Assembly (NCBI GenBank): GCA_037200045.1
Contig: JBBCHM010000002.1
Span: 857,241 to 921,240 of the forward strand
Origin: Rhizomicrobium sp.
Lineage (GTDB): Bacteria; Pseudomonadota; Alphaproteobacteria; Micropepsales; Micropepsaceae
DNA: 64,000 nt
Direction: 5' to 3'
Shown here: piece after piece, positions 1 to 64,000 of the stretch
Position numbering within the stretch: the first letter of the stretch is position 1
Layout of the letters: each line of letters opens with the position of its first letter
Position numbers and translations under genes: made by a program
Notes under the pieces: model-generated
What the model saw: the letters and a program-made list of their open reading frames with translations, nothing else
Database searches by the model: none
Told to the model about the DNA's origin: nothing

Positions 1-777
1 CGCCACCGGCGACTGCAGGATGGAGTCGGCGACGCGGTCGATGGGATCCTGCGGCACCTGGATCAGGCCGCCGCGCGGTTCGTCGAGCTCGACGATGAGG
101 CTGATGATGAGCGCCGCGGCGACGAAGAGGCCGGCCGACGCGAAGCGGTGGCGATGCGCGCCGACCGCCAGCCCATAGCCCGTCGTCGCCGCCGAAATGA
201 CGGCGACCACCACCAGCGTCCAAAGCACCGCCGGCGGCACCACGGCGTCGAGCGCGGCGCGCCGCGCCGAGGGCAGATCGAACATGCCGTTCGTCGCCTG
301 TAATATGGGTGTCGTCAGGGCGGAGCTTCCCGGCGCCCGCAGCGCCGCCGAGGTTTCCGACCAGATGCGCTGCTGCAATGCCTCCGCCCGGCGGTCGGCG
401 GCATCGAGCGCGGCCCTGGTCATGCCCACCGAGGCCATGCTGCGCCGCTCGCGGACATAATCGCGCAGCAGCGTGTCCAGATGCCCGCGGAACGGCTGAT
501 CGAGCAATTGATCGCGCAGCCAGACGGTCGAAATGGCGCTGGCCTCGTCCACCACCAGATTGCGCCGGATTTCGTAGCGGTCGAGCGACAGGGCCAGGGT
601 GAAGCCCATCAGCAGGCTGAGAAGCCCCAGCGAGGCGCCCACGATATAGCCGGCGCCGGTGGACCCGCCCGCCTCGGCGTGCTTCAGCCTGTGATAGGCG
701 AACCAGCCGCCCTCCATGCTCAGGAGGAAGACCGCCGCCAGGACGATGGCGATGGCCCAGCTCGGCAGGTCGATCAT
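1..777 (-). CDS. DUF4239 (bestrophin-like) membrane protein, 3' end outside window
   Basis: The frame is open on the minus strand from the ATG at 777 to the window edge, giving 259 codons without a stop. An N-terminal membrane segment (about residues 7-25) is followed by a second one ending in GFTLALSLDRYE. A soluble helical part comes next, with VVDEASAISTVWLRDQLL and a run of Arg/Asp-rich helix. Two further hydrophobic segments lie at about 190-210 and 215-235. This arrangement, including the conserved DEASAI-type stretch after the second segment, is typical of DUF4239 proteins, whose function is unknown. Family members are about 250-270 residues, so only a few residues are probably missing. 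A GGAGA ribosome site precedes the ATG. It lies 31 bases after the sensor kinase gene on the same strand, so the two are probably co-transcribed. Confidence 0.75.
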   Translation of the reverse strand, partial: MIDLPSWAIAIVLAAVFLLSMEGGWFAYHRLKHAEAGGSTGAGYIVGASLGLLSLLMGFTLALSLDRYEIRRNLVVDEASAISTVWLRDQLLDQPFRGHLDTLLRDYVRERRSMASVGMTRAALDAADRRAEALQQRIWSETSAALRAPGSSALTTPILQATNGMFDLPSARRAALDAVVPPAVLWTLVVVAVISAATTGYGLAVGAHRHRFASAGLFVAAALIISLIVELDEPRGGLIQVPQDPIDRVADSILQSPVA

Positions 778-808
778 GCGCGGTCTCCGGATTCGTCTGG
801 ATGAAGGT

Positions 809-2260
809 TCATGGCTGCGCGGAGAGGCAGGACGCCCCGTCAGTCGTGTCGCGCGGACGGAATTCGAACGTCCAGGTGACGCCCGCGGCGGCGAAATCCA
901 GCTTGCCGCCGCCGTTCAGAGCGCGCGGGACGATCTGTTCGATCACGACATGGCCGAAGCCCCGGCGCCGGGGCGGCTGGACGGGCGGCCCGCCCGTCTC
1001 GCGCCATTCGAGGCGGATCGCGCCCGTCGCATCGATGTCCCAGCGGATCGACACCTGGCCCCCCGCTCCCGAAAGCGCGCCGTGCTTGGAAGCGTTGGTC
1101 GCCAGTTCGTGCAGCGCAAGGCCCAGATGCTGCACGGCGTCCGGCTTGAGGACGACGTAGGGGCCTTCCGCGTCGAACCGGCCGGTGCTGGTTTCGCCGA
1201 ACGGGCGCATCTGCGAGGAGACGAGATCGCCAAACGAAGCCCCCTGCCAATTGTCCTTGACCAGCAAATCGTGGCTGTGCGCGAGCGCCCATAGGCGCTC
1301 GACGAGGCGCGTGCGGTATTGCGGCACGTCGCCGGCATATTGCGCGGTCTGGTTGGCGATCGCGATGACGACCGCCAGCAGGTTCTTGGTGCGATGGGAC
1401 AGCTCGTCGATGATGAAGCGGACATGCTCTTCGCGGCGGTGCTGCTCGCTGATGTCGACATGCGTGCCGATCCAGCGATAGACGGCGCAGGACGCGTCGC
1501 GCAACGGAATGACCCGGGTCAGGAAAGGACGGCAGCGCCCGTCCCGGGCGCGCAACGGCAATTCGACCTCCAGCGCCGTTCCGTCCGCCAGCGACCGCGT
1601 CCAGCAATACCGGGCATCGGATTGCGCGTCGGGCGCGATGAACATCAGCCAGTCGCGCATGTCGTTATCGCCGGCGCCGGTGTAATCGTACCAGTGCCGG
1701 TTGAACCAGAAGATCCGGCCATCGGCCTCCGCCATCCAGACCAGTTGCGGCATCGCGTCGGCCAAGGTGTGAAACTGCCGCTCGCTGTCCTTCAGCGCCG
1801 CCTCGGCGCGCTTGCGTTCGGTGATCTCCTCGGCCGCGACATTGACGCCGACGATCTCGCCGGCCGGGCCTTCGAGCGGGTGCCAATAGGTGATCCAGGC
1901 GCGGTGTTCGTCCCGGTCGGGGCGCTGCCCGGCGACCTCGATCCCCGTCACCGGCTGTCCGGTCGCCATGATCGAGCGGACGATCGCCTCGACGGCATCG
2001 GCGAGCGCCGGCACGCATTCGCGCACCGTCCGCCCCAGATGCCCCTCGACGGAAATCCCGCATATTTCGGTAAGGCGCTGATTGATGTGCAGGTAGCGGC
2101 AGTCGGGCGACAGGAACGCGAGCCCGATCGGCGCGGTCTCGTAGATGAGCTGCAAGGCGGGCTGCTGGGCAAACGGCAAGCCCGGCAGCGAGGTTGGAAG
2201 TCCCGCCCCGGCATCGGCGTTCGGCTTCACAAATGCCGTCAACACGCGCCCCATGCGCAA
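809..2260 (-). CDS. HWE-family PAS sensor histidine kinase
   Basis: This is a 483-residue cytoplasmic sensor kinase with no membrane segment. Two PAS domains (about 35-150 and 160-285) end in linker motifs EEITERKRAE and DISEQHRREE. The kinase core follows. Its H-box ELSHRTKNLLAVV (about 297) has the phospho-acceptor His, its N-box is HELATNASKHGALS (about 395), and it has a WRETGGP stretch and RGFGHVVIEQ. The conserved His before the N-box Asn and the WxE motif define the HWE subfamily, common in Alphaproteobacteria for light, redox or general stress signalling. No response regulator lies next to it, so it probably acts on an unlinked partner. The PAS cores show no obvious LOV-type cysteine motif, so the ligand is unknown. 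It probably forms an operon with the downstream DUF4239 gene. Confidence 0.9.
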   Translation of the reverse strand: MRMGRVLTAFVKPNADAGAGLPTSLPGLPFAQQPALQLIYETAPIGLAFLSPDCRYLHINQRLTEICGISVEGHLGRTVRECVPALADAVEAIVRSIMATGQPVTGIEVAGQRPDRDEHRAWITYWHPLEGPAGEIVGVNVAAEEITERKRAEAALKDSERQFHTLADAMPQLVWMAEADGRIFWFNRHWYDYTGAGDNDMRDWLMFIAPDAQSDARYCWTRSLADGTALEVELPLRARDGRCRPFLTRVIPLRDASCAVYRWIGTHVDISEQHRREEHVRFIIDELSHRTKNLLAVVIAIANQTAQYAGDVPQYRTRLVERLWALAHSHDLLVKDNWQGASFGDLVSSQMRPFGETSTGRFDAEGPYVVLKPDAVQHLGLALHELATNASKHGALSGAGGQVSIRWDIDATGAIRLEWRETGGPPVQPPRRRGFGHVVIEQIVPRALNGGGKLDFAAAGVTWTFEFRPRDTTDGASCLSAQP

Positions 2261-2377
2261 CGATGTCGCGCGCAGTATGGCGCAGAGTCCTGCCGCAATC
2301 TAGGGCTTCATCTTGCGAGGCATTCGCGTGTTCGTATCGTTTCGGGACGCCGCGCGGACCGACGCGGCTCCGACGGC

Positions 2378-3451
2378 TTATTGCGCGAGCGACTGGCGCG
2401 CGTCGCGCTCGGTCTTCAGCCGGATCGCCTCGGATAGCGGGACGAGGAGGAAACCGTGGGCGCCGGCGCGCGCCGTCCAGACCGCCAGCGCGGCGAGCGT
2501 CACGTCGTGCGGATGGCCGATGGCGATGGCGATGCCCTGCGCGCGGGCGCGGGCTTCGAGCTCCATGAGCTGGGCGCCGACCGCGCCGGCGGTCTGCTCG
2601 TCGTCGAGGAAGACGTCGCGGCCGGCGCTGGCGACGCCGAAGGCGCGCGCCACCGGGACGACCTGGGTTTGCGGCGTGGTGCGCGAGTCGAAGAAGAAGA
2701 GATGGCGCGCCGCCAATTCCTCGGCGACGGGGATGAGGCTGGCGCGGTCGGCGGTGAGGCGGCTTCCCATATGGTTGTTGATGCCGATGGCGTCCGGCAC
2801 GCGGGCGAGCGCGGCGACGAGGCGGCGGCGGATCTCGTCGGGGCCAAGGCCGGTGGTGAGCGCGAGCGGGCCGGGATCGTGATCGCCCTCGGCCTGCATC
2901 GGCATGTGCAGCAGAATCTCATGGCCGGCGCGCCGCGCCTCGGCGGAGAGCCAGGGCGTCGCGTCGGCATAAGGCAGGAAGGACAGCGCCACTGCCTTCG
3001 GCAGCCGGATGGCGAGATCGGTATGCGCGAGATCGGCGCCCAGATCGTCGATCACGACGGCGATCTTCGGCGTGCCGACGAATTTTTCGTCCGGGGCGGC
3101 GACGCGCGCGAGCAGCCAGTCGGGATAATCATGCGTCTCGACCGGGAAGAGAACCTGCGGCGCGAAAGCGCTGGGCGCGACCGGCGCGGCAAGAACGAGT
3201 GCGGCGGCGGGCTCGCGCGGCGGGCTGCTCGCCTGCGCCGCGGCGATGCCCCGCGGCGCGACGATGGCGAGCAGCGCCGGGATGCCGGCAAGGGCGCGCT
3301 CGCCGCCGACGCCCAGCGCCAAAGCGAGCAGCACGAAGAACGCCACATCGGCGCCGCGCATCAGCGCGCGCGGCGGCCTCGGCCTCTTACGGCGGCGAAT
3401 CGGTTTGAGCCGATACATGGCTCTGTGTAGGCCGGGGCAAGTCACTGTCAA
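2378..3451 (-). CDS. Divergent polysaccharide deacetylase family protein (YibQ/DUF610-like)
   Basis: This 357-residue protein starts with a basic N-terminus (RRRKRPRPP) and a membrane segment at about 33-52, then an Ala/Pro-rich spacer. The C-terminal domain is of the divergent polysaccharide deacetylase family (PF04748). Recognisable parts are IAVVIDDLGADL near residue 130, HEILLHMPMQ, the GINNHMGSRLTAD segment, FFFDSRTTPQT, and IAIGHPHDVTLAAL near the end. The Asp and His residues of these motifs correspond to the metal site of NodB-like folds, but the biochemical activity of this subfamily is not established. The N-terminal anchor suggests a periplasmic domain. It is probably linked to envelope or septum carbohydrate metabolism by family association only. 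It follows the unknown gene at 3467-4369 after 15 bases, so the two are probably co-transcribed. Confidence 0.85.
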   Translation of the reverse strand: MTVTCPGLHRAMYRLKPIRRRKRPRPPRALMRGADVAFFVLLALALGVGGERALAGIPALLAIVAPRGIAAAQASSPPREPAAALVLAAPVAPSAFAPQVLFPVETHDYPDWLLARVAAPDEKFVGTPKIAVVIDDLGADLAHTDLAIRLPKAVALSFLPYADATPWLSAEARRAGHEILLHMPMQAEGDHDPGPLALTTGLGPDEIRRRLVAALARVPDAIGINNHMGSRLTADRASLIPVAEELAARHLFFFDSRTTPQTQVVPVARAFGVASAGRDVFLDDEQTAGAVGAQLMELEARARAQGIAIAIGHPHDVTLAALAVWTARAGAHGFLLVPLSEAIRLKTERDARQSLAQ

Positions 3452-3466
3452 CGGCGGCGCGGCGCG

Positions 3467-4369
3467 TCATTCGTAGCTCACCTGGATGTTGCCGCAACTG
3501 GACTGAAGCTTGCCGTGCAGGCTCGCCAGGAAACGCTGCTGCAGGCAGAGGGCGTCGCTCGCGGCGCAGTCGTTCGGTCCCTCAAGGCCGATCAGATGCG
3601 AGACATAGTCGCGATAATGCGCGCTTGCGCTCCACGCCCGGTTCTGCAGCCGGGCGCTCATGCCGAGGAGATAGGTGTAATCCTCGACGCAGACCCTGAA
3701 ATCGTCCCAGTCCGCGACGGAGACTTTTTGCTTGGTGACCGGATCGCTATAGCCTTTGCCGTCCCAGCGCGCGTCGATCACGCAGCCGTCCAGCACATTG
3801 CGGGCCTGCTGGAACTTGTCGGCCAGCGGGTTGCTGTCGGCCTTGAACGCGTAATGCGCCTGGAGCAGGCAGTCATGCATGCTCTCGAACCGCGCCTGCA
3901 GGACGCCGTCGAGATAATACCAGAAGTCGTTCAGCGCGGCCGAACTGTCGGACACGATGTCGTCCTCGTCATGGCCCTGGATCGCCAGATGGCCCTCCAG
4001 CACGACGGGCACCTCGGTGCGATAGGCCTGGATATAGGCGTCCCACAATTGATCGATGTCGGCCTCGCTGGCACCCGCGCGGAACGCGACCAGGAGAAGA
4101 TTGGCGGAGGTCTCGCGCTGCAGGATCGCGTTCGCGATTCCGGTCTGGATCGACTGCAGCTCCGCCGAGCGTTCCTTCGCCGCCGCCGCCTGGTCCTCCT
4201 GCCAGCGCTGCGCCTCGCTGAGCAGCGCCGAGGCGCCGGCGCCCAGAATGCCGGTCAGCAGGAATCCCAGCAGGGCCATCCCGACGCGCGTGGAATCGAA
4301 GAAGTGGAACAGCCGGCCGAGGAAGGATTTGGGCTCCGGCTCGGGCGTCTGCGCTGGATCGATGCTCAT
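3467..4369 (-). CDS. Hypothetical membrane-anchored protein
   Basis: I do not recognise this 300-residue protein. The first 30 residues are polar and Pro-rich. A single hydrophobic segment follows at about 31-52 (VGMALLGFLLTGILGAGASA), then a short charged coiled-coil-like stretch rich in Ala/Glu (about 55-85). The rest is a soluble alpha-helical domain with five or more Cys, mostly in the last 130 residues, and repeated Trp/Tyr. With one membrane pass and paired Cys, a periplasmic domain is likely. The upstream 107 bases (4370-4476) are markedly AT-rich and probably hold its promoter. It lies 15 bases ahead of the deacetylase gene, so the pair may act together. Confidence 0.7.
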   Translation of the reverse strand: MSIDPAQTPEPEPKSFLGRLFHFFDSTRVGMALLGFLLTGILGAGASALLSEAQRWQEDQAAAAKERSAELQSIQTGIANAILQRETSANLLLVAFRAGASEADIDQLWDAYIQAYRTEVPVVLEGHLAIQGHDEDDIVSDSSAALNDFWYYLDGVLQARFESMHDCLLQAHYAFKADSNPLADKFQQARNVLDGCVIDARWDGKGYSDPVTKQKVSVADWDDFRVCVEDYTYLLGMSARLQNRAWSASAHYRDYVSHLIGLEGPNDCAASDALCLQQRFLASLHGKLQSSCGNIQVSYE

Positions 4370-4476
4370 TGCCCGTCCCCGCCGGGAATTCGAACAATAA
4401 ATAGCAAATAATCACGCCATATGAAAGAAAATGAGAAACTCTATTCTATCGAATACTTTAAGTCGCCGGCGCGGCG

Positions 4477-5553
4477 TCAGCGGGCGCGCAACTCGACCTG
4501 CACCTCCGCCGACAGGCCGGGGCGCAGGCGGGCGAGGTCCGGCTGGCCGGGCGTCAGGCGGATGCGCACGGGGACTCGCTGGACAATGCGCGTGAAATTG
4601 CCGGTCGCGGGCTCGAAGGGCAGCAGCGAGAACTCCGAGCCGGAGCCGGGCGCGAAGCTTTCGACCTCGCCGTCGAGCGTTCCGCCGCCAAGCGCGTCGA
4701 TGGTGATATGCGCCTTCTGGCCGGCCAGCATGCGCGCGGTCTGCGTTTCCTTGAAATTCGCCACGACGTAGAGCGTGTCCATCGGCACGATGGTGAGAAG
4801 CTGCGTGCCGGGCTGGACGTATTCGCCGATCTGCACCTGGCGGTCGCCGACCATGCCGTCGACCGGGCTGCGGATGACGGTGTGGGCGAGATTCTGCCGC
4901 GCCAGAACGAGCGCCGCCTGGGCGCGGGCGAGCGCGGCGACAAGCTGGCCGCGCGTCTTGTCGACGACGGTGAGCTGCGCCTGGCTGGCCGCGAGACCGG
5001 CGCGGCTCTTGTCGGCATCGGCGGCGGCGCTGAGCGCGGTGGCGCGCGCCTGCTCCGTCTGCTGGCGCGAGATGTCGCCCTCCGCCATCAGCGTCTCGAA
5101 ACGGCGCCGGTCCGCGGCGGCGCGGACATTCTCGGCATCGGCGGCGCGGATCGCAGCCTCGGCCGCCGCCGCATTGGCCGAAGCGAGATTGCGCTGCGCG
5201 CTGAACTGGTCGAGCCCGGCCTGCGCGGTCTGCACATCGGCCTCGGCCGCCGACAGTGCCTGGCGGTAGTCGTCGTCGTCGAGCCGCACCAGCGGCTGGC
5301 CGGCCCGGACCTTCTGGTTATCGCGCACCAGGATCGCCGCGACGAGGCCATGGACCTTCGGCGCGATGAGCGTGGAATCCGCCTTGAGATAGGCGTCGTC
5401 GGTGGTGACGCTGGAGGCCGGCAGCGCAATCCACCACGCGCCCGCCAGCGCCAGCACGATCGCGGCGCCGGCGACGATCAAAGCGCGGCGCGGAATGGCG
5501 CGCAGGCGCGTCTTCGGTGCCACGACGGTTTCCTCGAAGGCGGCGGTGCTCAT
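4477..5553 (-). CDS. HlyD/EmrA-type efflux periplasmic adaptor
   Basis: This is a 358-residue membrane fusion protein linking an inner-membrane drug transporter to an outer-membrane channel. One membrane segment lies at about 24-46. It is followed by VTTDDAYLKADSTLIAPKV, the standard start of the first barrel/lipoyl half in EmrA proteins, then a long Ala-rich coiled-coil hairpin (about 95-215) and the second lipoyl half with VIRSPVDGMVGDRQVQIG. The beta-barrel has LYVVANFKETQ, the family hallmark. The start is the ATG at 5553, which overlaps the thioesterase stop as ATGA; a longer open frame upstream is out-of-frame coding sequence. It is the last gene of a TetR-PaaI-EmrA minus-strand unit. 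Its matching DHA2 pump is the divergent gene at 6661. Confidence 0.9.
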   Translation of the reverse strand: MSTAAFEETVVAPKTRLRAIPRRALIVAGAAIVLALAGAWWIALPASSVTTDDAYLKADSTLIAPKVHGLVAAILVRDNQKVRAGQPLVRLDDDDYRQALSAAEADVQTAQAGLDQFSAQRNLASANAAAAEAAIRAADAENVRAAADRRRFETLMAEGDISRQQTEQARATALSAAADADKSRAGLAASQAQLTVVDKTRGQLVAALARAQAALVLARQNLAHTVIRSPVDGMVGDRQVQIGEYVQPGTQLLTIVPMDTLYVVANFKETQTARMLAGQKAHITIDALGGGTLDGEVESFAPGSGSEFSLLPFEPATGNFTRIVQRVPVRIRLTPGQPDLARLRPGLSAEVQVELRAR

Positions 5554-5990
5554 CTGTCGAACACCAGGCAGGTGGTGGTGGCGCTGGCGCAGAGCCGGCC
5601 GTCCTTGTCGAGCAGGCGGCCTTCGGCGAAGGCGGCGCGGCGGCCCAGCGAGATCACCTTGCCCTCGGCGCGGACCGGGCCGGAGACCTCGCTCAGCGCG
5701 CGATGATAGGCGACCTTGAGTTCGAGCGTGGTGTAGCCCTGCCCCGCCTTGAGGCGCGTATGCACGGCGCATCCCATCGCGGAGTCCAGCAGCGTGGCGG
5801 CATAGCCGCCATGCACCGTGCCGATCGGATTGTAGACCTTCTTCGAGGGATGGCCTTCGAAAACCACGCGCCCCTCTTCCACTTCGACCGGCTTGAAGTC
5901 GAGGGTGTGCGCGATGCCGCGATAGTCGGACGTGCCATTCATCAGCGAACGGATGACATCGAGGCCGCTGGGCTGGGCGAGGTCGCTCAT
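5550..5990 (-). CDS. PaaI-family hotdog thioesterase
   Basis: This 146-residue single-domain hotdog protein probably hydrolyses acyl-CoA or aryl-CoA thioesters. The active-site region GTVHGGYAATLLDSAMGCAV (about 57-76) is the classic PaaI/YdiI signature with the HGG and the acidic residue on the central helix. The strand with GYTTLELKVAYHRAL is also typical. It overlaps TetR upstream and the EmrA adaptor downstream by four bases each, so all three are translated as a coupled unit. A thioesterase between a regulator and an efflux adaptor suggests the exported or sensed compound may be an aromatic or acyl-CoA derived molecule; that is inference. Confidence 0.88.
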   Translation of the reverse strand: MSDLAQPSGLDVIRSLMNGTSDYRGIAHTLDFKPVEVEEGRVVFEGHPSKKVYNPIGTVHGGYAATLLDSAMGCAVHTRLKAGQGYTTLELKVAYHRALSEVSGPVRAEGKVISLGRRAAFAEGRLLDKDGRLCASATTTCLVFDR

Positions 5991-6598
5991 GATTTGGGTT
6001 CCGCGAGAGCAAGATCGGTGAGGCCGAGCCGCGCCTTGATGCCGGCACGGGTGGAGGCGAGCATCTCGTCGGCCAGCGCGCGGTCGGAGATCGTGCGCGA
6101 CAGCGCCACCGCGCCGGCCATGGCCGAGAGGATGGAGGGCGCGAGCTTCTCGGCATCGGCGACGTCCGCCGCTTCCATGCGCTTGGCGAGCATGTCGACC
6201 AGCGATTTCACGCCGGCCTCGAAGGCCGTGCGCAACCGCTTGGACTGGCGCGGCATGTCGGAATTGAGCGCGGTGATCGGGCAGCCATTGGCCGGATCGT
6301 CGCGGTGCCGTTCGCCGGCATAGAAGTCGATATAGGTCGCCAGCGCATGCTTGGGCGGCAGGCCCTCCAGCAGGCGCTCGAAGCGGCGGCGCGACCGGGC
6401 GAAGACGTCAGCCAGGGTTTCGTAGAGCAGCGCGTCCCTCGACTTGAAATGCGCGTAGAAGCCGCCATGGGTCAGCCCGGCCGCCTTCATCACGCCCACG
6501 ACCGAGAGCCGGTCGGGGCCCTTCTCGCGAAGCTGCGCCGCCGCCGCCTTCAGCAGCGCCTTGTGGGTGTCTTCCTTGTGGGTTTCGGCGTAGCGCAT
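5987..6598 (-). CDS. TetR/AcrR family transcriptional regulator
   Basis: This 203-residue one-component regulator has an N-terminal TetR helix-turn-helix at about 12-58, with LREKGPDRLSVVGVMKAAGL and THGGFYAHFKSRDALLYE. The C-terminal ligand domain contains a small Cys in NGCPITALNSDM and resembles regulators of multidrug efflux or aldehyde response. It is divergent from the DHA2 pump at 6661 and leads the PaaI-EmrA unit, so it most likely represses both directions from the 62-base intergenic region. That region carries an imperfect palindrome (6624-6641). Ligand unknown. Confidence 0.88.
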   Translation of the reverse strand: MRYAETHKEDTHKALLKAAAAQLREKGPDRLSVVGVMKAAGLTHGGFYAHFKSRDALLYETLADVFARSRRRFERLLEGLPPKHALATYIDFYAGERHRDDPANGCPITALNSDMPRQSKRLRTAFEAGVKSLVDMLAKRMEAADVADAEKLAPSILSAMAGAVALSRTISDRALADEMLASTRAGIKARLGLTDLALAEPKS

Positions 6599-6623
6599 CT
6601 TGCTTTCCCTCGTGCCTGATTTA

Positions 6624-6641
6624 TATGATACGCGTAATATA
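6624..6641. promoter_or_regulatory. Candidate TetR operator in divergent promoter region
   Basis: An 18-base imperfect inverted repeat, TATGATACGCGTAATATA, centred on ACGCGT, with 14 of 18 positions symmetric. It lies in the only spacer between the TetR gene (start 6598) and the pump gene (start 6661). A TATAAT hexamer overlaps its right edge (6638-6643) and could be a -10 element for the pump. Position and symmetry fit a TetR dimer site; no binding evidence is available from sequence. Confidence 0.45.
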
Positions 6642-6660
6642 ATCCGTCAAGGGGTCCGAT

Positions 6661-8244
6661 TTGAGCGCCGCCGGCCTGTTCGACCGATCCACCCCCGTCG
6701 CGGAATACAGCCACGGGCGCAAGCTTTTGATCTTCGGGATCATGGCGTTCGGCCAGTTCATGGCCCTGCTCGACATCCAGATCGTCGCCGCCTCGCTGAA
6801 TTCGATCCAGGACGGGCTGTCGGCCGGGCCGGACGAGATCGCCTGGGTGCAGACCGCCTATCTGATGGCGGAGATCATCATGATCCCGCTGGCCGCCTAT
6901 CTCAGCCAAGCCTTGTCGACGCGCTGGCTGTTCACCGCCTCGGCGGTGCTGTTCACGCTGGCGAGCCTGCTCTGCGGCATGGCATGGAGCATCCAGTCGA
7001 TGACGATCTTCCGCGCGCTTCAGGGCTTCGTCGGCGGCGCCATGGTGCCGACCGTGTTCGCCACCGGCTTCACGATGTTCACCGGCAAGCAGCGCGCGAT
7101 GATCCCGGCAATCCTGGGCGTGGTCTCGACGCTGGCACCGACGCTGGGCCCGACGGTGGGCGGCTGGATCACCGATGTCGCGAGCTGGCACTGGCTGTTC
7201 TTCGTCAATGTCGTTCCGGGCGCCTTCATCGCCATCGCACTGCCGCTGCTCGGCAAGGTGGACGAGCCGAACCTTGCCATGCTCAAGCGGATCGACTGGC
7301 TGCATGTGATCTCGCTCGCGGTGTTCCTGGGCTGCCTGCAATATGTGCTGGAGGAAGGGCCGCGCCATCAATGGTTCGAGGACCGGGATATCGTGACGGT
7401 GGCCTGGATATCCTTCGTCGGCGCGCTGGTGTTCTTCGAGCGCAGCTTCTATTCGGCGCTGCCGGTGTTGAAGCTGACGCCGTTCCGCCGGCCGACCTTC
7501 GCCATCGCCTGCATGCTCAGCGTCATCATCGGCATGGGGCTTTACGGCGCGACCTATCTGACGCCGATCTTCCTCGGCCGAGTGCGCGGCTTTTCGAGCC
7601 TGGAGATCGGGACCACGGTGTTCATCACCGGCGTCTTCATGTCGCTCGGCGCGCCCCTGGCGGCGCGGCTGACGACGGTGCTGGACCAGCGCATCGTGAT
7701 CGCGTTCGGCTTCTCGCTGTTCGCGCTGGCGTGCTGGCTGTTCTCCGGCATCGGGCCGCAATGGGGCTTCTGGGAGATGTTCTGGCCGCAGGCGATCCGC
7801 GGTTTCGCGATCCTGCTGTGCATCGTGCCCTCGGTCGGCATGGCGCTGAACGGCGTGCCGCAGGAGGAACTGCGCTACGCCTCGGGCCTGTTCAACCTGA
7901 TGCGCAATCTGGGCGGCGCGATCGGCATCGCGATCGCTTCCACGCTGCTGCAGGACTATGGCCGCATCCATGGCGAGCGGCTGGGCGAGGCGATGAACCA
8001 CGCCAATACCAGCATGCTGGGGCCGATGGTCGGACGGCTGGCGGGCCGCGGCGCCGACGCGGCGCATGCGCATTTGGTCCTCTCCGGGGAGATCACCCAA
8101 TATGTGACGGGCCAGGCGCTGACGCAGGCGTTCCAGGACGTGTTCTACCTGCTGGCGGTTGCCTTCGTGCTGGGGCTGGCGATCGTGCCGTTCGCCAAAG
8201 TACCGAAGCTGACCAACGACGCGGCGCCGGTGGAGGCGCATTGA
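6661..8244 (+). CDS. DHA2-family MFS multidrug efflux transporter (EmrB-type)
   Basis: This 527-residue inner-membrane proton-driven efflux pump has 14 predicted membrane segments. Early motifs include FMALLDIQIVAASL (motif D1 region), WVQTAYLMAEIIMIPLAAYL, and the antiporter motif C region APTLGPTVGGWI. A late FNLMRNLGGAIGIAIAS is typical of EmrB. I place the start at the TTG at 6661, because AAGGGG lies six bases upstream and the protein then begins with the usual short polar stretch. It works with the adaptor at 4477-5553, which is transcribed divergently. The usual emrA-emrB order is therefore split by the regulator. No TolC gene lies nearby. Confidence 0.9.
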   Translation: MSAAGLFDRSTPVAEYSHGRKLLIFGIMAFGQFMALLDIQIVAASLNSIQDGLSAGPDEIAWVQTAYLMAEIIMIPLAAYLSQALSTRWLFTASAVLFTLASLLCGMAWSIQSMTIFRALQGFVGGAMVPTVFATGFTMFTGKQRAMIPAILGVVSTLAPTLGPTVGGWITDVASWHWLFFVNVVPGAFIAIALPLLGKVDEPNLAMLKRIDWLHVISLAVFLGCLQYVLEEGPRHQWFEDRDIVTVAWISFVGALVFFERSFYSALPVLKLTPFRRPTFAIACMLSVIIGMGLYGATYLTPIFLGRVRGFSSLEIGTTVFITGVFMSLGAPLAARLTTVLDQRIVIAFGFSLFALACWLFSGIGPQWGFWEMFWPQAIRGFAILLCIVPSVGMALNGVPQEELRYASGLFNLMRNLGGAIGIAIASTLLQDYGRIHGERLGEAMNHANTSMLGPMVGRLAGRGADAAHAHLVLSGEITQYVTGQALTQAFQDVFYLLAVAFVLGLAIVPFAKVPKLTNDAAPVEAH

Positions 8245-8273
8245 GTTACGCGCCCGCGGTTCAGGCAAGATGA

Positions 8274-8340
8274 TTCACGCGGAGTCGCGGAGCACGCGGA
8301 GTGGACCGTGGCCTCCGCGTGATCCGCGACTCCGCGTGAA
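8274..8340. repeat. Large intergenic inverted repeat (28-base arms)
   Basis: Arms 8274-8301 and 8313-8340 are reverse complements with one mismatch, separated by an 11-base loop. Each arm itself carries two copies of a short CACGCGGAG-like unit split by TCGCGG. The element lies between the convergent 3' ends of the pump gene and the Gre-like gene. It could act as a bidirectional terminator, although no T-run follows. Repeats built from the same cacgcggagtcgcgga words are common as mobile intergenic repeats in high-GC genomes. Confidence 0.8.
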
Positions 8341-8370
8341 ATATTCATGGCGCTACGCGCCGGAAAATTG

Positions 8371-8838
8371 CTAGCGCACCGAAACGACTTCCAATTCCAG
8401 CGGCGGCTTGCGGTTTTCGACTTCGACGATCTCTCCGGCGCGGGCGCCCATCAGGGCCTGGGCGATCGGCGAGACATAGGAGATGCGGCCCTGGGCCGGA
8501 TCGGCTTCGTCCTCGCCGACGATATGAAACGTTTCCGGCGGGCCGCCATGGCGGCGGATCACGATCTCCGAGCCGAACCCGACTTCGCCGTCATCGGCCG
8601 TGTGATCGACAAGCTGGGCGCTGGCGCGCCGCGCCGTCCAGTAGCGCAGATCACGCAAGAGGCGCGCCTTGTCGTCGGCGCCGGGGCCGGCGCCGAGCGC
8701 CTCGTTGAGCTCGAACAATTTCTGCTCCATCAGGCGCAGGCCGCGCGGCGTCACCAGATTGGCGCCGCTATCGAGGCGCAGCTCGGGCGGTCCGTCGGCG
8801 GGGGCGTCGTCGCGTTCGCGAACAAAGGCGCGGCTCAT
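8371..8838 (-). CDS. GreA/GreB-family transcription elongation factor
   Basis: This is a 155-residue Gre-like protein. The C-terminal half has the FKBP-like Gre fold, with GSEIVIRRHG, FHIVGEDEADPAQGRISYVS and SPIAQALMGARAGEIVEVE. The N-terminal half contains LVTPRGLRLMEQKLFELNEA and a helical hairpin, shorter and less acidic at the tip than canonical GreA. It may therefore be a GreB-like or Gre-factor-homologue protein that binds RNA polymerase in the secondary channel without full cleavage activity. The ATG at 8838 has AGAGGAAAG just upstream. It follows the CinA gene by 53 bases on the same strand. Confidence 0.82.
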   Translation of the reverse strand: MSRAFVRERDDAPADGPPELRLDSGANLVTPRGLRLMEQKLFELNEALGAGPGADDKARLLRDLRYWTARRASAQLVDHTADDGEVGFGSEIVIRRHGGPPETFHIVGEDEADPAQGRISYVSPIAQALMGARAGEIVEVENRKPPLELEVVSVR

Positions 8839-8891
8839 GATGCTTTCCTCTGGCGGAAAACAGGAAACCGGCGGCGCGCCATATTGTTCCT

Positions 8892-9371
8892 CTACTCCAA
8901 CGCGTTGAGCAAAAGTTCCAAGGCGCGCCGGGAGAAGGCGCGCATGTTGACAGCGCGATCGCTTTCGCCCGTCTCGACGGTGATCGCCCGCGACACGGGA
9001 CCGGCCAGCGCGATGCAGGTGTGGCCGGCGGCGTCGCCATAGGGATTGCCGGTCGGGCCAGCGGCGCCGGTCTCCGACAATCCCCAGGTCGCGCCGAAGC
9101 GCTCGCGCGCGGTGCGCGCCAGGAGTTGCGCATAGGGTTCGCTCGCCGAGCGCATGCCGGCGACGGCTTCGCGCGGCAGGTCCATCAGCAGGACGCGGGA
9201 CTTCGCCGTGTAGACGACGGCACCGCCGAGGAAATAGGCCGAGGCGCCAGAAACCGCGAGCAGCGCGGCACAGATCAATCCGCCGCTCGAGGACTCCGCG
9301 ACGGCGACCGTTTCCTTGCGCGCCTTGAGGCGCTCGGCGATGCGGCCGGCGAGGGGCAAGAGTTCCTGCAT
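8892..9371 (-). CDS. pncC: CinA-family nicotinamide-nucleotide amidohydrolase
   Basis: This 159-residue protein is a stand-alone CinA C-terminal domain, the enzyme that deamidates nicotinamide mononucleotide to nicotinate mononucleotide in pyridine nucleotide recycling. Signature parts are VAVAESSSGGLICAALL near residue 22 (the active-site Ser region), GAVVYTAKSR, and GLSETGAAGPTGNPYG. The N-terminal MoaB-like domain of long CinA is absent, as is normal for PncC. The start ATG abuts the stop of the small membrane gene at 9372, so the two are translationally coupled. The symbol rests on domain architecture rather than activity. Confidence 0.88.
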   Translation of the reverse strand: MQELLPLAGRIAERLKARKETVAVAESSSGGLICAALLAVSGASAYFLGGAVVYTAKSRVLLMDLPREAVAGMRSASEPYAQLLARTARERFGATWGLSETGAAGPTGNPYGDAAGHTCIALAGPVSRAITVETGESDRAVNMRAFSRRALELLLNALE

Positions 9372-9563
9372 CTAGGCGAAGACCACGCCGGCCAGCGCGG
9401 CGAGCAAGAGGGGCACGGCAAGCGCGAGGCCGATCTCGAACACGACGCGGTCGGGATCGATGTTCGCCCAGGCGCGCGGGCGGGCGCGGGGCGCGACGGC
9501 CTTGTCGCCGGCGGCGTACCACTCCCAGCGCTCCGCCGAAGACACATTCGAGGATTTTTCCAT
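9372..9563 (-). CDS. Small single-pass membrane protein, unknown
   Basis: A 63-residue ORF starting MEKSSNVSS, with polar first 40 residues (WEWYAAGD, RARPRAW) and a C-terminal hydrophobic segment ending VPLLLAALAGVVFA. Its TAG is immediately followed by the ATG of the CinA gene, which suggests a real upstream cistron. A longer version from the ATG at 9656 (94 residues) is possible; neither start has a strong ribosome site. I do not recognise a family. It is divergent from the M23 peptidase gene. Confidence 0.45.
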   Translation of the reverse strand: MEKSSNVSSAERWEWYAAGDKAVAPRARPRAWANIDPDRVVFEIGLALAVPLLLAALAGVVFA

Positions 9564-9747
9564 CGCCGCGAAGGTTCCGCCGTTAACGAAGGAAATATAG
9601 GCCGGCGCCGGCTGCCTCTCCACCGGAATCGAAAACTGCGGCAATGTCGCAAGCATTTGTTCCGTCTTGGCACGGGGCCGCGATCCGGTCACGATCGGCC
9701 GCGTCAAAGGGCGCCGCTTCGAAGAATTTTGTGGGACCGCTTCGCGC

Positions 9748-11064
9748 ATGAGTCGATACGACAGCCGAGACCGGCTCGCGCCGCGGCGGCGCCCGCTGCG
9801 CGCGGAGACCGTGGTCGTCCGCCAGCCGCCGCCTTTCCTTCCGCATATCTCGCTCGAGAACACGCTGGCCGCGGTCGGCATCCGTCCGAACCGGGCCAGG
9901 GGCGCCACGCATTCGCACGGGCTGCTGTGGCGCTGGTTCGCCTTCGAGTCGTCGGCGCTGGCGATCGGGAACACGATCGCGAGCGCGCTGCTGCTGATCG
10001 TCGCGATGACGATGACGGCGCCGGGGATGCGGCTGGCCGTGGCGCTCGGCATCGGGCCGCTGGTCTATGACGCGCTGAACGACGGCCTGCCCTATCTGGC
10101 GATCGGGTTGTTCGTCGCGGCGCTCTTGAAGGCGGCGCATGCGCGGCTCGACACCAAGGCCCATGTCGCGACGCGGGTCCTGGGATATGCGCTGGCGTTC
10201 GCGCTGGCGGTGGCGGGTCTGTGGATCGAGACCATGCTCGGCTATGCCAGCGTGGTGCCGTGGGTGTTCACGCCGGTGCTGGCGCTGGCAGGCGGCGCGA
10301 CGGCGGCGCGCGTGGCGACGGTCAATGCGTATCTCGTGTCCTATTTCGAGCCGGCGCTGATCGGCGGGACGGGACTGCTTCTGCTCGCCAAGCATTTCAA
10401 GAGCGGCACGGCGCGGCGCGCGCCGCTTCATCGCAAGCGCGTGGCGCTGGGCGGCATCGCGCTGGCCGGCGCCGTGATCGCCATCGCGGCGCATGCGGGA
10501 TGGCGGCACCATACCGGCGCCGACACGCGCGACGGCTTCGGCTTCGCGATCGGCGGCGAGACGCTGTCGGGCGAGGACCGGGTCTATGGCGCGCTGTTCG
10601 CGCCGGGCGTGGCCTGCCATGTGTCGAGCCTCTATGGCTGGCGCGACGATCCCTTGGCGCCGGGACGCAGCGAAAAGCACCAGGGCGTCGACGTCGCGGT
10701 GCGCGAGGGCACGCCGGTGCATGCGATGACCGATGGCCGCGTGATGTTCGCGGAGTTCGACGGCGGGCTGGGAAATTTCGTGGCGCTGAAGCCGGCGGGC
10801 AGCGACGCGCCGACGGTGATCAACGGGCATATGTCGCGGCTGGCGGTGCGGGCGGGCGACGACGTGCATCGCGGCGACGTGATCGGCTATGCCGGCAGCA
10901 CGGGGCGCTCGACCGGGCCGCATGTGCATGTCCAGCTTTGCCCCAGCGGCCACATGGTGCGCGGCGGCTTCGTCTGCGGCGGCGCGACCAATCCGTACGA
11001 GAACTGGCCGACGCTGGCGGCGCTGGCGCGGATGTCCTGCGTCGACGGGCCGGAGATCTACTGA
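9748..11064 (+). CDS. M23-family metallopeptidase with multi-pass membrane region
   Basis: This is a 438-residue protein. After a basic N-terminus, several hydrophobic segments run from about 65 to 245, then a periplasmic C-terminal LytM/M23 domain (about 285-415). The domain has SSLYGWRDDPL, EKHQGVDVAVREGTPVHA with the first metal His/Asp, NGHMSRL, and the HxH motif in GRSTGPHVHVQL. These are the full zinc-ligand set of a peptidoglycan endopeptidase such as those cleaving stem-peptide cross-links. The multi-span N-terminal part is unusual; most M23 proteins have one anchor or a signal peptide. I chose the ATG at 9748; an in-frame TTG at 9667 is less likely. The last seven bases overlap the convergent symporter gene. 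Confidence 0.85.
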   Translation: MSRYDSRDRLAPRRRPLRAETVVVRQPPPFLPHISLENTLAAVGIRPNRARGATHSHGLLWRWFAFESSALAIGNTIASALLLIVAMTMTAPGMRLAVALGIGPLVYDALNDGLPYLAIGLFVAALLKAAHARLDTKAHVATRVLGYALAFALAVAGLWIETMLGYASVVPWVFTPVLALAGGATAARVATVNAYLVSYFEPALIGGTGLLLLAKHFKSGTARRAPLHRKRVALGGIALAGAVIAIAAHAGWRHHTGADTRDGFGFAIGGETLSGEDRVYGALFAPGVACHVSSLYGWRDDPLAPGRSEKHQGVDVAVREGTPVHAMTDGRVMFAEFDGGLGNFVALKPAGSDAPTVINGHMSRLAVRAGDDVHRGDVIGYAGSTGRSTGPHVHVQLCPSGHMVRGGFVCGGATNPYENWPTLAALARMSCVDGPEIY

Positions 11065-12281
11065 ACCGGTTTGGCGCGGCCCTCCCAGGCATCGACCACG
11101 ACGCAGGCCACCGCGTTGCCGACGATGTTGGTGCCGCTGCGGCCCATGTCGAGCAGGTGATCGACCGCGAGCACGAGCAGGAGGCCGGCCTCGGGGATGT
11201 GGAAGTAAGGCAGCGCCGCCAGGATGACGACCAGCGAGGCGCGCGGCACGCCTGCCATGCCTTTCGAGGTGATCATCATGATCAGGAGCAGCGTCACCTG
11301 CTGGCCCAGCGTGAGGTCGATGCCATAGGCCTGGGCGATGAACAGCGTCGCGAAGGTGCAATACATCGTCGAGCCGTCGAGGTTGAAGGAATAGCCGAGC
11401 GGCAGCACGAAGCTGACGATGCGGCGCGGCAGGCCGATGCGCTGAAGCTGTTCCAGGAGGCGCGGATAGGCGGCTTCCGAACTCGCGGTCGAAAAGGCCA
11501 GCAGCACCGGATCGCGAACCGCATGGAACAGGGCCGCGGTGCCGCCGCGGCGGATCACGGCGGCGACGGCGAACAGGACCGCCCAGAGCAGAAGCAGCGC
11601 CAGATAGAAGCTGCCGACGAAGCGCGCATAGGTGAGGAGCACGCCGGCGCCCTGGGTCGCGACCGTCGAGGCCAGCGCGGCGAACACCACGAGCGGCGCC
11701 ACTTTCATCACATAGCTGGTGATTTTCAGCATCACGGCGGCAACCTGTTCGGCCAGCGCCAGGATTGCCGGGGCGCGGTCCTGGGTCGCGGCCATCGCGG
11801 TGCCGAGGAAGCAGGCGAACACGACGATCTGCAGGATCTCGTTGTTCGCCATCGCCTCCACGATGGAGCGCGGGATCAGATGGGTGAGGAAATCGGTCAG
11901 GGAGAGCGACGCGGCGGTGGCGGGCGCCGCGCCGGCCGCGGGCGGCAGCGACAGGCCCACGCCGGGCTGGAACAGATGGACCATGATCAGGCCGAGGACG
12001 AGCGAGACCAGCGAGGCCAGCACGAACCAGGCGATGGCGCGGGCGCCGACCCGGCTGATCGCGGCGGCATCCTCCATATGCGCGATGCCGACGATGAGGG
12101 TGGAGAGCACCAGCGGCGCGATGATCATCCGGATCAGGCGCAGGAAGGCGAAGGTGACGAGGCCGAAGCCGTCGGTGAGCTGGGCGATCTGGCCGGCATC
12201 GAGCCAGGCATGGCCGGCGAGGCCGACCGCGATGCCGAGCACCATGGCGGTCAGAAGCAGAAGCGCGAAAGTACGGCTCAA
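11058..12281 (-). CDS. Dicarboxylate/amino acid:cation symporter (DAACS family)
   Basis: This is a 407-residue inner-membrane transporter of the GltP/DctA family, which takes up C4-dicarboxylates, glutamate or aspartate with protons or sodium. Family hallmarks are FLRLIRMIIAPLVLSTL near residue 45, the serine-rich hairpin FSTASSEAAYPRLLEQL, GYSFNLDGSTMYCTFATLFI, the SKGMAGVPRASLVV hairpin 2 region, and the C-terminal DMGRSGTNIVGNAVACVVV holding the substrate-binding Asp/Arg/Asn. The substrate cannot be decided from sequence. It is convergent with the M23 gene and has a composite repeat at 12384-12469 upstream of its start. Confidence 0.9.
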   Translation of the reverse strand: MSRTFALLLLTAMVLGIAVGLAGHAWLDAGQIAQLTDGFGLVTFAFLRLIRMIIAPLVLSTLIVGIAHMEDAAAISRVGARAIAWFVLASLVSLVLGLIMVHLFQPGVGLSLPPAAGAAPATAASLSLTDFLTHLIPRSIVEAMANNEILQIVVFACFLGTAMAATQDRAPAILALAEQVAAVMLKITSYVMKVAPLVVFAALASTVATQGAGVLLTYARFVGSFYLALLLLWAVLFAVAAVIRRGGTAALFHAVRDPVLLAFSTASSEAAYPRLLEQLQRIGLPRRIVSFVLPLGYSFNLDGSTMYCTFATLFIAQAYGIDLTLGQQVTLLLIMMITSKGMAGVPRASLVVILAALPYFHIPEAGLLLVLAVDHLLDMGRSGTNIVGNAVACVVVDAWEGRAKPVQ

Positions 12282-12383
12282 AGAAATCCCCTGCCCGGTT
12301 GGCGGCGGAGTGGACGGAATTCAGGCGGCGAGCGCAAGGGGTGGATTTCCATAGGGCGCGCGACGTTCCCAATCCAACCCACC

Positions 12384-12469
12384 TGTCATCCGCCGCGAAT
12401 GCGGCGGACCCAGGTGACACCGAGCGGTGCGAGCGTCACCTGGGTGCCCCGCATTCGCGGGGCATGACA
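12384..12469. repeat. Composite inverted repeat, copy 1 (TGTCAT...ATGACA)
   Basis: An 86-base element bounded by TGTCAT and ATGACA. Each 35-base arm contains its own hairpin (CCGCCGC-GAAT-GCGGCGG on the left, GCCCCGC-ATTC-GCGGGGC on the right), followed by the word CCCAGGTGAC. The arms are reverse complements except at four positions, and those four differences are paired so that each local hairpin is preserved. It lies between the symporter start and the phosphotransferase stop. Related copies are at 17307-17398 and 62126-62258. Confidence 0.85.
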
Positions 12470-12486
12470 GTTTTTCTTTGAAATCT

Positions 12487-13539
12487 CTAATCGTCGCGAT
12501 GCAGCAGTTCGAGGGCCTGTTCGGCGAGGCGCGGCGTGCCGTTGATCGCCGGGCGGTCGGATGGCGCGACGCCGCTCAGCACCCGGCGGTAAACGCCCTG
12601 GCTGATCGAGGCGAGCCGGAAGACGCCGAAGGCGAGATAGAAATTCCAGTCCGGAATGGAGGCCCGGCCGGTGCGGCGGCAATAGGCGTCGCGATACTCG
12701 GCTTCGGTCGGGATTCCGCTCGAAGCGAAATCGACGCCGATCAGGGTGCCCCAGCTTTCCGACTCCGAATGCCAGAGAAAGCAGTTGTAGCCAATATCCG
12801 CCAGCGGATGGCCGATGGTGCAGAGCTCCCAATCGAGCACCGCGATCAGGCGCGGCTCGGTCGGGTGGAACATGGTGTTCTCCAGCCGGTAATCGCCATG
12901 GGCGATGGAGACCGACTGGTCGGGCGGGATGAGGTTCGGCAGTTCCTCGATGAGCTTTTCCATCGCCGGAATGTTTTCAGTTTCGGCGCCGCGATATTGC
13001 TTGATCCAGCGCGCCACCTGGCGCTCGAAATAGCCGCCGGGGCGGCCGAAATCGCCGAGGCCGACGGCCTCATAATCGACCTTGTGCAGCTTCGCCAACG
13101 TGGCGTTGAGTTCGTCGTAGACGGCGGCGCGTTCGGCGCGGGTGAGACCGGGAAGCTTGGCGTCGCGGAAGACGCGGCCTTCGAGGAAGTCCATCACATA
13201 GAAGCCGGTGCCGATGACATTATCGTCCGTACACAGATGGCGCATGCGCGGGACGGGCACGCCGGTGCCGTCGAGCGCCTTCATCACACGGTATTCACGG
13301 TCGACCTGGTGGGCGCTGGCGAGGAGTTGGCCCGGCGGTTTCTTGCGCAGGACATAATGCAGCGGGCCGGCGGGACCTTGCGTGGTCAGCTTGAAGGTCG
13401 GGTTGGAGGCGCCGCCCTTGATCTGCTGCACCGCCATGTCGCGGCCGAAGCCTTCGACATGGCGTTCGAGATGGGCCTTCAGCGCCGCCTCGTCGAAGCG
13501 CAGCGCGGGCGCGACCGCGCCGAGAAGCGCGTCGCTCAT
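12487..13539 (-). CDS. Phosphotransferase family protein (ACAD10/APH-like)
   Basis: This is a 350-residue aminoglycoside-phosphotransferase-fold protein of the type fused to or encoded beside acyl-CoA dehydrogenases. Visible kinase motifs are LRKKPPG with the ATP-binding Lys (about 67), the Brenner motif IAHGDYRLENTMFH (catalytic Asp and Asn, about 210) and AVLDWELCTIGHPLADIGY with the metal Asp. Homologues are thought to phosphorylate 4-hydroxy acids or their CoA esters for beta-oxidation, so a role in fatty or hydroxy-acid degradation is more likely than antibiotic resistance. The ATG at 13539 overlaps the SDR stop as ATGA, so the pair is co-translated. Confidence 0.88.
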   Translation of the reverse strand: MSDALLGAVAPALRFDEAALKAHLERHVEGFGRDMAVQQIKGGASNPTFKLTTQGPAGPLHYVLRKKPPGQLLASAHQVDREYRVMKALDGTGVPVPRMRHLCTDDNVIGTGFYVMDFLEGRVFRDAKLPGLTRAERAAVYDELNATLAKLHKVDYEAVGLGDFGRPGGYFERQVARWIKQYRGAETENIPAMEKLIEELPNLIPPDQSVSIAHGDYRLENTMFHPTEPRLIAVLDWELCTIGHPLADIGYNCFLWHSESESWGTLIGVDFASSGIPTEAEYRDAYCRRTGRASIPDWNFYLAFGVFRLASISQGVYRRVLSGVAPSDRPAINGTPRLAEQALELLHRDD

Positions 13540-14345
13540 GACTTGGAGAGCTTGTTCAGCGTCTCGAACAGCGTGCCGGCGGCCATGCCGTCGCGGGTGC
13601 CTTCGGGATCGAGCGTCGCGGCCTTGTCGAGCTCGAATATCTCCGGCGGCACGTACCAGTGCAGCTTGTCGGAGTGATAGGCCTCCCACACGACCTTGGC
13701 GACTTCGATCGGCGGGATGGCGCGGAACATGCCTTCCTTCGGCGCGTTGGCGGCGAGGCCCGGCGGGAGGATCGGCGTGTCGATCAGGCCGGGCAGCACG
13801 TCGGCGGCGCGCACGCCGATCATCTTGAACTCGACGGCGAGCGCTTCGGTGAGGCCCTTCACGGCGTGCTTGGTCGCGGAATAGACCGCGATGCCGGGCA
13901 TGCCGTAGGTCGCGGACGACGAGGAGGTCGTGAAGCAGAGCGAGCCGGGCGTCGCCTTGAGGTATTTGATGCCTTCGTGGATGCCGATCAAGACGGAGAC
14001 GAAATTGGTGTTCACCACCGCCATCACGTCCTCGAAGGACTGGTCGGCGAAGAAGCCGCCGCGGCCGATGCCGGCATTGTTGTAGAGGATGTCGAGCTTG
14101 CCGTCGGTCTGCGCGGTGAAATCGGCGAGCGCGGCGGCGAATTTCTCGCGCTGGGTGACGTCGAGCAGGCCGGTCTTGCAATTGTCCGAGCCGATCTCCT
14201 GTTCCAGCGTTTTCAGACCGTTTTCGTTGACGTCGTAGCCGCCGACGAACCAGCCTTTCGACGCGAACAGCTTGGCGGTCTCGCGCCCCATGCCGGAGGC
14301 GGCGCCGGTGATGAAGATGGATTTGCGGCCGTTCGCGTGTGACAT
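13536..14345 (-). CDS. SDR family NAD(P)-dependent oxidoreductase
   Basis: This is a 269-residue classical short-chain dehydrogenase. The Rossmann glycine motif is TGAASGMGRETA (about 14-25), followed by the NNAG motif at about 91 and the catalytic TSSSSATYGMPGIAVYSATK containing Ser, Tyr and Lys (YxxxK). GLIDTPILPPG follows the active site. It probably oxidises or reduces a hydroxyacyl substrate. Coupling to the ACAD10-like phosphotransferase suggests both serve degradation of an unusual fatty or hydroxy acid. No acyl-CoA dehydrogenase lies next to them. Confidence 0.9.
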   Translation of the reverse strand: MSHANGRKSIFITGAASGMGRETAKLFASKGWFVGGYDVNENGLKTLEQEIGSDNCKTGLLDVTQREKFAAALADFTAQTDGKLDILYNNAGIGRGGFFADQSFEDVMAVVNTNFVSVLIGIHEGIKYLKATPGSLCFTTSSSSATYGMPGIAVYSATKHAVKGLTEALAVEFKMIGVRAADVLPGLIDTPILPPGLAANAPKEGMFRAIPPIEVAKVVWEAYHSDKLHWYVPPEIFELDKAATLDPEGTRDGMAAGTLFETLNKLSKS

Positions 14346-14412
14346 GAGATGGCTCCGGGTTGCGGCGGCACGTTAGACGCGGAGGGAGCCGCGTCAACGG
14401 TGACGCAAGGAT

Positions 14413-14548
14413 AACCTCTCCCGCGGAGCGGGAGAGGTCGGCGAGCGCAGCGAGCCGGGTGAGGGCCCGCCGCGCGGCGAACCCCTCACCCGAAATTCGC
14501 TCCGCTTCGCTTCGCGAATTTCGACCTCTCCCGCAAGCGGGAGAGGTT
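14413..14548. repeat. Composite intergenic repeat with CTCTCCCGC hairpin ends
   Basis: The element begins and ends with hairpins AACCTCTCCCGC-GGA-GCGGGAGAGG and CCTCTCCCGCAAGCGGGAGAGG. Internal complementary words GGTGAGGG and CCCTCACC, and a GAAATTCGC / GCGAATTTC stem, nest inside. Its right edge overlaps the stop codon of the cystathionine gamma-lyase gene. The same architecture, with different sequence, is seen at 49319-49449. It may serve as that gene's transcription terminator. Confidence 0.75.
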
Positions 14549-15707
14549 AGCCGAGCGCCTGTTCCAGATCCGCGATCAAATCGTCGGCGTCTTCGATGCC
14601 GACCGACAGGCGCACCAACTCGTCGGAAATGCCGAGCCGCGCGCGCTGGTCTTCGGGGATCGAAGCGTGGGTCATGATCGCGGGATGCTCGATCAGGCTT
14701 TCGACGCCGCCGAGGCTCTCGGCCAGGGTGAAGAGTTGCGTGCGTTCGAGGACGCGCTTGGTGGCGGAAAGGCCGCCCTTGACGAAGAACGACACGATGC
14801 CGCCGAAGCCGTGCATCTGCGCCGTCGCAAGCGCGTGCTGCGGATGGCTTTCGAGGCCGGGATAGATCACGCGTCCAACCTTGGGATGGCGCTCCAGCCA
14901 GGCGGCGATCCTGAGCGCGTTGGCGCAGTGGCGCTCCATGCGCAAAGCGAGCGTCTTGAGGCCACGCAGCGCGAGGAAACTGTCGAACGGGCCGGCGATG
15001 CTGCCGATGGCGTTGTGCAGGAAGCGCAGGCGGGCGGTGAGCTCGGCGTCCTTGGTCACGGCGCAGCCGCCGACGATGTCGGAATGGCCGTTGAGGTATT
15101 TCGTCGTGGAATGGATCACGATGTCGAAGCCGTGCTCCAGCGGGCGCTGGACATAGGGACTGGCGAAGGTGTTGTCGGCGACGGCGAGCAGATAGTGCTT
15201 CTTCGCCAGCGCCGCGATGGCCGACAGATCGGCGAGGCGGAGCAGCGGATTGGTCGGGGTCTCGACCCAGATCATCCGCGTGTTGGGCTTGACCGCGGCC
15301 TCGATGGCGGCGAGGTCCGACAGATCGACGAAGGAAAATTCCAGGCCGGCGGAGCGCTTGCGCACCTTGTCGAACAGGCGGAACGAGCCGCCATAGAGAT
15401 CGTCGCTGGCGATGACATGCGATCCGGTGTCGAGCAGCTCCAGCACCGTGGAGATGGCGGCGAGGCCGGAGGCGAAGGCATAGCCGTCGCTGCCGCTTTC
15501 GAGGTCGGCGATGCAGCGCTCGAACGCCATGCGGGTCGGGTTCTGGCTGCGCGAATATTCGTAGCCCTTGTGGACGCCGGGGCTTTCCTGCGCGTAGGTC
15601 GAGGTGGCGTAGATCGGCACCATCACCGCGCCGGTCGAGGGGTCGTGATGCTGCCCCGCATGGATCGTCCGTGTCGAGAACGCCAGGCGATTCTTCTGTT
15701 CGTTCAT
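14547..15707 (-). CDS. Cystathionine gamma-lyase / gamma-synthase (PLP)
   Basis: This is a 386-residue Cys/Met metabolism PLP enzyme. Signature parts include YEYSRSQNPTRMAFE (cofactor phosphate contacts from the partner subunit), SHVIASDDLYGGSFRLFDKV, WVETPTNPLLRLAD, VADNTFASPYVQRPLEHG, and the PLP lysine in HSTTKYLNGHSDIVGG. The C-terminal part has SLGGVESLIEHPAIMTHAS and LVRLSVGIED. The adjacent upstream cystathionine beta-synthase argues for the gamma-lyase reaction (cystathionine to cysteine, alpha-ketobutyrate and ammonia), completing reverse transsulfuration. Gamma-synthase activity cannot be excluded. It starts 11 bases after the CBS gene. Its stop lies inside a composite repeat. Confidence 0.9.
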   Translation of the reverse strand: MNEQKNRLAFSTRTIHAGQHHDPSTGAVMVPIYATSTYAQESPGVHKGYEYSRSQNPTRMAFERCIADLESGSDGYAFASGLAAISTVLELLDTGSHVIASDDLYGGSFRLFDKVRKRSAGLEFSFVDLSDLAAIEAAVKPNTRMIWVETPTNPLLRLADLSAIAALAKKHYLLAVADNTFASPYVQRPLEHGFDIVIHSTTKYLNGHSDIVGGCAVTKDAELTARLRFLHNAIGSIAGPFDSFLALRGLKTLALRMERHCANALRIAAWLERHPKVGRVIYPGLESHPQHALATAQMHGFGGIVSFFVKGGLSATKRVLERTQLFTLAESLGGVESLIEHPAIMTHASIPEDQRARLGISDELVRLSVGIEDADDLIADLEQALG

Positions 15708-15718
15708 TTTGCCTTCAC

Positions 15719-17101
15719 TCAGGCGCGCAGCCGGATGTGGTTGATGAGATCGATGCGGGTGATCAGGCCGACGAACTTAGCACCGTCGCAGACCAGCGCC
15801 ACCTCGTCATGGGCAAAGATGGGTTCGAGAGCGGAGATCGGCGCCTTGACCTGCAAGGTCTTCGGCGCCGCGGTCATCGCGTCCTTCACCGCGCCGGCGA
15901 AGCGCGCCTTGCGCAGGTCTTCGGGGCCTTCGACGGCGGCGAGGATATCGCTTTCGTCGACGATGCCGACAAGGCTGCCGTCGATGAGGACGGGAAGCTG
16001 GGAGACGTCGGCGGCGCGCATCCGGTTATAGGCGGTCAGCAGCGTGTCGTCCGGCCCGACCGTGACGGTGGCGCCGCTGTCGAAGCGGCGCGAGATGAGA
16101 TCGGAGAGGTCGCCCTTCAGCGGCTGGGTGGAAAGGCCCTGCTCGATCACCCAATAGTCGTTGTAGACCTTGGAGAGGTATTTGTTGCCGCTGTCGCAGA
16201 CCAGCGTGACGACGCGCTTGGGCTCGGTCTGCTCGCGGCAATAGCGCAGCGCCGCGGCCAGCAGCGTGCCGGAGGACGAGCCGGCGAGGATGCCTTCCTT
16301 TTCCAGGAGCGCGCGCGCCGCTTCGATGCTTTCCTTGTCGGGGATCGAATAGGCGGTCTTGACGAATTTCAGCACGGCGTTGGGCGGCACGAAGTCCTCG
16401 CCGATGCCTTCGATGGTCCAGGAGCCGGCCTCGACCGTCTTGCCCGTCTTGATCAGCGGCGCGAGGATGGAGCCGAGCGGATCGGCCAGCACCATCCGCG
16501 TCTTCGGCGAGACGCGGGCGAAGAACCGGCCGAGCCCGGTCAGCGTGCCGCCGGAGCCGACGCCGACGACGACGGCGTCGATGTCGCGGTCCATCTGCTC
16601 CCAGATCTCAGGGCCGGTCGTGGTCTCGTGCGCCAGCGGGTTGGCGGGGTTGGCGAACTGGTTGATGAAATGGGCCTGGTGCTCGGCGGCGATGCGCTCG
16701 GCCATGTCCTGGTAGTATTCGGGATGGCCCTTGCCGACGTCGGAGCGCGTCATGCGGACATCGGCGCCGAGCGCGCGCAGGTGCAGGATTTTCTCGCGCG
16801 CCATCTTGTCGGGGACGACGAGGATGATCTTGTAGCCCTTGGCGGTGGCGACCTGGGCGAGGCCGAGGCCGGTATTGCCGGCGGTGGCCTCGACGATGGT
16901 GCCGCCGGGCTTCAGCGCGCCGCTTTTCTCCGCCGCCTCGATCATCGAAAGGCCGATGCGGTCCTTGATCGAGCCGCCGGGGTTCTGGCTCTCCAGCTTG
17001 GCGAACAGGCGGCAGGGGCCGGTGTCGAAATGCGTGAGCTCGATCATCGGCGTGTTGCCGATCAGGTCGAGAGCGGAGCGGACGGGACGCGGTGCGGGCA
17101 T
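15719..17101 (-). CDS. Cystathionine beta-synthase with C-terminal CBS domains
   Basis: This is a 460-residue PLP enzyme that condenses serine (or O-acetylserine) with homocysteine. The catalytic domain (about 1-320) has LIGNTPMIELTHF, KLESQNPGGSIKDRIG with the PLP Lys, EATAGNTGLGLAQVA, and GVGSGGTLTGLGRFF. GILAGSSSGTLLAAAL closes the active site. Two CBS repeats (about 345-460) end with LISRRFDSGATVTVG, DDTLLTAYNRMRAADVSQLP and ALVCDGAKFVGLITRIDL; in the family they bind adenosyl ligands. I chose the ATG at 17101 (MPAPRPVRSALDLIG), because the 68 upstream residues of the longer frame do not match the family. With the downstream gamma-lyase it makes cysteine from homocysteine. Confidence 0.9.
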   Translation of the reverse strand: MPAPRPVRSALDLIGNTPMIELTHFDTGPCRLFAKLESQNPGGSIKDRIGLSMIEAAEKSGALKPGGTIVEATAGNTGLGLAQVATAKGYKIILVVPDKMAREKILHLRALGADVRMTRSDVGKGHPEYYQDMAERIAAEHQAHFINQFANPANPLAHETTTGPEIWEQMDRDIDAVVVGVGSGGTLTGLGRFFARVSPKTRMVLADPLGSILAPLIKTGKTVEAGSWTIEGIGEDFVPPNAVLKFVKTAYSIPDKESIEAARALLEKEGILAGSSSGTLLAAALRYCREQTEPKRVVTLVCDSGNKYLSKVYNDYWVIEQGLSTQPLKGDLSDLISRRFDSGATVTVGPDDTLLTAYNRMRAADVSQLPVLIDGSLVGIVDESDILAAVEGPEDLRKARFAGAVKDAMTAAPKTLQVKAPISALEPIFAHDEVALVCDGAKFVGLITRIDLINHIRLRA

Positions 17102-17432
17102 GAATCGGGAGCCGAAGGGATGCGCCGGGAGGATAACGCGAAAGCGGGCGATCCGAGGCGAAATCGGCAAAAGACAGAAACGGGCGGCGGGCATGGCATC
17201 AAGCGAATTAAGCTGTCGCGAAGCAGGCGAAAACGGCAGTTTCGCAATGCGCGTCATCCCCGGCCTTCGCGGAGGGAGTCTTGAACCGGAAGTCCACACT
17301 CCCAAGTGTCATCCGCCGCGAATGCGGCGGACCCAGGTGAAATCCTGCACCGACGACGCCAGCATCAACTGGGTGCCCCGCATTCGCGGGGCATGACACG
17401 CCAATTTGATGCGAAATCCTACGCCGGATCGC
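17102..17432. other. Intergenic region, mostly repeat
   Basis: These 331 bases upstream of the CBS gene contain the composite repeat at 17307-17398. Just before it, around 17256-17280, there is a lone half-site starting GTCATCCCCGG, like the left end of the element at 36420. No credible coding sequence is seen. The promoter of the CBS gene should lie in 17102-17250, but I find no convincing pair of hexamers. Confidence 0.5.
17307..17398. repeat. Composite inverted repeat, copy 2
   Basis: A 92-base element with the same ends as the one at 12384-12469. The left arm is identical over TGTCATCCGCCGCGAATGCG and beyond. The right arm is identical except for one base in the CACCTGGG word (CAACTGGG here). 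The 24-base centre differs completely from copy 1, so the arms, not the centre, are conserved. It lies between the UBP zinc-finger stop (17433) and the CBS gene. Confidence 0.85.
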
Positions 17433-17741
17433 TCACACAAACCGCGGGATCGGTCCGCGCTGCGGCGTGGCATTGTCGGAGAGGTCGAACATCACTTCGT
17501 CGACATAGCACCAGCCCCAGCGCTCGGGCGGGTCGTAACCTTCGACGATCGGATGCTTGGTCTTATGGAAGTGCTTGGTCGCATGCCGGTTCGGCGAGGA
17601 ATCGCAGCAGCCGACATGGCCGCAGGTGCGGCAGAGCCGCAGATGCACCCAAAGCGAGCCGGTCTTGAGGCATTCCTCGCAACCCAGCGCGCTCGGCGTC
17701 ACCTTGCGGATCGTACCGAGATGCGAGCAGCCATCGGCCAT
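17433..17741 (-). CDS. UBP-type zinc finger protein
   Basis: This 102-residue protein is essentially one UBP zinc finger (PF02148). Ligand-bearing stretches are CSHL near residue 5, GCEECLKTG, HLRLCRTCGHVGCCDSS, and NRHATKHFHKTKHP. In eukaryotes this fold reads the free C-terminal Gly-Gly of ubiquitin; in bacteria the ligand is unknown. The start ATG at 17741 overlaps the stop of the upstream flavoprotein as TGATG, so the two are translated together. This pairing with a thioredoxin-reductase-like protein is seen repeatedly in bacteria and suggests a joint role. Confidence 0.88.
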   Translation of the reverse strand: MADGCSHLGTIRKVTPSALGCEECLKTGSLWVHLRLCRTCGHVGCCDSSPNRHATKHFHKTKHPIVEGYDPPERWGWCYVDEVMFDLSDNATPQRGPIPRFV

Positions 17742-19381
17742 CAGACCTTCTCCGTCGCGACCGGGCCGCCATCGGCCAGATAGGCGTGGATGGCGGAGAC
17801 CACCTGGGCGCCCTCGCCCACCGCCGCGGCGACGCGCTTGATTGAGCCGGCGCGGGCATCGCCGATGGCGAAGATGCCCGGATTGCTCGTCTCGAACGGC
17901 CGGTCGCCCCGCGTATGCACGAAGCCCTTGGCGTCGAGGTCGACGCCGCAACCGCTCAGCCAATCGGTGTTCGGGTCGGCGCCGATGAAGAGGAAGACGT
18001 GACCGATCGACTTTTCGGTGACAGCACCGGTCTTGCGGTCCGTCCACTCGACGCTCTGCAGGATGGTCTTGTCGCCCTTGAGCGCGGTGACTTCGGTCTT
18101 CGTCAAAAGCTCGATATTGGGTTGGGCGGCGATGCGGTCGATCAGATAGCGCGACATGGTCGCTTCCAGGCCCGGCCCGCGTATCAGCATATAGACCTTC
18201 CTCACGCGGCTCGCGAGATAGACGGCGCCCTGCCCGGCCGAATTGCCGCCGCCGATCAGCACGACTTCCTGGCCGGCGCACAGCCGCGCCTCCAGCGGCG
18301 AGGCCCAGTAATGGACGTGGCTGCCCTCGTAATCGGCGAGATTGCCGACGGCGAGGCGCTTGTAGCGCGCGCCGCTGGCGATGATGATCGCGCGGGCGCG
18401 GACCTGCTCCTTGTTCGCCAGTTCGAGATGGAAGATGCCGCCGCGCCGGCCGACGCTGGCGACCTCGTCGGGGATCGCCATCTCGGCGCCGAATTTCTGC
18501 GCCTGGTTGAAGGCACGGGCCATCAGCGCCAGCCCGCTGATGCCGGTGGGAAAGCCGAGATAGTTCTCGATCCGCGTCGAGGCGCCGGCCTGGCCGCCGA
18601 AGGCGCGGCAGTCGAGCAGGATGACGCACAGCCCTTCCGACGCGGCATAGACCGCGGCGCTGAGGCCGGCGGGGCCGGAGCCGACGATCGCCACGTCGTA
18701 GAGCTTTTCCGGATCTAGCGTGCCGATCAGGCCGAGGCAGCGCGCCAACTCGTCTTCCGACGGATTGCGCAGCAACTGGCCGTTCGGGCACAGCACGATC
18801 GGCAATTCGCCCGTCTCGACCTGGAAGCGGTCGAGCATGGCCTGCGCCTCGGTGTCGGCGCCCGGGCAGAGGATGGTGTAGGGATGGCCGTTGCGGGCGA
18901 GGAACGCGGCCAGGCGGATCACGTCGACATTGCCTTCGCGGCCGACGATCACCGGGCCGCCGGCACCGCTCTCCAAGAGGCCGACGCGGCGCAGGATGAG
19001 CGCGCGCATGATGCGCTCGCCGAGTTCCGCCTCCTCCACCAGAAGGTCGCGCAGGCGTTGTGGGCGGACGACGATGGAGTCGACCGGCGTAAGCGCCACG
19101 GCATCGACGAGGGAAGGCTTGCCGGAAAGCTGCGCCAGCTCGCCCATGAAGCTGCCGCGGCCATGGGTGACGATGAGCTGCTCGCGGCCGAGCGCATCGC
19201 GCTGCTTGACCGCGACCTCGCCTTTCAGGATCAGGTGGAAGCCGGGCGGGACTTCGCCGGTCCGCGCCAGCAGTTCGTCCTTCGGATAGGAACGCTCCTC
19301 GCCGAAGCGGCTCAGCCGGTGCAGTTCCTGCGGCGTGAGGACCGGGAACATCTGGTCGTGGCGGGTGTCGATGACGGCCAT
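17741..19381 (-). CDS. Cyclic-nucleotide-binding-domain thioredoxin-reductase-like flavoprotein
   Basis: This 546-residue fusion has three parts. A cNMP-binding domain (about 10-130) contains PGFHLILKGEVAVKQRD and GSFMGELAQLSGKPSLVDA. A thioredoxin/glutaredoxin-like segment (about 140-215) contains RNGHPYTILCPGAD. A C-terminal FAD/NAD(P) reductase (about 225-540) has VAIVGSGPAGLSAAVYAASE, GGQAGASTRIENYLGFP, VVLIGGGNSAGQGAVYLA and GIFAIGDARAGSIKRVAAAV. The redox CxxC of true thioredoxin reductases is missing: the position reads HVHYWASPLEA. Electrons must leave by another route, or the enzyme is not a thioredoxin reductase. It is the first gene of a pair with the UBP zinc finger. Confidence 0.88.
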   Translation of the reverse strand: MAVIDTRHDQMFPVLTPQELHRLSRFGEERSYPKDELLARTGEVPPGFHLILKGEVAVKQRDALGREQLIVTHGRGSFMGELAQLSGKPSLVDAVALTPVDSIVVRPQRLRDLLVEEAELGERIMRALILRRVGLLESGAGGPVIVGREGNVDVIRLAAFLARNGHPYTILCPGADTEAQAMLDRFQVETGELPIVLCPNGQLLRNPSEDELARCLGLIGTLDPEKLYDVAIVGSGPAGLSAAVYAASEGLCVILLDCRAFGGQAGASTRIENYLGFPTGISGLALMARAFNQAQKFGAEMAIPDEVASVGRRGGIFHLELANKEQVRARAIIIASGARYKRLAVGNLADYEGSHVHYWASPLEARLCAGQEVVLIGGGNSAGQGAVYLASRVRKVYMLIRGPGLEATMSRYLIDRIAAQPNIELLTKTEVTALKGDKTILQSVEWTDRKTGAVTEKSIGHVFLFIGADPNTDWLSGCGVDLDAKGFVHTRGDRPFETSNPGIFAIGDARAGSIKRVAAAVGEGAQVVSAIHAYLADGGPVATEKV

Positions 19382-19472
19382 GGGCGCTCCGCTTCAGGAG
19401 GCGCATCTGAAGCCGCCGCGCCGGCCAGCGCAAGATGGACTTTCGCGGGACCGGATCGCGTCTTCGCGGAAC

Positions 19473-20360
19473 CTAGCCGCCCCGCAGCATCTTGATGATG
19501 CCGGAAAAATCGACGCTTGCATTGCCCTGCGCCGCGAACAGGGCATAGAGCTGCGCGGCCTCGGCGCCGAGCGGCGTGGCGGCGCCCGCGCCGGTGGCGG
19601 CCGCCTGGGCGAGCTTCAGATCCTTCAGCATCAGCGCGGTGGCGAAGCCGCCGGTGTAGTCGCGGTTGGAGGGCGCGGTCGGCACCGGACCGGGCACCGG
19701 GCAATAGGTCGTGAGCGACCAGCTCTGGCCCGACGCCGCCGACATGATGTCGTAGAGCTTCTGGTGCTCAAGGCCGAGCTTTTCTCCCAGCGCGAAAGCT
19801 TCGCAAGTCCCGATCATCGAGATCGCGAGCAGCATGTTGTTGCAGATCTTGGCCGCTTGCCCCGCGCCGGCGCCGCCGGCATGGACGATGCGCTTGCCCA
19901 TCTTCTCCAGGATCGGCCTGGCGCGTTCGAACGCCCGGTCGGAGCCGCCGCACATGAAGGCGAGCGTGCCGGCTTCCGCGCCGCTGACGCCGCCGGAGAC
20001 CGGCGCGTCGAGGAAATCGAAGCCCGCCTTCTCGGCGGCGGCGTGAACCGCACGGGCGGAATCGATGTCGATGGTCGAGCAGTCGATCAGGAGCGCGTCC
20101 TGCTTCGCGGCGGTGAGGATGCTTTCGCTTTCGAGATAGACCGAACGCACATGCTGGCCGGCCGGCAGCATGGTGATCACGACATCGGCGTCCTTCACGG
20201 CTTCGAGCGCGGTCGGCGCGGCGACGGCGCCGGCATCGGTCACGGGCTTGAGCGCGGCGGCGCTGAGGTCGAAGGCGCGGACCTTGTCCTGCGCCTTCAG
20301 CAGATTGCGCGCCATCGGCCCGCCCATATTGCCGACGCCGATGAATGCGATGGTGGTCAT
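19473..20360 (-). CDS. mmsB: 3-hydroxyisobutyrate dehydrogenase
   Basis: This is a 295-residue beta-hydroxyacid dehydrogenase that oxidises 3-hydroxyisobutyrate to methylmalonate semialdehyde with NAD in valine breakdown. The N-terminal Rossmann motif is IAFIGVGNMGGPMARNLL, and the substrate loop is DAPVSGGVSGAEAGTLAFMC. The catalytic Lys lies in GAGQAAKICNNMLLAISM. The C-terminal domain holds DYTGGFATALMLKDLKLA. The start ATG at 20360 overlaps the hydrolase stop as ATGA; a longer open frame reaching 20651 is out-of-frame coding sequence. It is the third gene of the mmsA-hydrolase-mmsB unit. Confidence 0.93.
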   Translation of the reverse strand: MTTIAFIGVGNMGGPMARNLLKAQDKVRAFDLSAAALKPVTDAGAVAAPTALEAVKDADVVITMLPAGQHVRSVYLESESILTAAKQDALLIDCSTIDIDSARAVHAAAEKAGFDFLDAPVSGGVSGAEAGTLAFMCGGSDRAFERARPILEKMGKRIVHAGGAGAGQAAKICNNMLLAISMIGTCEAFALGEKLGLEHQKLYDIMSAASGQSWSLTTYCPVPGPVPTAPSNRDYTGGFATALMLKDLKLAQAAATGAGAATPLGAEAAQLYALFAAQGNASVDFSGIIKMLRGG

Positions 20361-21397
20361 AGCGGCAATTCCTTGTCTCCCAGCGGCGCGAAATAGGCAT
20401 CGATATCGACGTCGCTCACCTCGGCCAACGTCGCCGGCTGCCAGTTCGGCGCGCCGTCCTTGTCGATGATCGTGGCGCGGACGCCTTCGTAGAAGTCGTG
20501 GCCGGCCATGACGCGATTGACCATGCGGAATTCCATCCGCATGCCGTCGCCGAAGGACGCCAGGTCGCGGCCGTCGCGGATCTGCCGGAAGGCGAGCTTG
20601 GTCGCGGTCGGCGATTTGGCGCGGATGATCCGCGCCGTGTCGTCGGCCCAATCGGTATGATCGGCATCGAGCGCGGCCAGGATGTCCTCGACCGAGTTCA
20701 AACCGAACATCGCATCGATCTTGGCGCGATGGGCAATCAGATAGGCGTCGGGCACGCTGTCGGTCACGTCGCGCAACGCCATGTCGATCTCGCGCCCGCC
20801 GGCGAGGCTTGAGAGGAGCGCGTCGCGCCTTGCGGCCGGCACGAAGTGCGTCGCGACGCCGGCATAGAGCGCATCGGCCGTCTTCAGCCGCGCGCCGGTC
20901 AATCCCAGATACATGCCGAGCTCGCCGGGCAGACGCGGCAGGAACCAGCTTCCGCCGACATCGGGAAACAGACCGATGCCCGTCTCGGGCATGGCGAACT
21001 GCATCGTCTCGTCGGCGACGCGGTGGCTGCCGTGTACCGACACGCCGGCGCCGCCGCCCATCACAAAGCCGCGCAGCAGCGCGACATAAGGCTTGGGAAA
21101 ATGCTTGATGGAGGTGTTAAGGAGGTATTCGTCGCGGTAGAACTCCAATGCATAAGGCGTTCCCGCCTTGCCGCTGTCGTAGAGCGAGCGGATGTCGCCG
21201 CCGGCGCAGAACGCGCGTTCGCCTTCGCCCTGGATGACGACGGTCCGCACCGCGTCGTCGGCCGCCCAATCCTTCAGCCGCGCCAGCATCGCAACCGCCA
21301 TGCCGTGCGTCAGCGCGTTCAACGCTTTCGGCCGGTTGAGCGTGATGAGGCCGACGGCGCCGCGGGACTCGAAAAGGATTTCTGGTTCGTCACTCAT
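20357..21397 (-). CDS. 3-hydroxyisobutyryl-CoA hydrolase (enoyl-CoA hydratase family)
   Basis: This is a 346-residue crotonase-fold protein. The N-terminal crotonase domain has LITLNRPKALNALTHGM, the oxyanion-hole segment ERAFCAGGDIRSLYDSG, FVMGGGAGVSVHGSHRVADE with the second oxyanion Gly, and ETGIGLFPDVGGSWFLPRL with the acidic catalytic residue. The HIBCH-specific C-terminal helical part follows. Its length and the FPDVGGS motif separate it from ordinary hydratases. It releases 3-hydroxyisobutyrate from its CoA ester, the step before MmsB. It lies 19 bases after mmsA. Confidence 0.92.
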   Translation of the reverse strand: MSDEPEILFESRGAVGLITLNRPKALNALTHGMAVAMLARLKDWAADDAVRTVVIQGEGERAFCAGGDIRSLYDSGKAGTPYALEFYRDEYLLNTSIKHFPKPYVALLRGFVMGGGAGVSVHGSHRVADETMQFAMPETGIGLFPDVGGSWFLPRLPGELGMYLGLTGARLKTADALYAGVATHFVPAARRDALLSSLAGGREIDMALRDVTDSVPDAYLIAHRAKIDAMFGLNSVEDILAALDADHTDWADDTARIIRAKSPTATKLAFRQIRDGRDLASFGDGMRMEFRMVNRVMAGHDFYEGVRATIIDKDGAPNWQPATLAEVSDVDIDAYFAPLGDKELPL

Positions 21398-21416
21398 CGC
21401 GATGACAGTGGTGCCA

Positions 21417-22916
21417 TCACTTCATCGTCGGAATGACGAAGCTGGCGTTTTCGCGGACGCCGCCCTTGGGCCAGCGGGCCGTCACCGTCTTCACGCGCGT
21501 ATAAAACCGCACGCCTTCCGGGCCGTGCTGGTTCACGTCGCCGAACGCCGAGCGCTTCCAGCCGCCGAAGGTGTGATAGGCCAGCGGCACCGGGATCGGC
21601 ACGTTGATGCCGACCATGCCGACCTTCACCTTGCTGGCGAATTCGCGCGCCGCGTCGCCGTCGCGGGTGAAGATCGCGACGCCATTGCCGTATTGGTGGT
21701 TCGACGGCAGCGACAACGCCTCGTCGAAATCCTTGGCGCGGGCGATCTGCAGCACGGGTCCGAAAATCTCGTCCTGATAGGTCTTCATCTCCTGCGTGAC
21801 CTGATCGAACAGCGAACCACCGAGATAGTAGCCGTTTTCATAGCCCTGGAGCTTGAAGTTGCGGCCGTCGACCAGAAGCTTCGCGCCCTCCGCGACGCCC
21901 TGGTCGATATAGGCCTTCACCTTCTCGCGATGCGCGGCGGTGACGAGCGGGCCGTAGTCCGCGTCGGGATCGGTCGGGATGCCGACGCGCAGGCTTTCGA
22001 CGCGCGGCTTCAGCTTGGCGACCAGCGCCTCGGCCGTCTTCTCGCCCACCGGCACCGCGACGCTGATCGCCATGCAGCGCTCGCCGGCCGAGCCGTAGCC
22101 GGCGCCGATCAGCTCGTTGGTCACCTGATCGAGATCGGCGTCGGGCATGATGATGGCGTGGTTCTTGGCGCCGCCCATCGCCTGCACGCGCTTGCCGTGC
22201 GCCGTGCCCTGCGAATAGACGTAATGCGCGATGGCCGAGGAGCCGACGAAGCTCACCGCCTGGATGTCCGGGTCTTCGAGGATGGCGTCGACCGCTTCCT
22301 TGTCGCCGTTGACGACCTGGAGCACGCCGGCCGGCGCCCCCGCCTCCATCATCAGCTCGGCGAGGCGCATCGGCACGCCCGGGTCCTTCTCGCTTGGCTT
22401 AACGATGAAGGTGTTGCCGCAGGCGATGGCGACGCCGAACATCCACATCGGGATCATCGCCGGGAAGTTGAACGGCGTGATGCCGGCGACGACGCCGAGC
22501 GGCTGGCGCATGGAATAGATGTCGATCGACGGGCCCGCGCCCTCGGTGTATTCGCCCTTCATCAGGTGCGGGATGCCGCAGGCGAATTCGATGACTTCGA
22601 GGCCGCGCTGGATGTCGCCCCTGGAATCGGCGACGACCTTGCCGTGCTCGGACGACAGCAGGCGCGCCAGCTCGTCCATGTTCTTCTCGACCAGCGCCTT
22701 GAAATTGAACATCACGCGGGCGCGGCGCTGGGGATTGACGGCCGACCATTCGCGGAACGCCTTGGACGCGACCTCCACGGCGCGGCGCATCTCGGCGCGC
22801 GACGCGAGGGCGACCTTGGCCTGCACCTCGCCGATCGAAGGATCGTAGATCTCGCCGAAGCGGCCCGACGTGCCCGCGACGGTCTTGCCGTCGATGAAAT
22901 GGCCGTATTGTTTCAT
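21417..22916 (-). CDS. mmsA: CoA-acylating methylmalonate-semialdehyde dehydrogenase
   Basis: This is a 499-residue aldehyde dehydrogenase that converts methylmalonate semialdehyde to propionyl-CoA. Family features are the N-terminal [41 protein letters not shown], and [13 protein letters not shown]. The catalytic Cys is in [16 protein letters not shown]. Class-specific features are the residues around that Cys and the C-terminal [18 protein letters not shown]. It is the first gene of the valine degradation unit with the hydrolase and mmsB. Propionyl-CoA carboxylase is not in this window. Confidence 0.94.
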
Positions 22917-22976
22917 GGCATCGAACTCCCGTTCGGCGGTGCTCTACCATGGCGGACGGCAAATCGCACGTGCCGA

Positions 22977-23960
22977 TCAGGCGATCGCTTTCCCGGCCTC
23001 GGAAATGAGCTCGAACGACCGCAGCCTTTTGGCATGGTCGTAGACGTCCGACACGATCATCAGCTCGTCCGCCCCCGTTTCCGCGACGAGCGCCTGCAGG
23101 CCGGCGCGGACGGTATCGCGCGACCCGACGATCGAGCGGGCGAGCATCTGCCGGGCCTGCGCCTTCTCGGTCGGCGACCAGTAGGTTTCGATGTCGTCGA
23201 TCGGCGGCTGGCTCAGCCCGCGCGCGCCGCGGAAAATATTCGCGAAGGACATCTGCTGCGTGGTCGCGAGCCGGCGCGCCTCGGCATCCGTTTCGGCCGC
23301 GATGATGTTGACGCCCACCATCGCGTAAGGACGCGCGAGCTGTTCGGACGGCTTGAAGCGGCTGCGGTAAATCTGCAGTGCCGGAAGGAGCAGGTCGGGC
23401 GCGAAATGCGAGGCGAAAGCATAAGGCAGGCCCAGCTCGGCGGCGAGCATGGCGCCGAAGGTGCTCGATCCCAATATCCACAGAGGCACGTTGGTGCCGG
23501 CCGCCGGCACGGCCTGGATGCGCTGATTGGGACCGGCCGGGGCGAGGAACGCCTGGAGCTCCAGAACGTCCTGCGGAAAATTCTCCGCCGCTTCGGGCGT
23601 GCGACGCAGGGCGCGCAGCGTAAGCTGGTCCGTGCCCGGCGCGCGGCCCAGCCCGAGATCGATGCGATCGGGGAAAAGCCGCGCCAGGGTGCCGAACTGT
23701 TCGGCGATGACGTAGGGCGCGTGATTGGGCAGCATGATGCCGCCCGCACCCACGCGGATGGTCTTCGAGCCGGCCGCGATATGGGCGACGACGATGGACG
23801 TGGCCGCGCTGGCGATGCCGGGCATATTGTGATGCTCGGCCACCCAGATGCGCCGATAGCCCCAGTTCTCGGCATGGGCGGCAAGATCGCGCGCATTGTC
23901 GAGCGCTCCGCGCGCGTCAGTCTCTTCCGTGACGCGAACGAGTTCGAGAATGGAAAGCAT
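22977..23960 (-). CDS. LLM class flavin-dependent oxidoreductase (MsnO8-like)
   Basis: This is a 327-residue bacterial-luciferase-like monooxygenase. Characteristic parts are [18 protein letters not shown] near residue 38, [40 protein letters not shown], and [20 protein letters not shown]. These match the widespread MsnO8/YhbW-type proteins that use reduced FMN and oxygen on an unknown substrate. It stands 60 bases upstream of mmsA on the same strand, so it might be the first gene of that transcript, although its substrate need not be related. It is divergent from trpG, with 242 bases between the starts. Confidence 0.9.
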
Positions 23961-24168
23961 GCCCTATACATCGGCTGCGGCTGCCCCGATTTCAAGACGC
24001 AGGCTCGGCCGATCGCAGTTTGCCGCGGCGTTTCGGCGATCCGGATTGAAGGCAGCCGGTTACTGGCGCTTTCTTTCCCTTCGCGATTCCGCGAAAATCA
24101 CGTCCGGCCGCCGATCCCGGGGCCATCGGAAAAATCCGGGCGTGGCGGCACGCTCGGCAGGTCCGAGA

Positions 24169-24174
24169 TATAAT
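24169..24174 (+). promoter_or_regulatory. Candidate -10 element of the trpG operon
   Basis: A perfect TATAAT within an AT-rich patch (24167-24184), 28 bases before the trpG start. No good -35 hexamer is found 16-18 bases upstream. No Trp-codon leader peptide or attenuator hairpin is apparent between 23961 and 24202. Confidence 0.35.
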
Positions 24175-24202
24175 ATAAATAAATCAAGCAGATAGGTCGC
24201 GC

Positions 24203-24787
24203 ATGCTTCTCCTGATCGATAACTATGACAGCTTCACCTACAACCTGTTCCACTATCTGGGGCAGCTGGGGGCGGAGGTGGTCGTCAAGCGGAACGACGA
24301 ACTCACCGCCGCGCAGGCGCTGGCGCTGAAGCCCGACGCCATCGTGCTGTCGCCCGGGCCGTGCACGCCGAACGAGGCGGGCATCTGCCTGGAACTCATC
24401 AAGCTGGCGAACGGACGCTATCCGATCCTAGGCGTGTGCCTGGGGCATCAGGCGATCGGCCAGGTCTATGGCGGGACCATCGTGCGGGCGCCGCAGCCGA
24501 TGCACGGCAAGCTGTCGACCATCCATCACACCGGCAAAAGCGTGTTCCGCGGCCTCAACAACGATTTCCAGGCGACGCGCTATCACTCGCTCACCATCGC
24601 GCCGGAAAGCCTGCCGGCGAGCCTCGAAGTCACCGCCACCAGCGAGGACGGCGTGATCCAGGGCGTGATGCACAAGACCCATCCGGTGCACGGCGTGCAG
24701 TTCCATCCCGAAAGCATCGCCTCGGAGAACGGTCACGCGCTGCTGAACAATTTCCTCAAGCTCGCGAAAGAGACCGTGCCGGCATGA
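24203..24787 (+). CDS. trpG: Anthranilate / aminodeoxychorismate synthase glutamine amidotransferase subunit
   Basis: This 194-residue class I glutamine amidotransferase supplies ammonia to the TrpE or PabB chorismate-binding subunit. [17 protein letters not shown] starts the protein. [11 protein letters not shown] forms the oxyanion region. The nucleophile Cys is in [17 protein letters not shown], and the His-Glu of the triad is in [20 protein letters not shown]. In most Alphaproteobacteria this gene also serves folate synthesis. TrpE is not adjacent upstream; it must lie elsewhere. The stop overlaps the trpD start as ATGA. Confidence 0.94.
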
Positions 24788-25794
24788 GCGGGTTTCCCGC
24801 CCTGCTCAAACGCGTGGCCGCCGGCGAGCGGCTCGATGCCGACGAGGCCGCGAAGGCGTTCGGCGCCATCATGGCCGGCGAGGTCAGCGAAACGCGGATC
24901 GCTGCGCTGGTCACCGCCCTGGCGGTGCGCCGACCAACGGTCGACGAAATCGTCGGCGCGGTGCGCGCGATGCGGGCCAAGATGACGACCATCGAAGCCA
25001 ATCCCTACGCCATCGATCTATGCGGCACGGGCGGCGACGGGGTCGGAACGCTCAACATCTCCACCGCTTGCGCCTTCGTCGTGGCGGCCTGCGGCGTACC
25101 GGTCGCCAAGCACGGCAATCGCAGCATGTCGTCCAAGAGCGGCACGGCGGACTGCCTGGAGGCGTTGGGCGTGAACATCGCGCTGTCGCCGGCGGCGGCG
25201 TCGCGCTGCCTGCGCGAGGCGGGATTGTGCTTCCTGTTCGCCCAGGCCTATCACCCTGCGATGAAATACGCCGCGCCGGTGCGCAGGGAGCTCGGCTTCC
25301 GCACGATCTTCAACCTGATCGGGCCGCTGTCCAATCCGGCGCGGGTGCGCCGCCAGCTGGTCGGGGTCTACGACAAGGACTGGTGCGTGCCGCTCGCCGA
25401 AGTGCTCGGCAGGCTCGGCGCCGAACGGGCCTGGGTGGTCAATGGCGACGGACTGGACGAACTGGCGATTTCGGGGCCGAGCCATGTCGCGATCCTGGAG
25501 GACGGCAAGGTGTCGACGCGCGAGATCGGGCCGGAGGACGCCGGATTGAGCTGGGCGCCGCTCAAGGCCATCGCGGGCGGGACGGCGGAGGAGAACGCGG
25601 CGGCGCTCCAGCGGCTGTTCGACGGCGAGACGGGCGCCTATCGCGACATCGTGCTGATCAACGCGGCGGCGGCGCTGATCGTGGCGGACAAGGCCAAGGA
25701 TCTGCGCGAGGGCGCGAGGCTCGCGGCGCAGGCGCTGGACAGCGGCGCGGCGCGCGCCAAGCTGGAGAAGATAATCGCGGTATCGAACGCATGA
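24784..25794 (+). CDS. trpD: Anthranilate phosphoribosyltransferase
   Basis: This 336-residue enzyme transfers phosphoribose from PRPP to anthranilate. The PRPP loop is [20 protein letters not shown] (about 79-98), followed by [20 protein letters not shown], which contacts anthranilate and pyrophosphate. [20 protein letters not shown] and [13 protein letters not shown] complete the family pattern. The ATG at 24784 overlaps the trpG stop, and its own stop overlaps trpC, so translation is coupled along the operon. Confidence 0.95.
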
Positions 25795-26591
25795 CCGTCC
25801 TGGACGACATCGCCGCCTATAAGCGCGAGGAAGTCGCGGCCGCGAAGGCGCGCCTGTCCATGGCCGAGATCGAAACCGCGGCGCGCGCGGCACCGCCGGT
25901 ACGCGGCTTCCGCGCGGCGCTGGAGCGGGCGCGGGCGGAGGGGCGTTATGGCCTGATCGCCGAAGTGAAGAAGGCGAGCCCGTCGAAGGGACTGATCCGC
26001 GCCGACTTCGATCCCCCTGCCCTGGCGCGGGCCTATGAGCTTGGCGGCGCGGCGTGCCTCTCGGTCTTGACCGATACGCCGTCCTTCCAGGGTGCGCCGG
26101 AATTCCTGATGCAGGCGCGCGCCGCGACGCATCTACCGGTGCTGCGCAAGGATTTCATGCTCGATTCCTACCAGGTCGCGGAGGCGCGGGCCTGGGGCGC
26201 GGACTGCATCCTGGTCATCCTGGCGATGGTGGGCGACCTGACGGCGAAGACGCTGCTGATGGATGCGGAACATTGGGGCATGGATGCGCTGGTGGAAGTT
26301 CATGACGAGCCCGAACTTGACCGCGCCTTGGCGCTGGGCGCCAAGCTGATCGGCATCAACAATCGCGACCTTCGGACCTTCGTCACCGATCTCGGCGTCA
26401 CGCTGCGCCTTCTGCCGCGCATTCCGAAGGACCGGATCGTGGTCGCCGAGAGCGGGCTCGGAACGCCGGACGATCTCAAGCAGCTGGCCGATGCCGGGGT
26501 CACGACCTATCTGATCGGCGAGAGCCTGATGCGGCAAGCCGATGTGGCGGCGGCGACAGCCGAGCTGATCGGCGCTAAACTGCCGGCATGA
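25791..26591 (+). CDS. trpC: Indole-3-glycerol phosphate synthase
   Basis: This is a 266-residue (beta/alpha)8 barrel enzyme. It closes the pyrrole ring of carboxyphenylamino-deoxyribulose phosphate with loss of carbon dioxide. Catalytic motifs are [15 protein letters not shown] with the lysine and the SPS motif near residue 59, [25 protein letters not shown] with the catalytic Lys, [10 protein letters not shown], and [24 protein letters not shown] binds phosphate. It is a stand-alone TrpC, not fused to TrpF. It overlaps trpD and moaC by four bases at each end. Confidence 0.95.
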
Positions 26592-27376
26592 ACAAGCTCA
26601 CCCATCTGGACGAGACCGGCGCGGCGCGGATGGTCGACGTCTCGGCCAAGGAGGCGACGGCGCGCGAGGCGACCGCCGAGGCGACGATCCGGCTGTCGGC
26701 GGAGGCGTTCGAGGCCGTGGTGAGCGGCACCGCGAAGAAGGGCGACGTGCTGGCGACGGCGCGGGTCGCCGGCATCATGGCGGCCAAGAAGACCAGCGAG
26801 TTGATCCCGCTCTGCCATCCCATCGCGCTGACCAAGGCGAGCATCGATTTCGAGCCGGATGCGGCGCGGGGCGCGATCCGCGTCCTGGCGAGCGCCAAGA
26901 CGACGGGATCGACCGGCGTCGAGATGGAGGCGCTGACCGCGGCCAGCATCGCGGCGCTGACGATCTACGACATGATCAAGGCGATGGACAAAGGCGCGGT
27001 CATCGAGGGCGTGAAGCTGCTCGCCAAGTCGGGCGGCAAGAGCGGCGATTTCGTCGCCGAGGCGCCCAAGCCGGCAAAACCCGCCTATCGCTCGGCGGGC
27101 ATGATCGGGCGCGCCAAGCCTTCGGCCATCATGGGCGAAGTGTCGGCGCCGCGTCCCAACGCCGACAAGCAGCGCGAGACCGGCCAGCAGCGCGAATCGT
27201 TCCGCGCCTTTATGACTTCAAACCGCCTGCGCGCGACGCAATGGGCGAAGGACGCGGACGTGCCGGTGTCGGAGATCTACGCCTTCTTGACCGGCAAGAC
27301 GCGCGCGATGCCGAGGGATGTCGCCGAAAAGCTGGCGCGGGCGGCGCGGACGCGAACCGAAGACATGTTCCGATGA
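26588..27376 (+). CDS. moaC: Cyclic pyranopterin monophosphate synthase with C-terminal HTH extension
   Basis: This is a 262-residue protein; ordinary MoaC is about 160. The first 158 residues are complete Moa[49 protein letters not shown] with the conserved His, [24 protein letters not shown] with the catalytic Asp/Lys, and [12 protein letters not shown]. It converts the MoaA product to cPMP in molybdopterin synthesis. A basic, Pro-rich linker (about 159-205) follows. Then comes a 57-residue segment resembling an XRE-type helix-turn-helix, with [20 protein letters not shown] and [14 protein letters not shown]. The frame is continuous, so this is a genuine fusion in the sequence, not a read-through error. 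The stop overlaps the moeA start. Confidence 0.92.
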
Positions 27377-28560
27377 TTTCGGTCGAGGATGCGGTCCGGC
27401 GGATCGTTTCGGCGTTCTCGCCGGTCGGCGCCGAGACGGTGGGGATCGGCGCGGCAGCGGGGCGCGTGCTGGCCGAGGATGCCGTCGCGCGCATGAACCA
27501 GCCACCCGATCCGGTCTCGTCGATGGACGGCTATGCGGTGCGCGCGCCGGATGCGCCTGTGGGCGCGACCCTGAAAGTGGTTGGTTCGTCGCCCGCGGGG
27601 CATCCCTATGGCGGAACGCTGCGGGCCGGCGAGGCGGTGCGCATCTTCACTGGCGGCGTGGTGCCCGAGGGCGCCGACAGCATCGTCATCCAGGAAGACA
27701 CGAGCGCGAGCGACGGCCGCGTGACCGTGAACGCCGCCGCCATCGCGATGCGGCATATCCGCGTCGCCGGCCTCGACTTCAAGACGGGCGATGCCATCGT
27801 GAAGGCCGGGCGGCGGCTTTCGGCGCGCGACGTGTCGCTGATCGCCGCCGGCGATATTCCGGCGGTGCGGGTTCGCCGCCGGCCGCGCGTGGCGCTCGCG
27901 GCGACGGGCGACGAGCTTTCGCCGCCGGGAAACCCCAAAAAGCCGGGCGGTATCGTCGCGTCTTCCGGCTATGCCCTCTCCGCGATGATCGCGCGCTGGG
28001 GCGGCGAGACGCTCGACCTGGGCATCATCCCCGATAAGGCGGAAGCAATCGCGGCCATCGCCGACCGCGCGGCGGGCGCCGACCTGATCGTCACGCTGGG
28101 CGGCGCCTCGGTGGGCGATCACGACCTGGTGCAGAAGGCGCTGGGACCGCGCGGCTTCGAGCTGGACTTCTGGAAGGTCGCGATGCGGCCGGGAAAGCCG
28201 CTGATCTTCGGCCGGCTCGGCGCAACACCGCTGCTTGGCCTGCCGGGCAATCCGGTCTCGACGCTGGTCTGCGCGATGCTGTTCCTCAAGCCCGCCGTCG
28301 CGGCGCTGCTGGGAACGGAGGCGCAGGACGAGGCCGTGACGATGCGGCTCGCGCGCGAGATGAAGGAAAACGACGGGCGCCAGGACTATGTGCGGGCGCG
28401 GCTGACCACGAAGGACGGCGAGCGCTTCGCCGAGCCGTTCACGATCCAGGATTCATCCATGCTGAGCGTCCTGGCGCGGGCCGACGCGCTGATCGTGCGC
28501 CCGCCCCGCGCGCCGGCGGCGAAGATCGGCGACGCGGTGCCAGTGCTGGTACTCGAATAG
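27373..28560 (+). CDS. moeA: Molybdopterin molybdenumtransferase
   Basis: This 395-residue MoeA/gephyrin-type enzyme inserts molybdate into adenylated molybdopterin. Family parts are [14 protein letters not shown] near residue 49, [20 protein letters not shown], and [15 protein letters not shown] at the start of the MoaB-like domain. [36 protein letters not shown], and [18 protein letters not shown] form the active site. The ATG at 27373 overlaps the moaC stop as ATGA. It ends the trpGDC-moaC-moeA unit; a strong hairpin starts one base after its stop. Confidence 0.94.
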
Positions 28561-28588
28561 AAAGAGCGGGCGCTGGGCCCGCTCTTTT
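28561..28588. terminator. Bidirectional intrinsic terminator
   Basis: An 11-base perfect stem, AAAGAGCGGGC / GCCCGCTCTTT, with a five-base loop, flanked by A-run on the left and T-run on the right. It serves moeA on the plus strand and the small exported-protein gene at 28596-28901 on the minus strand. Nearly the same stem recurs at 28964-28992 and 29392-29415. Confidence 0.85.
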
Positions 28589-28595
28589 CGTGTTC

Positions 28596-28901
28596 TCAAT
28601 GATGGTGGCCGCCGCCGCCGTGCCCGCCACCATGTCCGCCACCGCCATGGCCGCCGCCACCATGCCCGCCGCCCCTGTGGCCGCCGCCATGGCCGTGGCC
28701 GCCGCCACCAAAACCAAAGCCGAGCGTCAGGCCCGATCCGTAATAGCCGGGGCCATAATAGTGATGGTGATGCACGTGCCAGCAACGATATCTGTTGCAC
28801 ACGACCCGCGCGTCGGCCGGCGCAACCGCCGCCGTAAGCACCGCGCCGGCGACGCCTGCCGCGAGCGCGGCACGCATGAGGACATTGCGAAAATTGGGCA
28901 T
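28596..28901 (-). CDS. Small exported Gly/His-rich protein (CNRYxCWHV family, paralogue 1)
   Basis: This 101-residue protein begins with a clear signal peptide: MPNFRNVLMR, a hydrophobic Ala/Val core, and a likely cut near PADA-R. The mature part begins ARVVCNRYRCWHVHHHHYYG, then GSGLTLGFGFGGGGHG, and finishes with about 30 residues of GGGH repeats ending HHH. Two Cys within seven residues and many His suggest metal binding or a disulfide; this is inference. AAGGAG lies nine bases upstream of the ATG at 28901, a strong ribosome site. It is one of three tandem paralogues, each followed by the same terminator stem. I know no function for the family. Confidence 0.82.
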   Translation of the reverse strand: MPNFRNVLMRAALAAGVAGAVLTAAVAPADARVVCNRYRCWHVHHHHYYGPGYYGSGLTLGFGFGGGGHGHGGGHRGGGHGGGGHGGGGHGGGHGGGGHHH

Positions 28902-28934
28902 TGCGAACTCCTTGGTGCTGGCCCCCTTGGTGGG

Positions 28935-28959
28935 AACTCCCGCGCACGCAATGTGTTGC
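28935..28959 (-). promoter_or_regulatory. Degenerate EcfG-like promoter of paralogue 1
   Basis: On the minus strand GCAAC (28959-28955) and AGTT (28938-28935) are separated by 16 bases. This differs by one base in each element from the GGAAC-N16/17-CGTT consensus of the alphaproteobacterial general stress sigma factor EcfG. It is weaker than the matches upstream of paralogues 2 and 3. Confidence 0.3.
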
Positions 28960-28963
28960 GCAA

Positions 28964-28992
28964 AAAAGAGCGGGCCTGACGCCCGCTCTTTT
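28964..28992. terminator. Intrinsic terminator of paralogue 2
   Basis: A perfect 12-base stem, AAAAGAGCGGGC / GCCCGCTCTTTT, with loop CTGAC. It lies just after the minus-strand gene 28999-29307. The stem is the same as at 28561-28588, showing that the terminator was duplicated with the gene. Confidence 0.85.
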
Positions 28993-28998
28993 CGTTCG

Positions 28999-29307
28999 TT
29001 AGCGGTGGTGGCCGCCGCCATGTCCGCCACCGTGGAAGCCACCGCCGTGCCAGCCACCATGGTAGCGACCGCCGCCGAAACCAAAGCCGAACGTCACGCC
29101 GGGGCCGTAATAGCCAGGCCCATAGTAGTAGCTGGGGTAGTAGTAGGGATCGTAGTACGGATCGTCGTAATAGGCGTGCACATGCCAGCAATGATACCGG
29201 TTGCACACGACGCGCGCCGACGCCGGCGTGGCCGTCAGCGCCGCCGTTCCGCCGAGCACCGCCGCAGCCAGCGCCGCCCGCGTGAGAACTTTTCCGAACT
29301 TCGTCAT
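28999..29307 (-). CDS. Small exported Tyr/Gly/His-rich protein (CNRYxCWHV family, paralogue 2)
   Basis: This 102-residue protein has a signal peptide (MTKFGKVLTRAALAAAVLGG, cut near PASA-R). The mature part starts ARVVCNRYHCWHVHAYYDDP, then a Tyr-rich run with repeated YYDPYY and YYGPGYYGPG, then GVTFGFGFGGGRYHGGW and GGGH repeats. It is clearly a duplicate of the gene at 28596-28901, sharing CNRYxCWHVH and the GFGFGGG stretch. AAGGAGG lies seven bases upstream of the ATG at 29307; the longer frame to 29376 lacks a ribosome site. A good EcfG-like promoter lies at 29341-29365, so induction by general stress is likely. Confidence 0.83.
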   Translation of the reverse strand: MTKFGKVLTRAALAAAVLGGTAALTATPASARVVCNRYHCWHVHAYYDDPYYDPYYYPSYYYGPGYYGPGVTFGFGFGGGRYHGGWHGGGFHGGGHGGGHHR

Positions 29308-29340
29308 CGCAACCTCCTTGGCTGCCTCTCCCGTCCCGGA

Positions 29341-29365
29341 AACGTGCGGCGGAATATGGCGTTCC
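29341..29365 (-). promoter_or_regulatory. EcfG-type (general stress response) promoter
   Basis: On the minus strand GGAAC (29365-29361) and CGTT (29344-29341) are spaced by 16 bases, an exact match to the GGAAC-N16/17-CGTT consensus for alphaproteobacterial EcfG sigma factors. The predicted start lies about 27 bases before the ATG at 29307. Confidence 0.65.
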
Positions 29366-29391
29366 GGGCATGACAAAATGAGACAAGAAGA

Positions 29392-29415
29392 AGAGCGGGC
29401 CTTGCGGCCCGCTCT
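29392..29415. terminator. Terminator-like hairpin of paralogue 3
   Basis: A perfect 10-base stem, AGAGCGGGCC / GGCCCGCTCT, with a four-base loop. It lies downstream of the minus-strand gene 29434-29706, whose transcript then meets an AAGAAGAAG-complement T-rich tract. Its core is shared with the two preceding terminators. Confidence 0.75.
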
Positions 29416-29433
29416 CTCCGAGGCTGGCCGGGG

Positions 29434-29706
29434 TTAGAACGTCACCCACAGGCCGTTGCGCCAGTAGCCGCGGCCCCGGTGATCGCCACGCCAGCGGTAT
29501 CCATACCGATGGTGATAGCGCCAATCGTCGCCGTAGAAGCGGACGCCGAGCGTCGCCGGATAATCGTAGCGATCCGTCACATGCCAGCAATCGCCGAAAC
29601 GATTGCTGGCGGTGCGCGCGTCGGCCGTCGTGGTGGTCGCGGCCAGCGCGCCGATGCCGAGCACCGCGGCCACGGCGCCGGTGGTCATGAGTTTGCGGAT
29701 GGTCAT
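29434..29706 (-). CDS. Small exported protein (CNRYxCWHV family, paralogue 3)
   Basis: This 90-residue protein has a signal peptide (MTIRKLMTTGAVAAVLGIGA, likely cut near TADA-R). The mature part reads ARTASNRFGDCWHVTDRYDY, keeping the NR[YF]..CWHV core but with Ser in place of the first Cys. It continues with a Tyr/Arg/Trp-rich tail (YRWRGDHRGRGYW) instead of Gly/His repeats. The start at 29706 has GGAG eight bases upstream; an ATG five codons earlier is possible. An EcfG-like promoter lies at 29750-29775. It is divergent from lexA. Confidence 0.8.
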   Translation of the reverse strand: MTIRKLMTTGAVAAVLGIGALAATTTTADARTASNRFGDCWHVTDRYDYPATLGVRFYGDDWRYHHRYGYRWRGDHRGRGYWRNGLWVTF

Positions 29707-29749
29707 GGGGTTCGTCTCCATGTTGGGGTGCGCCCTCTCCGGTCCTCTC

Positions 29750-29775
29750 AACGGGCCGACCGAGAGTCCCGTTCC
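29750..29775 (-). promoter_or_regulatory. EcfG-type (general stress response) promoter
   Basis: On the minus strand GGAAC (29775-29771) and CGTT (29753-29750) are spaced by 17 bases, matching the EcfG consensus exactly. It would drive the exported-protein gene at 29434-29706 with a leader of roughly 37 bases. Confidence 0.65.
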
Positions 29776-29807
29776 GGGAACCGCTGGAGTTTCATAGATG
29801 TTGTACG

Positions 29808-29836
29808 TTGACGCTTCGAAAGAACTAAAGTAGAAC
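29808..29836 (+). promoter_or_regulatory. lexA promoter with LexA (SOS) box
   Basis: A -35 element TTGACG (29808-29813) and a -10 element TAGAAC (29831-29836) are 17 bases apart. The alphaproteobacterial direct-repeat LexA box GAAC-TAAAGTA-GAAC covers 29822-29836, the second half of the spacer and the whole -10. LexA bound here would block polymerase, giving autoregulation. The same layout is found at 57075-57103. Confidence 0.8.
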
Positions 29837-29904
29837 GATTCTCCGTGTTTCGGCTTTGTTCGCCCCTGCTTCGGGCGGCGCCGCTCAAGAGGGACGTGGA
29901 ACTC

Positions 29905-30645
29905 ATGCTCACGCGCAAGCAATACGAACTCCTGATGTTCATCCACGAGCGGATTCGGGAGTCCGGCGTGCCGCCGTCCTTCGACGAGATGAAGGACGCG
30001 CTCGACCTGAAGTCCAAATCGGGCATCCACCGGCTGATCACGGCGCTGGAAGAGCGCGGGTTCCTCAGGCGCATGGAAAAGCGGGCGCGGGCGCTCGAGA
30101 TCATGAAGCTGCCGGAAAACGTATCGGATACGCTCAGGCCCGCGACGACGCGCAGCCAGTCGATGCGCGCGGCCAGTCCGCGCCACGGCAGGAGCGAGAA
30201 CCGGATCTCGAACGACGCCCGCATGGCGGGCGGCCCGCGCCGGCCCGTCGGCGACGGCGAGGCCGCGGTCAACGTGCCGCTGGTTGGGCGCATCGCGGCC
30301 GGCACGCCCATCGAGGCGCTGCAGAACAAGGTCGGCGACGTGCCGGTGCCGGGCGGCATGATCGGGCGCGGCGACCATTACGCGCTCGAAGTGACGGGCG
30401 ACTCGATGATCAATGCCGGCATCCTAGACGGCGACACGGTGATCATCCAGGAAGCCGATGTGGCGAACACCGGCGAGATCGTAGTGGCGCTGGTCGACAA
30501 CCAGGAAGCGACGCTGAAGCGGCTGCGCCGGCGCGGCGATTCGATCGCGCTGGAAGCGGCGAACCCGGCCTATGAGACGCGGCTCTACGGCGCCGACCGG
30601 GTGCGCATTCAGGGCAAGCTGGTGGGCCTGATCCGGCGGTACTGA
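29905..30645 (+). CDS. lexA: LexA repressor
   Basis: This 246-residue protein is the SOS master repressor and self-cleaving serine protease. The winged-helix N-terminus has [40 protein letters not shown] and [15 protein letters not shown] basic Ala/Arg-rich linker (about 78-125) is longer than in E. coli. The Ala-Gly cleavage site is in [13 protein letters not shown]. The catalytic Ser is in [15 protein letters not shown] and the Lys in [12 protein letters not shown] chose the ATG at 29905, which matches the family start; an in-frame GTG at 29845 adds 20 atypical residues. Its own LexA box lies at 29822-29836. The last 37 bases overlap the convergent comEC 3' end. Confidence 0.94.
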
Positions 30646-32813
30646 GGCTTCGGCTGGGCGCTCCACGGGCGCAGGCCCCTGTCCTGCTCCACGGTCTCGA
30701 CGCGCAGCGGCGGGCCGATCCATACCGCATAGCCGTTGTCGCGCGCGATATCGAAACGATCGATCACGAGCTTGGGGCCGGCGCATTTGCGGCGCGTCGG
30801 AACGGCGCTGACCACGATGGCGGCCGTCGCGCAATCCTCCCCCAGCGCATCGATGCGCGAGACATCGGCGATCAAGAGGCCGTTCGCGGTGCGGGCGATG
30901 CAGCCGAGCGCGTCGCAATGCACGCCGTCCGATGGCGTGGCGATGACATCGTCGCCGGCGCGCGCGTCGCCGTCGCGCTTCAGCCATTCGGCGGCGGAAT
31001 AATTGTCCTTGGCCTTGCGGAAAAGTTTCAACGCGCCATCGGGACCGCGGATCGCAACGGTGAGGCCGTCGCGCGCCACTAGCAGGTCGGGCGGCGGCGT
31101 TGCATAGGCCAGGCCGATGCCGAGCAGCAGCGGCGCGAAGCCGAACCAGCGCCAGGGCTTGCGCCACAATCCCAGCCACAATCCGCCGAGCGAGACCACA
31201 ACCAGCGCGCTCACCGGCCAGGCCGGCATCACCGAAACGGCGCCCGGCAGGCCCGAGACCCAGCGGCCCATCGCCAGCATGACCTCGATTCCGAAGCCGA
31301 GCACGCGCAGCGGCCAGGCGTCGAGGCCGAGCGGCATCAGGAACACCGACAGCGCCGCCGCCGGCATGGCGACGAAACCCATGATCGGCATGGCGAGCAG
31401 GTTGCCGAGCACGGCGTAATGGGTGGCGCGGTCGAAATGGTAGATGGCGTAGGGCACGGTCGCGATGCTGCCGACCAGGCTGGTGGTCGCGATGCCGCGC
31501 ATATAGCGGCGCACCGCCGCGAAGCGCTTCGGCGCGAAGGTTTCAGGGCGTGGCCGCGCCTGCTCCCACTCCGCCACGGCGATGAGGCCGACCACGGCGG
31601 CGAAGGACATCTGGAAGCCCGGCTCGATCAGACTTTCAGGGCCGAGCAAGAGGATGATCCCCGCTGCCAGCGCCAGCGTGCGCATCGAGAGCGCGGGACG
31701 GTCGAGCAGCACGGCCAGGAGCATGCTCGCCAGCATGACGAAGGCGCGCGTCGAGGCCGAAGAGGCGCCGGAGATCATCAGATAGAACGCGGCGGCGCCG
31801 AGCGCCGCGACCGCGGCCCATTTCTTGATCGGATAGCGCAGGGCGATCGCGGGAAACGCCGCGAGCAGCGCGCGCAGCACCCAGAACACCCCGCCGCCGA
31901 CCAGCGCCATGTGCAGGCCGGCGATGGCGAGGACGTGCGCGAGGCCGGCGTCGCGCAGGGCCTGCTCGTCCGCGTCGGAGATCGCGGCGCGGTCGCCGGT
32001 GATCAGCGCCGAGGCGATACCGCCGGTGCTGCCGGGAAGCACTTCGTGGATGCGCGCCGTCATCCGTGTACGGAGCGTCTCGACGAACAGGTGCCAGCGG
32101 TCGCTCAAGGAGGGCTCGCCCAGCGGCGCGATGGGCTTGGGCCGGCCATAGGCATAGCCGACGCCGCCGAGGCGCAGGTAATAGGCGGCGCGGCCGAAAT
32201 CATAGGCCCCCGGCGCGGCCGGGGCCGGCGGCGGCATCAAGACGGCGGTAACGTGCACCCAGGAGCCGGGCGGCGGCAGCGGCGTGTCGGCGCGCACCGA
32301 GATGCGCACCCGGGCGGGCGTCGTGCCGGGCGTGAAACGCTTGCCGCGGATGTCGCCCAGGACGAAGCGGATACCCTTGCCGTGCAGCTCGGCCGCCTCG
32401 ATCCGGCCGTCGATCCCGAGGGGACCGATGCGCTGCGCGAGAACCGGCGCGGAGACGATCTCGGTGCGCAGTTTCGCGAGCGCAAATCCGAACGTGATTG
32501 CGGCGAGCGCGGCAAGGAGAATCCGCAGCGCGGCGTTCTGCGTGCCGGACACGCCGAAGATCGCCGCAACCGTGGCGAGCGCGGCAACGCCGGCCCAGGC
32601 CGGCGACGGCTCGAACGGGAGCGCGAAATAGACGCCGATGCCCGCGCCGAGGCCGGCCGGCAGCCAGAGCGGCCAGCGGTCGCGCTCGGCCAGCGCGGCG
32701 CGGCCGAGCGCGGCGAAGGCGCCGCCGAGAAGCGCGATCCAGCGCGCCGGAGCGGGCCACGCGCCGGCGGGCACGAAACGGCGAAAAGGGAGGAACCGGC
32801 CTGCTGTTCCCAC
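30609..32813 (-). CDS. comEC: ComEC/Rec2 family DNA-uptake channel protein
   Basis: This is a 734-residue polytopic inner-membrane protein. The N-terminal DUF4131-like part (about 45-225) is followed by the competence domain with [20 protein letters not shown] and the diagnostic [19 protein letters not shown] near residue 295. Many membrane segments follow, with [19 protein letters not shown]. The C-terminal soluble part is short and lacks the HxHxDH metal site of the beta-lactamase-like domain, as is common in Alphaproteobacteria. It would carry single-stranded DNA across the inner membrane. The predicted start is a GTG at 32813, and is uncertain. No other competence gene is nearby. Confidence 0.88.
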
Positions 32814-32874
32814 ACGGGTAACCGTTTGCTAGAAGCTCGCCGCAAACGCCGGCCACACCTCCAAGCCAAGCATA

Positions 32875-34284
32875 ATGACCCAGAACAAGAAACCCGTCCT
32901 GCGCTTCGCGCCCTCGCCCACCGGCTACCTGCATATCGGCGGGGCGCGGACGGCGCTGTTCAACTGGCTCTACGCCCGGCATACCGGCGGCAGTTTCCTG
33001 CTGCGCATCGAGGACACCGACCGCGAGCGCTCGACCCCGCAGGCGGTGGACGCGATCCTGAAGGGCATGGCGTGGCTGGGCCTCGAATGGGACGGCCAGA
33101 CCGTCTACCAGTTCGCCCGCGCCGACCGGCACCGCGCCGTTGCCGAGCAGTTGCTCGCCGAGGGCAAAGCCTATCGCTGCTTCGCCACCGCCGACGAGCT
33201 GACCCAGATGCGCGAGGCGCAGAAGGCCGCCGGCCAGCCGATGCGCTATGACGGGCGCTGGCGCGACCGCGATCCTTCCGAGGGCGGTGGCAAGCCTTTC
33301 GTCGTCCGTTTGAAGGCGCGGCAGACCGGCGAGACCGTGGTGCACGACAAGGTGCTGGGCGATGTGACGTTCCAGAACGACCAGCTCGACGACATGGTGC
33401 TGCTGCGCAGCGACGGCAATCCGACCTATATGCTGGCGGTGGTGGTCGACGACTATGACATGGGCGTGACCCATGTCATTCGCGGCGCCGATCACCTGAA
33501 CAACGCCGCGCGGCAGCTCCAGATCATCGAGCAGATGGGCTGGCCGGTGCCGGTCTATGCCCATGTGCCGCTGATCCATGGGCCCGACGGCGCCAAGCTG
33601 TCGAAGCGCCACGGCGCGCTGGCGGTCGATGCCTATCGCGACATGGGCTATCTGCCCGAGACGATGCGCAACTATCTGCTGCGGCTGGGCTGGAGCCATG
33701 GCGACAGCGAGACGATCTCGACCGAGCAGGCGATCGAATGGTTCAACCTGGAGAGCATCGGCAAGAGCCCGGCGCGGATGGACTTCAAGAAACTCGACAA
33801 TCTGAACGGCCACTACATCCGCCAGTCGAGCGACGCGGCGCTGACCGCCGAGGTCGTGGCGCTCCTGGACCACAAGGTGCCACCGCAGCCGCTGAGCATG
33901 GAGGCGCGCGAGCGGCTGACCCGGGCGATGCCGGGCCTGAAGGAGCGGGCCAAGACCATCGTCGAGCTCGCGGCCGCCGCCGACTTTCTGTACACGGATG
34001 GTCCGCGCACGCTGGACGCCGCGGCGGAGAAATTGTTGACGCCGGACGCGCGCGCCACGCTCGGCAAAATGCTGCCGGCGCTGGAGGCGACGGACTGGTC
34101 GGGGCCGGCGCTGGAGGCGGCCGCGCGGATGTTTGCAGAGAGTGCCGGGCTCAAGCTCGGCCAGGTGGCGCAGCCCTTGCGCGCCGCGATCACCGGCAAG
34201 GCGTCGTCGCCGCCTTTGTTCGATACCATGGCCCTCCTGGGACGGGACGAATCCCTCACCCGGCTAAGGGCTTATGCCGGCTGA
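32875..34284 (+). CDS. gltX: Glutamyl-tRNA synthetase
   Basis: This is a 469-residue class Ib synthetase that charges tRNA-Glu. The HIGH-type motif is [20 protein letters not shown] near residue 12. [18 protein letters not shown] binds glutamate. The KMSKS-type motif is [13 protein letters not shown] near residue 240. The C-terminal anticodon-binding helical domain ends with [13 protein letters not shown] and KLSKR are normal for GltX. It is divergent from comEC. Many Alphaproteobacteria have a second GltX for tRNA-Gln mischarging; none is seen here. Confidence 0.95.
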
Positions 34285-34321
34285 TGCGCCGGTAGGCAGC
34301 GACAAAATACAGGCAGGACAG

Positions 34322-34350
34322 GTGACGCGGTTAACCTGCCCGCCTATACT
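34322..34350 (+). promoter_or_regulatory. Candidate gltA promoter
   Basis: A -35 GTGACG (34322-34327) and a -10 TATACT (34345-34350) are 17 bases apart. Four of six and five of six positions match the housekeeping consensus. The start would lie about 50 bases before the gltA ATG. Confidence 0.5.
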
Positions 34351-34405
34351 TGCTGCACTGCGACATAGCCCGGTCGGCCCCGCGCCGGACCCCAAGGAGC
34401 CAACG

Positions 34406-35713
34406 ATGAGAGAGAGCAAGATCAAGCCCGCCGGCTCAGCCACCCTGACCTACAAGAACAAGGACTATAAGCTGCCGACCTTCGCCGGCACCGAAGGCCC
34501 CGAGGTCATCGACATCCGCAAGCTCTATGGCGACGCGGACGTCTTCACCTACGATCCCGGCTTCACCTCGACGGCAAGCTGCGAGAGCGACATCACCTTC
34601 ATCGACGGCGACAAGGGCATCCTGCTCTATCGCGGCTATTCGATCGATCAGCTCGCGGAGCATTCCGATTTCCTCGAGGTCTGCTATCTGCTGCTGCACG
34701 GCGAGCTGCCGGACAAGGCGGAGAAGACCGCGTTCGACCGCTCGATCACCATGCACACGATGGTGCATGAGCAGCTGGCGCAGTTCTTCCGCGGCTTTCG
34801 GCGCGACGCGCATCCGATGGCGGTGATGTGCGGCGTGGTCGGGGCGCTCAGCGCCTTCTATCACGACTCCACCGACATCAACGATCCCAAGCAGCGCGAG
34901 ATCGCCAGCCACCGGCTGATCGCCAAGATGCCGACGCTGGCGGCGATGGCCTACAAGTACACGATGGGCCAGCCCTTCGTGTATCCGCGCAACGACCTCG
35001 GCTACACCGAGAACTTCCTGCGCATGACCTTCTCTGTGCCGGCCGAGGAGTACAAGGTGAACCCGGTGCTGGCCAAGGCGCTGGACACGATCTTCATCCT
35101 GCACGCCGATCACGAACAGAACGCCTCGACCTCGACGGTGCGGCTCGCCGGCTCGTCGGGCGCCAATCCCTTCGCCTGCATCGCGGCAGGCATCGCGTGC
35201 CTGTGGGGCCCGGCGCATGGCGGCGCCAACGAGGCGGCGCTGAAGATGCTGGAGGAGATCGGCACGGTCGACCGCATTCCGGAGTACATCCGCAAGGCGA
35301 AGGACCCGAACGACAATTTCCGCCTGTCGGGCTTCGGCCACCGCGTCTACAAGAACTACGATCCGCGCGCCAAGGCGATGCAGATCCAGTGCCACAAGGT
35401 GCTGGACGAGGTCGGGCATGGCGACGATCCGACGCTCAAGGTCGCGATGGAGCTGGAGCGCATCGCGCTGCAGGACGAGTATTTCGTCAGCCGCAAGCTC
35501 TATCCCAACATCGACTTCTATTCCGGCATCACGCTGCGGGCGCTGGGCTTTCCGACCAGCATGTTCACCGCGCTCTTTGCCCTGGCGCGGACCGTCGGCT
35601 GGATCGCGCAGTGGAAGGAGATGCTGGAGGACCCGCACCAGAAGATCGGACGGCCGCGGCAGATCTACACCGGCAAGGGCCTGCGCGATTACGTGCCGCT
35701 GACGAAGCGATAG
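34406..35713 (+). CDS. gltA: Citrate synthase (type II)
   Basis: This 435-residue enzyme condenses oxaloacetate and acetyl-CoA at the entry of the TCA cycle. Family parts are [39 protein letters not shown] with the first catalytic His, [15 protein letters not shown] with the second, and [16 protein letters not shown] near the catalytic Asp region. The length and N-terminal beta domain are those of the allosteric hexameric type II enzyme of Gram-negatives. AAGGAG lies six bases before the ATG at 34406. It has its own promoter-like elements upstream. A 24-base perfect palindrome follows. Confidence 0.95.
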
Positions 35714-35729
35714 GTCCATCCGCGCGAAC

Positions 35730-35753
35730 GCCGCCGGATGGCCATCCGGCGGC
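35730..35753. terminator. Perfect 24-base palindrome after gltA, possible terminator
   Basis: GCCGCCGGATGG and its exact reverse complement meet without a loop, 17 bases after the gltA stop. As RNA it would form a strong hairpin with a small forced loop. No T-run follows, so it may be a factor-aided terminator or a protein site rather than an intrinsic terminator. Confidence 0.45.
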
Positions 35754-36166
35754 GATTGCGGCGGCCGCAAGCTACGCAGCAGGCCAGCGGACGGCGGACG
35801 CCGACCGACAGGCACATTCGCTTCGACCTCCACGGTCCGTGCGATGGGGGTGGGGCTTCCGATCCAGCGCCGGAACGCACCCGCCCTCTTCGCGTGGGTG
35901 CCTGCGACCGCGCACCCCGACCTGTCTGTTGACTCGCAGCCACGTTGGATCGGCACTTTCGGCCGGTCCCGGCGAAAGACGGACATGGCCGTCGCTCCAA
36001 AACCACAGCGTGGCAGGTATGCAACTATAGATTGTAGTTCAAGGGGTGAGATGGGAACTTTTTCTGACAAAATATCAACTACGGCGTCTCCACCCTGGCG
36101 GTAGGATTATTATCAGGCGTAGCATTTGGCGAGAAGGGGTACCGAACCTTTTAAGGAATCTTCGCC

Positions 36167-36376
36167 ATGCCTTTGCAAATCGTCAGAGTCTCTTTTTGTC
36201 GGCCCGGAGATTCGAGCCCAACGAATCGCCACTATCCCGTTCCCGCCGAGACGCCAGACAAGGCGCTTGAAATCGTGAAAGCTTGGAAGCCCTTTACACT
36301 CGCGAGCGTTCCGGGGGTGCAGTTCGGACATGTTCCTGGGAGCATATTCAAGGTAACTGGCACCGCGTATTTCTAG
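36167..36376 (+). CDS. Doubtful small ORF, unknown
   Basis: A 69-residue frame beginning MPLQIVRVSFCRPGDSS, with a plausible AAGGA ten bases upstream and a reasonable mixed composition (ALEIVKAWKPFTLASVPG, IFKVTGTAYF). It lies in the AT-richer part of the gltA-lpxB gap and resembles no family I know. A minus-strand frame overlaps it. It may be a small acquired gene or chance. Confidence 0.3.
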   Translation: MPLQIVRVSFCRPGDSSPTNRHYPVPAETPDKALEIVKAWKPFTLASVPGVQFGHVPGSIFKVTGTAYF

Positions 36377-36419
36377 CGGTCACGCCTCAACGAGAAATGC
36401 GCTGGCTTGCGCATATAAC

Positions 36420-36590
36420 TGTCATCCCCGGCCGAGCATCACGAAGTGATGCGAGGGGAACGGGACCCAGGCGGTTACGCCGGGCCGGTGTTGGGGTTTT
36501 GACTCGGACCATTCTGTCGACACCGTTCGCGTTGCAACGCCTAGGTCCCCTTCCCTCGCCGCGCTGCGCACGGCTCGCCGGGGATGACAG
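36420..36590. repeat. Composite inverted repeat of the TGTCATCCCCGG type
   Basis: A 171-base element. Its left end is TGTCATCCCCGGCCGAGC and its right end is the near-complement GCTCGCCGGGGATGACA. Inside, GGGACCCAG pairs with CTAGGTCCC. A local stem ATCAC-GAA-GTGAT occupies the left hairpin position and a CGCGCTGCGCACG stem the right. It has the same plan as the elements at 12384, 17307 and 62126 with different hairpin sequences, so it is a related family. It lies just beyond the lpxB stop. Confidence 0.75.
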
Positions 36591-36596
36591 CGAGCC

Positions 36597-37793
36597 TTAT
36601 TTTGCGCCGGTGCGGCGCTCTCGCGTGCGTACGAAATCAACGATGGCGTGCGCCGCTCTTAGCGATGGTGCTTCGCTGCCTTCGCCCAATAGCTTCGCGA
36701 CCTCGTCCAGGTCGGCGACCTGACGCGCGGCGGACGCCTTGTCCGTCAGCAGCGGCGTCACCGCTTCGGCCAGCGCCTGCGGCGTCGCCTTGTGCTGGAG
36801 CAGTTCGGGCACGGCCATGCGGTCGAGCAAGAGATTCACCAGCGCGAAATATTTAAACCGGAACAGCACCTGCGCCAGCGTGTAGGTCAGGCCGCCGACG
36901 CGATAGGCCACCACCATCGGCGTGCGGGCGAGCGCGAGTTCGGTGGTGACCGTGCCCGAGGCCGCAAGCGCGGCGTTCGCGGCCTTGAAAGCCGCGTATT
37001 TGTCGGCGTCGCCCTCGATGATGTGCAGCAGGGCCGGCCAGTTCTGCGTCGCGGCGCGGACACGCGCTGCGACATGCGGCACGGTCGGCAGCAACGTGAT
37101 CAGGCCAGGCACGCGCTTGGCAATCTCGGCCACCGCGTCGCGGAAGATCGGCAGGATGAAGCGTATCTCGCTGGTGCGGCTGCCGGGCAGGACGCAGAGC
37201 ACCGGCGCGTCCGGCGCGATGCCGAGCTTGGCGCGCAGTTCGGGGCCGCCGGTCATCAGCTTCGCACGCTCGATCACCGGATGGCCGACGAAGACGGTGT
37301 GGAGACCATACTTCTCGAAGAAGGGCGGCTCGAACGGCAGGAGCGCCAGCAGCAGGTCGAAATCGCGCGCCATGGCGCGGGCGCGGTATTGCCGCGACGC
37401 CCAGACCTGCGGCGCGACATAGTTGATCGTCGGGATCTCCGGCGCGAGGCGCTTGAGGCGCCGCGCGATGCGGTGGTTGAAGTCGGGGCTGTCGATCAGC
37501 ACGACGGCGTCGGGCTTGCGCGTCATCGCGACGCCCACGATGTCGCTGACGCGGCGCAGGATGACGGGGATTTTCGGCACCACTTCGCGCAAGCCCATCA
37601 CCGCGGTGTCCTTGAGCGGAAAGAGCGAAGTCAGGCCCTGCGCCGTCATCGCCGGTCCGCCCATGCCGAAGATGTTCACGCTGTCGCCGGCGACCACCTT
37701 CAGCGCGGCCATCAACTGGCCGCCGAGCAGGTCGCCGGACGGTTCGCCGGCCACCAGCATCAAGGACAGGGGTTTGGCGGGGAGCGTGCTCAT
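36597..37793 (-). CDS. lpxB: Lipid-A-disaccharide synthase
   Basis: This 398-residue glycosyltransferase (GT19) joins UDP-diacylglucosamine and lipid X. Family parts are LMLVAGEPSGDLLGGQLM at the N-terminus, FGMGGPAMTAQG, DAVVLIDSPDFNHRIARRLK, NYVAPQVWASRQYRA, FVGHPVIERA, VLCVLPGSRTSEI, and SGTVTTELALARTPMVVAYR. It is a membrane-associated cytoplasmic enzyme. It overlaps lpxI by four bases and ends the lpxD-fabZ-lpxA-lpxI-lpxB run. Confidence 0.95.
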   Translation of the reverse strand: MSTLPAKPLSLMLVAGEPSGDLLGGQLMAALKVVAGDSVNIFGMGGPAMTAQGLTSLFPLKDTAVMGLREVVPKIPVILRRVSDIVGVAMTRKPDAVVLIDSPDFNHRIARRLKRLAPEIPTINYVAPQVWASRQYRARAMARDFDLLLALLPFEPPFFEKYGLHTVFVGHPVIERAKLMTGGPELRAKLGIAPDAPVLCVLPGSRTSEIRFILPIFRDAVAEIAKRVPGLITLLPTVPHVAARVRAATQNWPALLHIIEGDADKYAAFKAANAALAASGTVTTELALARTPMVVAYRVGGLTYTLAQVLFRFKYFALVNLLLDRMAVPELLQHKATPQALAEAVTPLLTDKASAARQVADLDEVAKLLGEGSEAPSLRAAHAIVDFVRTRERRTGAK

Positions 37794-38599
37794 GATTTCG
37801 TCGGCACCCCGACCACGAACAGGCCGAGCGCGTCGGCGGCCTCGGTCACGGCGGCGCGGCCCAGCACCAGCGCGGTATGCGCCTCGATGGCGATGCCGGC
37901 GAGACCGCAGGCGGCGGCGTTCCGCACCGTCGCGACGCCGATGGCGGGAAGATCGGTTTTGCGATCCTGGATCGGCTTGAGGGCCTTGACGAGGACGCCG
38001 CGGCCGGGCGGCAGCCTGCCCAACTTCGTCAGCATCGCGTCGGTGCCGTCTTTCGTCTCGATGGCGACGATCTTCCCGTCGCGCACGACGACCGCCTGTC
38101 CGACATCGCGAGCGCCCTGCGCGCGCGCCGCGGCGATGGCGATCGCGACGTCCCTTTCATCTTCCGGCGTCGGCGCCACCTTGCCGAGCGGGCCTTCGCC
38201 GATCTGGAGCCAGGGCGCGATGCTGTCGATGCTCTTGATCGACAGGCCCTCGCGCTCGAACAGGAAGACCATGGCGTCGAGCAGCGTGTTGTCGCCCCGC
38301 CGCATCGCCCAGAGCACCGGCAGAAACCAGGACAGGCCCTTGAGGTCATAGCGCAGCTTGAAGAAGTTCGGGCGCGAGACATAGCCCGCGAACACGACAT
38401 CCTTGCAATCATGCGCGCGAAGCAGGCCGAGGGTTTTTCCGACCAGGCCCATCGAGCTGCGGTCGTGCGGAAAGCCGTTCACCCAGTCGCCGGCCAATTC
38501 GAGCGCGACGACGAAGACGCCGCGCCCGGCCTCGCGCGCGCTTTCGGCGATGGCACGCGGCAACTCGCCCCCGCCCGCGATGATGCCCAATGCGCTCAC
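37790..38599 (-). CDS. lpxI: UDP-2,3-diacylglucosamine pyrophosphatase LpxI
   Basis: This is a 269-residue LpxI (former DUF1009), the alphaproteobacterial replacement for LpxH that cleaves UDP-diacylglucosamine to lipid X. Recognised parts are LGIIAGGGELPRAIAESARE, VVFAGYVSRPNFFKL, RRGDNTLLDAMVFLFEREG, GTDAMLTKLGRLPPGRGVLV and QDRKTDLPAIGVATV with the catalytic Asp region. It sits between lpxA and lpxB, the standard position. Confidence 0.94.
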   Translation of the reverse strand: MSALGIIAGGGELPRAIAESAREAGRGVFVVALELAGDWVNGFPHDRSSMGLVGKTLGLLRAHDCKDVVFAGYVSRPNFFKLRYDLKGLSWFLPVLWAMRRGDNTLLDAMVFLFEREGLSIKSIDSIAPWLQIGEGPLGKVAPTPEDERDVAIAIAAARAQGARDVGQAVVVRDGKIVAIETKDGTDAMLTKLGRLPPGRGVLVKALKPIQDRKTDLPAIGVATVRNAAACGLAGIAIEAHTALVLGRAAVTEAADALGLFVVGVPTKS

Positions 38600-38605
38600 G
38601 GTCGC

Positions 38606-39409
38606 TCAGTCTTCGGCGCCGCCGCGCCTGCGATAGAGCGCGAGCGGCTGCTTGTGGTCGGCGAGGATGAAATCGGCGATCTCGGCGACCTCGCGCACGT
38701 TCGGCCACTTCAACTTGGCGTCCCGGGCGCGCTTTTCGACATCGCCCTCGGCGCCCTTGAAGATCAGCCGGAAGGCGGCGCGCATGGCGTTGATGACCTC
38801 GCGCGACAGGCCGCGGCGCTTCAGGCCGATCAGGTTGAGGCCCGCGAGCTCGATGTGATCGCCGAATGCCATGGCATAGGGGATGACGTCGCGGTTGACG
38901 CCGCTGATCCCGCCGATCATCGCGCCTTTTCCGACGCGGCAGAATTGCTGCACGGCGGAGAGCCCGCCCAGGATGACGCCCTGCCCGATCTCGGAATGGC
39001 CGCCAAGGACCGCGGCGTTGGTGAAGGTCACGTCGTCGGCGACGTGGCAATCGTGACCGACATGGCTCATCGCCATGAAGTAACCGTTGTTGCCGACCGT
39101 CGTGATGCCGCCGCCGCGCCGGCCGCCGCAGCTCATGGTGACGCCTTCGCGGATCACGCAATCGGCGCCGACGATCAGCTTGCCGTCGAAATCATTGCCG
39201 CGGATCTGGCCCTCGCCGCCGAGCACGGCCTGGGGATGGACCACGGTGCGGGCGCCGATCTCGGTGCTGCCCTTGACGACAGCATGAGAGAGAAGCCGCA
39301 CCCCGTCGCCCAGTATGGCCTCGCGGCCGACCAGGCAGAACGGGCCGATCTCCACGCCCGCGCCGATTTTCGCGCCGTCCTCGACGATCGCGGTCGGATG
39401 AACCGCCAT
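38606..39409 (-). CDS. lpxA: UDP-N-acetylglucosamine acyltransferase
   Basis: This 267-residue left-handed beta-helix trimer enzyme starts lipid A synthesis by 3-O-acylating UDP-GlcNAc with hydroxyacyl-ACP. Hexapeptide repeats run from MAVHPTAIVEDGAKIGAGVE through about residue 185. The catalytic His lies in AMSHVGHDCHVADDVTFTN. The C-terminal helices include IGLKRRGLSREVINAMRAAF. It follows fabZ by four bases. Confidence 0.95.
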   Translation of the reverse strand: MAVHPTAIVEDGAKIGAGVEIGPFCLVGREAILGDGVRLLSHAVVKGSTEIGARTVVHPQAVLGGEGQIRGNDFDGKLIVGADCVIREGVTMSCGGRRGGGITTVGNNGYFMAMSHVGHDCHVADDVTFTNAAVLGGHSEIGQGVILGGLSAVQQFCRVGKGAMIGGISGVNRDVIPYAMAFGDHIELAGLNLIGLKRRGLSREVINAMRAAFRLIFKGAEGDVEKRARDAKLKWPNVREVAEIADFILADHKQPLALYRRRGGAED

Positions 39410-39413
39410 GCCG

Positions 39414-39881
39414 TCAGCCCGAGACGTCGGTGCGGATCATCGCGCTGAATTCGCCTTCGGCGCACAGCGCCTCGCCGACATAGGCCTTGCCCTCGAACTT
39501 CCAGACCGGACCGCGATGCTGCAGCGCCCTGACGTGCAGGCGCAGCACGTCGCCGGGAACGACGGGCTTGCGGAAGCGCGCCTTGTCGATGCCCATGAAG
39601 AAGACGTTGGGAGTCTTGTCGAGCGCCAGCGAGTGGACCACGAGGGCGCCGGCGGTCTGCGCCAGCGCCTCGACGATCAGGACGCCCGGCATCACCGCGA
39701 ATTGCGGGAAGTGGCCGGCGAAATGCGGCTCGTTGAACGAGACCGCCTTGAACCCGTTGGCGCTTTCGAACGGCACGATGTCCGTCAGCCGCTCCACGAA
39801 AAGAAATGGCGCGCGATGCGGAATGAGCTTCTTCAGCGCCTCCACATCCAGGACCAGTTCCGACCGACCTTGCTCACCCAT
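39414..39881 (-). CDS. fabZ: 3-hydroxyacyl-ACP dehydratase FabZ
   Basis: This 155-residue hotdog dehydratase acts in fatty acid elongation. [20 protein letters not shown] is the substrate entry loop. [20 protein letters not shown] has the catalytic His and Glu. It competes with LpxA for hydroxymyristoyl-ACP, which explains the conserved linkage. Its start overlaps the lpxD stop by eight bases. Confidence 0.95.
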
Positions 39882-40917
39882 GGCTGTCAGATTTCGGCTT
39901 CTTTGCGAGTTTCGTCAATGCGTGCATTTCGCGGATCCATTCGCGGACCGGGCGAAGCGGCGCCCCGCCGTAATCCTGGCCCCCGGCATACTCGATTCCG
40001 GGCTGCGAAGCCGAACGGGCCGCCACCCGCGCCCCGGAGCCGATCTTGACGTGGTCGGCGATGCCGACCTGTGGGCCGATGATGACGAAATCGCCGAATT
40101 CGCAGCTTCCGGCAATGCCCGACTGCGCCACCAGGATGTTGTGGCGGCCGATATGGGTGTTGTGGCCGATCTGGATGAGGTTGTCGAGCTTGGTGCCCTC
40201 GCCGATCACGGTGTCGCCCAGCGCGCCGCGATCGATCGCGGTGCAGGCGCCGATCTCGACCCGGTCCTGCACGATGACCCGGCCGATCTGCGGAATCTTG
40301 ATATGTCCAGCCGCGCCGGAGGCGAAGCCGAAGCCCGGCTGGCCGATCTGGGCGCCGGGAAGAATCAGAACCTCGTCGCCGATATAGGCGTTGGAGATCG
40401 TGCAATTGCTGCCGATCTCGCAGGCCCGGCCGACCGTCACGCCGCGCCCGATGACGGTGTTGGGACCGATCCGCGTGCCGTCGCCGATCTCCGCGCCGGG
40501 GCCGATCACGACGCCCGGGCCGAGCACGACGCGCGCGCCGATGGTGGCGGAGGGATCGACCGCCGTCTGCTGCGACCAGGCAACCAGGCTCGAGTCCGGA
40601 TAGAACAATCGCGCCGCGGCGGCGAAGGCGTGCTGCACCGAAGCGCAGGGAATGGCGGTCGTCCCGGGCCGTAGCTGGAGCGGCCTGGCCGTCTTCTCCG
40701 GCACGAAGCAGAAGCCGGCCGAGCTCTGGGCCAGATCGGCGCCATGGCCGCCGCCCGCGAAAAAGCTCAAATGATCGGGGCCGGCGCCGGCCAGGCTTGC
40801 GAGGTCGCCGATCCTGGCGCGCGCATCGGCGCCCGCGGGCAGCGCCGCATCGACGGCCTTGCACACTTCGCCGAGCGCGAACGGACCGCGATTGTCGTAG
40901 AAGCGTGGATCGGCCAT
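39874..40917 (-). CDS. lpxD: UDP-3-O-(3-hydroxyacyl)glucosamine N-acyltransferase
   Basis: This is a 347-residue enzyme of lipid A synthesis. The N-terminal uridine-binding domain contains [18 protein letters not shown] and CFVPEK. Beta-helix hexapeptide repeats (about 105-300) include [20 protein letters not shown]. The catalytic His is in [14 protein letters not shown]. The C-terminal helix ends [15 protein letters not shown] chose the ATG at 40917 ([18 protein letters not shown]); the longer frame adds 43 residues antisense to nothing known but unlike the family. It lies 14 bases after ompH. Confidence 0.95.
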
Positions 40918-40931
40918 TCCGTCTTTCCGCC

Positions 40932-41537
40932 CTATTGCGGCGGGCCCGCGTTCTCCGGCAGCGGCGTCGGAACGACCTTCACCGTCTGCAGCACCTGATT
41001 GAGCCGCTGGATCGCCAGTCCGGTGACGTCGAAGGCGGGCAGCCATTCGAGCGCCGCGTTGCGGTCGAGCAGAAGGTTGCCGCCGCGTTCGATCATGATC
41101 TTCTGCAAGACCGGCTTCAGCGCGTTCAGCGCCTGGGTGCGCGCCGCGAGCAGGCCGCCCTGGATCAGGCTCTGCTGCTTCTGCAGGTCCGCCTGGAGCG
41201 CGTTGCGCTTGTCGTTGAAGGCCTTGATCTTCGCGTTCTTCACGGCGGGCGCCAGGATGGCGATCTGCTGCTGCAGCGCCTGGCCTTCCTTCTGGAGCGC
41301 GAGGTCGCGGGCCTTCAGGCCGTTCTGGGCCGAGGCGATCATCCCCCGGACCTGGGTCATGATGCTGACGCCGGCGTTCGACCGGCTGAGGACCTCGGCG
41401 CGGTCGACCAGCAGGATGCGCGGCATGGGCGCGCCCTGCGGGGGCGGGCCGGGAGGCGCCGCAAGGGCGGCTTGCGAAAGTCCGGCGAGGACGATGACCG
41501 CCGCGCCCAGGCGGACGATGTGCGATGTGAGCTTCAT
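40932..41537 (-). CDS. ompH: OmpH/Skp-family periplasmic chaperone
   Basis: This 201-residue exported protein has a signal peptide ([20 protein letters not shown], cut near ALA-A). The mature protein has a Pro-rich start and then [20 protein letters not shown], the OmpH signature. A long Gln/Ala/Lys-rich coiled coil (about 75-150) matches the Skp tentacles that hold unfolded outer-membrane proteins. It lies directly after bamA, five bases downstream, the usual arrangement. Confidence 0.88.
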
Positions 41538-41541
41538 GGTT

Positions 41542-43914
41542 TTACAACCCCGTTCCTGCACTGAAGTAGATGATCTGCGCTCTGTCGTAGCTGGTCTTGA
41601 GGAAAGGCACGCCCAGATCGATGGTGATCGGACCGAAGGGCGACTTCCAGGCCACCGCGAGGCCGGCCGAGGCGCGCAGCGCCAGATTGTCCCGCACGCA
41701 GGTCGTCGTCGTGCACGGCCCGAGCGGCAGGTCGAGATGGCCGAGCGTTCCGAAATCGCTGAACAGCGCCGTCTGCACGCCATAGCTGTCGGGCAGGAAG
41801 GACGGCAGCTTCAGCTGCGCCGTGCCGATGGCGTAGAAATTGCCGCCGACCGCGCTCGAATTGCTCGGCACGGCGATGTCGCGCGGGCCGATACCGGCCT
41901 GCGCGAAGCCGCGGAAGGAATCGCCGCCCTTGAAGAAGCGCTCCTGGATCGGAATGTTCTGGCCGTCGAAACCGGTGATGTAGCCGGTCTGCAGATTGAG
42001 CGAGCCCACCAGCGAGTCGTTGAAGATCGGGTGATAGAAGGCGATCGAGCTCTGGCTGCGCAGATATTTGAGCGAGCCGCCGAGGCCGGCGAAATCCTGC
42101 GAGAGCGAGAACACCATGCCCTTGGTGGGCTTAATGGGATCGTCCAGCGTGTTGTAGACGAAGCTGTAGGAGATTTCCGAGGTCTTGGTGGTGCCCGCCG
42201 CCGCGATCACCTGCTGCGGCGCGTTGCCGTACGGCAGGATCCGGTTGATGGCATAGGTGTAGCGCAGGCCGACGCTGCCATATTCCGAGGTCGGGAAGCC
42301 GAAGCGGAAGCCGGCGGCGGTGGTGTCGCCCTCATAGCCCGCCTGGGTGTAGTCGGTGACGATCTTGTAGAGATCGATGCCGGCGTTCAGCGGCTTGTCG
42401 AGGAAATAGGGCTCGGTGAAGCTGATCTGATACTGCTTGGAGATGGTCGAGAGCTGGATGCTGGCGCGCAGGTACTGGCCGCGGCCGAACAGGTTGCGCT
42501 CGGTATAGCTGAACTCGCCGACGAAGGAGCTGGTCGAGGAATAGCCGGCGCCGAGCGACAATTCGCCGGTCGACTGCTCCGTCACCGTCACCGTGAGGTT
42601 GGTGCGGTCGGGCTGGCTGCCGGGCGCGTTCTTGACCGAGACGTCCTTGAAGAAGCCGAGCGCGCGGATGCGGGTGCGCGAACGGTCGACCAGCACGCGG
42701 TTGAAGGCGTCGCCTTCCACCAGGCGGAATTCGCGGCGGATGACTTTATCGAGCGTGCGGTTGTTGCCGACGATGTTGATCTTCTCGATATAGACGCGCG
42801 GCCCCTGGTCGATCTTCAGGATGACGTCGATGGTGTTGTGGTCGCGGTCGCGGGCGATGCGCGGATGGACCTCGGCGAAGGCATAGCCCTTGGTGCCGGC
42901 GGCATTGGTGAGCGCGTCGATGCCCTTCTGGATCAGGTCGGCGTTGTAGATGTCGCCGGGCTGGATCTTGATCAGCGGACGCAGGTCCCTGGCCGTCAGC
43001 TCGCGGATGCTGGAATCGATGTCGACCTTGCCGAATTTGTACTTGGCGCCCTCGTCGACCGTGAAGGTGATGTAGAACGACTTGCGGTCGGAGGTGAGCT
43101 CGGCGACCGCCGAGACGACGCGGAAATCGGCATAGCCGTGGCTGACATACCAGCGCCGCAGCATTTCGCGGTCGAAGGTCAGACGATCGGGATCGTAATT
43201 GTCGTTGGTCGAGAGGAATTTGTACCAGTCGCTCTCTTCGGTCGCGACCTGGGCCTTCAGCGTGTCATCGTCGAAGACGTGGTTGCCGATGAAGTTGATG
43301 CGCGCCACCCCGGTCGACGGACCCTCGCTGATCGAGAAGATCAGGTCGACGCGGTTCTGCGGCCGCTGGATGATCTGCGGATCGACGGAGGCCGCGAATT
43401 TGCCGTTGCGGCGGTAGAGCTCGATGATGCGCTGGACGTCGGCCTGGACCTTCGAGCGCGTGAAGACGGTGCGCGGCTTGAGCTGGACTTCCTTTTCGAG
43501 GTCCTTCTGGCTGACCTTGCTGTTACCCTCGAAATCGATCTGGTTGATGATCGGGTTCTCGACCACGTTGATCGTGAGGGTCGTGCCGTCGAAGCGGATC
43601 TTCACGTCGGCAAAGAGGCCGGTCTGGTAGAGCGTCTTGAGCGCGAGATCGACGGTCTGCTCGTTGAAGATGTCACCCTGGCGCAACGTGATGTAGGAAA
43701 TCACCGTCGACGGCTCGATGCGCTGGGTGCCGTTGACGACGATGCGCTGGATCAGTTGCGGCGCCTGCGCCGGCGTGGCCGGCGCCGACGGGGGCGGCGC
43801 GCCGGGGCTGGAGGGCGGGGTCTGGGCGAGCGCGCCCGGCCCGCCGACGGCAAGCCCCAGGGCCAGCGCCGGAGCCGCACGCACAAATCGGGCGAACAGG
43901 GTGATGTGGCTCAT
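41542..43914 (-). CDS. bamA: Outer membrane protein assembly factor BamA
   Basis: This 790-residue Omp85 protein is the core of the beta-barrel insertion machine. A signal peptide (about 1-30) and a Pro-rich spacer lead to five POTRA domains (about 50-400), beginning with IVVNGTQRIEPSTVISYI. The 16-strand barrel (about 425-790) contains FSYTERNLFGRGQYLRASIQ, the conserved lid motif region GGDSFRGFAQAGIGPRD, and ends FSAGTGL. The C-terminal residue is Leu rather than Phe. It is preceded by rseP. Confidence 0.95.
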   Translation of the reverse strand: MSHITLFARFVRAAPALALGLAVGGPGALAQTPPSSPGAPPPSAPATPAQAPQLIQRIVVNGTQRIEPSTVISYITLRQGDIFNEQTVDLALKTLYQTGLFADVKIRFDGTTLTINVVENPIINQIDFEGNSKVSQKDLEKEVQLKPRTVFTRSKVQADVQRIIELYRRNGKFAASVDPQIIQRPQNRVDLIFSISEGPSTGVARINFIGNHVFDDDTLKAQVATEESDWYKFLSTNDNYDPDRLTFDREMLRRWYVSHGYADFRVVSAVAELTSDRKSFYITFTVDEGAKYKFGKVDIDSSIRELTARDLRPLIKIQPGDIYNADLIQKGIDALTNAAGTKGYAFAEVHPRIARDRDHNTIDVILKIDQGPRVYIEKINIVGNNRTLDKVIRREFRLVEGDAFNRVLVDRSRTRIRALGFFKDVSVKNAPGSQPDRTNLTVTVTEQSTGELSLGAGYSSTSSFVGEFSYTERNLFGRGQYLRASIQLSTISKQYQISFTEPYFLDKPLNAGIDLYKIVTDYTQAGYEGDTTAAGFRFGFPTSEYGSVGLRYTYAINRILPYGNAPQQVIAAAGTTKTSEISYSFVYNTLDDPIKPTKGMVFSLSQDFAGLGGSLKYLRSQSSIAFYHPIFNDSLVGSLNLQTGYITGFDGQNIPIQERFFKGGDSFRGFAQAGIGPRDIAVPSNSSAVGGNFYAIGTAQLKLPSFLPDSYGVQTALFSDFGTLGHLDLPLGPCTTTTCVRDNLALRASAGLAVAWKSPFGPITIDLGVPFLKTSYDRAQIIYFSAGTGL

Positions 43915-43973
43915 CCAGTCGTCTCTGGTACTCGCTAATGGCCCAGCCGCTTCGTCGGCAGCCCGCCGAAGTT

Positions 43974-45098
43974 TCAGAAAAGATTCAGGAGGTCATTCCA
44001 GGTCGCCAGGAGGAATATTCCCGCCACGACAGCCAGCCCGAGCCTAAATCCAACGTCCTGGGCCCGCTCTCCGAGCGGACGCCCCAAAACACCCTCGCAT
44101 GCATAGTACAGAAGATGGCCCCCGTCGAGCAGCGGAATCGGAAAAAGGTTTACCAAGCCGATGCTTACAGAAAGTAGAGCTATGAGATGAACCAGCGCAA
44201 TGAAGCTCACGGCGGCGACTTGACCCGATAGTTTCAGAATGCCAACCGGCCCGGCGAGCTGGCTGGTGTTGCCACGGAAAAGTTGGGTGCGGGCGCGGAA
44301 CGAGACCGAGACGATATCGCCGATTTCGCCGAACGCGGCGCCGACCGCCTGGATCGGCCCCAGCCGGACCAGGGTGTGCGCGATGGCCGTGCCCTGGATG
44401 CCGAGCTTGCCGACGCGCACCCTGTTCCCGAAGGGGTCCTTGTCGACGACCTCGCGCGGCGTGGCGAAGAGCGTCAGGCGATGGCCGCCGCGGTCGACCG
44501 TTATGGGCAGGCGCGTGCCGGCGCTGAGCGCGACGATCTGAACCATGTCGTCCCAGGTCCTGATCTCGTCGCCGTCGAGCCCGACGACGCGGTCGCCGGG
44601 CTTGAGGCCGGCGACGTCGGCGGCGCTGTGCGGTTCGACTTTCACGATCTGGGCCGGCGGCATCACCGGCCGGCCGTGGAACATGAACAGGCCGGTGAGG
44701 ATCACGATGGCGAGGACGAAATTCGCCAGCGGACCGGCGACGACGATCAGGGCGCGCTGCCACAAGGGCTTGAAGGGGAAGGCGACGGCGCGGTCTTCCG
44801 GGCTCATGCGCGCCGCCGCTTCGCGGTCGGGCGTGCTGGCGCCGTCGGCGTCGCCGAAGAATTTCACGAAGCCGCCGAGCGGCAGCCAGGAGATCTTCCA
44901 CTGCGTGCCCTTAGCGTCCTTCCAGGAGACGATCGGGCGGCCGAAGCCGATGGAGAAGGTGTCGATCCTGACGTTGAAGAGGCGCGCCACCGAGAAATGG
45001 CCGAGCTCGTGGAAGAACACCACGACCGTGATGAGGAACAGGAACGCCGGTATGCCGTATACCGACCAGCTCAGAAGGCCTTGAATCTCGCTCAACAT
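43974..45098 (-). CDS. rseP: RseP-family intramembrane site-2 metalloprotease
   Basis: This 374-residue inner-membrane zinc protease acts in regulated intramembrane proteolysis. The zinc motif is VVVFFHELGHFSVARLFNV in the first membrane segment. One PDZ domain (about 140-215) has VAGLKPGDRVVGLDGDEI. The second metal motif is NLFPIPLLDGGHLLYYACEG near residue 315. It has a single PDZ, where E. coli RseP has two. It probably trims anti-sigma factors or signal-peptide remnants. It lies 13 bases downstream of dxr. Confidence 0.94.
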   Translation of the reverse strand: MLSEIQGLLSWSVYGIPAFLFLITVVVFFHELGHFSVARLFNVRIDTFSIGFGRPIVSWKDAKGTQWKISWLPLGGFVKFFGDADGASTPDREAAARMSPEDRAVAFPFKPLWQRALIVVAGPLANFVLAIVILTGLFMFHGRPVMPPAQIVKVEPHSAADVAGLKPGDRVVGLDGDEIRTWDDMVQIVALSAGTRLPITVDRGGHRLTLFATPREVVDKDPFGNRVRVGKLGIQGTAIAHTLVRLGPIQAVGAAFGEIGDIVSVSFRARTQLFRGNTSQLAGPVGILKLSGQVAAVSFIALVHLIALLSVSIGLVNLFPIPLLDGGHLLYYACEGVLGRPLGERAQDVGFRLGLAVVAGIFLLATWNDLLNLF

Positions 45099-45111
45099 CG
45101 TTTGGGTCCTG

Positions 45112-46350
45112 TCAGTTCACGACACGGCGGCAGATTTGCGCGGCAAGCTCGCGGGCCCGCGCGTCGGCGGACAGCACGGCGTCCAGCGTGTCGCAGGGCG
45201 CGTTCGCCTCCGGCGATTGCGCGAGCGTTTCTTCGACGACCCGCGGAATGTCGAGGAAGCCGATGCGGCGGTTCAAAAAGGCGTCGACCGCGATCTCGTT
45301 CGCCGCGTTCAGGATGGTGGGCGCCAGCGCGCCGACCCGCATCGCCTCCATGGCGAGGCCGAGGCAGCGGAAGCGGTCGTGATCGGGCTTGCGGAAGTCG
45401 AGCCGGCCCACGGCGGCGAGATCGAGCCGGCGCGACGGCGAGGCGATGCGCCGGGGCCAGGCCAGCGCGTGCGCGATCGGCGTGCGCATGTCGGGAGCGG
45501 AGAGATGCGCCAGGGTCGAGCCATCTTCGTAGGAGACCAGGCAATGCACGATGGACTGCGGATGCACCAGCACGTCCAGCTTCTCGGGGGCAAGCGCGAA
45601 GAGGAAATGCGCCTCGATCAGTTCGAGGCCCTTGTTCATCAGCGTGGCGCTGTCGACCGAGATCTTGGCGCCCATCGACCAGTTGGGATGGGCCACCGCC
45701 TGCTCGACGGTGCAGACCGCCATCTGCTCCAGCGTCCAGTCGCGGAACGGACCGCCCGAGGCGGTGAGCGTGACCTTCTCGACCTCGCGGGCGCCTTCGC
45801 CGTTCAGGACCTGGAAGACGGCATTGTGCTCGGAATCGACCGGGATCACCGAAGCCGTTGAATTGGCGAGGGCGCGGTGGAACACGCCGCCGGCGGCGAC
45901 GATGCACTCCTTATTGGCGAGCGCCACGGTGGCGCTGCGCGCGACCGCGGCCAGCGCCGGCTCGAGCGCCGCCGCGCCCATGATCGCGACCATCACGGTG
46001 GATGAGGGACGCGCCGCGGCCTCGATCACGGCGCCGCGGCCGGCCGCGGCCTCGATGCCGGTGCCGGCGAGGCCGTCCTTGAGCGCGCCATAGAGCTTTT
46101 CGTCGCCGATCACCGCGATCCTGGGGTTGATCGCGCGGGCCTGCTTGATGAGGTCGTCCACCCTGCCCTGCGCGGTGATGGCCTCCACCGGCATGACGTC
46201 GGCGCCATAGACGGCGCGGGCATGGGCGACGACGTCGAGCGTCGAGACGCCGATCGATCCGGTCGAGCCGAGGACGGTGACGCTGCGCGCCAGCACCGGC
46301 TCCAGCGATTCGATCTCGAAGGGCGTGCGGGTTGCGGCCAGCGCGTTCAA
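45112..46350 (-). CDS. dxr: 1-deoxy-D-xylulose-5-phosphate reductoisomerase
   Basis: This is a 412-residue MEP-pathway enzyme. The NADPH motif is VTVLGSTGSIGVSTLDVV near residue 24. ALANKECIVAAGG and IPVDSEHNAVFQVLNG bind metal and substrate. ASGGPFRDWTLEQM is the flexible loop, and HPNWSMGAKISVDSATLMNK completes the active site. The start is a TTG at 46350 that overlaps the cdsA stop as TTGA, with GGAG seven bases upstream; no ATG or GTG fits the family N-terminus. It makes methylerythritol phosphate for isoprenoids, feeding UppS two genes upstream. Confidence 0.94.
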   Translation of the reverse strand: MNALAATRTPFEIESLEPVLARSVTVLGSTGSIGVSTLDVVAHARAVYGADVMPVEAITAQGRVDDLIKQARAINPRIAVIGDEKLYGALKDGLAGTGIEAAAGRGAVIEAAARPSSTVMVAIMGAAALEPALAAVARSATVALANKECIVAAGGVFHRALANSTASVIPVDSEHNAVFQVLNGEGAREVEKVTLTASGGPFRDWTLEQMAVCTVEQAVAHPNWSMGAKISVDSATLMNKGLELIEAHFLFALAPEKLDVLVHPQSIVHCLVSYEDGSTLAHLSAPDMRTPIAHALAWPRRIASPSRRLDLAAVGRLDFRKPDHDRFRCLGLAMEAMRVGALAPTILNAANEIAVDAFLNRRIGFLDIPRVVEETLAQSPEANAPCDTLDAVLSADARARELAAQICRRVVN

Positions 46351-47216
46351 GGGTGGGCTCCAAACATCGGGTTGAGTCCGGCCAGAAGGATGAACGCCGC
46401 GACGACCGGCGCCGTCAGCAGAGTCGAGTCGATGCGGTCCAGCATACCGCCATGACCCGGAATGATGCCGCCCGAATCCTTGCGCTGGAACACGCGCTTG
46501 ACCCAGGATTCGAAGAGGTCGCCGCAATGGGACAGGACCCCGATGGCGGCGCCGTAGAGCCCGCCCTCGACGGCGTTGCCGCCGAGAACGGCGACATAGA
46601 TCGCCTCGACCACGGCGGCGACCGCGACCGCGCCCAGCGTGCCCGACCAGGTCTTGTTCGGCGACAGCGACGGCCAGAGCCTGGGACCGCCCACCAGATT
46701 GCCGACGATCAGCGCGCTGGTATCCGTCGCCCAGACGGCGAGGAACACGCCGGTCACGATGAAGGCGCCGTGCGGGACGCCAAGCAGCATCATGAGCGCC
46801 AGCGGCGCGATGCCGATATAAAGCGGACCAAAGCCGTGCCAGGCCGGCAGGAGCTTGACGAAGGCGGCATAGAGCGCCGTCGCCAGCGCGCCGCCCGCCA
46901 GGATCGCCCAGCCGGCGTCGGTGCGCGGCCAGACCGCCTCTGCCGCCAAGGCCGCGACGATGGTCGCGGATGAAAGGTAGAAGGCCGTGCCGAAGACCCG
47001 CTCGCCGACCATGCGATGCCATTCGCGGGCGGCGGCGACGCCGGCCAATGCCGCGAGAGCCGCGATATAGGGCGCGCCGCCGAAAATCGCGGCGGTGACG
47101 ACGGCGGCAAGCGCGATGCCGAACAGCGGCCGGGTGATCCAGTCGAGATTGAAGCGAACCGCGCGGTAACCCGGCGCGGGGCTCGCCGGAGCCGAGATGT
47201 GGCCCGAGCGCGTCAC
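46347..47216 (-). CDS. cdsA: Phosphatidate cytidylyltransferase
   Basis: This 289-residue multi-pass membrane enzyme makes CDP-diacylglycerol. About seven or eight hydrophobic segments lead to the family signature near the C-terminus: SHCGDLFESWVKRVFQRKDS followed by GGIIPGHGGMLDRIDSTL. The start is a GTG at 47216 overlapping the uppS stop as GTGA; the longer frame reaching 47309 would run inside uppS. Both start codon choices in this stretch (GTG here, TTG for dxr) suggest translation coupled to the upstream gene. Confidence 0.93.
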   Translation of the reverse strand: MTRSGHISAPASPAPGYRAVRFNLDWITRPLFGIALAAVVTAAIFGGAPYIAALAALAGVAAAREWHRMVGERVFGTAFYLSSATIVAALAAEAVWPRTDAGWAILAGGALATALYAAFVKLLPAWHGFGPLYIGIAPLALMMLLGVPHGAFIVTGVFLAVWATDTSALIVGNLVGGPRLWPSLSPNKTWSGTLGAVAVAAVVEAIYVAVLGGNAVEGGLYGAAIGVLSHCGDLFESWVKRVFQRKDSGGIIPGHGGMLDRIDSTLLTAPVVAAFILLAGLNPMFGAHP

Positions 47217-47950
47217 GCGACCGCTTCCGAGATGCCGCCGAACTGGCGCTCGCGCTGCGCGTACTGGTCGAGCGCCTTCATCAGGTCCTCGCGGCCGAAA
47301 TCCGGCCACAGCGTGTCGACGAACAGAAGCTCGGCATAGGACGACTGCCAGAGCAGGAAATTGCTCAAGCGATGCTCGCCGCCGGTGCGGATCAGCAGGT
47401 CGGTCTCCGGCAGGCCGCCGGTGAAGAGGCGCGTGGCGAACAGCTCTGGCGTAATGGTCTCCGGATCCAGGCGGCCTTCCTTGGCGGCCCGCGCGAGCTC
47501 GCGGGCGGCATTGGCGATCTCTTCCTGCCCGCCATAGTCGAAGGCGAAGGTCAGGTTGAGGCCGGTGTTGGCCACGGTGCGGTTCTCGGCCTCCTCGATC
47601 ATCTTGCGGATGTCGCCGGCGATGCGCTCGCGGCTGCCGATGAAGCGGACGCGGACGTTGCGGGCATGAAGCTCGTCGAGGTCGCTGCGGAAATAGCCGC
47701 GGAACAGCGCCATCAGCGCGTTCACTTCGGGCCGCGGACGTTTCCAGTTCTCCGACGAGAAGGCGAAGAGCGTGAGGTATTCGAGCTTGACGTCGGACGC
47801 GGCGCGCACCACCGCGCGCACGGCGCCGACGCCGGCGACATGGCCGGCCTCGCGGGGCAGCAACCGCTTGCGCGCCCAGCGCCCGTTGCGGTCCATGATG
47901 ATCGCGACGTGGCGGGGAAGGACTGTCGGCGTCTTTGGCGCAAGCGCCAT
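47213..47950 (-). CDS. uppS: Undecaprenyl diphosphate synthase (cis-prenyltransferase)
   Basis: This 245-residue enzyme makes the C55 lipid carrier for cell-wall synthesis. The N-terminal catalytic motif reads HVAIIMDRNGRWARKR, where almost all family members have MDGNGRWA. The catalytic Asp is intact but the following Gly is Arg (GGC to CGC would be one base). Other motifs are normal: LTLFAFSSENWKRP, RVRFIGSRERI, LNLTFAFDYGGQEEIA, ETDLLIRTGGEHRLSNFLL, and WQSSYAELLFVDTLWPDF. It is followed by cdsA with a four-base overlap. Confidence 0.94.
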   Translation of the reverse strand: MALAPKTPTVLPRHVAIIMDRNGRWARKRLLPREAGHVAGVGAVRAVVRAASDVKLEYLTLFAFSSENWKRPRPEVNALMALFRGYFRSDLDELHARNVRVRFIGSRERIAGDIRKMIEEAENRTVANTGLNLTFAFDYGGQEEIANAARELARAAKEGRLDPETITPELFATRLFTGGLPETDLLIRTGGEHRLSNFLLWQSSYAELLFVDTLWPDFGREDLMKALDQYAQRERQFGGISEAVA

Positions 47951-47973
47951 TTATTACCTCGCGGGCAGGTTCG

Positions 47974-48534
47974 TCAGACCTGCATGATCTCCTGCTCCTT
48001 GCCCTGCAGCGCGGAGTCGATTTCCTTTATGTGCGCGTCGGTGACCTTCTGCAATTCATCGCCGTGCTTATGGTGATCGTCCTGACCGATCTTGTGGTCC
48101 TTTTCGAGGCGCTTGAGCAAATCCATTCCGTCGCGCCGCACATTGCGGACCGCGACCCGGGCGGCTTCGGCGTATTTGGACGCCAGCTTGGCCAGTTCCT
48201 TGCGCCTTTCCTGATTAAGTTCGGGTAATGGAATGCGCAGCAATTGGCCGTCCATCTGGGGATTGAGGCCAAGATTGGCGTCGCGGATGGCCTTGTCGAC
48301 CGCCTTGGCCAGGCCCTTGTCCCACACCTGAACCGTCAGCATGCGGGGCTCGGGCGTCGAGATGTTCCCGACCTGGTTAACGGGAACCAGATTGCCATAG
48401 GCCTCGACCCGGACGGGATCGAGCAGCGCCGGGCTGGCGCGGCCGGTCCGAAGGCCGGAAAACTCCTTTTTCAGGGTCTCGATGGCGCCGTGCATGCGCC
48501 GTGTCAGTTCGTCCTTGCTGTATGTCTCTGCCAT
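47974..48534 (-). CDS. frr: Ribosome recycling factor
   Basis: This 186-residue two-domain L-shaped factor splits post-termination ribosomes with [23 protein letters not shown] begins the long helix. [20 protein letters not shown] and [19 protein letters not shown] form the beta domain. [20 protein letters not shown] returns to the helical domain. Length and motifs are standard. It lies between pyrH and uppS with short spacers. Confidence 0.96.
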
Positions 48535-48560
48535 GGTGCCCAGTCCTTGCGCGGTGCCTG

Positions 48561-49286
48561 TCAGGCCCGGTCTTCTATGATCGTCGACCGGCCCTTGCCC
48601 TTGAGGACCTGGGCCAGCGATCCCCGATCATGGATCGAGAATACGATGATCGGAATCTTATTTTCACGCGACAGCGAAATGGCCGATGCGTCCATAACCT
48701 GAAGATCGCGCGATAACACCTCGTGATAGCTCAGATATTCGTGCCGCACGGCGTCCTGGACCTTCTTGGGGTCAGCGCTGTAGACGCCGTCAACTTGCGT
48801 CGCCTTCATCATCGCGTTGCAGTTCATCTCGGCCGCCCGCAGCGCCGCGGCGGTGTCGGTGGTGAAGAACGGATTGCCGGTGCCGGCGGCGAAGATCACG
48901 ACCCGGCCCTTCTCCAGATGGCGGATGGCGCGGCGGCGGACATAGGGCTCGCAGACCGTGCTCATCGGGATGGCGGACTGGACCCTTGTCGGGATGTCGA
49001 GCCGCTCCAGGGCTGCCTGCATGGCCAGCGCGTTCATGACGGTGGCGAGCATGCCCATATAGTCGGCCGTCGCCCGGTCGATGCCCTTGGCCGCGCCGGA
49101 CAGGCCGCGGAAGATATTGCCGCCGCCGATCACCAAGCAGATCTGGGTGCCGGCGTGGATCGCCTCCTCGACGTCGGCGGCGATGCGGTCGACGGTCGCG
49201 ACGTCGATGCCGAAGGACTGATCGCCCATCAGCGCCTCGCCGGAGACCTTCAGGAGTACCCGGCGGTATTTCGGCGTGACGGCCAT
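48561..49286 (-). CDS. pyrH: UMP kinase
   Basis: This 241-residue hexameric bacterial UMP kinase starts with [80 protein letters not shown] and [20 protein letters not shown] follow the family closely. It phosphorylates UMP in pyrimidine nucleotide synthesis. It is in the rpsB-tsf-pyrH-frr block; a composite repeat separates it from tsf. Confidence 0.96.
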
Positions 49287-49318
49287 GCAATCCCCTTCGG
49301 CGGTTTCGATTTCATCCT

Positions 49319-49449
49319 ACCCTCCCCTTGAGGAGGGTCGAAAAATTCGAAGCGTAGCGAAGAATTTTTCGGGGAGGGCGCGGGCGGCGGAGCAAGACCC
49401 CTTCCCGAAATCTGCTCCGCAGATTTCGACCCTCCCTCAAGGGGAGGGT
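49319..49449. repeat. Composite intergenic repeat with ACCCTCCCC hairpin ends
   Basis: The element starts with the hairpin ACCCTCCCCTTGAGGAGGGT and ends with CCCTCCCTCAAGGGGAGGGT. A GAAAAATTC / GAATTTTTC stem lies to the left and a GAAATCTGCTCCGCAGATTTC stem to the right of centre, and GGGGAGGG pairs with CCCCTTCCC. The plan matches the repeat at 14413-14548. It separates tsf from pyrH inside an otherwise tight translation-gene cluster, so it may reduce read-through between them. Confidence 0.75.
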
Positions 49450-49459
49450 CTGCTTAAGG

Positions 49460-50422
49460 CTAGCCGCCGGCCTTGTCGCCGTCGCCGTCTTTTTTCGTGC
49501 CGCTCATCTTCGCGACTTCGTCGGCGAAGTCGGATTCGGTCTTCTCGATGCCCTCGCCGACCTGGAAGCGGACGAAGCCTTCGATCGCGATCGGGGCGCC
49601 CAGCTCCTTCGCCGCCGCCTCGACGACCTTCTCGACCGTCAGCTTGCCGTCGGAGCCCGGGCCCAGGAACACCTGCGAGACCAGAACCGATTCCTCGTAG
49701 AACTTCCGCATGCGGCCCTCGAGCATCTTCTCGATGACGTTGTCGGGGCGGCCGGACTGGCGCGCGATCTCGGTCTGGATCTCGCGCTCCTTCGCGACCA
49801 CGGCCGGGTCGAGATGGGCCGGCGACAGCGCCAGCGGCGACGCCGCGGCGACGTGCATGGCGATCTGGCGGCCGAGCGTGTTCAGCCTGTCCTTGTCGGC
49901 GGTCGATTTGAGCGCCACCAGGACACCGATCTTGCCGAGCTCCGGCGAGGACGGGTTGTGGACATAGGCCGCCACGACGCCGGGATCGACCGCGAGCATG
50001 ATCGTGCGGCGCACGCTCATGTTCTCGCCGATCTTGGCGACAAGCTCGGTCAGGGTGTGCTGCACGCTCGCCTCGCCGATCTTGCGGGCGAGCAGCTTTT
50101 CGAGATCGCCCTCCTCCTCCAGCGCGAATTTGGCGGCGGTCTTCACGAAGTCCTTGAACTCGTCGTTGCGCGCAACGAAATCGGTCTCGGCATTGACCTC
50201 GACCAGGGCGCCGACATGGCCGCCGGTGGCGACGCCGACGAGGCCCTCGGCGGCGGCGCGGCCGGCCTTCTTGGCCGCCTTGGTGATGCCCTTCTTGCGC
50301 AGCCAGTCCATGGCGGCTTCCATGTCGCCATCGGTCTCCTTGAGCGCGGTCTTGCAGTCCATTATCCCCGCGCCGGTTTTGTCGCGCAGGTCCTTCACCA
50401 TCGGTCCGGTGATGTTGACCAT
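49460..50422 (-). CDS. tsf: Elongation factor Ts
   Basis: This 320-residue nucleotide exchange factor for EF-Tu begins with the UBA-like domain VKDLRDKTGAGIMDCKTALK and AAMDWLRKKGITKAAKKAGR. The signature VEVNAETDFVARNDEFKDFV follows near residue 75. The two dimerisation repeats and the C-terminal EGFVRFQVGEGIEKTESDFA are complete. It is slightly longer than E. coli Ts because of a charged GDGDK tail. It follows rpsB, the conserved order. Confidence 0.96.
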   Translation of the reverse strand: MVNITGPMVKDLRDKTGAGIMDCKTALKETDGDMEAAMDWLRKKGITKAAKKAGRAAAEGLVGVATGGHVGALVEVNAETDFVARNDEFKDFVKTAAKFALEEEGDLEKLLARKIGEASVQHTLTELVAKIGENMSVRRTIMLAVDPGVVAAYVHNPSSPELGKIGVLVALKSTADKDRLNTLGRQIAMHVAAASPLALSPAHLDPAVVAKEREIQTEIARQSGRPDNVIEKMLEGRMRKFYEESVLVSQVFLGPGSDGKLTVEKVVEAAAKELGAPIAIEGFVRFQVGEGIEKTESDFADEVAKMSGTKKDGDGDKAGG

Positions 50423-50444
50423 AGTCGGCTCCGTCTACTTGTTC

Positions 50445-50488
50445 TTAAGCTGTCGCTTCCGCGCGTTTTTTAAGCTGTCGCTTCCGCG
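50445..50488. repeat. 25-base tandem duplication at the rpsB stop codon
   Basis: TTAAGCTGTCGCTTCCGCG occurs at 50445-50463 and again at 50470-50488. The second copy holds the last codons and TAA stop of rpsB (minus strand). The first copy lies just beyond the stop and repeats the same codons. It looks like a recent slippage or repair duplication with no effect on the protein. Confidence 0.8.
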
Positions 50489-51255
50489 ACGGGGGGCGCC
50501 TCGGCGATGGGCGTGACGTCGGGCAGCACTTCGGCTTCGCCGGTGTCGACGCCGGACGCCGCCTGGCCCTGGCTGAGCCCGTCGATGATGGCGCGGGCGG
50601 CGAGGTCGCAATAGAGCGCCAGCGCGCGGGCCGCGTCGTCATTGCCCGGGATCGGATAGGCGATGCCGTCCGGATCGCTGTTCGAATCCAGGATGGCGGT
50701 GACGGGGATGCCGAGCTTCTTGGCCTCGGAGATCGCGATCGCTTCCTTGTTGGTGTCGATCACGAACAGCATGTTGGGCAGCCCGCCCATCTCCTTGATG
50801 CCGCCGAGCGAGCGGTCGAGCTTGTCGCGCTCGCGCAGCATGCCGAGCAGCTCCTTCTTCTTGAGGCCCGAGGACTGCGCCGAGGACAGCGTCTCCTCGA
50901 TCTGGCGCATGCGCTTGATCGAGTTCGACACGGTCTGCCAGTTGGTCAGCGTGCCGCCGAGCCAGCGGTGGTTCACGTAATACTGGGCGCAGCGCTTGGC
51001 GGCCGCGGCGATCGGCTCCGACGCCTGGCGCTTGGTGCCGACGAACAGGATGCGGCCGCCGCCGGCCGCGACGTCGCGCAGCGCGACGAGGGCGGTGTGC
51101 AGCAGGGGCACGGTCTGGGTCAGATCGAGGATGTGGATGTCGTTGCGCGAGCCGTAGATGTAGGGCGCCATCTTCGGGTTCCAGCGCTGCTGGCGGTGGC
51201 CGAAATGCGCGCCCGCTTCGAGCAGCTGACGCATGGAAAAATCTGGCAGAGCCAT
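50470..51255 (-). CDS. rpsB: 30S ribosomal protein S2
   Basis: This 261-residue ribosomal protein carries [20 protein letters not shown] near the start and [39 protein letters not shown] and [20 protein letters not shown] follow. [20 protein letters not shown] and [20 protein letters not shown] complete the core. A short acidic C-terminal extension (PPVAEATA) is usual in Alphaproteobacteria. AAAGGAG lies nine bases before the ATG at 51255. Its promoter is at 51370-51398 with a leader of about 108 bases, which could carry autoregulation by S2, although I do not recognise a named motif. Confidence 0.96.
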
Positions 51256-51369
51256 GAATTCAGTCTCCTTTACCGGTTGGCCAGACGCATGAGTTACCCC
51301 CTGTCGGGAGCACCGGACGGCGACGCAGGAACACCCTGCGAAAGCCACTCAGCGTGCGAGATGGCGGGG

Positions 51370-51398
51370 CTTATAGAGACGGTGAGAGAAACAAGCAA
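51370..51398 (-). promoter_or_regulatory. rpsB promoter
   Basis: On the minus strand a -35 TTGCTT (51398-51393) and a -10 TATAAG (51375-51370) are exactly 17 bases apart. Four and five of six bases match the housekeeping consensus. It precedes the rpsB-tsf-pyrH-frr cluster. Confidence 0.6.
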
Positions 51399-51447
51399 GC
51401 CGGCAGATTCTGGGTCGGTGCGGCGCCCCTGGGGCGCAAACGAACGC

Positions 51448-51474
51448 GACGCGCCAGCCAAAGACCGGCGCGTC
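51448..51474. terminator. Hairpin, possible terminator
   Basis: GACGCGCC and GGCGCGTC form an eight-base stem around an 11-base loop, upstream of the rpsB promoter and beyond the DUF992 gene 3' end. It stands next to the stronger hairpin at 51482-51512. Confidence 0.5.
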
Positions 51475-51481
51475 GGGTTCA

Positions 51482-51512
51482 GGCCGCGCGGACGGTTCGC
51501 GTCCGCGCGGCC
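51482..51512. terminator. Strong hairpin after the DUF992 gene
   Basis: A perfect 12-base stem GGCCGCGCGGAC / GTCCGCGCGGCC with a seven-base loop, six bases beyond the stop of the minus-strand gene 51519-51998. There is no T-run, but position and strength fit a terminator. Confidence 0.65.
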
Positions 51513-51518
51513 CGGTGA

Positions 51519-51998
51519 CTATTCGTTATGGCTAAGGCTGATCGCCCCGATGCCGGCCGCGACGTTCAGGCCGCGATTGTCCGAGACGCTGAGCGGCTGC
51601 AGCGCGAAGGACTTGTCGAAGCCGCCGACGAGCACATTCGCGCCCAGGCCGACGCCGACCGTCGCGCCGGCGGTGGCGCCGACATAGTCGCCGTCAAGCG
51701 CGCCGGCACGGGTATCCGAACTTGGCGCCACGACGCCCCAGACCAGGACGCCGCCCTCGGTGTAGCCGATGTCGACGCCGAACTTGGAGATCGAGCCCGT
51801 GTAGTGCTCGACGCGCCGGTCGTTCTGGCGGAAGGTGCAATGCAAGTCCTTGGAGGATCCGAAGACGAAGCCCCAGCCGCTCGCGACGTTGCAAGTCAGC
51901 GTGCCTACATTGACGCCATGGGGGGCGGCCTGAGCGGGCGCGGCAATGGCGATGACGGCGAGCGCGACGGCGCCGAGCAATCCGGTGGAAATTTTCAT
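51519..51998 (-). CDS. Exported DUF992 family protein
   Basis: This 159-residue protein has a signal peptide (MKISTGLLGAVALAVIAIAA, cut near AQA-A). The mature part has GTLTCNVASGWGFVFGSSKD, LHCTFRQNDRRVEHYTGSIS, FGVDIGYTEGGVLVWGVVAP and LDGDYVGATAGATVGVGLGA. It ends QPLSVSDNRGLNVAAGIGAI. This is the full DUF992 pattern with one conserved Cys pair, probably a disulfide. Function is unknown; it is common in Alphaproteobacteria as a small periplasmic or outer-membrane-associated protein. It is divergent from the aminotransferase gene. Confidence 0.88.
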   Translation of the reverse strand: MKISTGLLGAVALAVIAIAAPAQAAPHGVNVGTLTCNVASGWGFVFGSSKDLHCTFRQNDRRVEHYTGSISKFGVDIGYTEGGVLVWGVVAPSSDTRAGALDGDYVGATAGATVGVGLGANVLVGGFDKSFALQPLSVSDNRGLNVAAGIGAISLSHNE

Positions 51999-52205
51999 TG
52001 TGACGTTCTTTCTGTTGGAGAAGCCCGCGCGGGGTTCCGGGGGGGAATAGCGCCGGTGAGGGGAGCGCCCACGCGCTCGCCCGATAGGGAACCCGCTCGC
52101 GCAACATTCGATCCATCGACTGCCAAAATGCCTCAACGACGGCCGCGAGGCTGGCATGCTCCAAACGACTTGGTGGACCGAAAAAATATCCGCTAAGACG
52201 GTGCC

Positions 52206-53396
52206 ATGACATCTCCCATCCGTCCCGCCATCGAGGCGCTCGAACCCAACGGCATCGGCCTGGTCGCCATGATGGGGCTGGGCGAGCCCGACCTCATCCC
52301 CCTGTGGTTCGGCGAGAGCGATCTCGTCACCCCGTCCTTCATCCGCGAGGCGGCGAAGGCCGCGCTGGACGACGGCAAGACCTTCTATACCCAGTCGCGG
52401 GGCATGCCCGTCCTGCGCGAGGCGATCCGCGATTTCCACAAGCGCACGACCGGCGCCGACGTCGCGCTGGAGCGCATCTCGATGCCCGGCGCGGCGACGC
52501 TGGCGGTGGTGACCGCGCTGCAGATCCTGTGCGAGACCGGCGACAATGTCGTGATCGTCTCGCCGATCTGGCCGTCGATCTTCCAGGCGGCGCAGATGGT
52601 GGGGGCGCAGACCCGCTTCGCGCGGCTGGACGACGATTGGCGCGCCTCCCCTGCCCGCTGGAACCTGGACCTCGAAAAGATATTCTCGCAATGCGACGCG
52701 CGGACCAAGGCGATCTTCATCGCCTCGCCCGGCAATCCGACCGGCTGGGTGATGCGCCGCGACGAGCAGCGCGCCGTGCTCGACTTCGCGCGCCGGCGCG
52801 GCATCGCGGTCATCAGCGACGAGGTCTATGGCACGCTGACCTTCGACGGCTCGGCCCACGCGCCGTCCTTCCTGGAGATCGCGGAGCCGGAGGACAATCT
52901 CTTCGTGATCAACAGCTTCTCCAAGGCCTGGGCGATGACCGGCTGGCGCATCGGCTGGCTGGTGCATCCCGAGCACCTGGGCAAGCAGCTCGGCGTCATC
53001 ACCATAGCCAACAACACGGGGCCCACGACCTTCGCGCAATATGGCGCGCTGGCGGCGCTGTCGCCCAGGGGCGATGCGTTTCGCGAGGAGATGCGCGAGC
53101 GCTGCCAGACCGGGCGCGAGGTGGTGCAACGCTTCATCGACGGCCAGAATCGCATCCGCTGGATCCGGCCCGAGGGCGCGTTCTACGGCTTCCTGCACAT
53201 GGACGGGCTGACGGATTCGCTCGCCTTCGCGCGCGACCTGGTCAAGAAGGGACGAGTGGGCGTGGCGCCGGGCTCAGCCTTCGGTCCGGCGGGAGACGGA
53301 CAGGCGGATTCGTTCGTCCGCATCTGTTTCGCGCAGGACAAGGCGCTGCTCGGCGAAGGGCTCGGCCGAATCGAGCGAGCGCTCGCAAGTTTGTGA
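52206..53396 (+). CDS. PLP-dependent class I/II aminotransferase
   Basis: This is a 396-residue fold-type I aminotransferase. AALDDGKTFYTQSRGMPVLR begins the substrate region. PGAATLAVVTALQILCETGD and FIASPGNPTGWVMRRDEQ (with the NPTG Asn) bind the cofactor ring. VISDEVYGTLTF carries the Asp-x-x-Tyr pair. The PLP Lys is in VINSFSKAWAMTGWRIGWLV. The amino-acid substrate cannot be assigned: aspartate, aromatic and alanine aminotransferase relatives all share these motifs. No biosynthetic neighbours help. Confidence 0.9.
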   Translation: MTSPIRPAIEALEPNGIGLVAMMGLGEPDLIPLWFGESDLVTPSFIREAAKAALDDGKTFYTQSRGMPVLREAIRDFHKRTTGADVALERISMPGAATLAVVTALQILCETGDNVVIVSPIWPSIFQAAQMVGAQTRFARLDDDWRASPARWNLDLEKIFSQCDARTKAIFIASPGNPTGWVMRRDEQRAVLDFARRRGIAVISDEVYGTLTFDGSAHAPSFLEIAEPEDNLFVINSFSKAWAMTGWRIGWLVHPEHLGKQLGVITIANNTGPTTFAQYGALAALSPRGDAFREEMRERCQTGREVVQRFIDGQNRIRWIRPEGAFYGFLHMDGLTDSLAFARDLVKKGRVGVAPGSAFGPAGDGQADSFVRICFAQDKALLGEGLGRIERALASL

Positions 53397-53417
53397 TCGC
53401 GCCGCGTCGGGCGACCT

Positions 53418-56400
53418 CTATACCGACTCCACCTGCGCCACGCCGGGCAGCGATTTGATCGCGTTTTTCAGCGCCACCGACACCTGATAGGGCTTGGGCA
53501 GATTGATCTCGACTTCCTCGCCGGGACCGCCGGGGACGACGAAGGTGACGATGCCCTTGCCGGCTTGCTTGAGCTGCGCCGCGATGGCGCCGAGCGACGT
53601 CGCGTCCTGAAGATAGACCTTGAGCCCCTCCCCCGCATTGGCGGCGGCGGCGTCGAGATCGGCGATGGCGGCGGCGCGCAGCTTGAGCTCGTCGCCGTCC
53701 CATTCCGCGCTGGCGGTGATCAGCACGGACTTGCCGGCCTCCAGCAGCGGGCGCGCGGCGGCCAGCACTTCGGGGAACAGCATCACCTCGAACATGCCGG
53801 TCGGATCGGAGAAGGAGACGAAGGCATAGCTCTCATTGTTGCGGCTGCGCCTTTCGTATTTGCGGATCATGGTGCCGGCGAGGATCGCCTTGAAGCCGGA
53901 GCGGCGGCGATCTTCCGCCAGCGCGGCCAGGGTCGTGGCGCCGAGGCGCTTCAAGGGCGCGGCATAGGCGTCGAGCGGATGGCCCGAGAGATAGAAGCCC
54001 ATGGCGGCGAATTCCTCGCTCAGCCTTTCGTGCGAGGGCCAGTCGGCGACGGCGGCGAGGCGGATATCGTCCTGCTCTTCGGGCGCGCCGCCGAACAGCG
54101 CGATCTGGCCGGATTCGCGCTCGCGGGCATTGCGCTGGGCGCTGTTGAGCAGGATGTCGGCGGATTCGACCACCTGGCGGCGGTTGCGGTTCAAGGCGTC
54201 GAAGGCGCCGGCGCGGGCGAGGCTTTCGAAGGCGCGCTTGTTGACGAGCTTGGGATCGATGCGGCGGGCGAAGTCGCCGAGGCTGCGAAACGGGCCGTTG
54301 GCGCGGCGTTCCTCCACCACATGGTCCATCGCCTGGCGGCCGACACCCTTCACGGCGGCAAGCGCGTAGAAGATGAGGCCCTTCTCGGCATCGCAGGTGA
54401 AGACGGATTCGGAGCGGTTGACGTCCGGCGCCAGGACCTTGATCTCCAGCCGCTGCGCTTCCTGCTTGAAGACGTTGAGCCGGTCGGTGTTGCCGATATC
54501 GAGCGTCATCGAGGCGGCGAGGAATTCGACCGGATAATTCGCCTTGAGATACGCCGTCTGATAGGCGACCTGGGCATAAGCCGCGGCGTGGCCTTTGTTG
54601 AAGCCGTAGCCGGCGAATTTCGCGGCCTGCTCGAAGATCTGCGCCGCGACGCCCTTGGGCACGCCGTTCTTCACGGCGCCGTCGATGAAGCGCTGCTCGT
54701 GCACCGCCATTTCGGAGGCGATCTTCTTGCCCATGGCGCGGCGCAGAAGATCGGCGCCACCGAGCGTGTAGCCGCCCAGCACCCGCGCAATGTTCATCAC
54801 GTCTTCCTGGTACGTCATGACGCCGAACGTCTCGCTCAGGATCGGCTCGAGCGCGGGGTGCAGATATTCCGGCTTCTCCTTGCCGTTCTTGACCGCGATG
54901 TATTTCGGAATCGAGTCCATCGGGCCCGGGCGGTAGAGCGCCACCAGCGCGATCAGATCGTGCACGCGGTCGGGCTTCATCTTGCGCAACAGGTCGCGCA
55001 TGCCCGCGCCTTCGAGCTGGAACACCCCGACGCTGTCGCCCTTCGACAGCATCTCGTAGGTGCCCGGATCGTCGAAATCGATGTTCTGGGTGTCCAGATC
55101 GATGCCACGCTTCTTGAGCAATTCCTCCGCCTTGGCGATGACGGTCAGCGTCTTCAGGCCCAGGAAGTCGAACTTCACCAGGCCCGCCTTCTCGGCATCC
55201 TCATAGTCGAACTGCGTCACCGGCATTTCGGAGCGCGGATCGCGGTAGAGCGGCACGATCTCGTCCAGCGGCCGGTCGCCGATCACCACGCCTGCCGGAT
55301 GGGTGGAGGCGTGGCGGTAGAGACCCTCGATCTTCTCTACGATGGAGAACAGCTTCTGCGCCACCGGTTCCTGCTCGGCGATCTGCTGCAGGCGCGGTTC
55401 GGAGGCGAAGGCGTCTTCCATCGACACCGGCTTGCCGGGCGGATTGGGCACCAGCTTGGCGATGCGGTCGACCAGGCCGAGCGGCATCTGCAAAACGCGG
55501 CCGGCGTCGCGCACCGCGGCGCGGGCCTGGAGCGAACCCAGCGCCATGATATGGGCGACGCGGTCGCGGCCGTATTTCTCGCGGACATAGCGCACGACCT
55601 CGTCGCGCCGCTCCTGGCAGAAATCGATATCGAAATCCGGCATCGAGATGCGCTCGGGATTAAGGAAGCGCTCGAACAGAAGACCGAAGCGGATGGGATC
55701 CAGATTGGTGATGTCGAGCGCCCAGGCGACCAGCGAGGTCGCGCCCGAGCCGCGCACGCCGACCGGAATGCCCTGCCCGCGCGTCCATTTCATGAAATCG
55801 GAGACGATCAGGAAGTAGCCCGCGAAATTCATGCGGAGGATGACGTTGAGCTCGAATGCGAGACGATCGAGATACACCTGCATCTCGGCATGCAGGCCGT
55901 GCTGGGCGAGCTTGGCCTTGAGGCCGGCCGCCGCCTGCTCGCGCATCTCGTCTTCCGGCGAGCGGCCGGATTCGGGGACGAATTGCGGCAGGATGGGATC
56001 GCGCTTCTTGGGCCGGAAGGCGCAGCGCCGCGCGATCTCGACCGTGTTCTCGATCGCCTCGGGCAGGTCGGCGAACTGCGCCGCCATCTCGGCGGAAGAC
56101 TTGAACCGGTGCTCGCGCGTCAGGCGGCGGCGGTCCTCCTGGCTGACGAAGGCGGCGTCGGCGATGCAGAGCAGCGCGTCGTGCGCCTCGTACATGTCGG
56201 CCTTGCCGAAATGCACGTCGTTGGTGGCGACCAGCGGGATCGCCCGCGCATAGGCGATGTCGATCAGCTTGTCCTCGGCGGCGCGTTCTTCCGGAAGGTT
56301 GTGGCGCTGCAGCTCGACATAAAGCCGGTCGCCGAAGATCGTCTGGAGCTTGGCCACCAGCGCATCGGCGGCGGCGACCTGGCCCTCGAGGATGAGCTTG

Positions 56401-56849
56401 TTGACCGGCCCGCCGGGGCCGCCGGTGAGCGCGATCAGCCCCTCGGCATGATCGGCAAGCTGGGCCGCGGTCACATGCGGGAAATCGCCCGGCTCGGCGC
56501 CCAGGAAGGCGGCGCTGAGCAGCTTGGAGAGGTTGCGGTAGCCGGTATCGTTCTGGACCAGCAGGGCCATCGCCGGCGGCTTCTTGCGCGTGCCCAGGAC
56601 ATGGATCGCCGGTGCGTCTTCCAGCTCGACCGAGACCAGGCAGCCGACGATCGGCTGCACGCCGGCCTTGGCCAGCGTGTCGGAGAGTTCATAGGTCCCG
56701 AAGAGGTTGTTGACGTCGGTGACCGCGACGGCGGGCATCGCGTTCTCGCACGCCAGCGCGGCAAGCTCGCCAGGCCTGACCGCGCCTTCGAGGAGCGAGT
56801 AGGCGCTTTTCACCCTCAAATGGACGAATATCGCCGGTTTGCGCTCCAT
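53418..56849 (-). CDS. dnaE: DNA polymerase III subunit alpha
   Basis: This 1143-residue replicative polymerase has an N-terminal PHP domain, FVHLRVKSAYSLLEGAVRPG and AVAVTDVNNLFGTYELSDTL. The C-family palm has VGVRGSGATSLVAWALDI and the catalytic Asp pair in ISMPDFDIDFCQERRDEVVR. GPMDSIPKYIAVKNGKEKPE and MTYQEDVMNIARVLGGYT follow. A tandem HhH motif and an OB fold occupy the last 300 residues. In the PHP start, Leu-Arg-Val replaces the usual LRVHS metal His, so proofreading by PHP is unlikely. An SOS-type small gene lies just upstream. Confidence 0.96.
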   Translation of the reverse strand: MERKPAIFVHLRVKSAYSLLEGAVRPGELAALACENAMPAVAVTDVNNLFGTYELSDTLAKAGVQPIVGCLVSVELEDAPAIHVLGTRKKPPAMALLVQNDTGYRNLSKLLSAAFLGAEPGDFPHVTAAQLADHAEGLIALTGGPGGPVNKLILEGQVAAADALVAKLQTIFGDRLYVELQRHNLPEERAAEDKLIDIAYARAIPLVATNDVHFGKADMYEAHDALLCIADAAFVSQEDRRRLTREHRFKSSAEMAAQFADLPEAIENTVEIARRCAFRPKKRDPILPQFVPESGRSPEDEMREQAAAGLKAKLAQHGLHAEMQVYLDRLAFELNVILRMNFAGYFLIVSDFMKWTRGQGIPVGVRGSGATSLVAWALDITNLDPIRFGLLFERFLNPERISMPDFDIDFCQERRDEVVRYVREKYGRDRVAHIMALGSLQARAAVRDAGRVLQMPLGLVDRIAKLVPNPPGKPVSMEDAFASEPRLQQIAEQEPVAQKLFSIVEKIEGLYRHASTHPAGVVIGDRPLDEIVPLYRDPRSEMPVTQFDYEDAEKAGLVKFDFLGLKTLTVIAKAEELLKKRGIDLDTQNIDFDDPGTYEMLSKGDSVGVFQLEGAGMRDLLRKMKPDRVHDLIALVALYRPGPMDSIPKYIAVKNGKEKPEYLHPALEPILSETFGVMTYQEDVMNIARVLGGYTLGGADLLRRAMGKKIASEMAVHEQRFIDGAVKNGVPKGVAAQIFEQAAKFAGYGFNKGHAAAYAQVAYQTAYLKANYPVEFLAASMTLDIGNTDRLNVFKQEAQRLEIKVLAPDVNRSESVFTCDAEKGLIFYALAAVKGVGRQAMDHVVEERRANGPFRSLGDFARRIDPKLVNKRAFESLARAGAFDALNRNRRQVVESADILLNSAQRNARERESGQIALFGGAPEEQDDIRLAAVADWPSHERLSEEFAAMGFYLSGHPLDAYAAPLKRLGATTLAALAEDRRRSGFKAILAGTMIRKYERRSRNNESYAFVSFSDPTGMFEVMLFPEVLAAARPLLEAGKSVLITASAEWDGDELKLRAAAIADLDAAAANAGEGLKVYLQDATSLGAIAAQLKQAGKGIVTFVVPGGPGEEVEINLPKPYQVSVALKNAIKSLPGVAQVESV

Positions 56850-56917
56850 TGCCGTCCCGATTCGATTTCATGGCCATTGGACCAGTATCGGACGCCGCCG
56901 ACAGCGGCACCGCGCCG

Positions 56918-56926
56918 CTATCCACA
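56918..56926 (+). promoter_or_regulatory. Weak DnaA-box-like site near the dnaE start
   Basis: CTATCCACA differs by one base from the DnaA box consensus TTATNCACA, and is followed by GG like the better site at 57154-57162. It lies between dnaE and the small SOS gene. A single 9-mer is weak evidence. Confidence 0.3.
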
Positions 56927-56945
56927 GGTCCGAATCGCCCCACCC

Positions 56946-57047
56946 CTAGAAGGTCGAGAGCAGCGCCTGTGCCACCGGAACCAGGAGGTAGGACGACGCC
57001 ACAAACACCACCAAACTCACGCCCGCTACCGCATCCCTGATCCACAT
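56946..57047 (-). CDS. Candidate SidA-like SOS-induced small membrane protein
   Basis: A 33-codon ORF, with a start at the ATG at 57047 and a TAG at 56946. The peptide begins MWIRDAVAG, continues with one uninterrupted hydrophobic segment of about 20 residues (SLVVFVASSYLLVPVA), and ends QALLSTF. GAGGA lies five bases before the ATG, a good ribosome site. Upstream is a near-consensus promoter overlapped by a LexA box (57075-57103). Caulobacter SidA is a 29-residue SOS-induced single-pass inner-membrane peptide that blocks division through FtsW/FtsN. Size, topology and SOS control match, but I cannot align the two here. It is 96 bases upstream of dnaE on the same strand. Confidence 0.65.
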   Translation of the reverse strand: MWIRDAVAGVSLVVFVASSYLLVPVAQALLSTF

Positions 57048-57074
57048 GATCGTCCTCGCTCGTTTGAGGATCAC

Positions 57075-57103
57075 ATGTTCTCTTTGTGTTCTTGTCTTGT
57101 CAA
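57075..57103 (-). promoter_or_regulatory. SOS promoter: consensus -35, LexA box over the -10
   Basis: On the minus strand a perfect TTGACA (57103-57098) and GAACAT (57080-57075) are 17 bases apart. The LexA direct repeat GAAC-ACAAAGA-GAAC covers 57091-57077, across spacer and -10, just as at lexA itself. The outer GAAC word also forms an inverted repeat GTTCTTG / CAAGAAC (57088-57107), so the operator may be extended. The start of transcription would be about 20 bases before the ATG at 57047. Confidence 0.8.
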
Positions 57104-57153
57104 GAACAAAACGGGATCGAATCTGATTCGGGACGGCCGCGAAAGCGAGAACT

Positions 57154-57162
57154 TATCCACAG
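57154..57162 (+). promoter_or_regulatory. DnaA box
   Basis: A perfect TTATCCACA lies about 50 bases upstream of the SOS promoter. It matches the DnaA consensus. With the weaker site at 56918 it flanks the small SOS gene, which would allow control by DnaA as well as LexA; this is inference from two short matches. Confidence 0.4.
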
Positions 57163-57272
57163 GCCAACGGTTTCCTGTGCTCCACCAAGGCCTTGCAAGG
57201 ACCGGCGTCGCCGGAAAACCGGCGGATTTCGTGCTGGCCCATGCCATCGCCCGGCCGCTCGTCTGCATCCGA

Positions 57273-57316
57273 TTGTGTGGATTAACACACTGCCGATGTT
57301 GTGCGATATAACACAC
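57273..57316. promoter_or_regulatory. Twin palindromic operators upstream of orphan HicB
   Basis: Two copies of TTGTG(T/C)G-AT-AACACAC occur at 57273-57290 and 57299-57316. Each forms the dyad GTG(T/C)G-N6-CACAC. They overlap a candidate -10 TATAAC (57307-57312) and a TTAACA (57282-57287). The arrangement is what a ribbon-helix-helix autorepressor such as HicB needs. AGGAG lies eight bases before the HicB ATG. Confidence 0.65.
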
Positions 57317-57332
57317 CAAACAGGAGCTCCAG

Positions 57333-57806
57333 ATGGCGTCCAGGCTTTACCCTGCGGTCCTCGAAAAGGCGGAGAAGAAGACCTTCGCGGTCTGGCTGCC
57401 GGACTTTCCGGATTGCGTCGCGGCCGGCCGCACCCAGGAGGAGGCGGTCGAGAAGGCGCAAGTTCGACTGTCCGACATCGTCGACGGGCTGGCGGAGCAG
57501 GATCGCGAAATGCCCGAGCCCACGGCGATGGACGCCATCGCCAAGCCGAAGAACTTCCTCGCTTTCGTGATGATCAGCGTGGCGCCGCCCGATCCGTCGG
57601 AGCGGGTGAACGTCTATCTGCCCAAGCGGCTGATCGCCAAGGTGGACGCGCGCGCCGCCGACCTCGGCATGAGCCGGTCGAGCTTCTTCGGCTTCGTGCT
57701 CAGCGTGATGCTCGGGGTAGCGCCGGGACCGGGCGCGATGGCCGCCAGCACGGCACTTGCGCGTGCCTTGAGGAATGCGACGACGGCGCCGAAGCCGAAG
57801 CGCTAG
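57333..57806 (+). CDS. HicB-family antitoxin-like protein without a HicA partner
   Basis: This 157-residue protein has an N-terminal HicB partial RNase-H-like fold, [20 protein letters not shown] and [20 protein letters not shown]. The C-terminal ribbon-helix-helix has [20 protein letters not shown] and [16 protein letters not shown]. Normally HicB neutralises the HicA mRNA interferase from the neighbouring gene. No HicA-sized ORF with a conserved His is present on either side: upstream lies the SOS gene, downstream the convergent lolD. It is therefore a solitary regulator, or its partner has been lost. Twin operators upstream suggest autorepression. Confidence 0.85.
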
Positions 57807-58507
57807 GCCGGCTGGGGCGTGCCGAGCTTGCCGCCGTCGAGCAGCCTGCCCTCGTGCAGGACCAGGGCGCGGTCCATGCGGGCGGCGAGTTCCAGATTGT
57901 GCGTGGCGACCAGCGCGGCGAGGCCTTCGGAGCGCACCAGATCAACCAGCGCCTGGAACACGCCGACGGCGGTGCGGGTGTCGAGATTGCCGGTCGGCTC
58001 GTCGGCCAAGAGGATCCTCGGCCGGTTGGCCAGCGCGCGGGCGATGGCGACGCGCTGCTGCTCGCCGCCGGAAAGCTGCGAGGGGCGGTGCGTCAGGCGC
58101 TCGCCGAGGCCGAGATAAGTGAGGATGTGCGCGGCGTCGCGCTCGGCCTGCGCGCGCGGGCGGCCCGCGATGCGCTGGGGCATGACGACATTCTCCAGCG
58201 CGCTGAACTCGGGCAGCAGATGATGGGCCTGGTAGACGAAGCCGATCGTGTCGCGGCGGATGCGGGTGCGCTCGGCATCGGGCAGCGTCGAGGCCGCGAC
58301 GCCGCCGATATAGACCTCGCCGCTGCTGGGCGCTTCGAGCAGGCCGGCCATGTGCAGCAAGGACGACTTGCCGGCGCCGGACGGCCCGACCAGCGCGACA
58401 AGCTCGCCCTGGCGCAGCGTGCAATTCACATTGCGGAACACTTCGAGCGTGGCGGGGCCCTGGGTGTAGGTCCGCACGACATTTTCCAGGCGCAGCGCCT
58501 CACTCAT
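57803..58507 (-). CDS. lolD: Lipoprotein-releasing ABC transporter ATPase LolD
   Basis: This 234-residue ATPase powers release of lipoproteins from the inner membrane. Walker A is [20 protein letters not shown], followed by the Q-loop [20 protein letters not shown]. The signature is [20 protein letters not shown], and Walker B is [12 protein letters not shown], followed by the H-loop VATHNLELA. The MacB/LolD-type motif after the Q-loop identifies the subgroup. The ATG at 58507 overlaps the end of lolC by eight bases. The last four bases overlap the convergent HicB stop. Confidence 0.95.
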
Positions 58508-59875
58508 AGCGCAGCACCTCCACCGGATCGAGACGCGCGGCGCGCCAGGCGGGGTAGAGCGTGGCGAGGAACGACAGGCCGAGCGCCAGCACCACGGCGG
58601 ACGCGACATCGCCGATCTCTATGCGCGCCGGCATGCGTTCGAGGAAATAGATCGTCGGGTCGAACAGCGTCGTGCCGGTGATGTGCGACAGGACCTGGCG
58701 GATGCTCTCGATATTGGCGCAGAACAGCGTGCCGATCAGAAGCCCGGTCGCGGTGCCGGCGATTGCCGATGGAGGCGCCGGCGATGAAGAAGATGCGCGT
58801 CACCGCGCCGCGCGTGGCGCCCATGGTGCGCAGGATCGCGATGTCGCCGGACTTGTCCTTCACCAGCATGATGAGGGTCGAGACGATGTTGAACGCCGCG
58901 ACCAGGGTAATGATCGCCAGGATCAGGAACATGACATTGGCTTCGACCTGCAGCGCCTGGAACAGGCTGGAGCTGATCGCCTGCCAGCTCAAGACGCGCG
59001 CGCCAGGGCCGGCCGCGTCGCCGAGCGGCTTCAGCATCGCATTCACGTCGTCGGGATTGGACACCATGACTTCCAGGCCGGTCACGCTGTCAGCGAGGTT
59101 GAAATAGAGCTGCGCCTCGTCCAGCGGCATGAAGACGAAGGTGGAATCGTATTCGCTCATGCCGATGTTGAAGGTGCCGGCGACGGTATAGGTCTTGATG
59201 CGCGGGGTGACGCCGAACGGCGTGACGTTGCCGCGCGGCGCGATCAGCGTGATCGAACCGCCCGGCGCGATGTCGAGCTTGGCGGCGAGACGGGCGCCGA
59301 TGATCACGCTGTCGCCGCCCTTGAACATGGCGAGCGCATCGGGCGTCAGCGAGTTGGAGACCGCCGTCAGGTCCCTTGAGGTCGCCGGCGCGGATGCCGC
59401 GCACCACGACGCCGGGCGAGGTGCCGCCGCCCGAGGCCAGCGCCTGGCCGTCGATGATCGGCGCGACGTGGACCACGCCCGGCACCGCGCGCACGCGGGC
59501 GGCGACCGCGTCGAAACTCGTCAGGTTGCCGCCATAACCCTGGACGATGAAATGACCTTGCAGGCCCAGGATGCGCGCCAGCAGGTCGTGACGAAAGCCG
59601 TTCATCACCGACATGACGATGATGAGCGCGGCGACGGCGAGCGCGATCCCGGCCAGCGACAGGATCGAAATGAACGAAATGAACCCGTCCTTGCGCCGCG
59701 GCCGCAGGTAGCGAAACGCGACCATCCACTCGAAGCCGGCGAAGGGGCGGCTAGCGGCGGGGCGGGGCGCTGGTGGCGCCGTCGCCCCGGCATGGACGAA
59801 AGGCGGCAACTCGGTCGCCGCGATCGCGGCGCCGGCGGTCACGCGCGGCTCGATGTCTGCGGGGTGATCGGCCAT
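58500..59875 (-). pseudogene. lolC: Lipoprotein-releasing system permease LolC/LolE, frameshifted twice as sequenced
   Basis: Three frames together give one permease of 457 residues. The N-terminal part has MVAFRYLRPRRKDGFISFIS with the first membrane segment and IVQGYGGNLTSFDAVAARVR. The periplasmic part has MFKGGDSVIIGARLAAKLDI. The last part has NVMFLILAIITLVAAFNIVS, then [18 protein letters not shown] and a last segment ending EVLRYE. One extra base is found in 59373-59375 (GGG for GG) and one at 58763-58764. Removing both leaves 1374 bases, exactly 458 codons. LolC is essential, so sequencing error is likelier than decay. The ATG at 59875 overlaps the stop of the antitoxin gene; a later start is possible. 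Confidence 0.88.
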
Positions 59876-60169
59876 CAGGCGGCGAGCTTCAGCTTGTAGC
59901 CGAGCGCCTGGACGACCTTCAACACTGTCATGAATCCCGGATTGCCGTCTTTCGACAGAGCCTTGTACAGGCTCTCGCGACCTAAAACCGGTCTTCTTGG
60001 CAATCTTCGCCATGCCCTTGGAGCGGGCAACGACACCGAGACCGTGAGCGATCAGCGCGGGATCGCCATCTTCGAAAATGGCATCGAGATAATTCGCAAC
60101 ATCTTCTTCGGACTTGAGATAGTCGGCGGAATCATACGGGCTGAGCTTCACCCTTGTCACTTTGGCCAT
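59875..60169 (-). pseudogene. HigA-type addiction-module antitoxin, frameshifted once as sequenced
   Basis: With one extra base in the A-run 59984-59987 removed, this is a 97-residue XRE-type antitoxin of the probable addiction module antidote family. It has VKLSPYDSADYLKSEEDVAN and YLDAIFEDGDPALIAHGLGV, then the helix-turn-helix GMAKIAKKTGLGRESLYKAL and SKDGNPGFMTVLKVVQALG. The corrected length is exactly 98 codons. It starts inside the toxin 3' end (13-base overlap), and its TGA overlaps the lolC start, so the three are translationally linked. Confidence 0.82.
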
Positions 60170-60465
60170 GTTGCCTTCACCGCTTCCATGAGTTCAAACG
60201 CCGTCACGATGTCCCGTTCCTGCATTTTCTTATCACCGCCGGCCAGGAGTACGACGATTTCCTGCGCATGGCGAAAATAGTAGGCACGATATCCAGGACC
60301 GTGATCGATCCGCATTTCGAACAGACCTTTGCCGAGTGCTTTCACGTCTCCCGGATTTCCAAGGCCAATCGGTCAAGCCGCTTGTTGATTTCGCGTTCGC
60401 GCGACACTGTCGCGCAGACCTCCCAGCCATTTGGAAAATACATCCGTTTGAAGCAGACGGATCAT
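60157..60465 (-). pseudogene. RelE/ParE-family addiction-module toxin, frame-disrupted as sequenced
   Basis: The C-terminal 62 residues, MKALGKGLFEMRIDHGPGYR then AYYFRHAQEIVVLLAGGDKK, are typical of the RelE/HigB-like addiction module killer family. The N-terminal part, MIRLLQTDVFSKWLGGLRDS, is in the same frame at the ATG at 60465. Between them the frame shifts by one near 60397-60404 and back near 60355-60362 (GNPGD is preceded by a lost base). Net length is 103 codons, normal for the family. It lies upstream of its antitoxin, the HigBA order. Whether it is live depends on whether the frame errors are real. Confidence 0.75.
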
Positions 60466-60545
60466 TTGTATTCCACAGGATACAATCGGTCAAGTCGGGC
60501 TTCGGTTGCAAATCGCCCCGATCCTTCTTACGAAACCCCGGTTAA

Positions 60546-62258
<1,713 letters not shown>

Positions 62259-62281
62259 TCTTTTTTTGTAACCTCTTTTGA

Positions 62282-63926
62282 TTACCGTCCCACCGGCACC
62301 ATCGCGGCCAGGGGCGCGCGATCTGGCATGGCGTCGATCAGGGATTTGATGTCGACCGGCGGCGGTTTGTCGATGCCGCTGCCTCTGACGCGCTCGTTCA
62401 GTTCGGCGATGTTGAAACCCATCTGCAAATCATAGGTCCGGTCGGGCTGGTTGCAGCAGGCGCTGCTCGGCCTCGTACCAGCGTTGCTTTGCCTTGCCGT
62501 CGGTGCAACTGGTGCGTTCGTCGCCGTCGGCGCCCCAGCGCAGCTCGACGCAATGATAGGGGTCGAAGGAGAGGTCGAACAACCGGTGCAGCATGTCGTC
62601 GAAGGTCATCGCGACCGGACGGCTGGCGGAGTTGAGATAGGTGATGGTGCAGGCCCGGCTCTGCTGCGCATAGGCGCGCTGCAGGTCGTCTTTCAGGAAA
62701 TTGCCGTCATAGACGATGCGCGGATCGCGCTTGACCCACAGATCGATCATCTGGGCCATGTCCTTGTAGAACTGCACGAAGGCGGCCTTGATGCGGGCGT
62801 CGCGCGAGGGCGTGGAATAGGTCTCCCATTCCAGGTTCTCCGAGCCGTAGATGTTGTCCGGCAGGCGCTCGGGATGCGGCTTGACCGCGATGCCGTCCTT
62901 GAGGTCGAGGTCGACATATTGGCGCGCAGGTCGCCCATGATCGTTGCACAGGGTCTTCATCGTCGCCTTGAGCTCGTAGACCGGATTGAAGTCCATGCGG
63001 GCCCGCCCGAGACCGCGACGCGGACATATTCGTAGAAGCCCAATTCCTCGCCGTTGTAGAGGAACCGCGCCTTCTTAACGTCCATCCTGGGATTGGGCTC
63101 GGTGCCGATGTATTGGGACCAGCGAGAAATCGGCGATCTGGTCGTTCTCGGCATAGGCGAGACGGCCGCCGATGAGATGACCCTCCGAACTCGTGGTGGG
63201 GCCCGATAAGCTTGAACGGCCGCCAGTTCTTCAGGCCTCCGCCGAGGCGCATCGGGCTTTGGCCGAATTGCGCGCCGTAGACGCCTGCGGGTGATGGTGA
63301 AATCGGGATGGGCGTCCATGTAGTAGATGCGGCCGTCCTCATCGACCTTCCAGACGATGCCGACATGGCCGTTGACGTCGTAGACGACCGACCCGGGATG
63401 GATCGAGCCCGGCTGCAGGGCGGGCGAATAGAAGTCGGACAGCACGCCGCGGCGCTCGGCGGCGTCGGTGCGGTAGGTGCCGGAGAACACCGCGTCCATC
63501 ATCTGGCGCAAGGGTAGAGGGCCCGTCGATGCCCTGGCCCCGGTCGACGATCTCGTGGCGGCCGGTCGCCCGGTTGGCGGCCTTGGTATAGCGCAGGTCG
63601 CCGCCCTCCCCGCTGACGCCATCGACATAGCCGAAGGGCAGCCCGTTCTTCCAGGCGTAGTAGCCGCGCAGGAGATAGGGGAGCTTGGCGCAGTCGACAT
63701 CGATGTCGATGAAGCGCTGGTCGGTCTTGCGGTAGGGGTTGGCCTCGTCGCGCAGGCAGCTCTCCGAGGAGCTGCAATTGCTCGCCCCGAGGGCGGCGAC
63801 GAATTTGCCGAATCCCGCCTCGTCCTCGGCCGTCCAATGATCGCGGAGGATGCGCCACTGGCCGGCCGCCTCGGCGGTGCCGGCGCCGAGCCACAGAACA
63901 ATCAAAGCAAGCAAAACCGAGCGCAT
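62282..63926 (-). pseudogene. Exported protein of unknown function, possible NlpC/P60-like fold, frameshifted about seven times as sequenced
   Basis: Joined frames give a 545-residue protein with a signal peptide (MRSVLLALIVLWLGAGTAEA). The mature part has IDIDVDCAKLPYLLRGYYAW, a Cys at a helix start, then HPGSVVYDVNGHVGIVWKVD and a DAHPDF motif. A Cys followed by GHVGIV is reminiscent of papain-like NlpC/P60 or CHAP enzymes, but this is weak. Later parts are YVDLDLKDGIAVKPHPERLP and a Cys-containing C-terminal domain. Extra bases lie near 63512-63514, 63289-63291, 63198-63201, 63115-63117, 62999-63004 (two) and 62453. Removing seven leaves 546 codons. I do not recognise the family. Confidence 0.7.
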
Positions 63927-64000
63927 GATCCCCCGTCCCGCCGCCACGCTCCGGGCACGACCTCGCCGTGTCAAGGCAACGGCCAGCTCGGCGTAAAAGT

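Follow-up and report, generated by a model that had tools for sequence, protein, structure and literature searches.

What does a reading frame of only 33 codons, preceded by a LexA-like repeat and lying directly upstream of the gene for the replicative DNA polymerase, encode in Rhizomicrobium sp.? Most bacteria must halt cell division upon DNA damage, and the inhibitor that imposes this arrest is unknown outside a few models. Those that are described, namely SulA, YneA, DivS, ChiZ and SidA, are presented as unrelated to one another, with SidA of Caulobacter blocking division through FtsW/FtsN (both in PMC4211646). The first-pass annotation of the window, by which we mean the whole stretch of 64,000 nucleotides that was analyzed, had proposed that this frame specifies an SOS-controlled functional equivalent of SidA, and it is this proposal that we examine here.

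The frame itself (56946..57047, minus strand, ATG to TAG) encodes a putative single-helix membrane peptide, MWIRDAVAGVSLVVFVASSYLLVPVAQALLSTF, whose 33 residues make it easily missed by gene finders. A short ORF with a ribosome site and one hydrophobic segment had been described at this position, and the sequence bears this out: GAGGA (57053..57057, minus strand) and the ATG at 57047 are 5 nt apart, and the best 19-residue stretch of the translation reaches a hydropathy of 2.18. AlphaFold2 predicts one helix covering residues 2-32 (mean pLDDT 94.6), and there are no charged residues beyond D5. When the peptide was compared with Pfam, PHROGs and NCBIfam, no match was obtained at E ≤ 1. The next gene downstream on the same strand, separated by 96 nt, is dnaE, encoding the DNA polymerase III alpha subunit (53418..56849; NF004226, 1390.1 bits against a cut-off of 1002), and a scan of 56700-57350 revealed no terminator-like site between the two. 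On the opposite strand, upstream of the peptide, lies a HicB-like antitoxin ORF (57333-57806; PF15919, 1.7e-21).

The promoter that had been proposed for this ORF is likewise found in the sequence between 57103 and 57075 of the minus strand. It consists of the -35 hexamer TTGACA (57098..57103), a 17-nt spacer and the -10 hexamer GAACAT (57075..57080), which matches sigma-70 weakly and overlaps the second half of the putative LexA box GAACACAAAGAGAAC (57077..57091), a perfect direct repeat of the form GAAC-N7-GAAC. Given that this -10 is far from the E. coli consensus and that a strict sigma-70 scan of 56700-57350 listed no promoter, the promoter call rests on the -35, the spacing, the LexA box and their conservation. 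The claim that the lexA promoter of the same window has the same geometry holds in part. The lexA repressor gene (29905..30645, plus strand; TIGR00498, 171.5 bits against a cut-off of 110.95) is preceded by a LexA box, GAACTAAAGTAGAAC (29822..29836, plus strand), within a promoter of the same spacer length and similar layout; the two are not identical, however, as the lexA promoter reads TTGACG, 17 nt, TAGAAC, and its box, compared with that of the peptide, is shifted 3' by 2 nt with respect to the -10.

The locus also carries sites of another kind. A perfect DnaA box, TTATCCACA, the sole one in the 64-kb window, is located at 57153-57161, about 60 nt upstream of the LexA box of the peptide, and a DnaA box with one mismatch, TGTGGATAG, falls between the peptide and dnaE, such that control of the peptide-dnaE locus by DnaA is possible on the strength of these motifs. 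DnaA boxes with one mismatch occur within 300 nt before dnaE in 18 of 29 loci of the genus; we do not press a general rule, since several of these boxes are simply the ATGTGGATCA start of the peptide itself.

How much can be read into the LexA-like repeat alone? The LexA motif given for Caulobacter, GTTCN7GTTC (PMC12700426), is the same site seen from the other strand. Perfect copies of GAACN7GAAC are present twice in the window against an expectation of 1.37, i.e. at the level of chance, which makes conservation the deciding test. Across the window genome there are 107 of them, compared with 69 of the backwards pattern, and many must thus be fortuitous. Among 15 box stretches that we inspected, picked mainly by their A/T-rich spacers, three precede recognizable SOS genes, which were named by eye from their start sequences: imuA (G000:C1:2512843-2512857), ssb (C2:115341-115355) and, in the other direction, uvrA (C2:116902-116916). 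No gene was recognized as an SOS gene at the remaining 12. Together with the box at lexA, those at imuA, ssb and uvrA fit GAACN7GAAC as the LexA site of this organism, short of proof.

We therefore turned to conservation, which the first-pass annotation had also named as its check, and considered the 37 genomes of the genus Rhizomicrobium, that of the window included. The 33-residue query matches 34 of these 37 at E ≤ 1, and the three that lack a match are 58-74% complete, with weak matches to the start of dnaE (3.4e-5 or worse). Wherever matched (34/34), the peptide lies upstream of dnaE and in the same direction; the interval from the end of its match to where the dnaE match begins measures 78-148 nt in 30 genomes and 536-1050 nt in the other four. 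The upstream regions themselves were examined in 36 cases (30 plus G024, G005, G029 and G004, plus G061 and G338), and in every one of them a peptide of 30-39 aa begins with ATG, a perfect LexA box standing 36-70 nt ahead of this start codon; in 13 of 30, the 90 nt before the ATG also include an exact TTGACA. Thirty aligned peptides share the invariant residues W2, D5 and G9. Moreover, the mean pN/pS is 0.52 in the peptide frame, as opposed to 1.00 and 1.55 in the other two frames, and pN is smaller than pS in 431 of 435 genus pairs. Purifying selection thus acts on the peptide frame and on no other, the joint conservation of ORF and box in 36/36 regions exceeds chance, and the window ORF is a real gene.

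Two further observations concern the genus loci. The element TTTTGTTCTTG (57101-57111), which overlaps the start of the -35 and contains an inverted GAAC half-site, recurs no more than 140 nt from the ATG in 26 of 30 regions and may, judging from its sequence, constitute a second LexA contact. One genome has a second, weak peptide match (G034:C12:59030-59122, E 0.054) some 1.3 kb upstream of the first, a possible duplicate.

If this gene is related to sidA, where does sidA itself reside? It is numbered CCNA_02004 in Caulobacter (PMC11034885), for which dnaE is given as CC1926 and recN as CC1983 (PMC1839093); with recN also appearing as ccna_02062 (PMC12700426), the offset between the two numbering schemes places sidA next to dnaE. 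This is what Caulobacter contigs L257 and L258 display, with LexA boxes and a 29-aa ORF directly before dnaE, and two Phenylobacterium contigs, L217 and L225, carry LexA-boxed relatives of 30 and 29 aa at the same place. The 29-aa form of L258 starts at an internal ATG within a 40-aa ORF, and L258 has one perfect box; the boxes of L257 have one mismatch. The curated NCBIfam model NF033228 (div_inhib_SidA) exceeds its cut-off with all four (L258, 7.7e-21; L217, 2.4e-18; L225, 6.3e-16; L257, 2.8e-15), and by this measure the LexA-boxed ORF before dnaE is, in these Caulobacteraceae, SidA itself. The model matches Caulobacter vibrioides alone among 14 control genomes, and it passes its cut-off in just one of 387 class genomes (G373), where the hit lies 69 nt ahead of the point at which the dnaE match begins.

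The window peptide resembles Caulobacter SidA in its size class (29-33 aa), its one membrane helix, its LexA box, its adjoining position upstream of dnaE in the same direction, and a charged [KR][DE] step near the N-terminus. It differs in that it carries W-x-[KR]-D-x-x-A-G and lacks both the R-E-S-L-A core and W19, and in being too divergent for NF033228, which found no match in the window peptide at E ≤ 1, none among 30 genus peptides at E ≤ 10 and none in the genome of the window at E ≤ 0.01. A direct comparison fared no better, as the genus profile, set without gaps against five Caulobacteraceae peptides, gave no significant result, 2758 of 5000 column shuffles reaching its score. We consequently do not claim a directly recognizable homology; the case for homology rests on intermediates, locus and regulation.

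Such intermediates were sought upstream of dnaE in other lineages. A dnaE match at E ≤ 1e-60 was obtained in 237 class genomes outside the genus, of which 83, representing 62 families, had their upstream region examined (L112 was left out of this set, its contig being incomplete there). Of the 83, 20 (11/62 families) have a perfect box on the dnaE strand in the 700 nt preceding this gene and 63 have none, against a background of 1/83 for each of three control repeats, 1 and 3 for wrong spacings, and a mean of 0.63 for shuffles. All but one of the 20 boxed genomes (19, in 10/62 families) have a short membrane ORF after the box, found by script or by eye, the exception being G432. Similarly, 13 of 80 named loci (the best 80 of 584, scanned as sets of 69 and 11, five of the 11 having less than 350 nt upstream) contain a perfect same-strand box, each followed by a short membrane ORF; among these best 80 of 584 they comprise Caulobacter L258, two Phenylobacterium, two Maricaulis, Hellea, Robiginitomaculum, a Caulobacterales MAG, a Parvularculaceae MAG, two Rhodobiaceae, Bauldia and Ancylobacter, and include no locus named Rhodobacteraceae or Rhodospirillaceae. 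Counted from its first start codon, the ORF is longer in some other families, up to 56 aa or 73 aa. An alignment of thirty such peptides, 27 of which come from non-genus loci, requires few gaps and centers on a charged [DE] step that leads into the helix; column identity averages only 34%, and no column is invariant.

A box running in the opposite direction occurs before dnaE in 8 of the 83 class genomes. It is also seen in 2 of 69 named loci that lack a same-strand box (from the best 80 of 584), and in several cases (L201, L238, L163, L172, L106 and others) it lies roughly 60-95 nt ahead of the start of the dnaE match. Where the box is so oriented, its placement suggests that dnaE itself may be LexA-controlled.

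The only sampled genome of the same family and another genus, G412 (L097), has neither the box nor a peptide match at E ≤ 0.1, and the sidA-like gene has been lost or moved there. Directly before its dnaE stands an ORF that resembles, by eye, the LolD-like ABC ATPase of the window (57803-58609). Taking G412 together with the missing box in most sampled families, losses or replacements must be frequent.

Can the genus peptides be connected to SidA through these ORFs? A genus profile run against 386 class genomes matched 37 at E ≤ 0.1, five within the genus and 32 outside it, and the one outside match that was checked (G330, E 0.0106) lies upstream of dnaE. We then translated 164 non-genus loci (1.0 Mb) in six frames and took every ORF of 20-80 aa. 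Among the resulting 9011 ORFs, 34 dnaE-adjacent ones had been chosen by us as targets (two of them, L105 and L257, with imperfect boxes only), and iterated hmmsearch was carried out at thresholds of 0.01, 0.03 and 0.1 such that every ORF could be admitted. On its own, the genus profile places three targets from a single other family at the top (E 3.6e-4 and 4.6e-3). Starting from the genus, the search at E < 0.01 gathers 17 of the 34 targets and stops before SidA (L257 at 0.068); at E < 0.03 it gathers 24, all four Caulobacteraceae included, and 10 stay outside even at E < 0.1. In the reverse direction, starting from the four Caulobacteraceae peptides, E < 0.01 suffices to gather 24 targets and all 30 genus peptides, that of the window among them, the early order of the chain being G298 (1.5e-4), the Rhodobiaceae-like ORFs, Ancylobacter and Bauldia, and then the f116 group. 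Not a single non-target ORF was admitted in either direction at any of the three thresholds.

Shuffled controls behaved differently. None of 100 column-shuffled genus profiles reached a target at E < 0.01 in the first step, at most four targets entered the top 15 of a shuffled profile versus eight for the real one, and none of 40 shuffled seeds reached any target when carried through the whole chain at 0.03. Admittedly, the iterated method is not free of false joins, given that one of these 40 seeds ran away into 169 unrelated ORFs and that one of the 100 shuffled profiles had a non-target match below 0.01. Homology with SidA is thus supported as a transitive relationship, seen by profile searches in both directions, and not as a direct one. 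The wider group so delineated is held together by a same-strand LexA box and a short membrane ORF upstream of dnaE, joined by the iterated profile. The comparison with Caulobacter sidA and other alphaproteobacteria that the first-pass annotation called for accordingly joins the genus to SidA through dnaE-adjacent intermediates, and its proposal of a SidA equivalent finds support at the level of sequence, where the dnaE-adjacent LexA-boxed peptide of four Caulobacteraceae contigs coincides with the NCBIfam SidA.

Common descent is nevertheless not the only way of arriving at such a picture, as an unrelated SOS-controlled membrane peptide could have arisen or landed at dnaE, giving rise to a SidA analogue by convergence. 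This is what one might conclude from the non-significant profile comparison with the Caulobacteraceae SidA, from the curated model that does not match the peptide and from G412, a member of the same family that does without it. It would, however, leave to coincidence that position, strand, size class, LexA box and the N-terminal [KR][DE] step are all common to both, and that iterated searches join the two ends via intermediates with no other ORF admitted, while shuffled seeds fail. We hence regard convergence as unlikely and consider it quite probable that the window ORF is a divergent sidA ortholog, that is, the gene of an SOS-induced division inhibitor standing at the same place upstream of dnaE.

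A second alternative takes its cue from TisB of E. coli, a very short, LexA-controlled, amphipathic membrane peptide with an antisense RNA partner: the window peptide could be an SOS-induced toxin that depolarizes the cell, with a target other than the divisome. DinQ, a single-transmembrane SOS peptide of E. coli, has an antisense RNA partner as well (PMC3567139). Both have their very small size, single helix and LexA control in common with the window peptide, a likeness by description only. Unlike the amphipathic TisB, the window peptide is uncharged after D5, and of an antisense RNA partner such as those of TisB and DinQ there is little sign, as no Rfam match occurs in 56500-57500 and no promoter-like site on either strand of 56700-57350, by a scan weak enough to miss the sidA-like promoter too. 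Since the profiles furthermore link the peptide to SidA, in a comparison that covered the short ORFs of dnaE loci, we deem a toxin of this type distinctly improbable.

Somewhat more improbable still is that the frame serves as a leader peptide or upstream ORF, setting the expression of dnaE in the SOS response while its product is itself of no importance; the uniform direction upstream of dnaE in 34/34 genus genomes and the 96-nt gap devoid of a terminator-like site could be so explained, yet a distance to dnaE ranging from 78 to 1050 nt within the genus, selection on the protein sequence and a membrane helix kept across families could not. Finally, a chance ORF beside a chance LexA-like repeat, of which one or two are expected per 64 kb, deserves practically no credence, being refuted by the conservation of box and ORF in 36/36 regions and by purifying selection in one frame only.

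Among other damage-responsive division inhibitors, DidA of Caulobacter is small, single-helix and induced by damage, as is proposed for the window peptide, but it is longer (71 aa), SOS-independent and under the control of DriD instead of LexA (PMC4211646), and it is encoded at another locus (CCNA03212). YneA, ChiZ and SosA, to which we liken the peptide by description only, are single-helix proteins induced by SOS or damage, and FtsW is their proposed target (PMC13396833). The same source locates SidA itself, at low confidence, close to TM7 of FtsW. SosA has an extended helix, whereas YneA and ChiZ possess a LysM domain, of which there is none in the 33-aa window peptide (Pfam gives no match at E ≤ 1).

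As a divergent SidA ortholog, the window peptide most likely blocks septal wall synthesis during SOS. LexA sitting over the -10 would keep the sidA-like gene off, and upon DNA damage, RecA-dependent cleavage of LexA would open its promoter. The peptide would then insert as one helix, its short W-x-[KR]-D start presumably facing the cytoplasm, and would keep the late divisome (FtsW/FtsI/FtsN) from acting until the damage is repaired. LexA binding, induction by damage, the FtsW/FtsN target and the division block are what we infer for the window peptide. More tentatively, sidA could perceivably be an ancestral alphaproteobacterial checkpoint gene residing in a sidA-dnaE unit, in which one LexA-controlled promoter would both stop septation and raise polymerase levels by read-through; its ~30 codons and a fast-drifting transmembrane sequence would, on this ancestral sidA-dnaE reading, be why it has been overlooked outside Caulobacter. 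The facts that bear on a shared transcript are the short gap between peptide and dnaE in 30 of 34 genus genomes and a gap of up to 1050 nt in one.

Taken together, we argue that the likely function of this gene is of a known kind, whereas its sequence lies outside the curated SidA family, and that the breadth and age of this family appear to go far beyond its model. We found no report of SidA outside Caulobacter in the literature searched, which was covered mostly at summary level and with the 2011 SidA paper outside its scope. The current model misses most of the group, NF033228 recovering one of 387 class genomes as compared with 19 of 83 outside the genus that have the box and a membrane ORF. 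If our reading is correct, many alphaproteobacterial lineages, spanning Caulobacter and Maricaulis to Bauldia and Ancylobacter, have retained a single family of SOS division inhibitors next to dnaE; it could be searched for by the simple rule of a LexA box and a membrane ORF of ~30 codons before dnaE, and its natural variants could be used to map the way in which one helix turns off FtsW/FtsI/FtsN. Collectively, these findings suggest that the damage checkpoint is older and more widespread than the current gene model shows.
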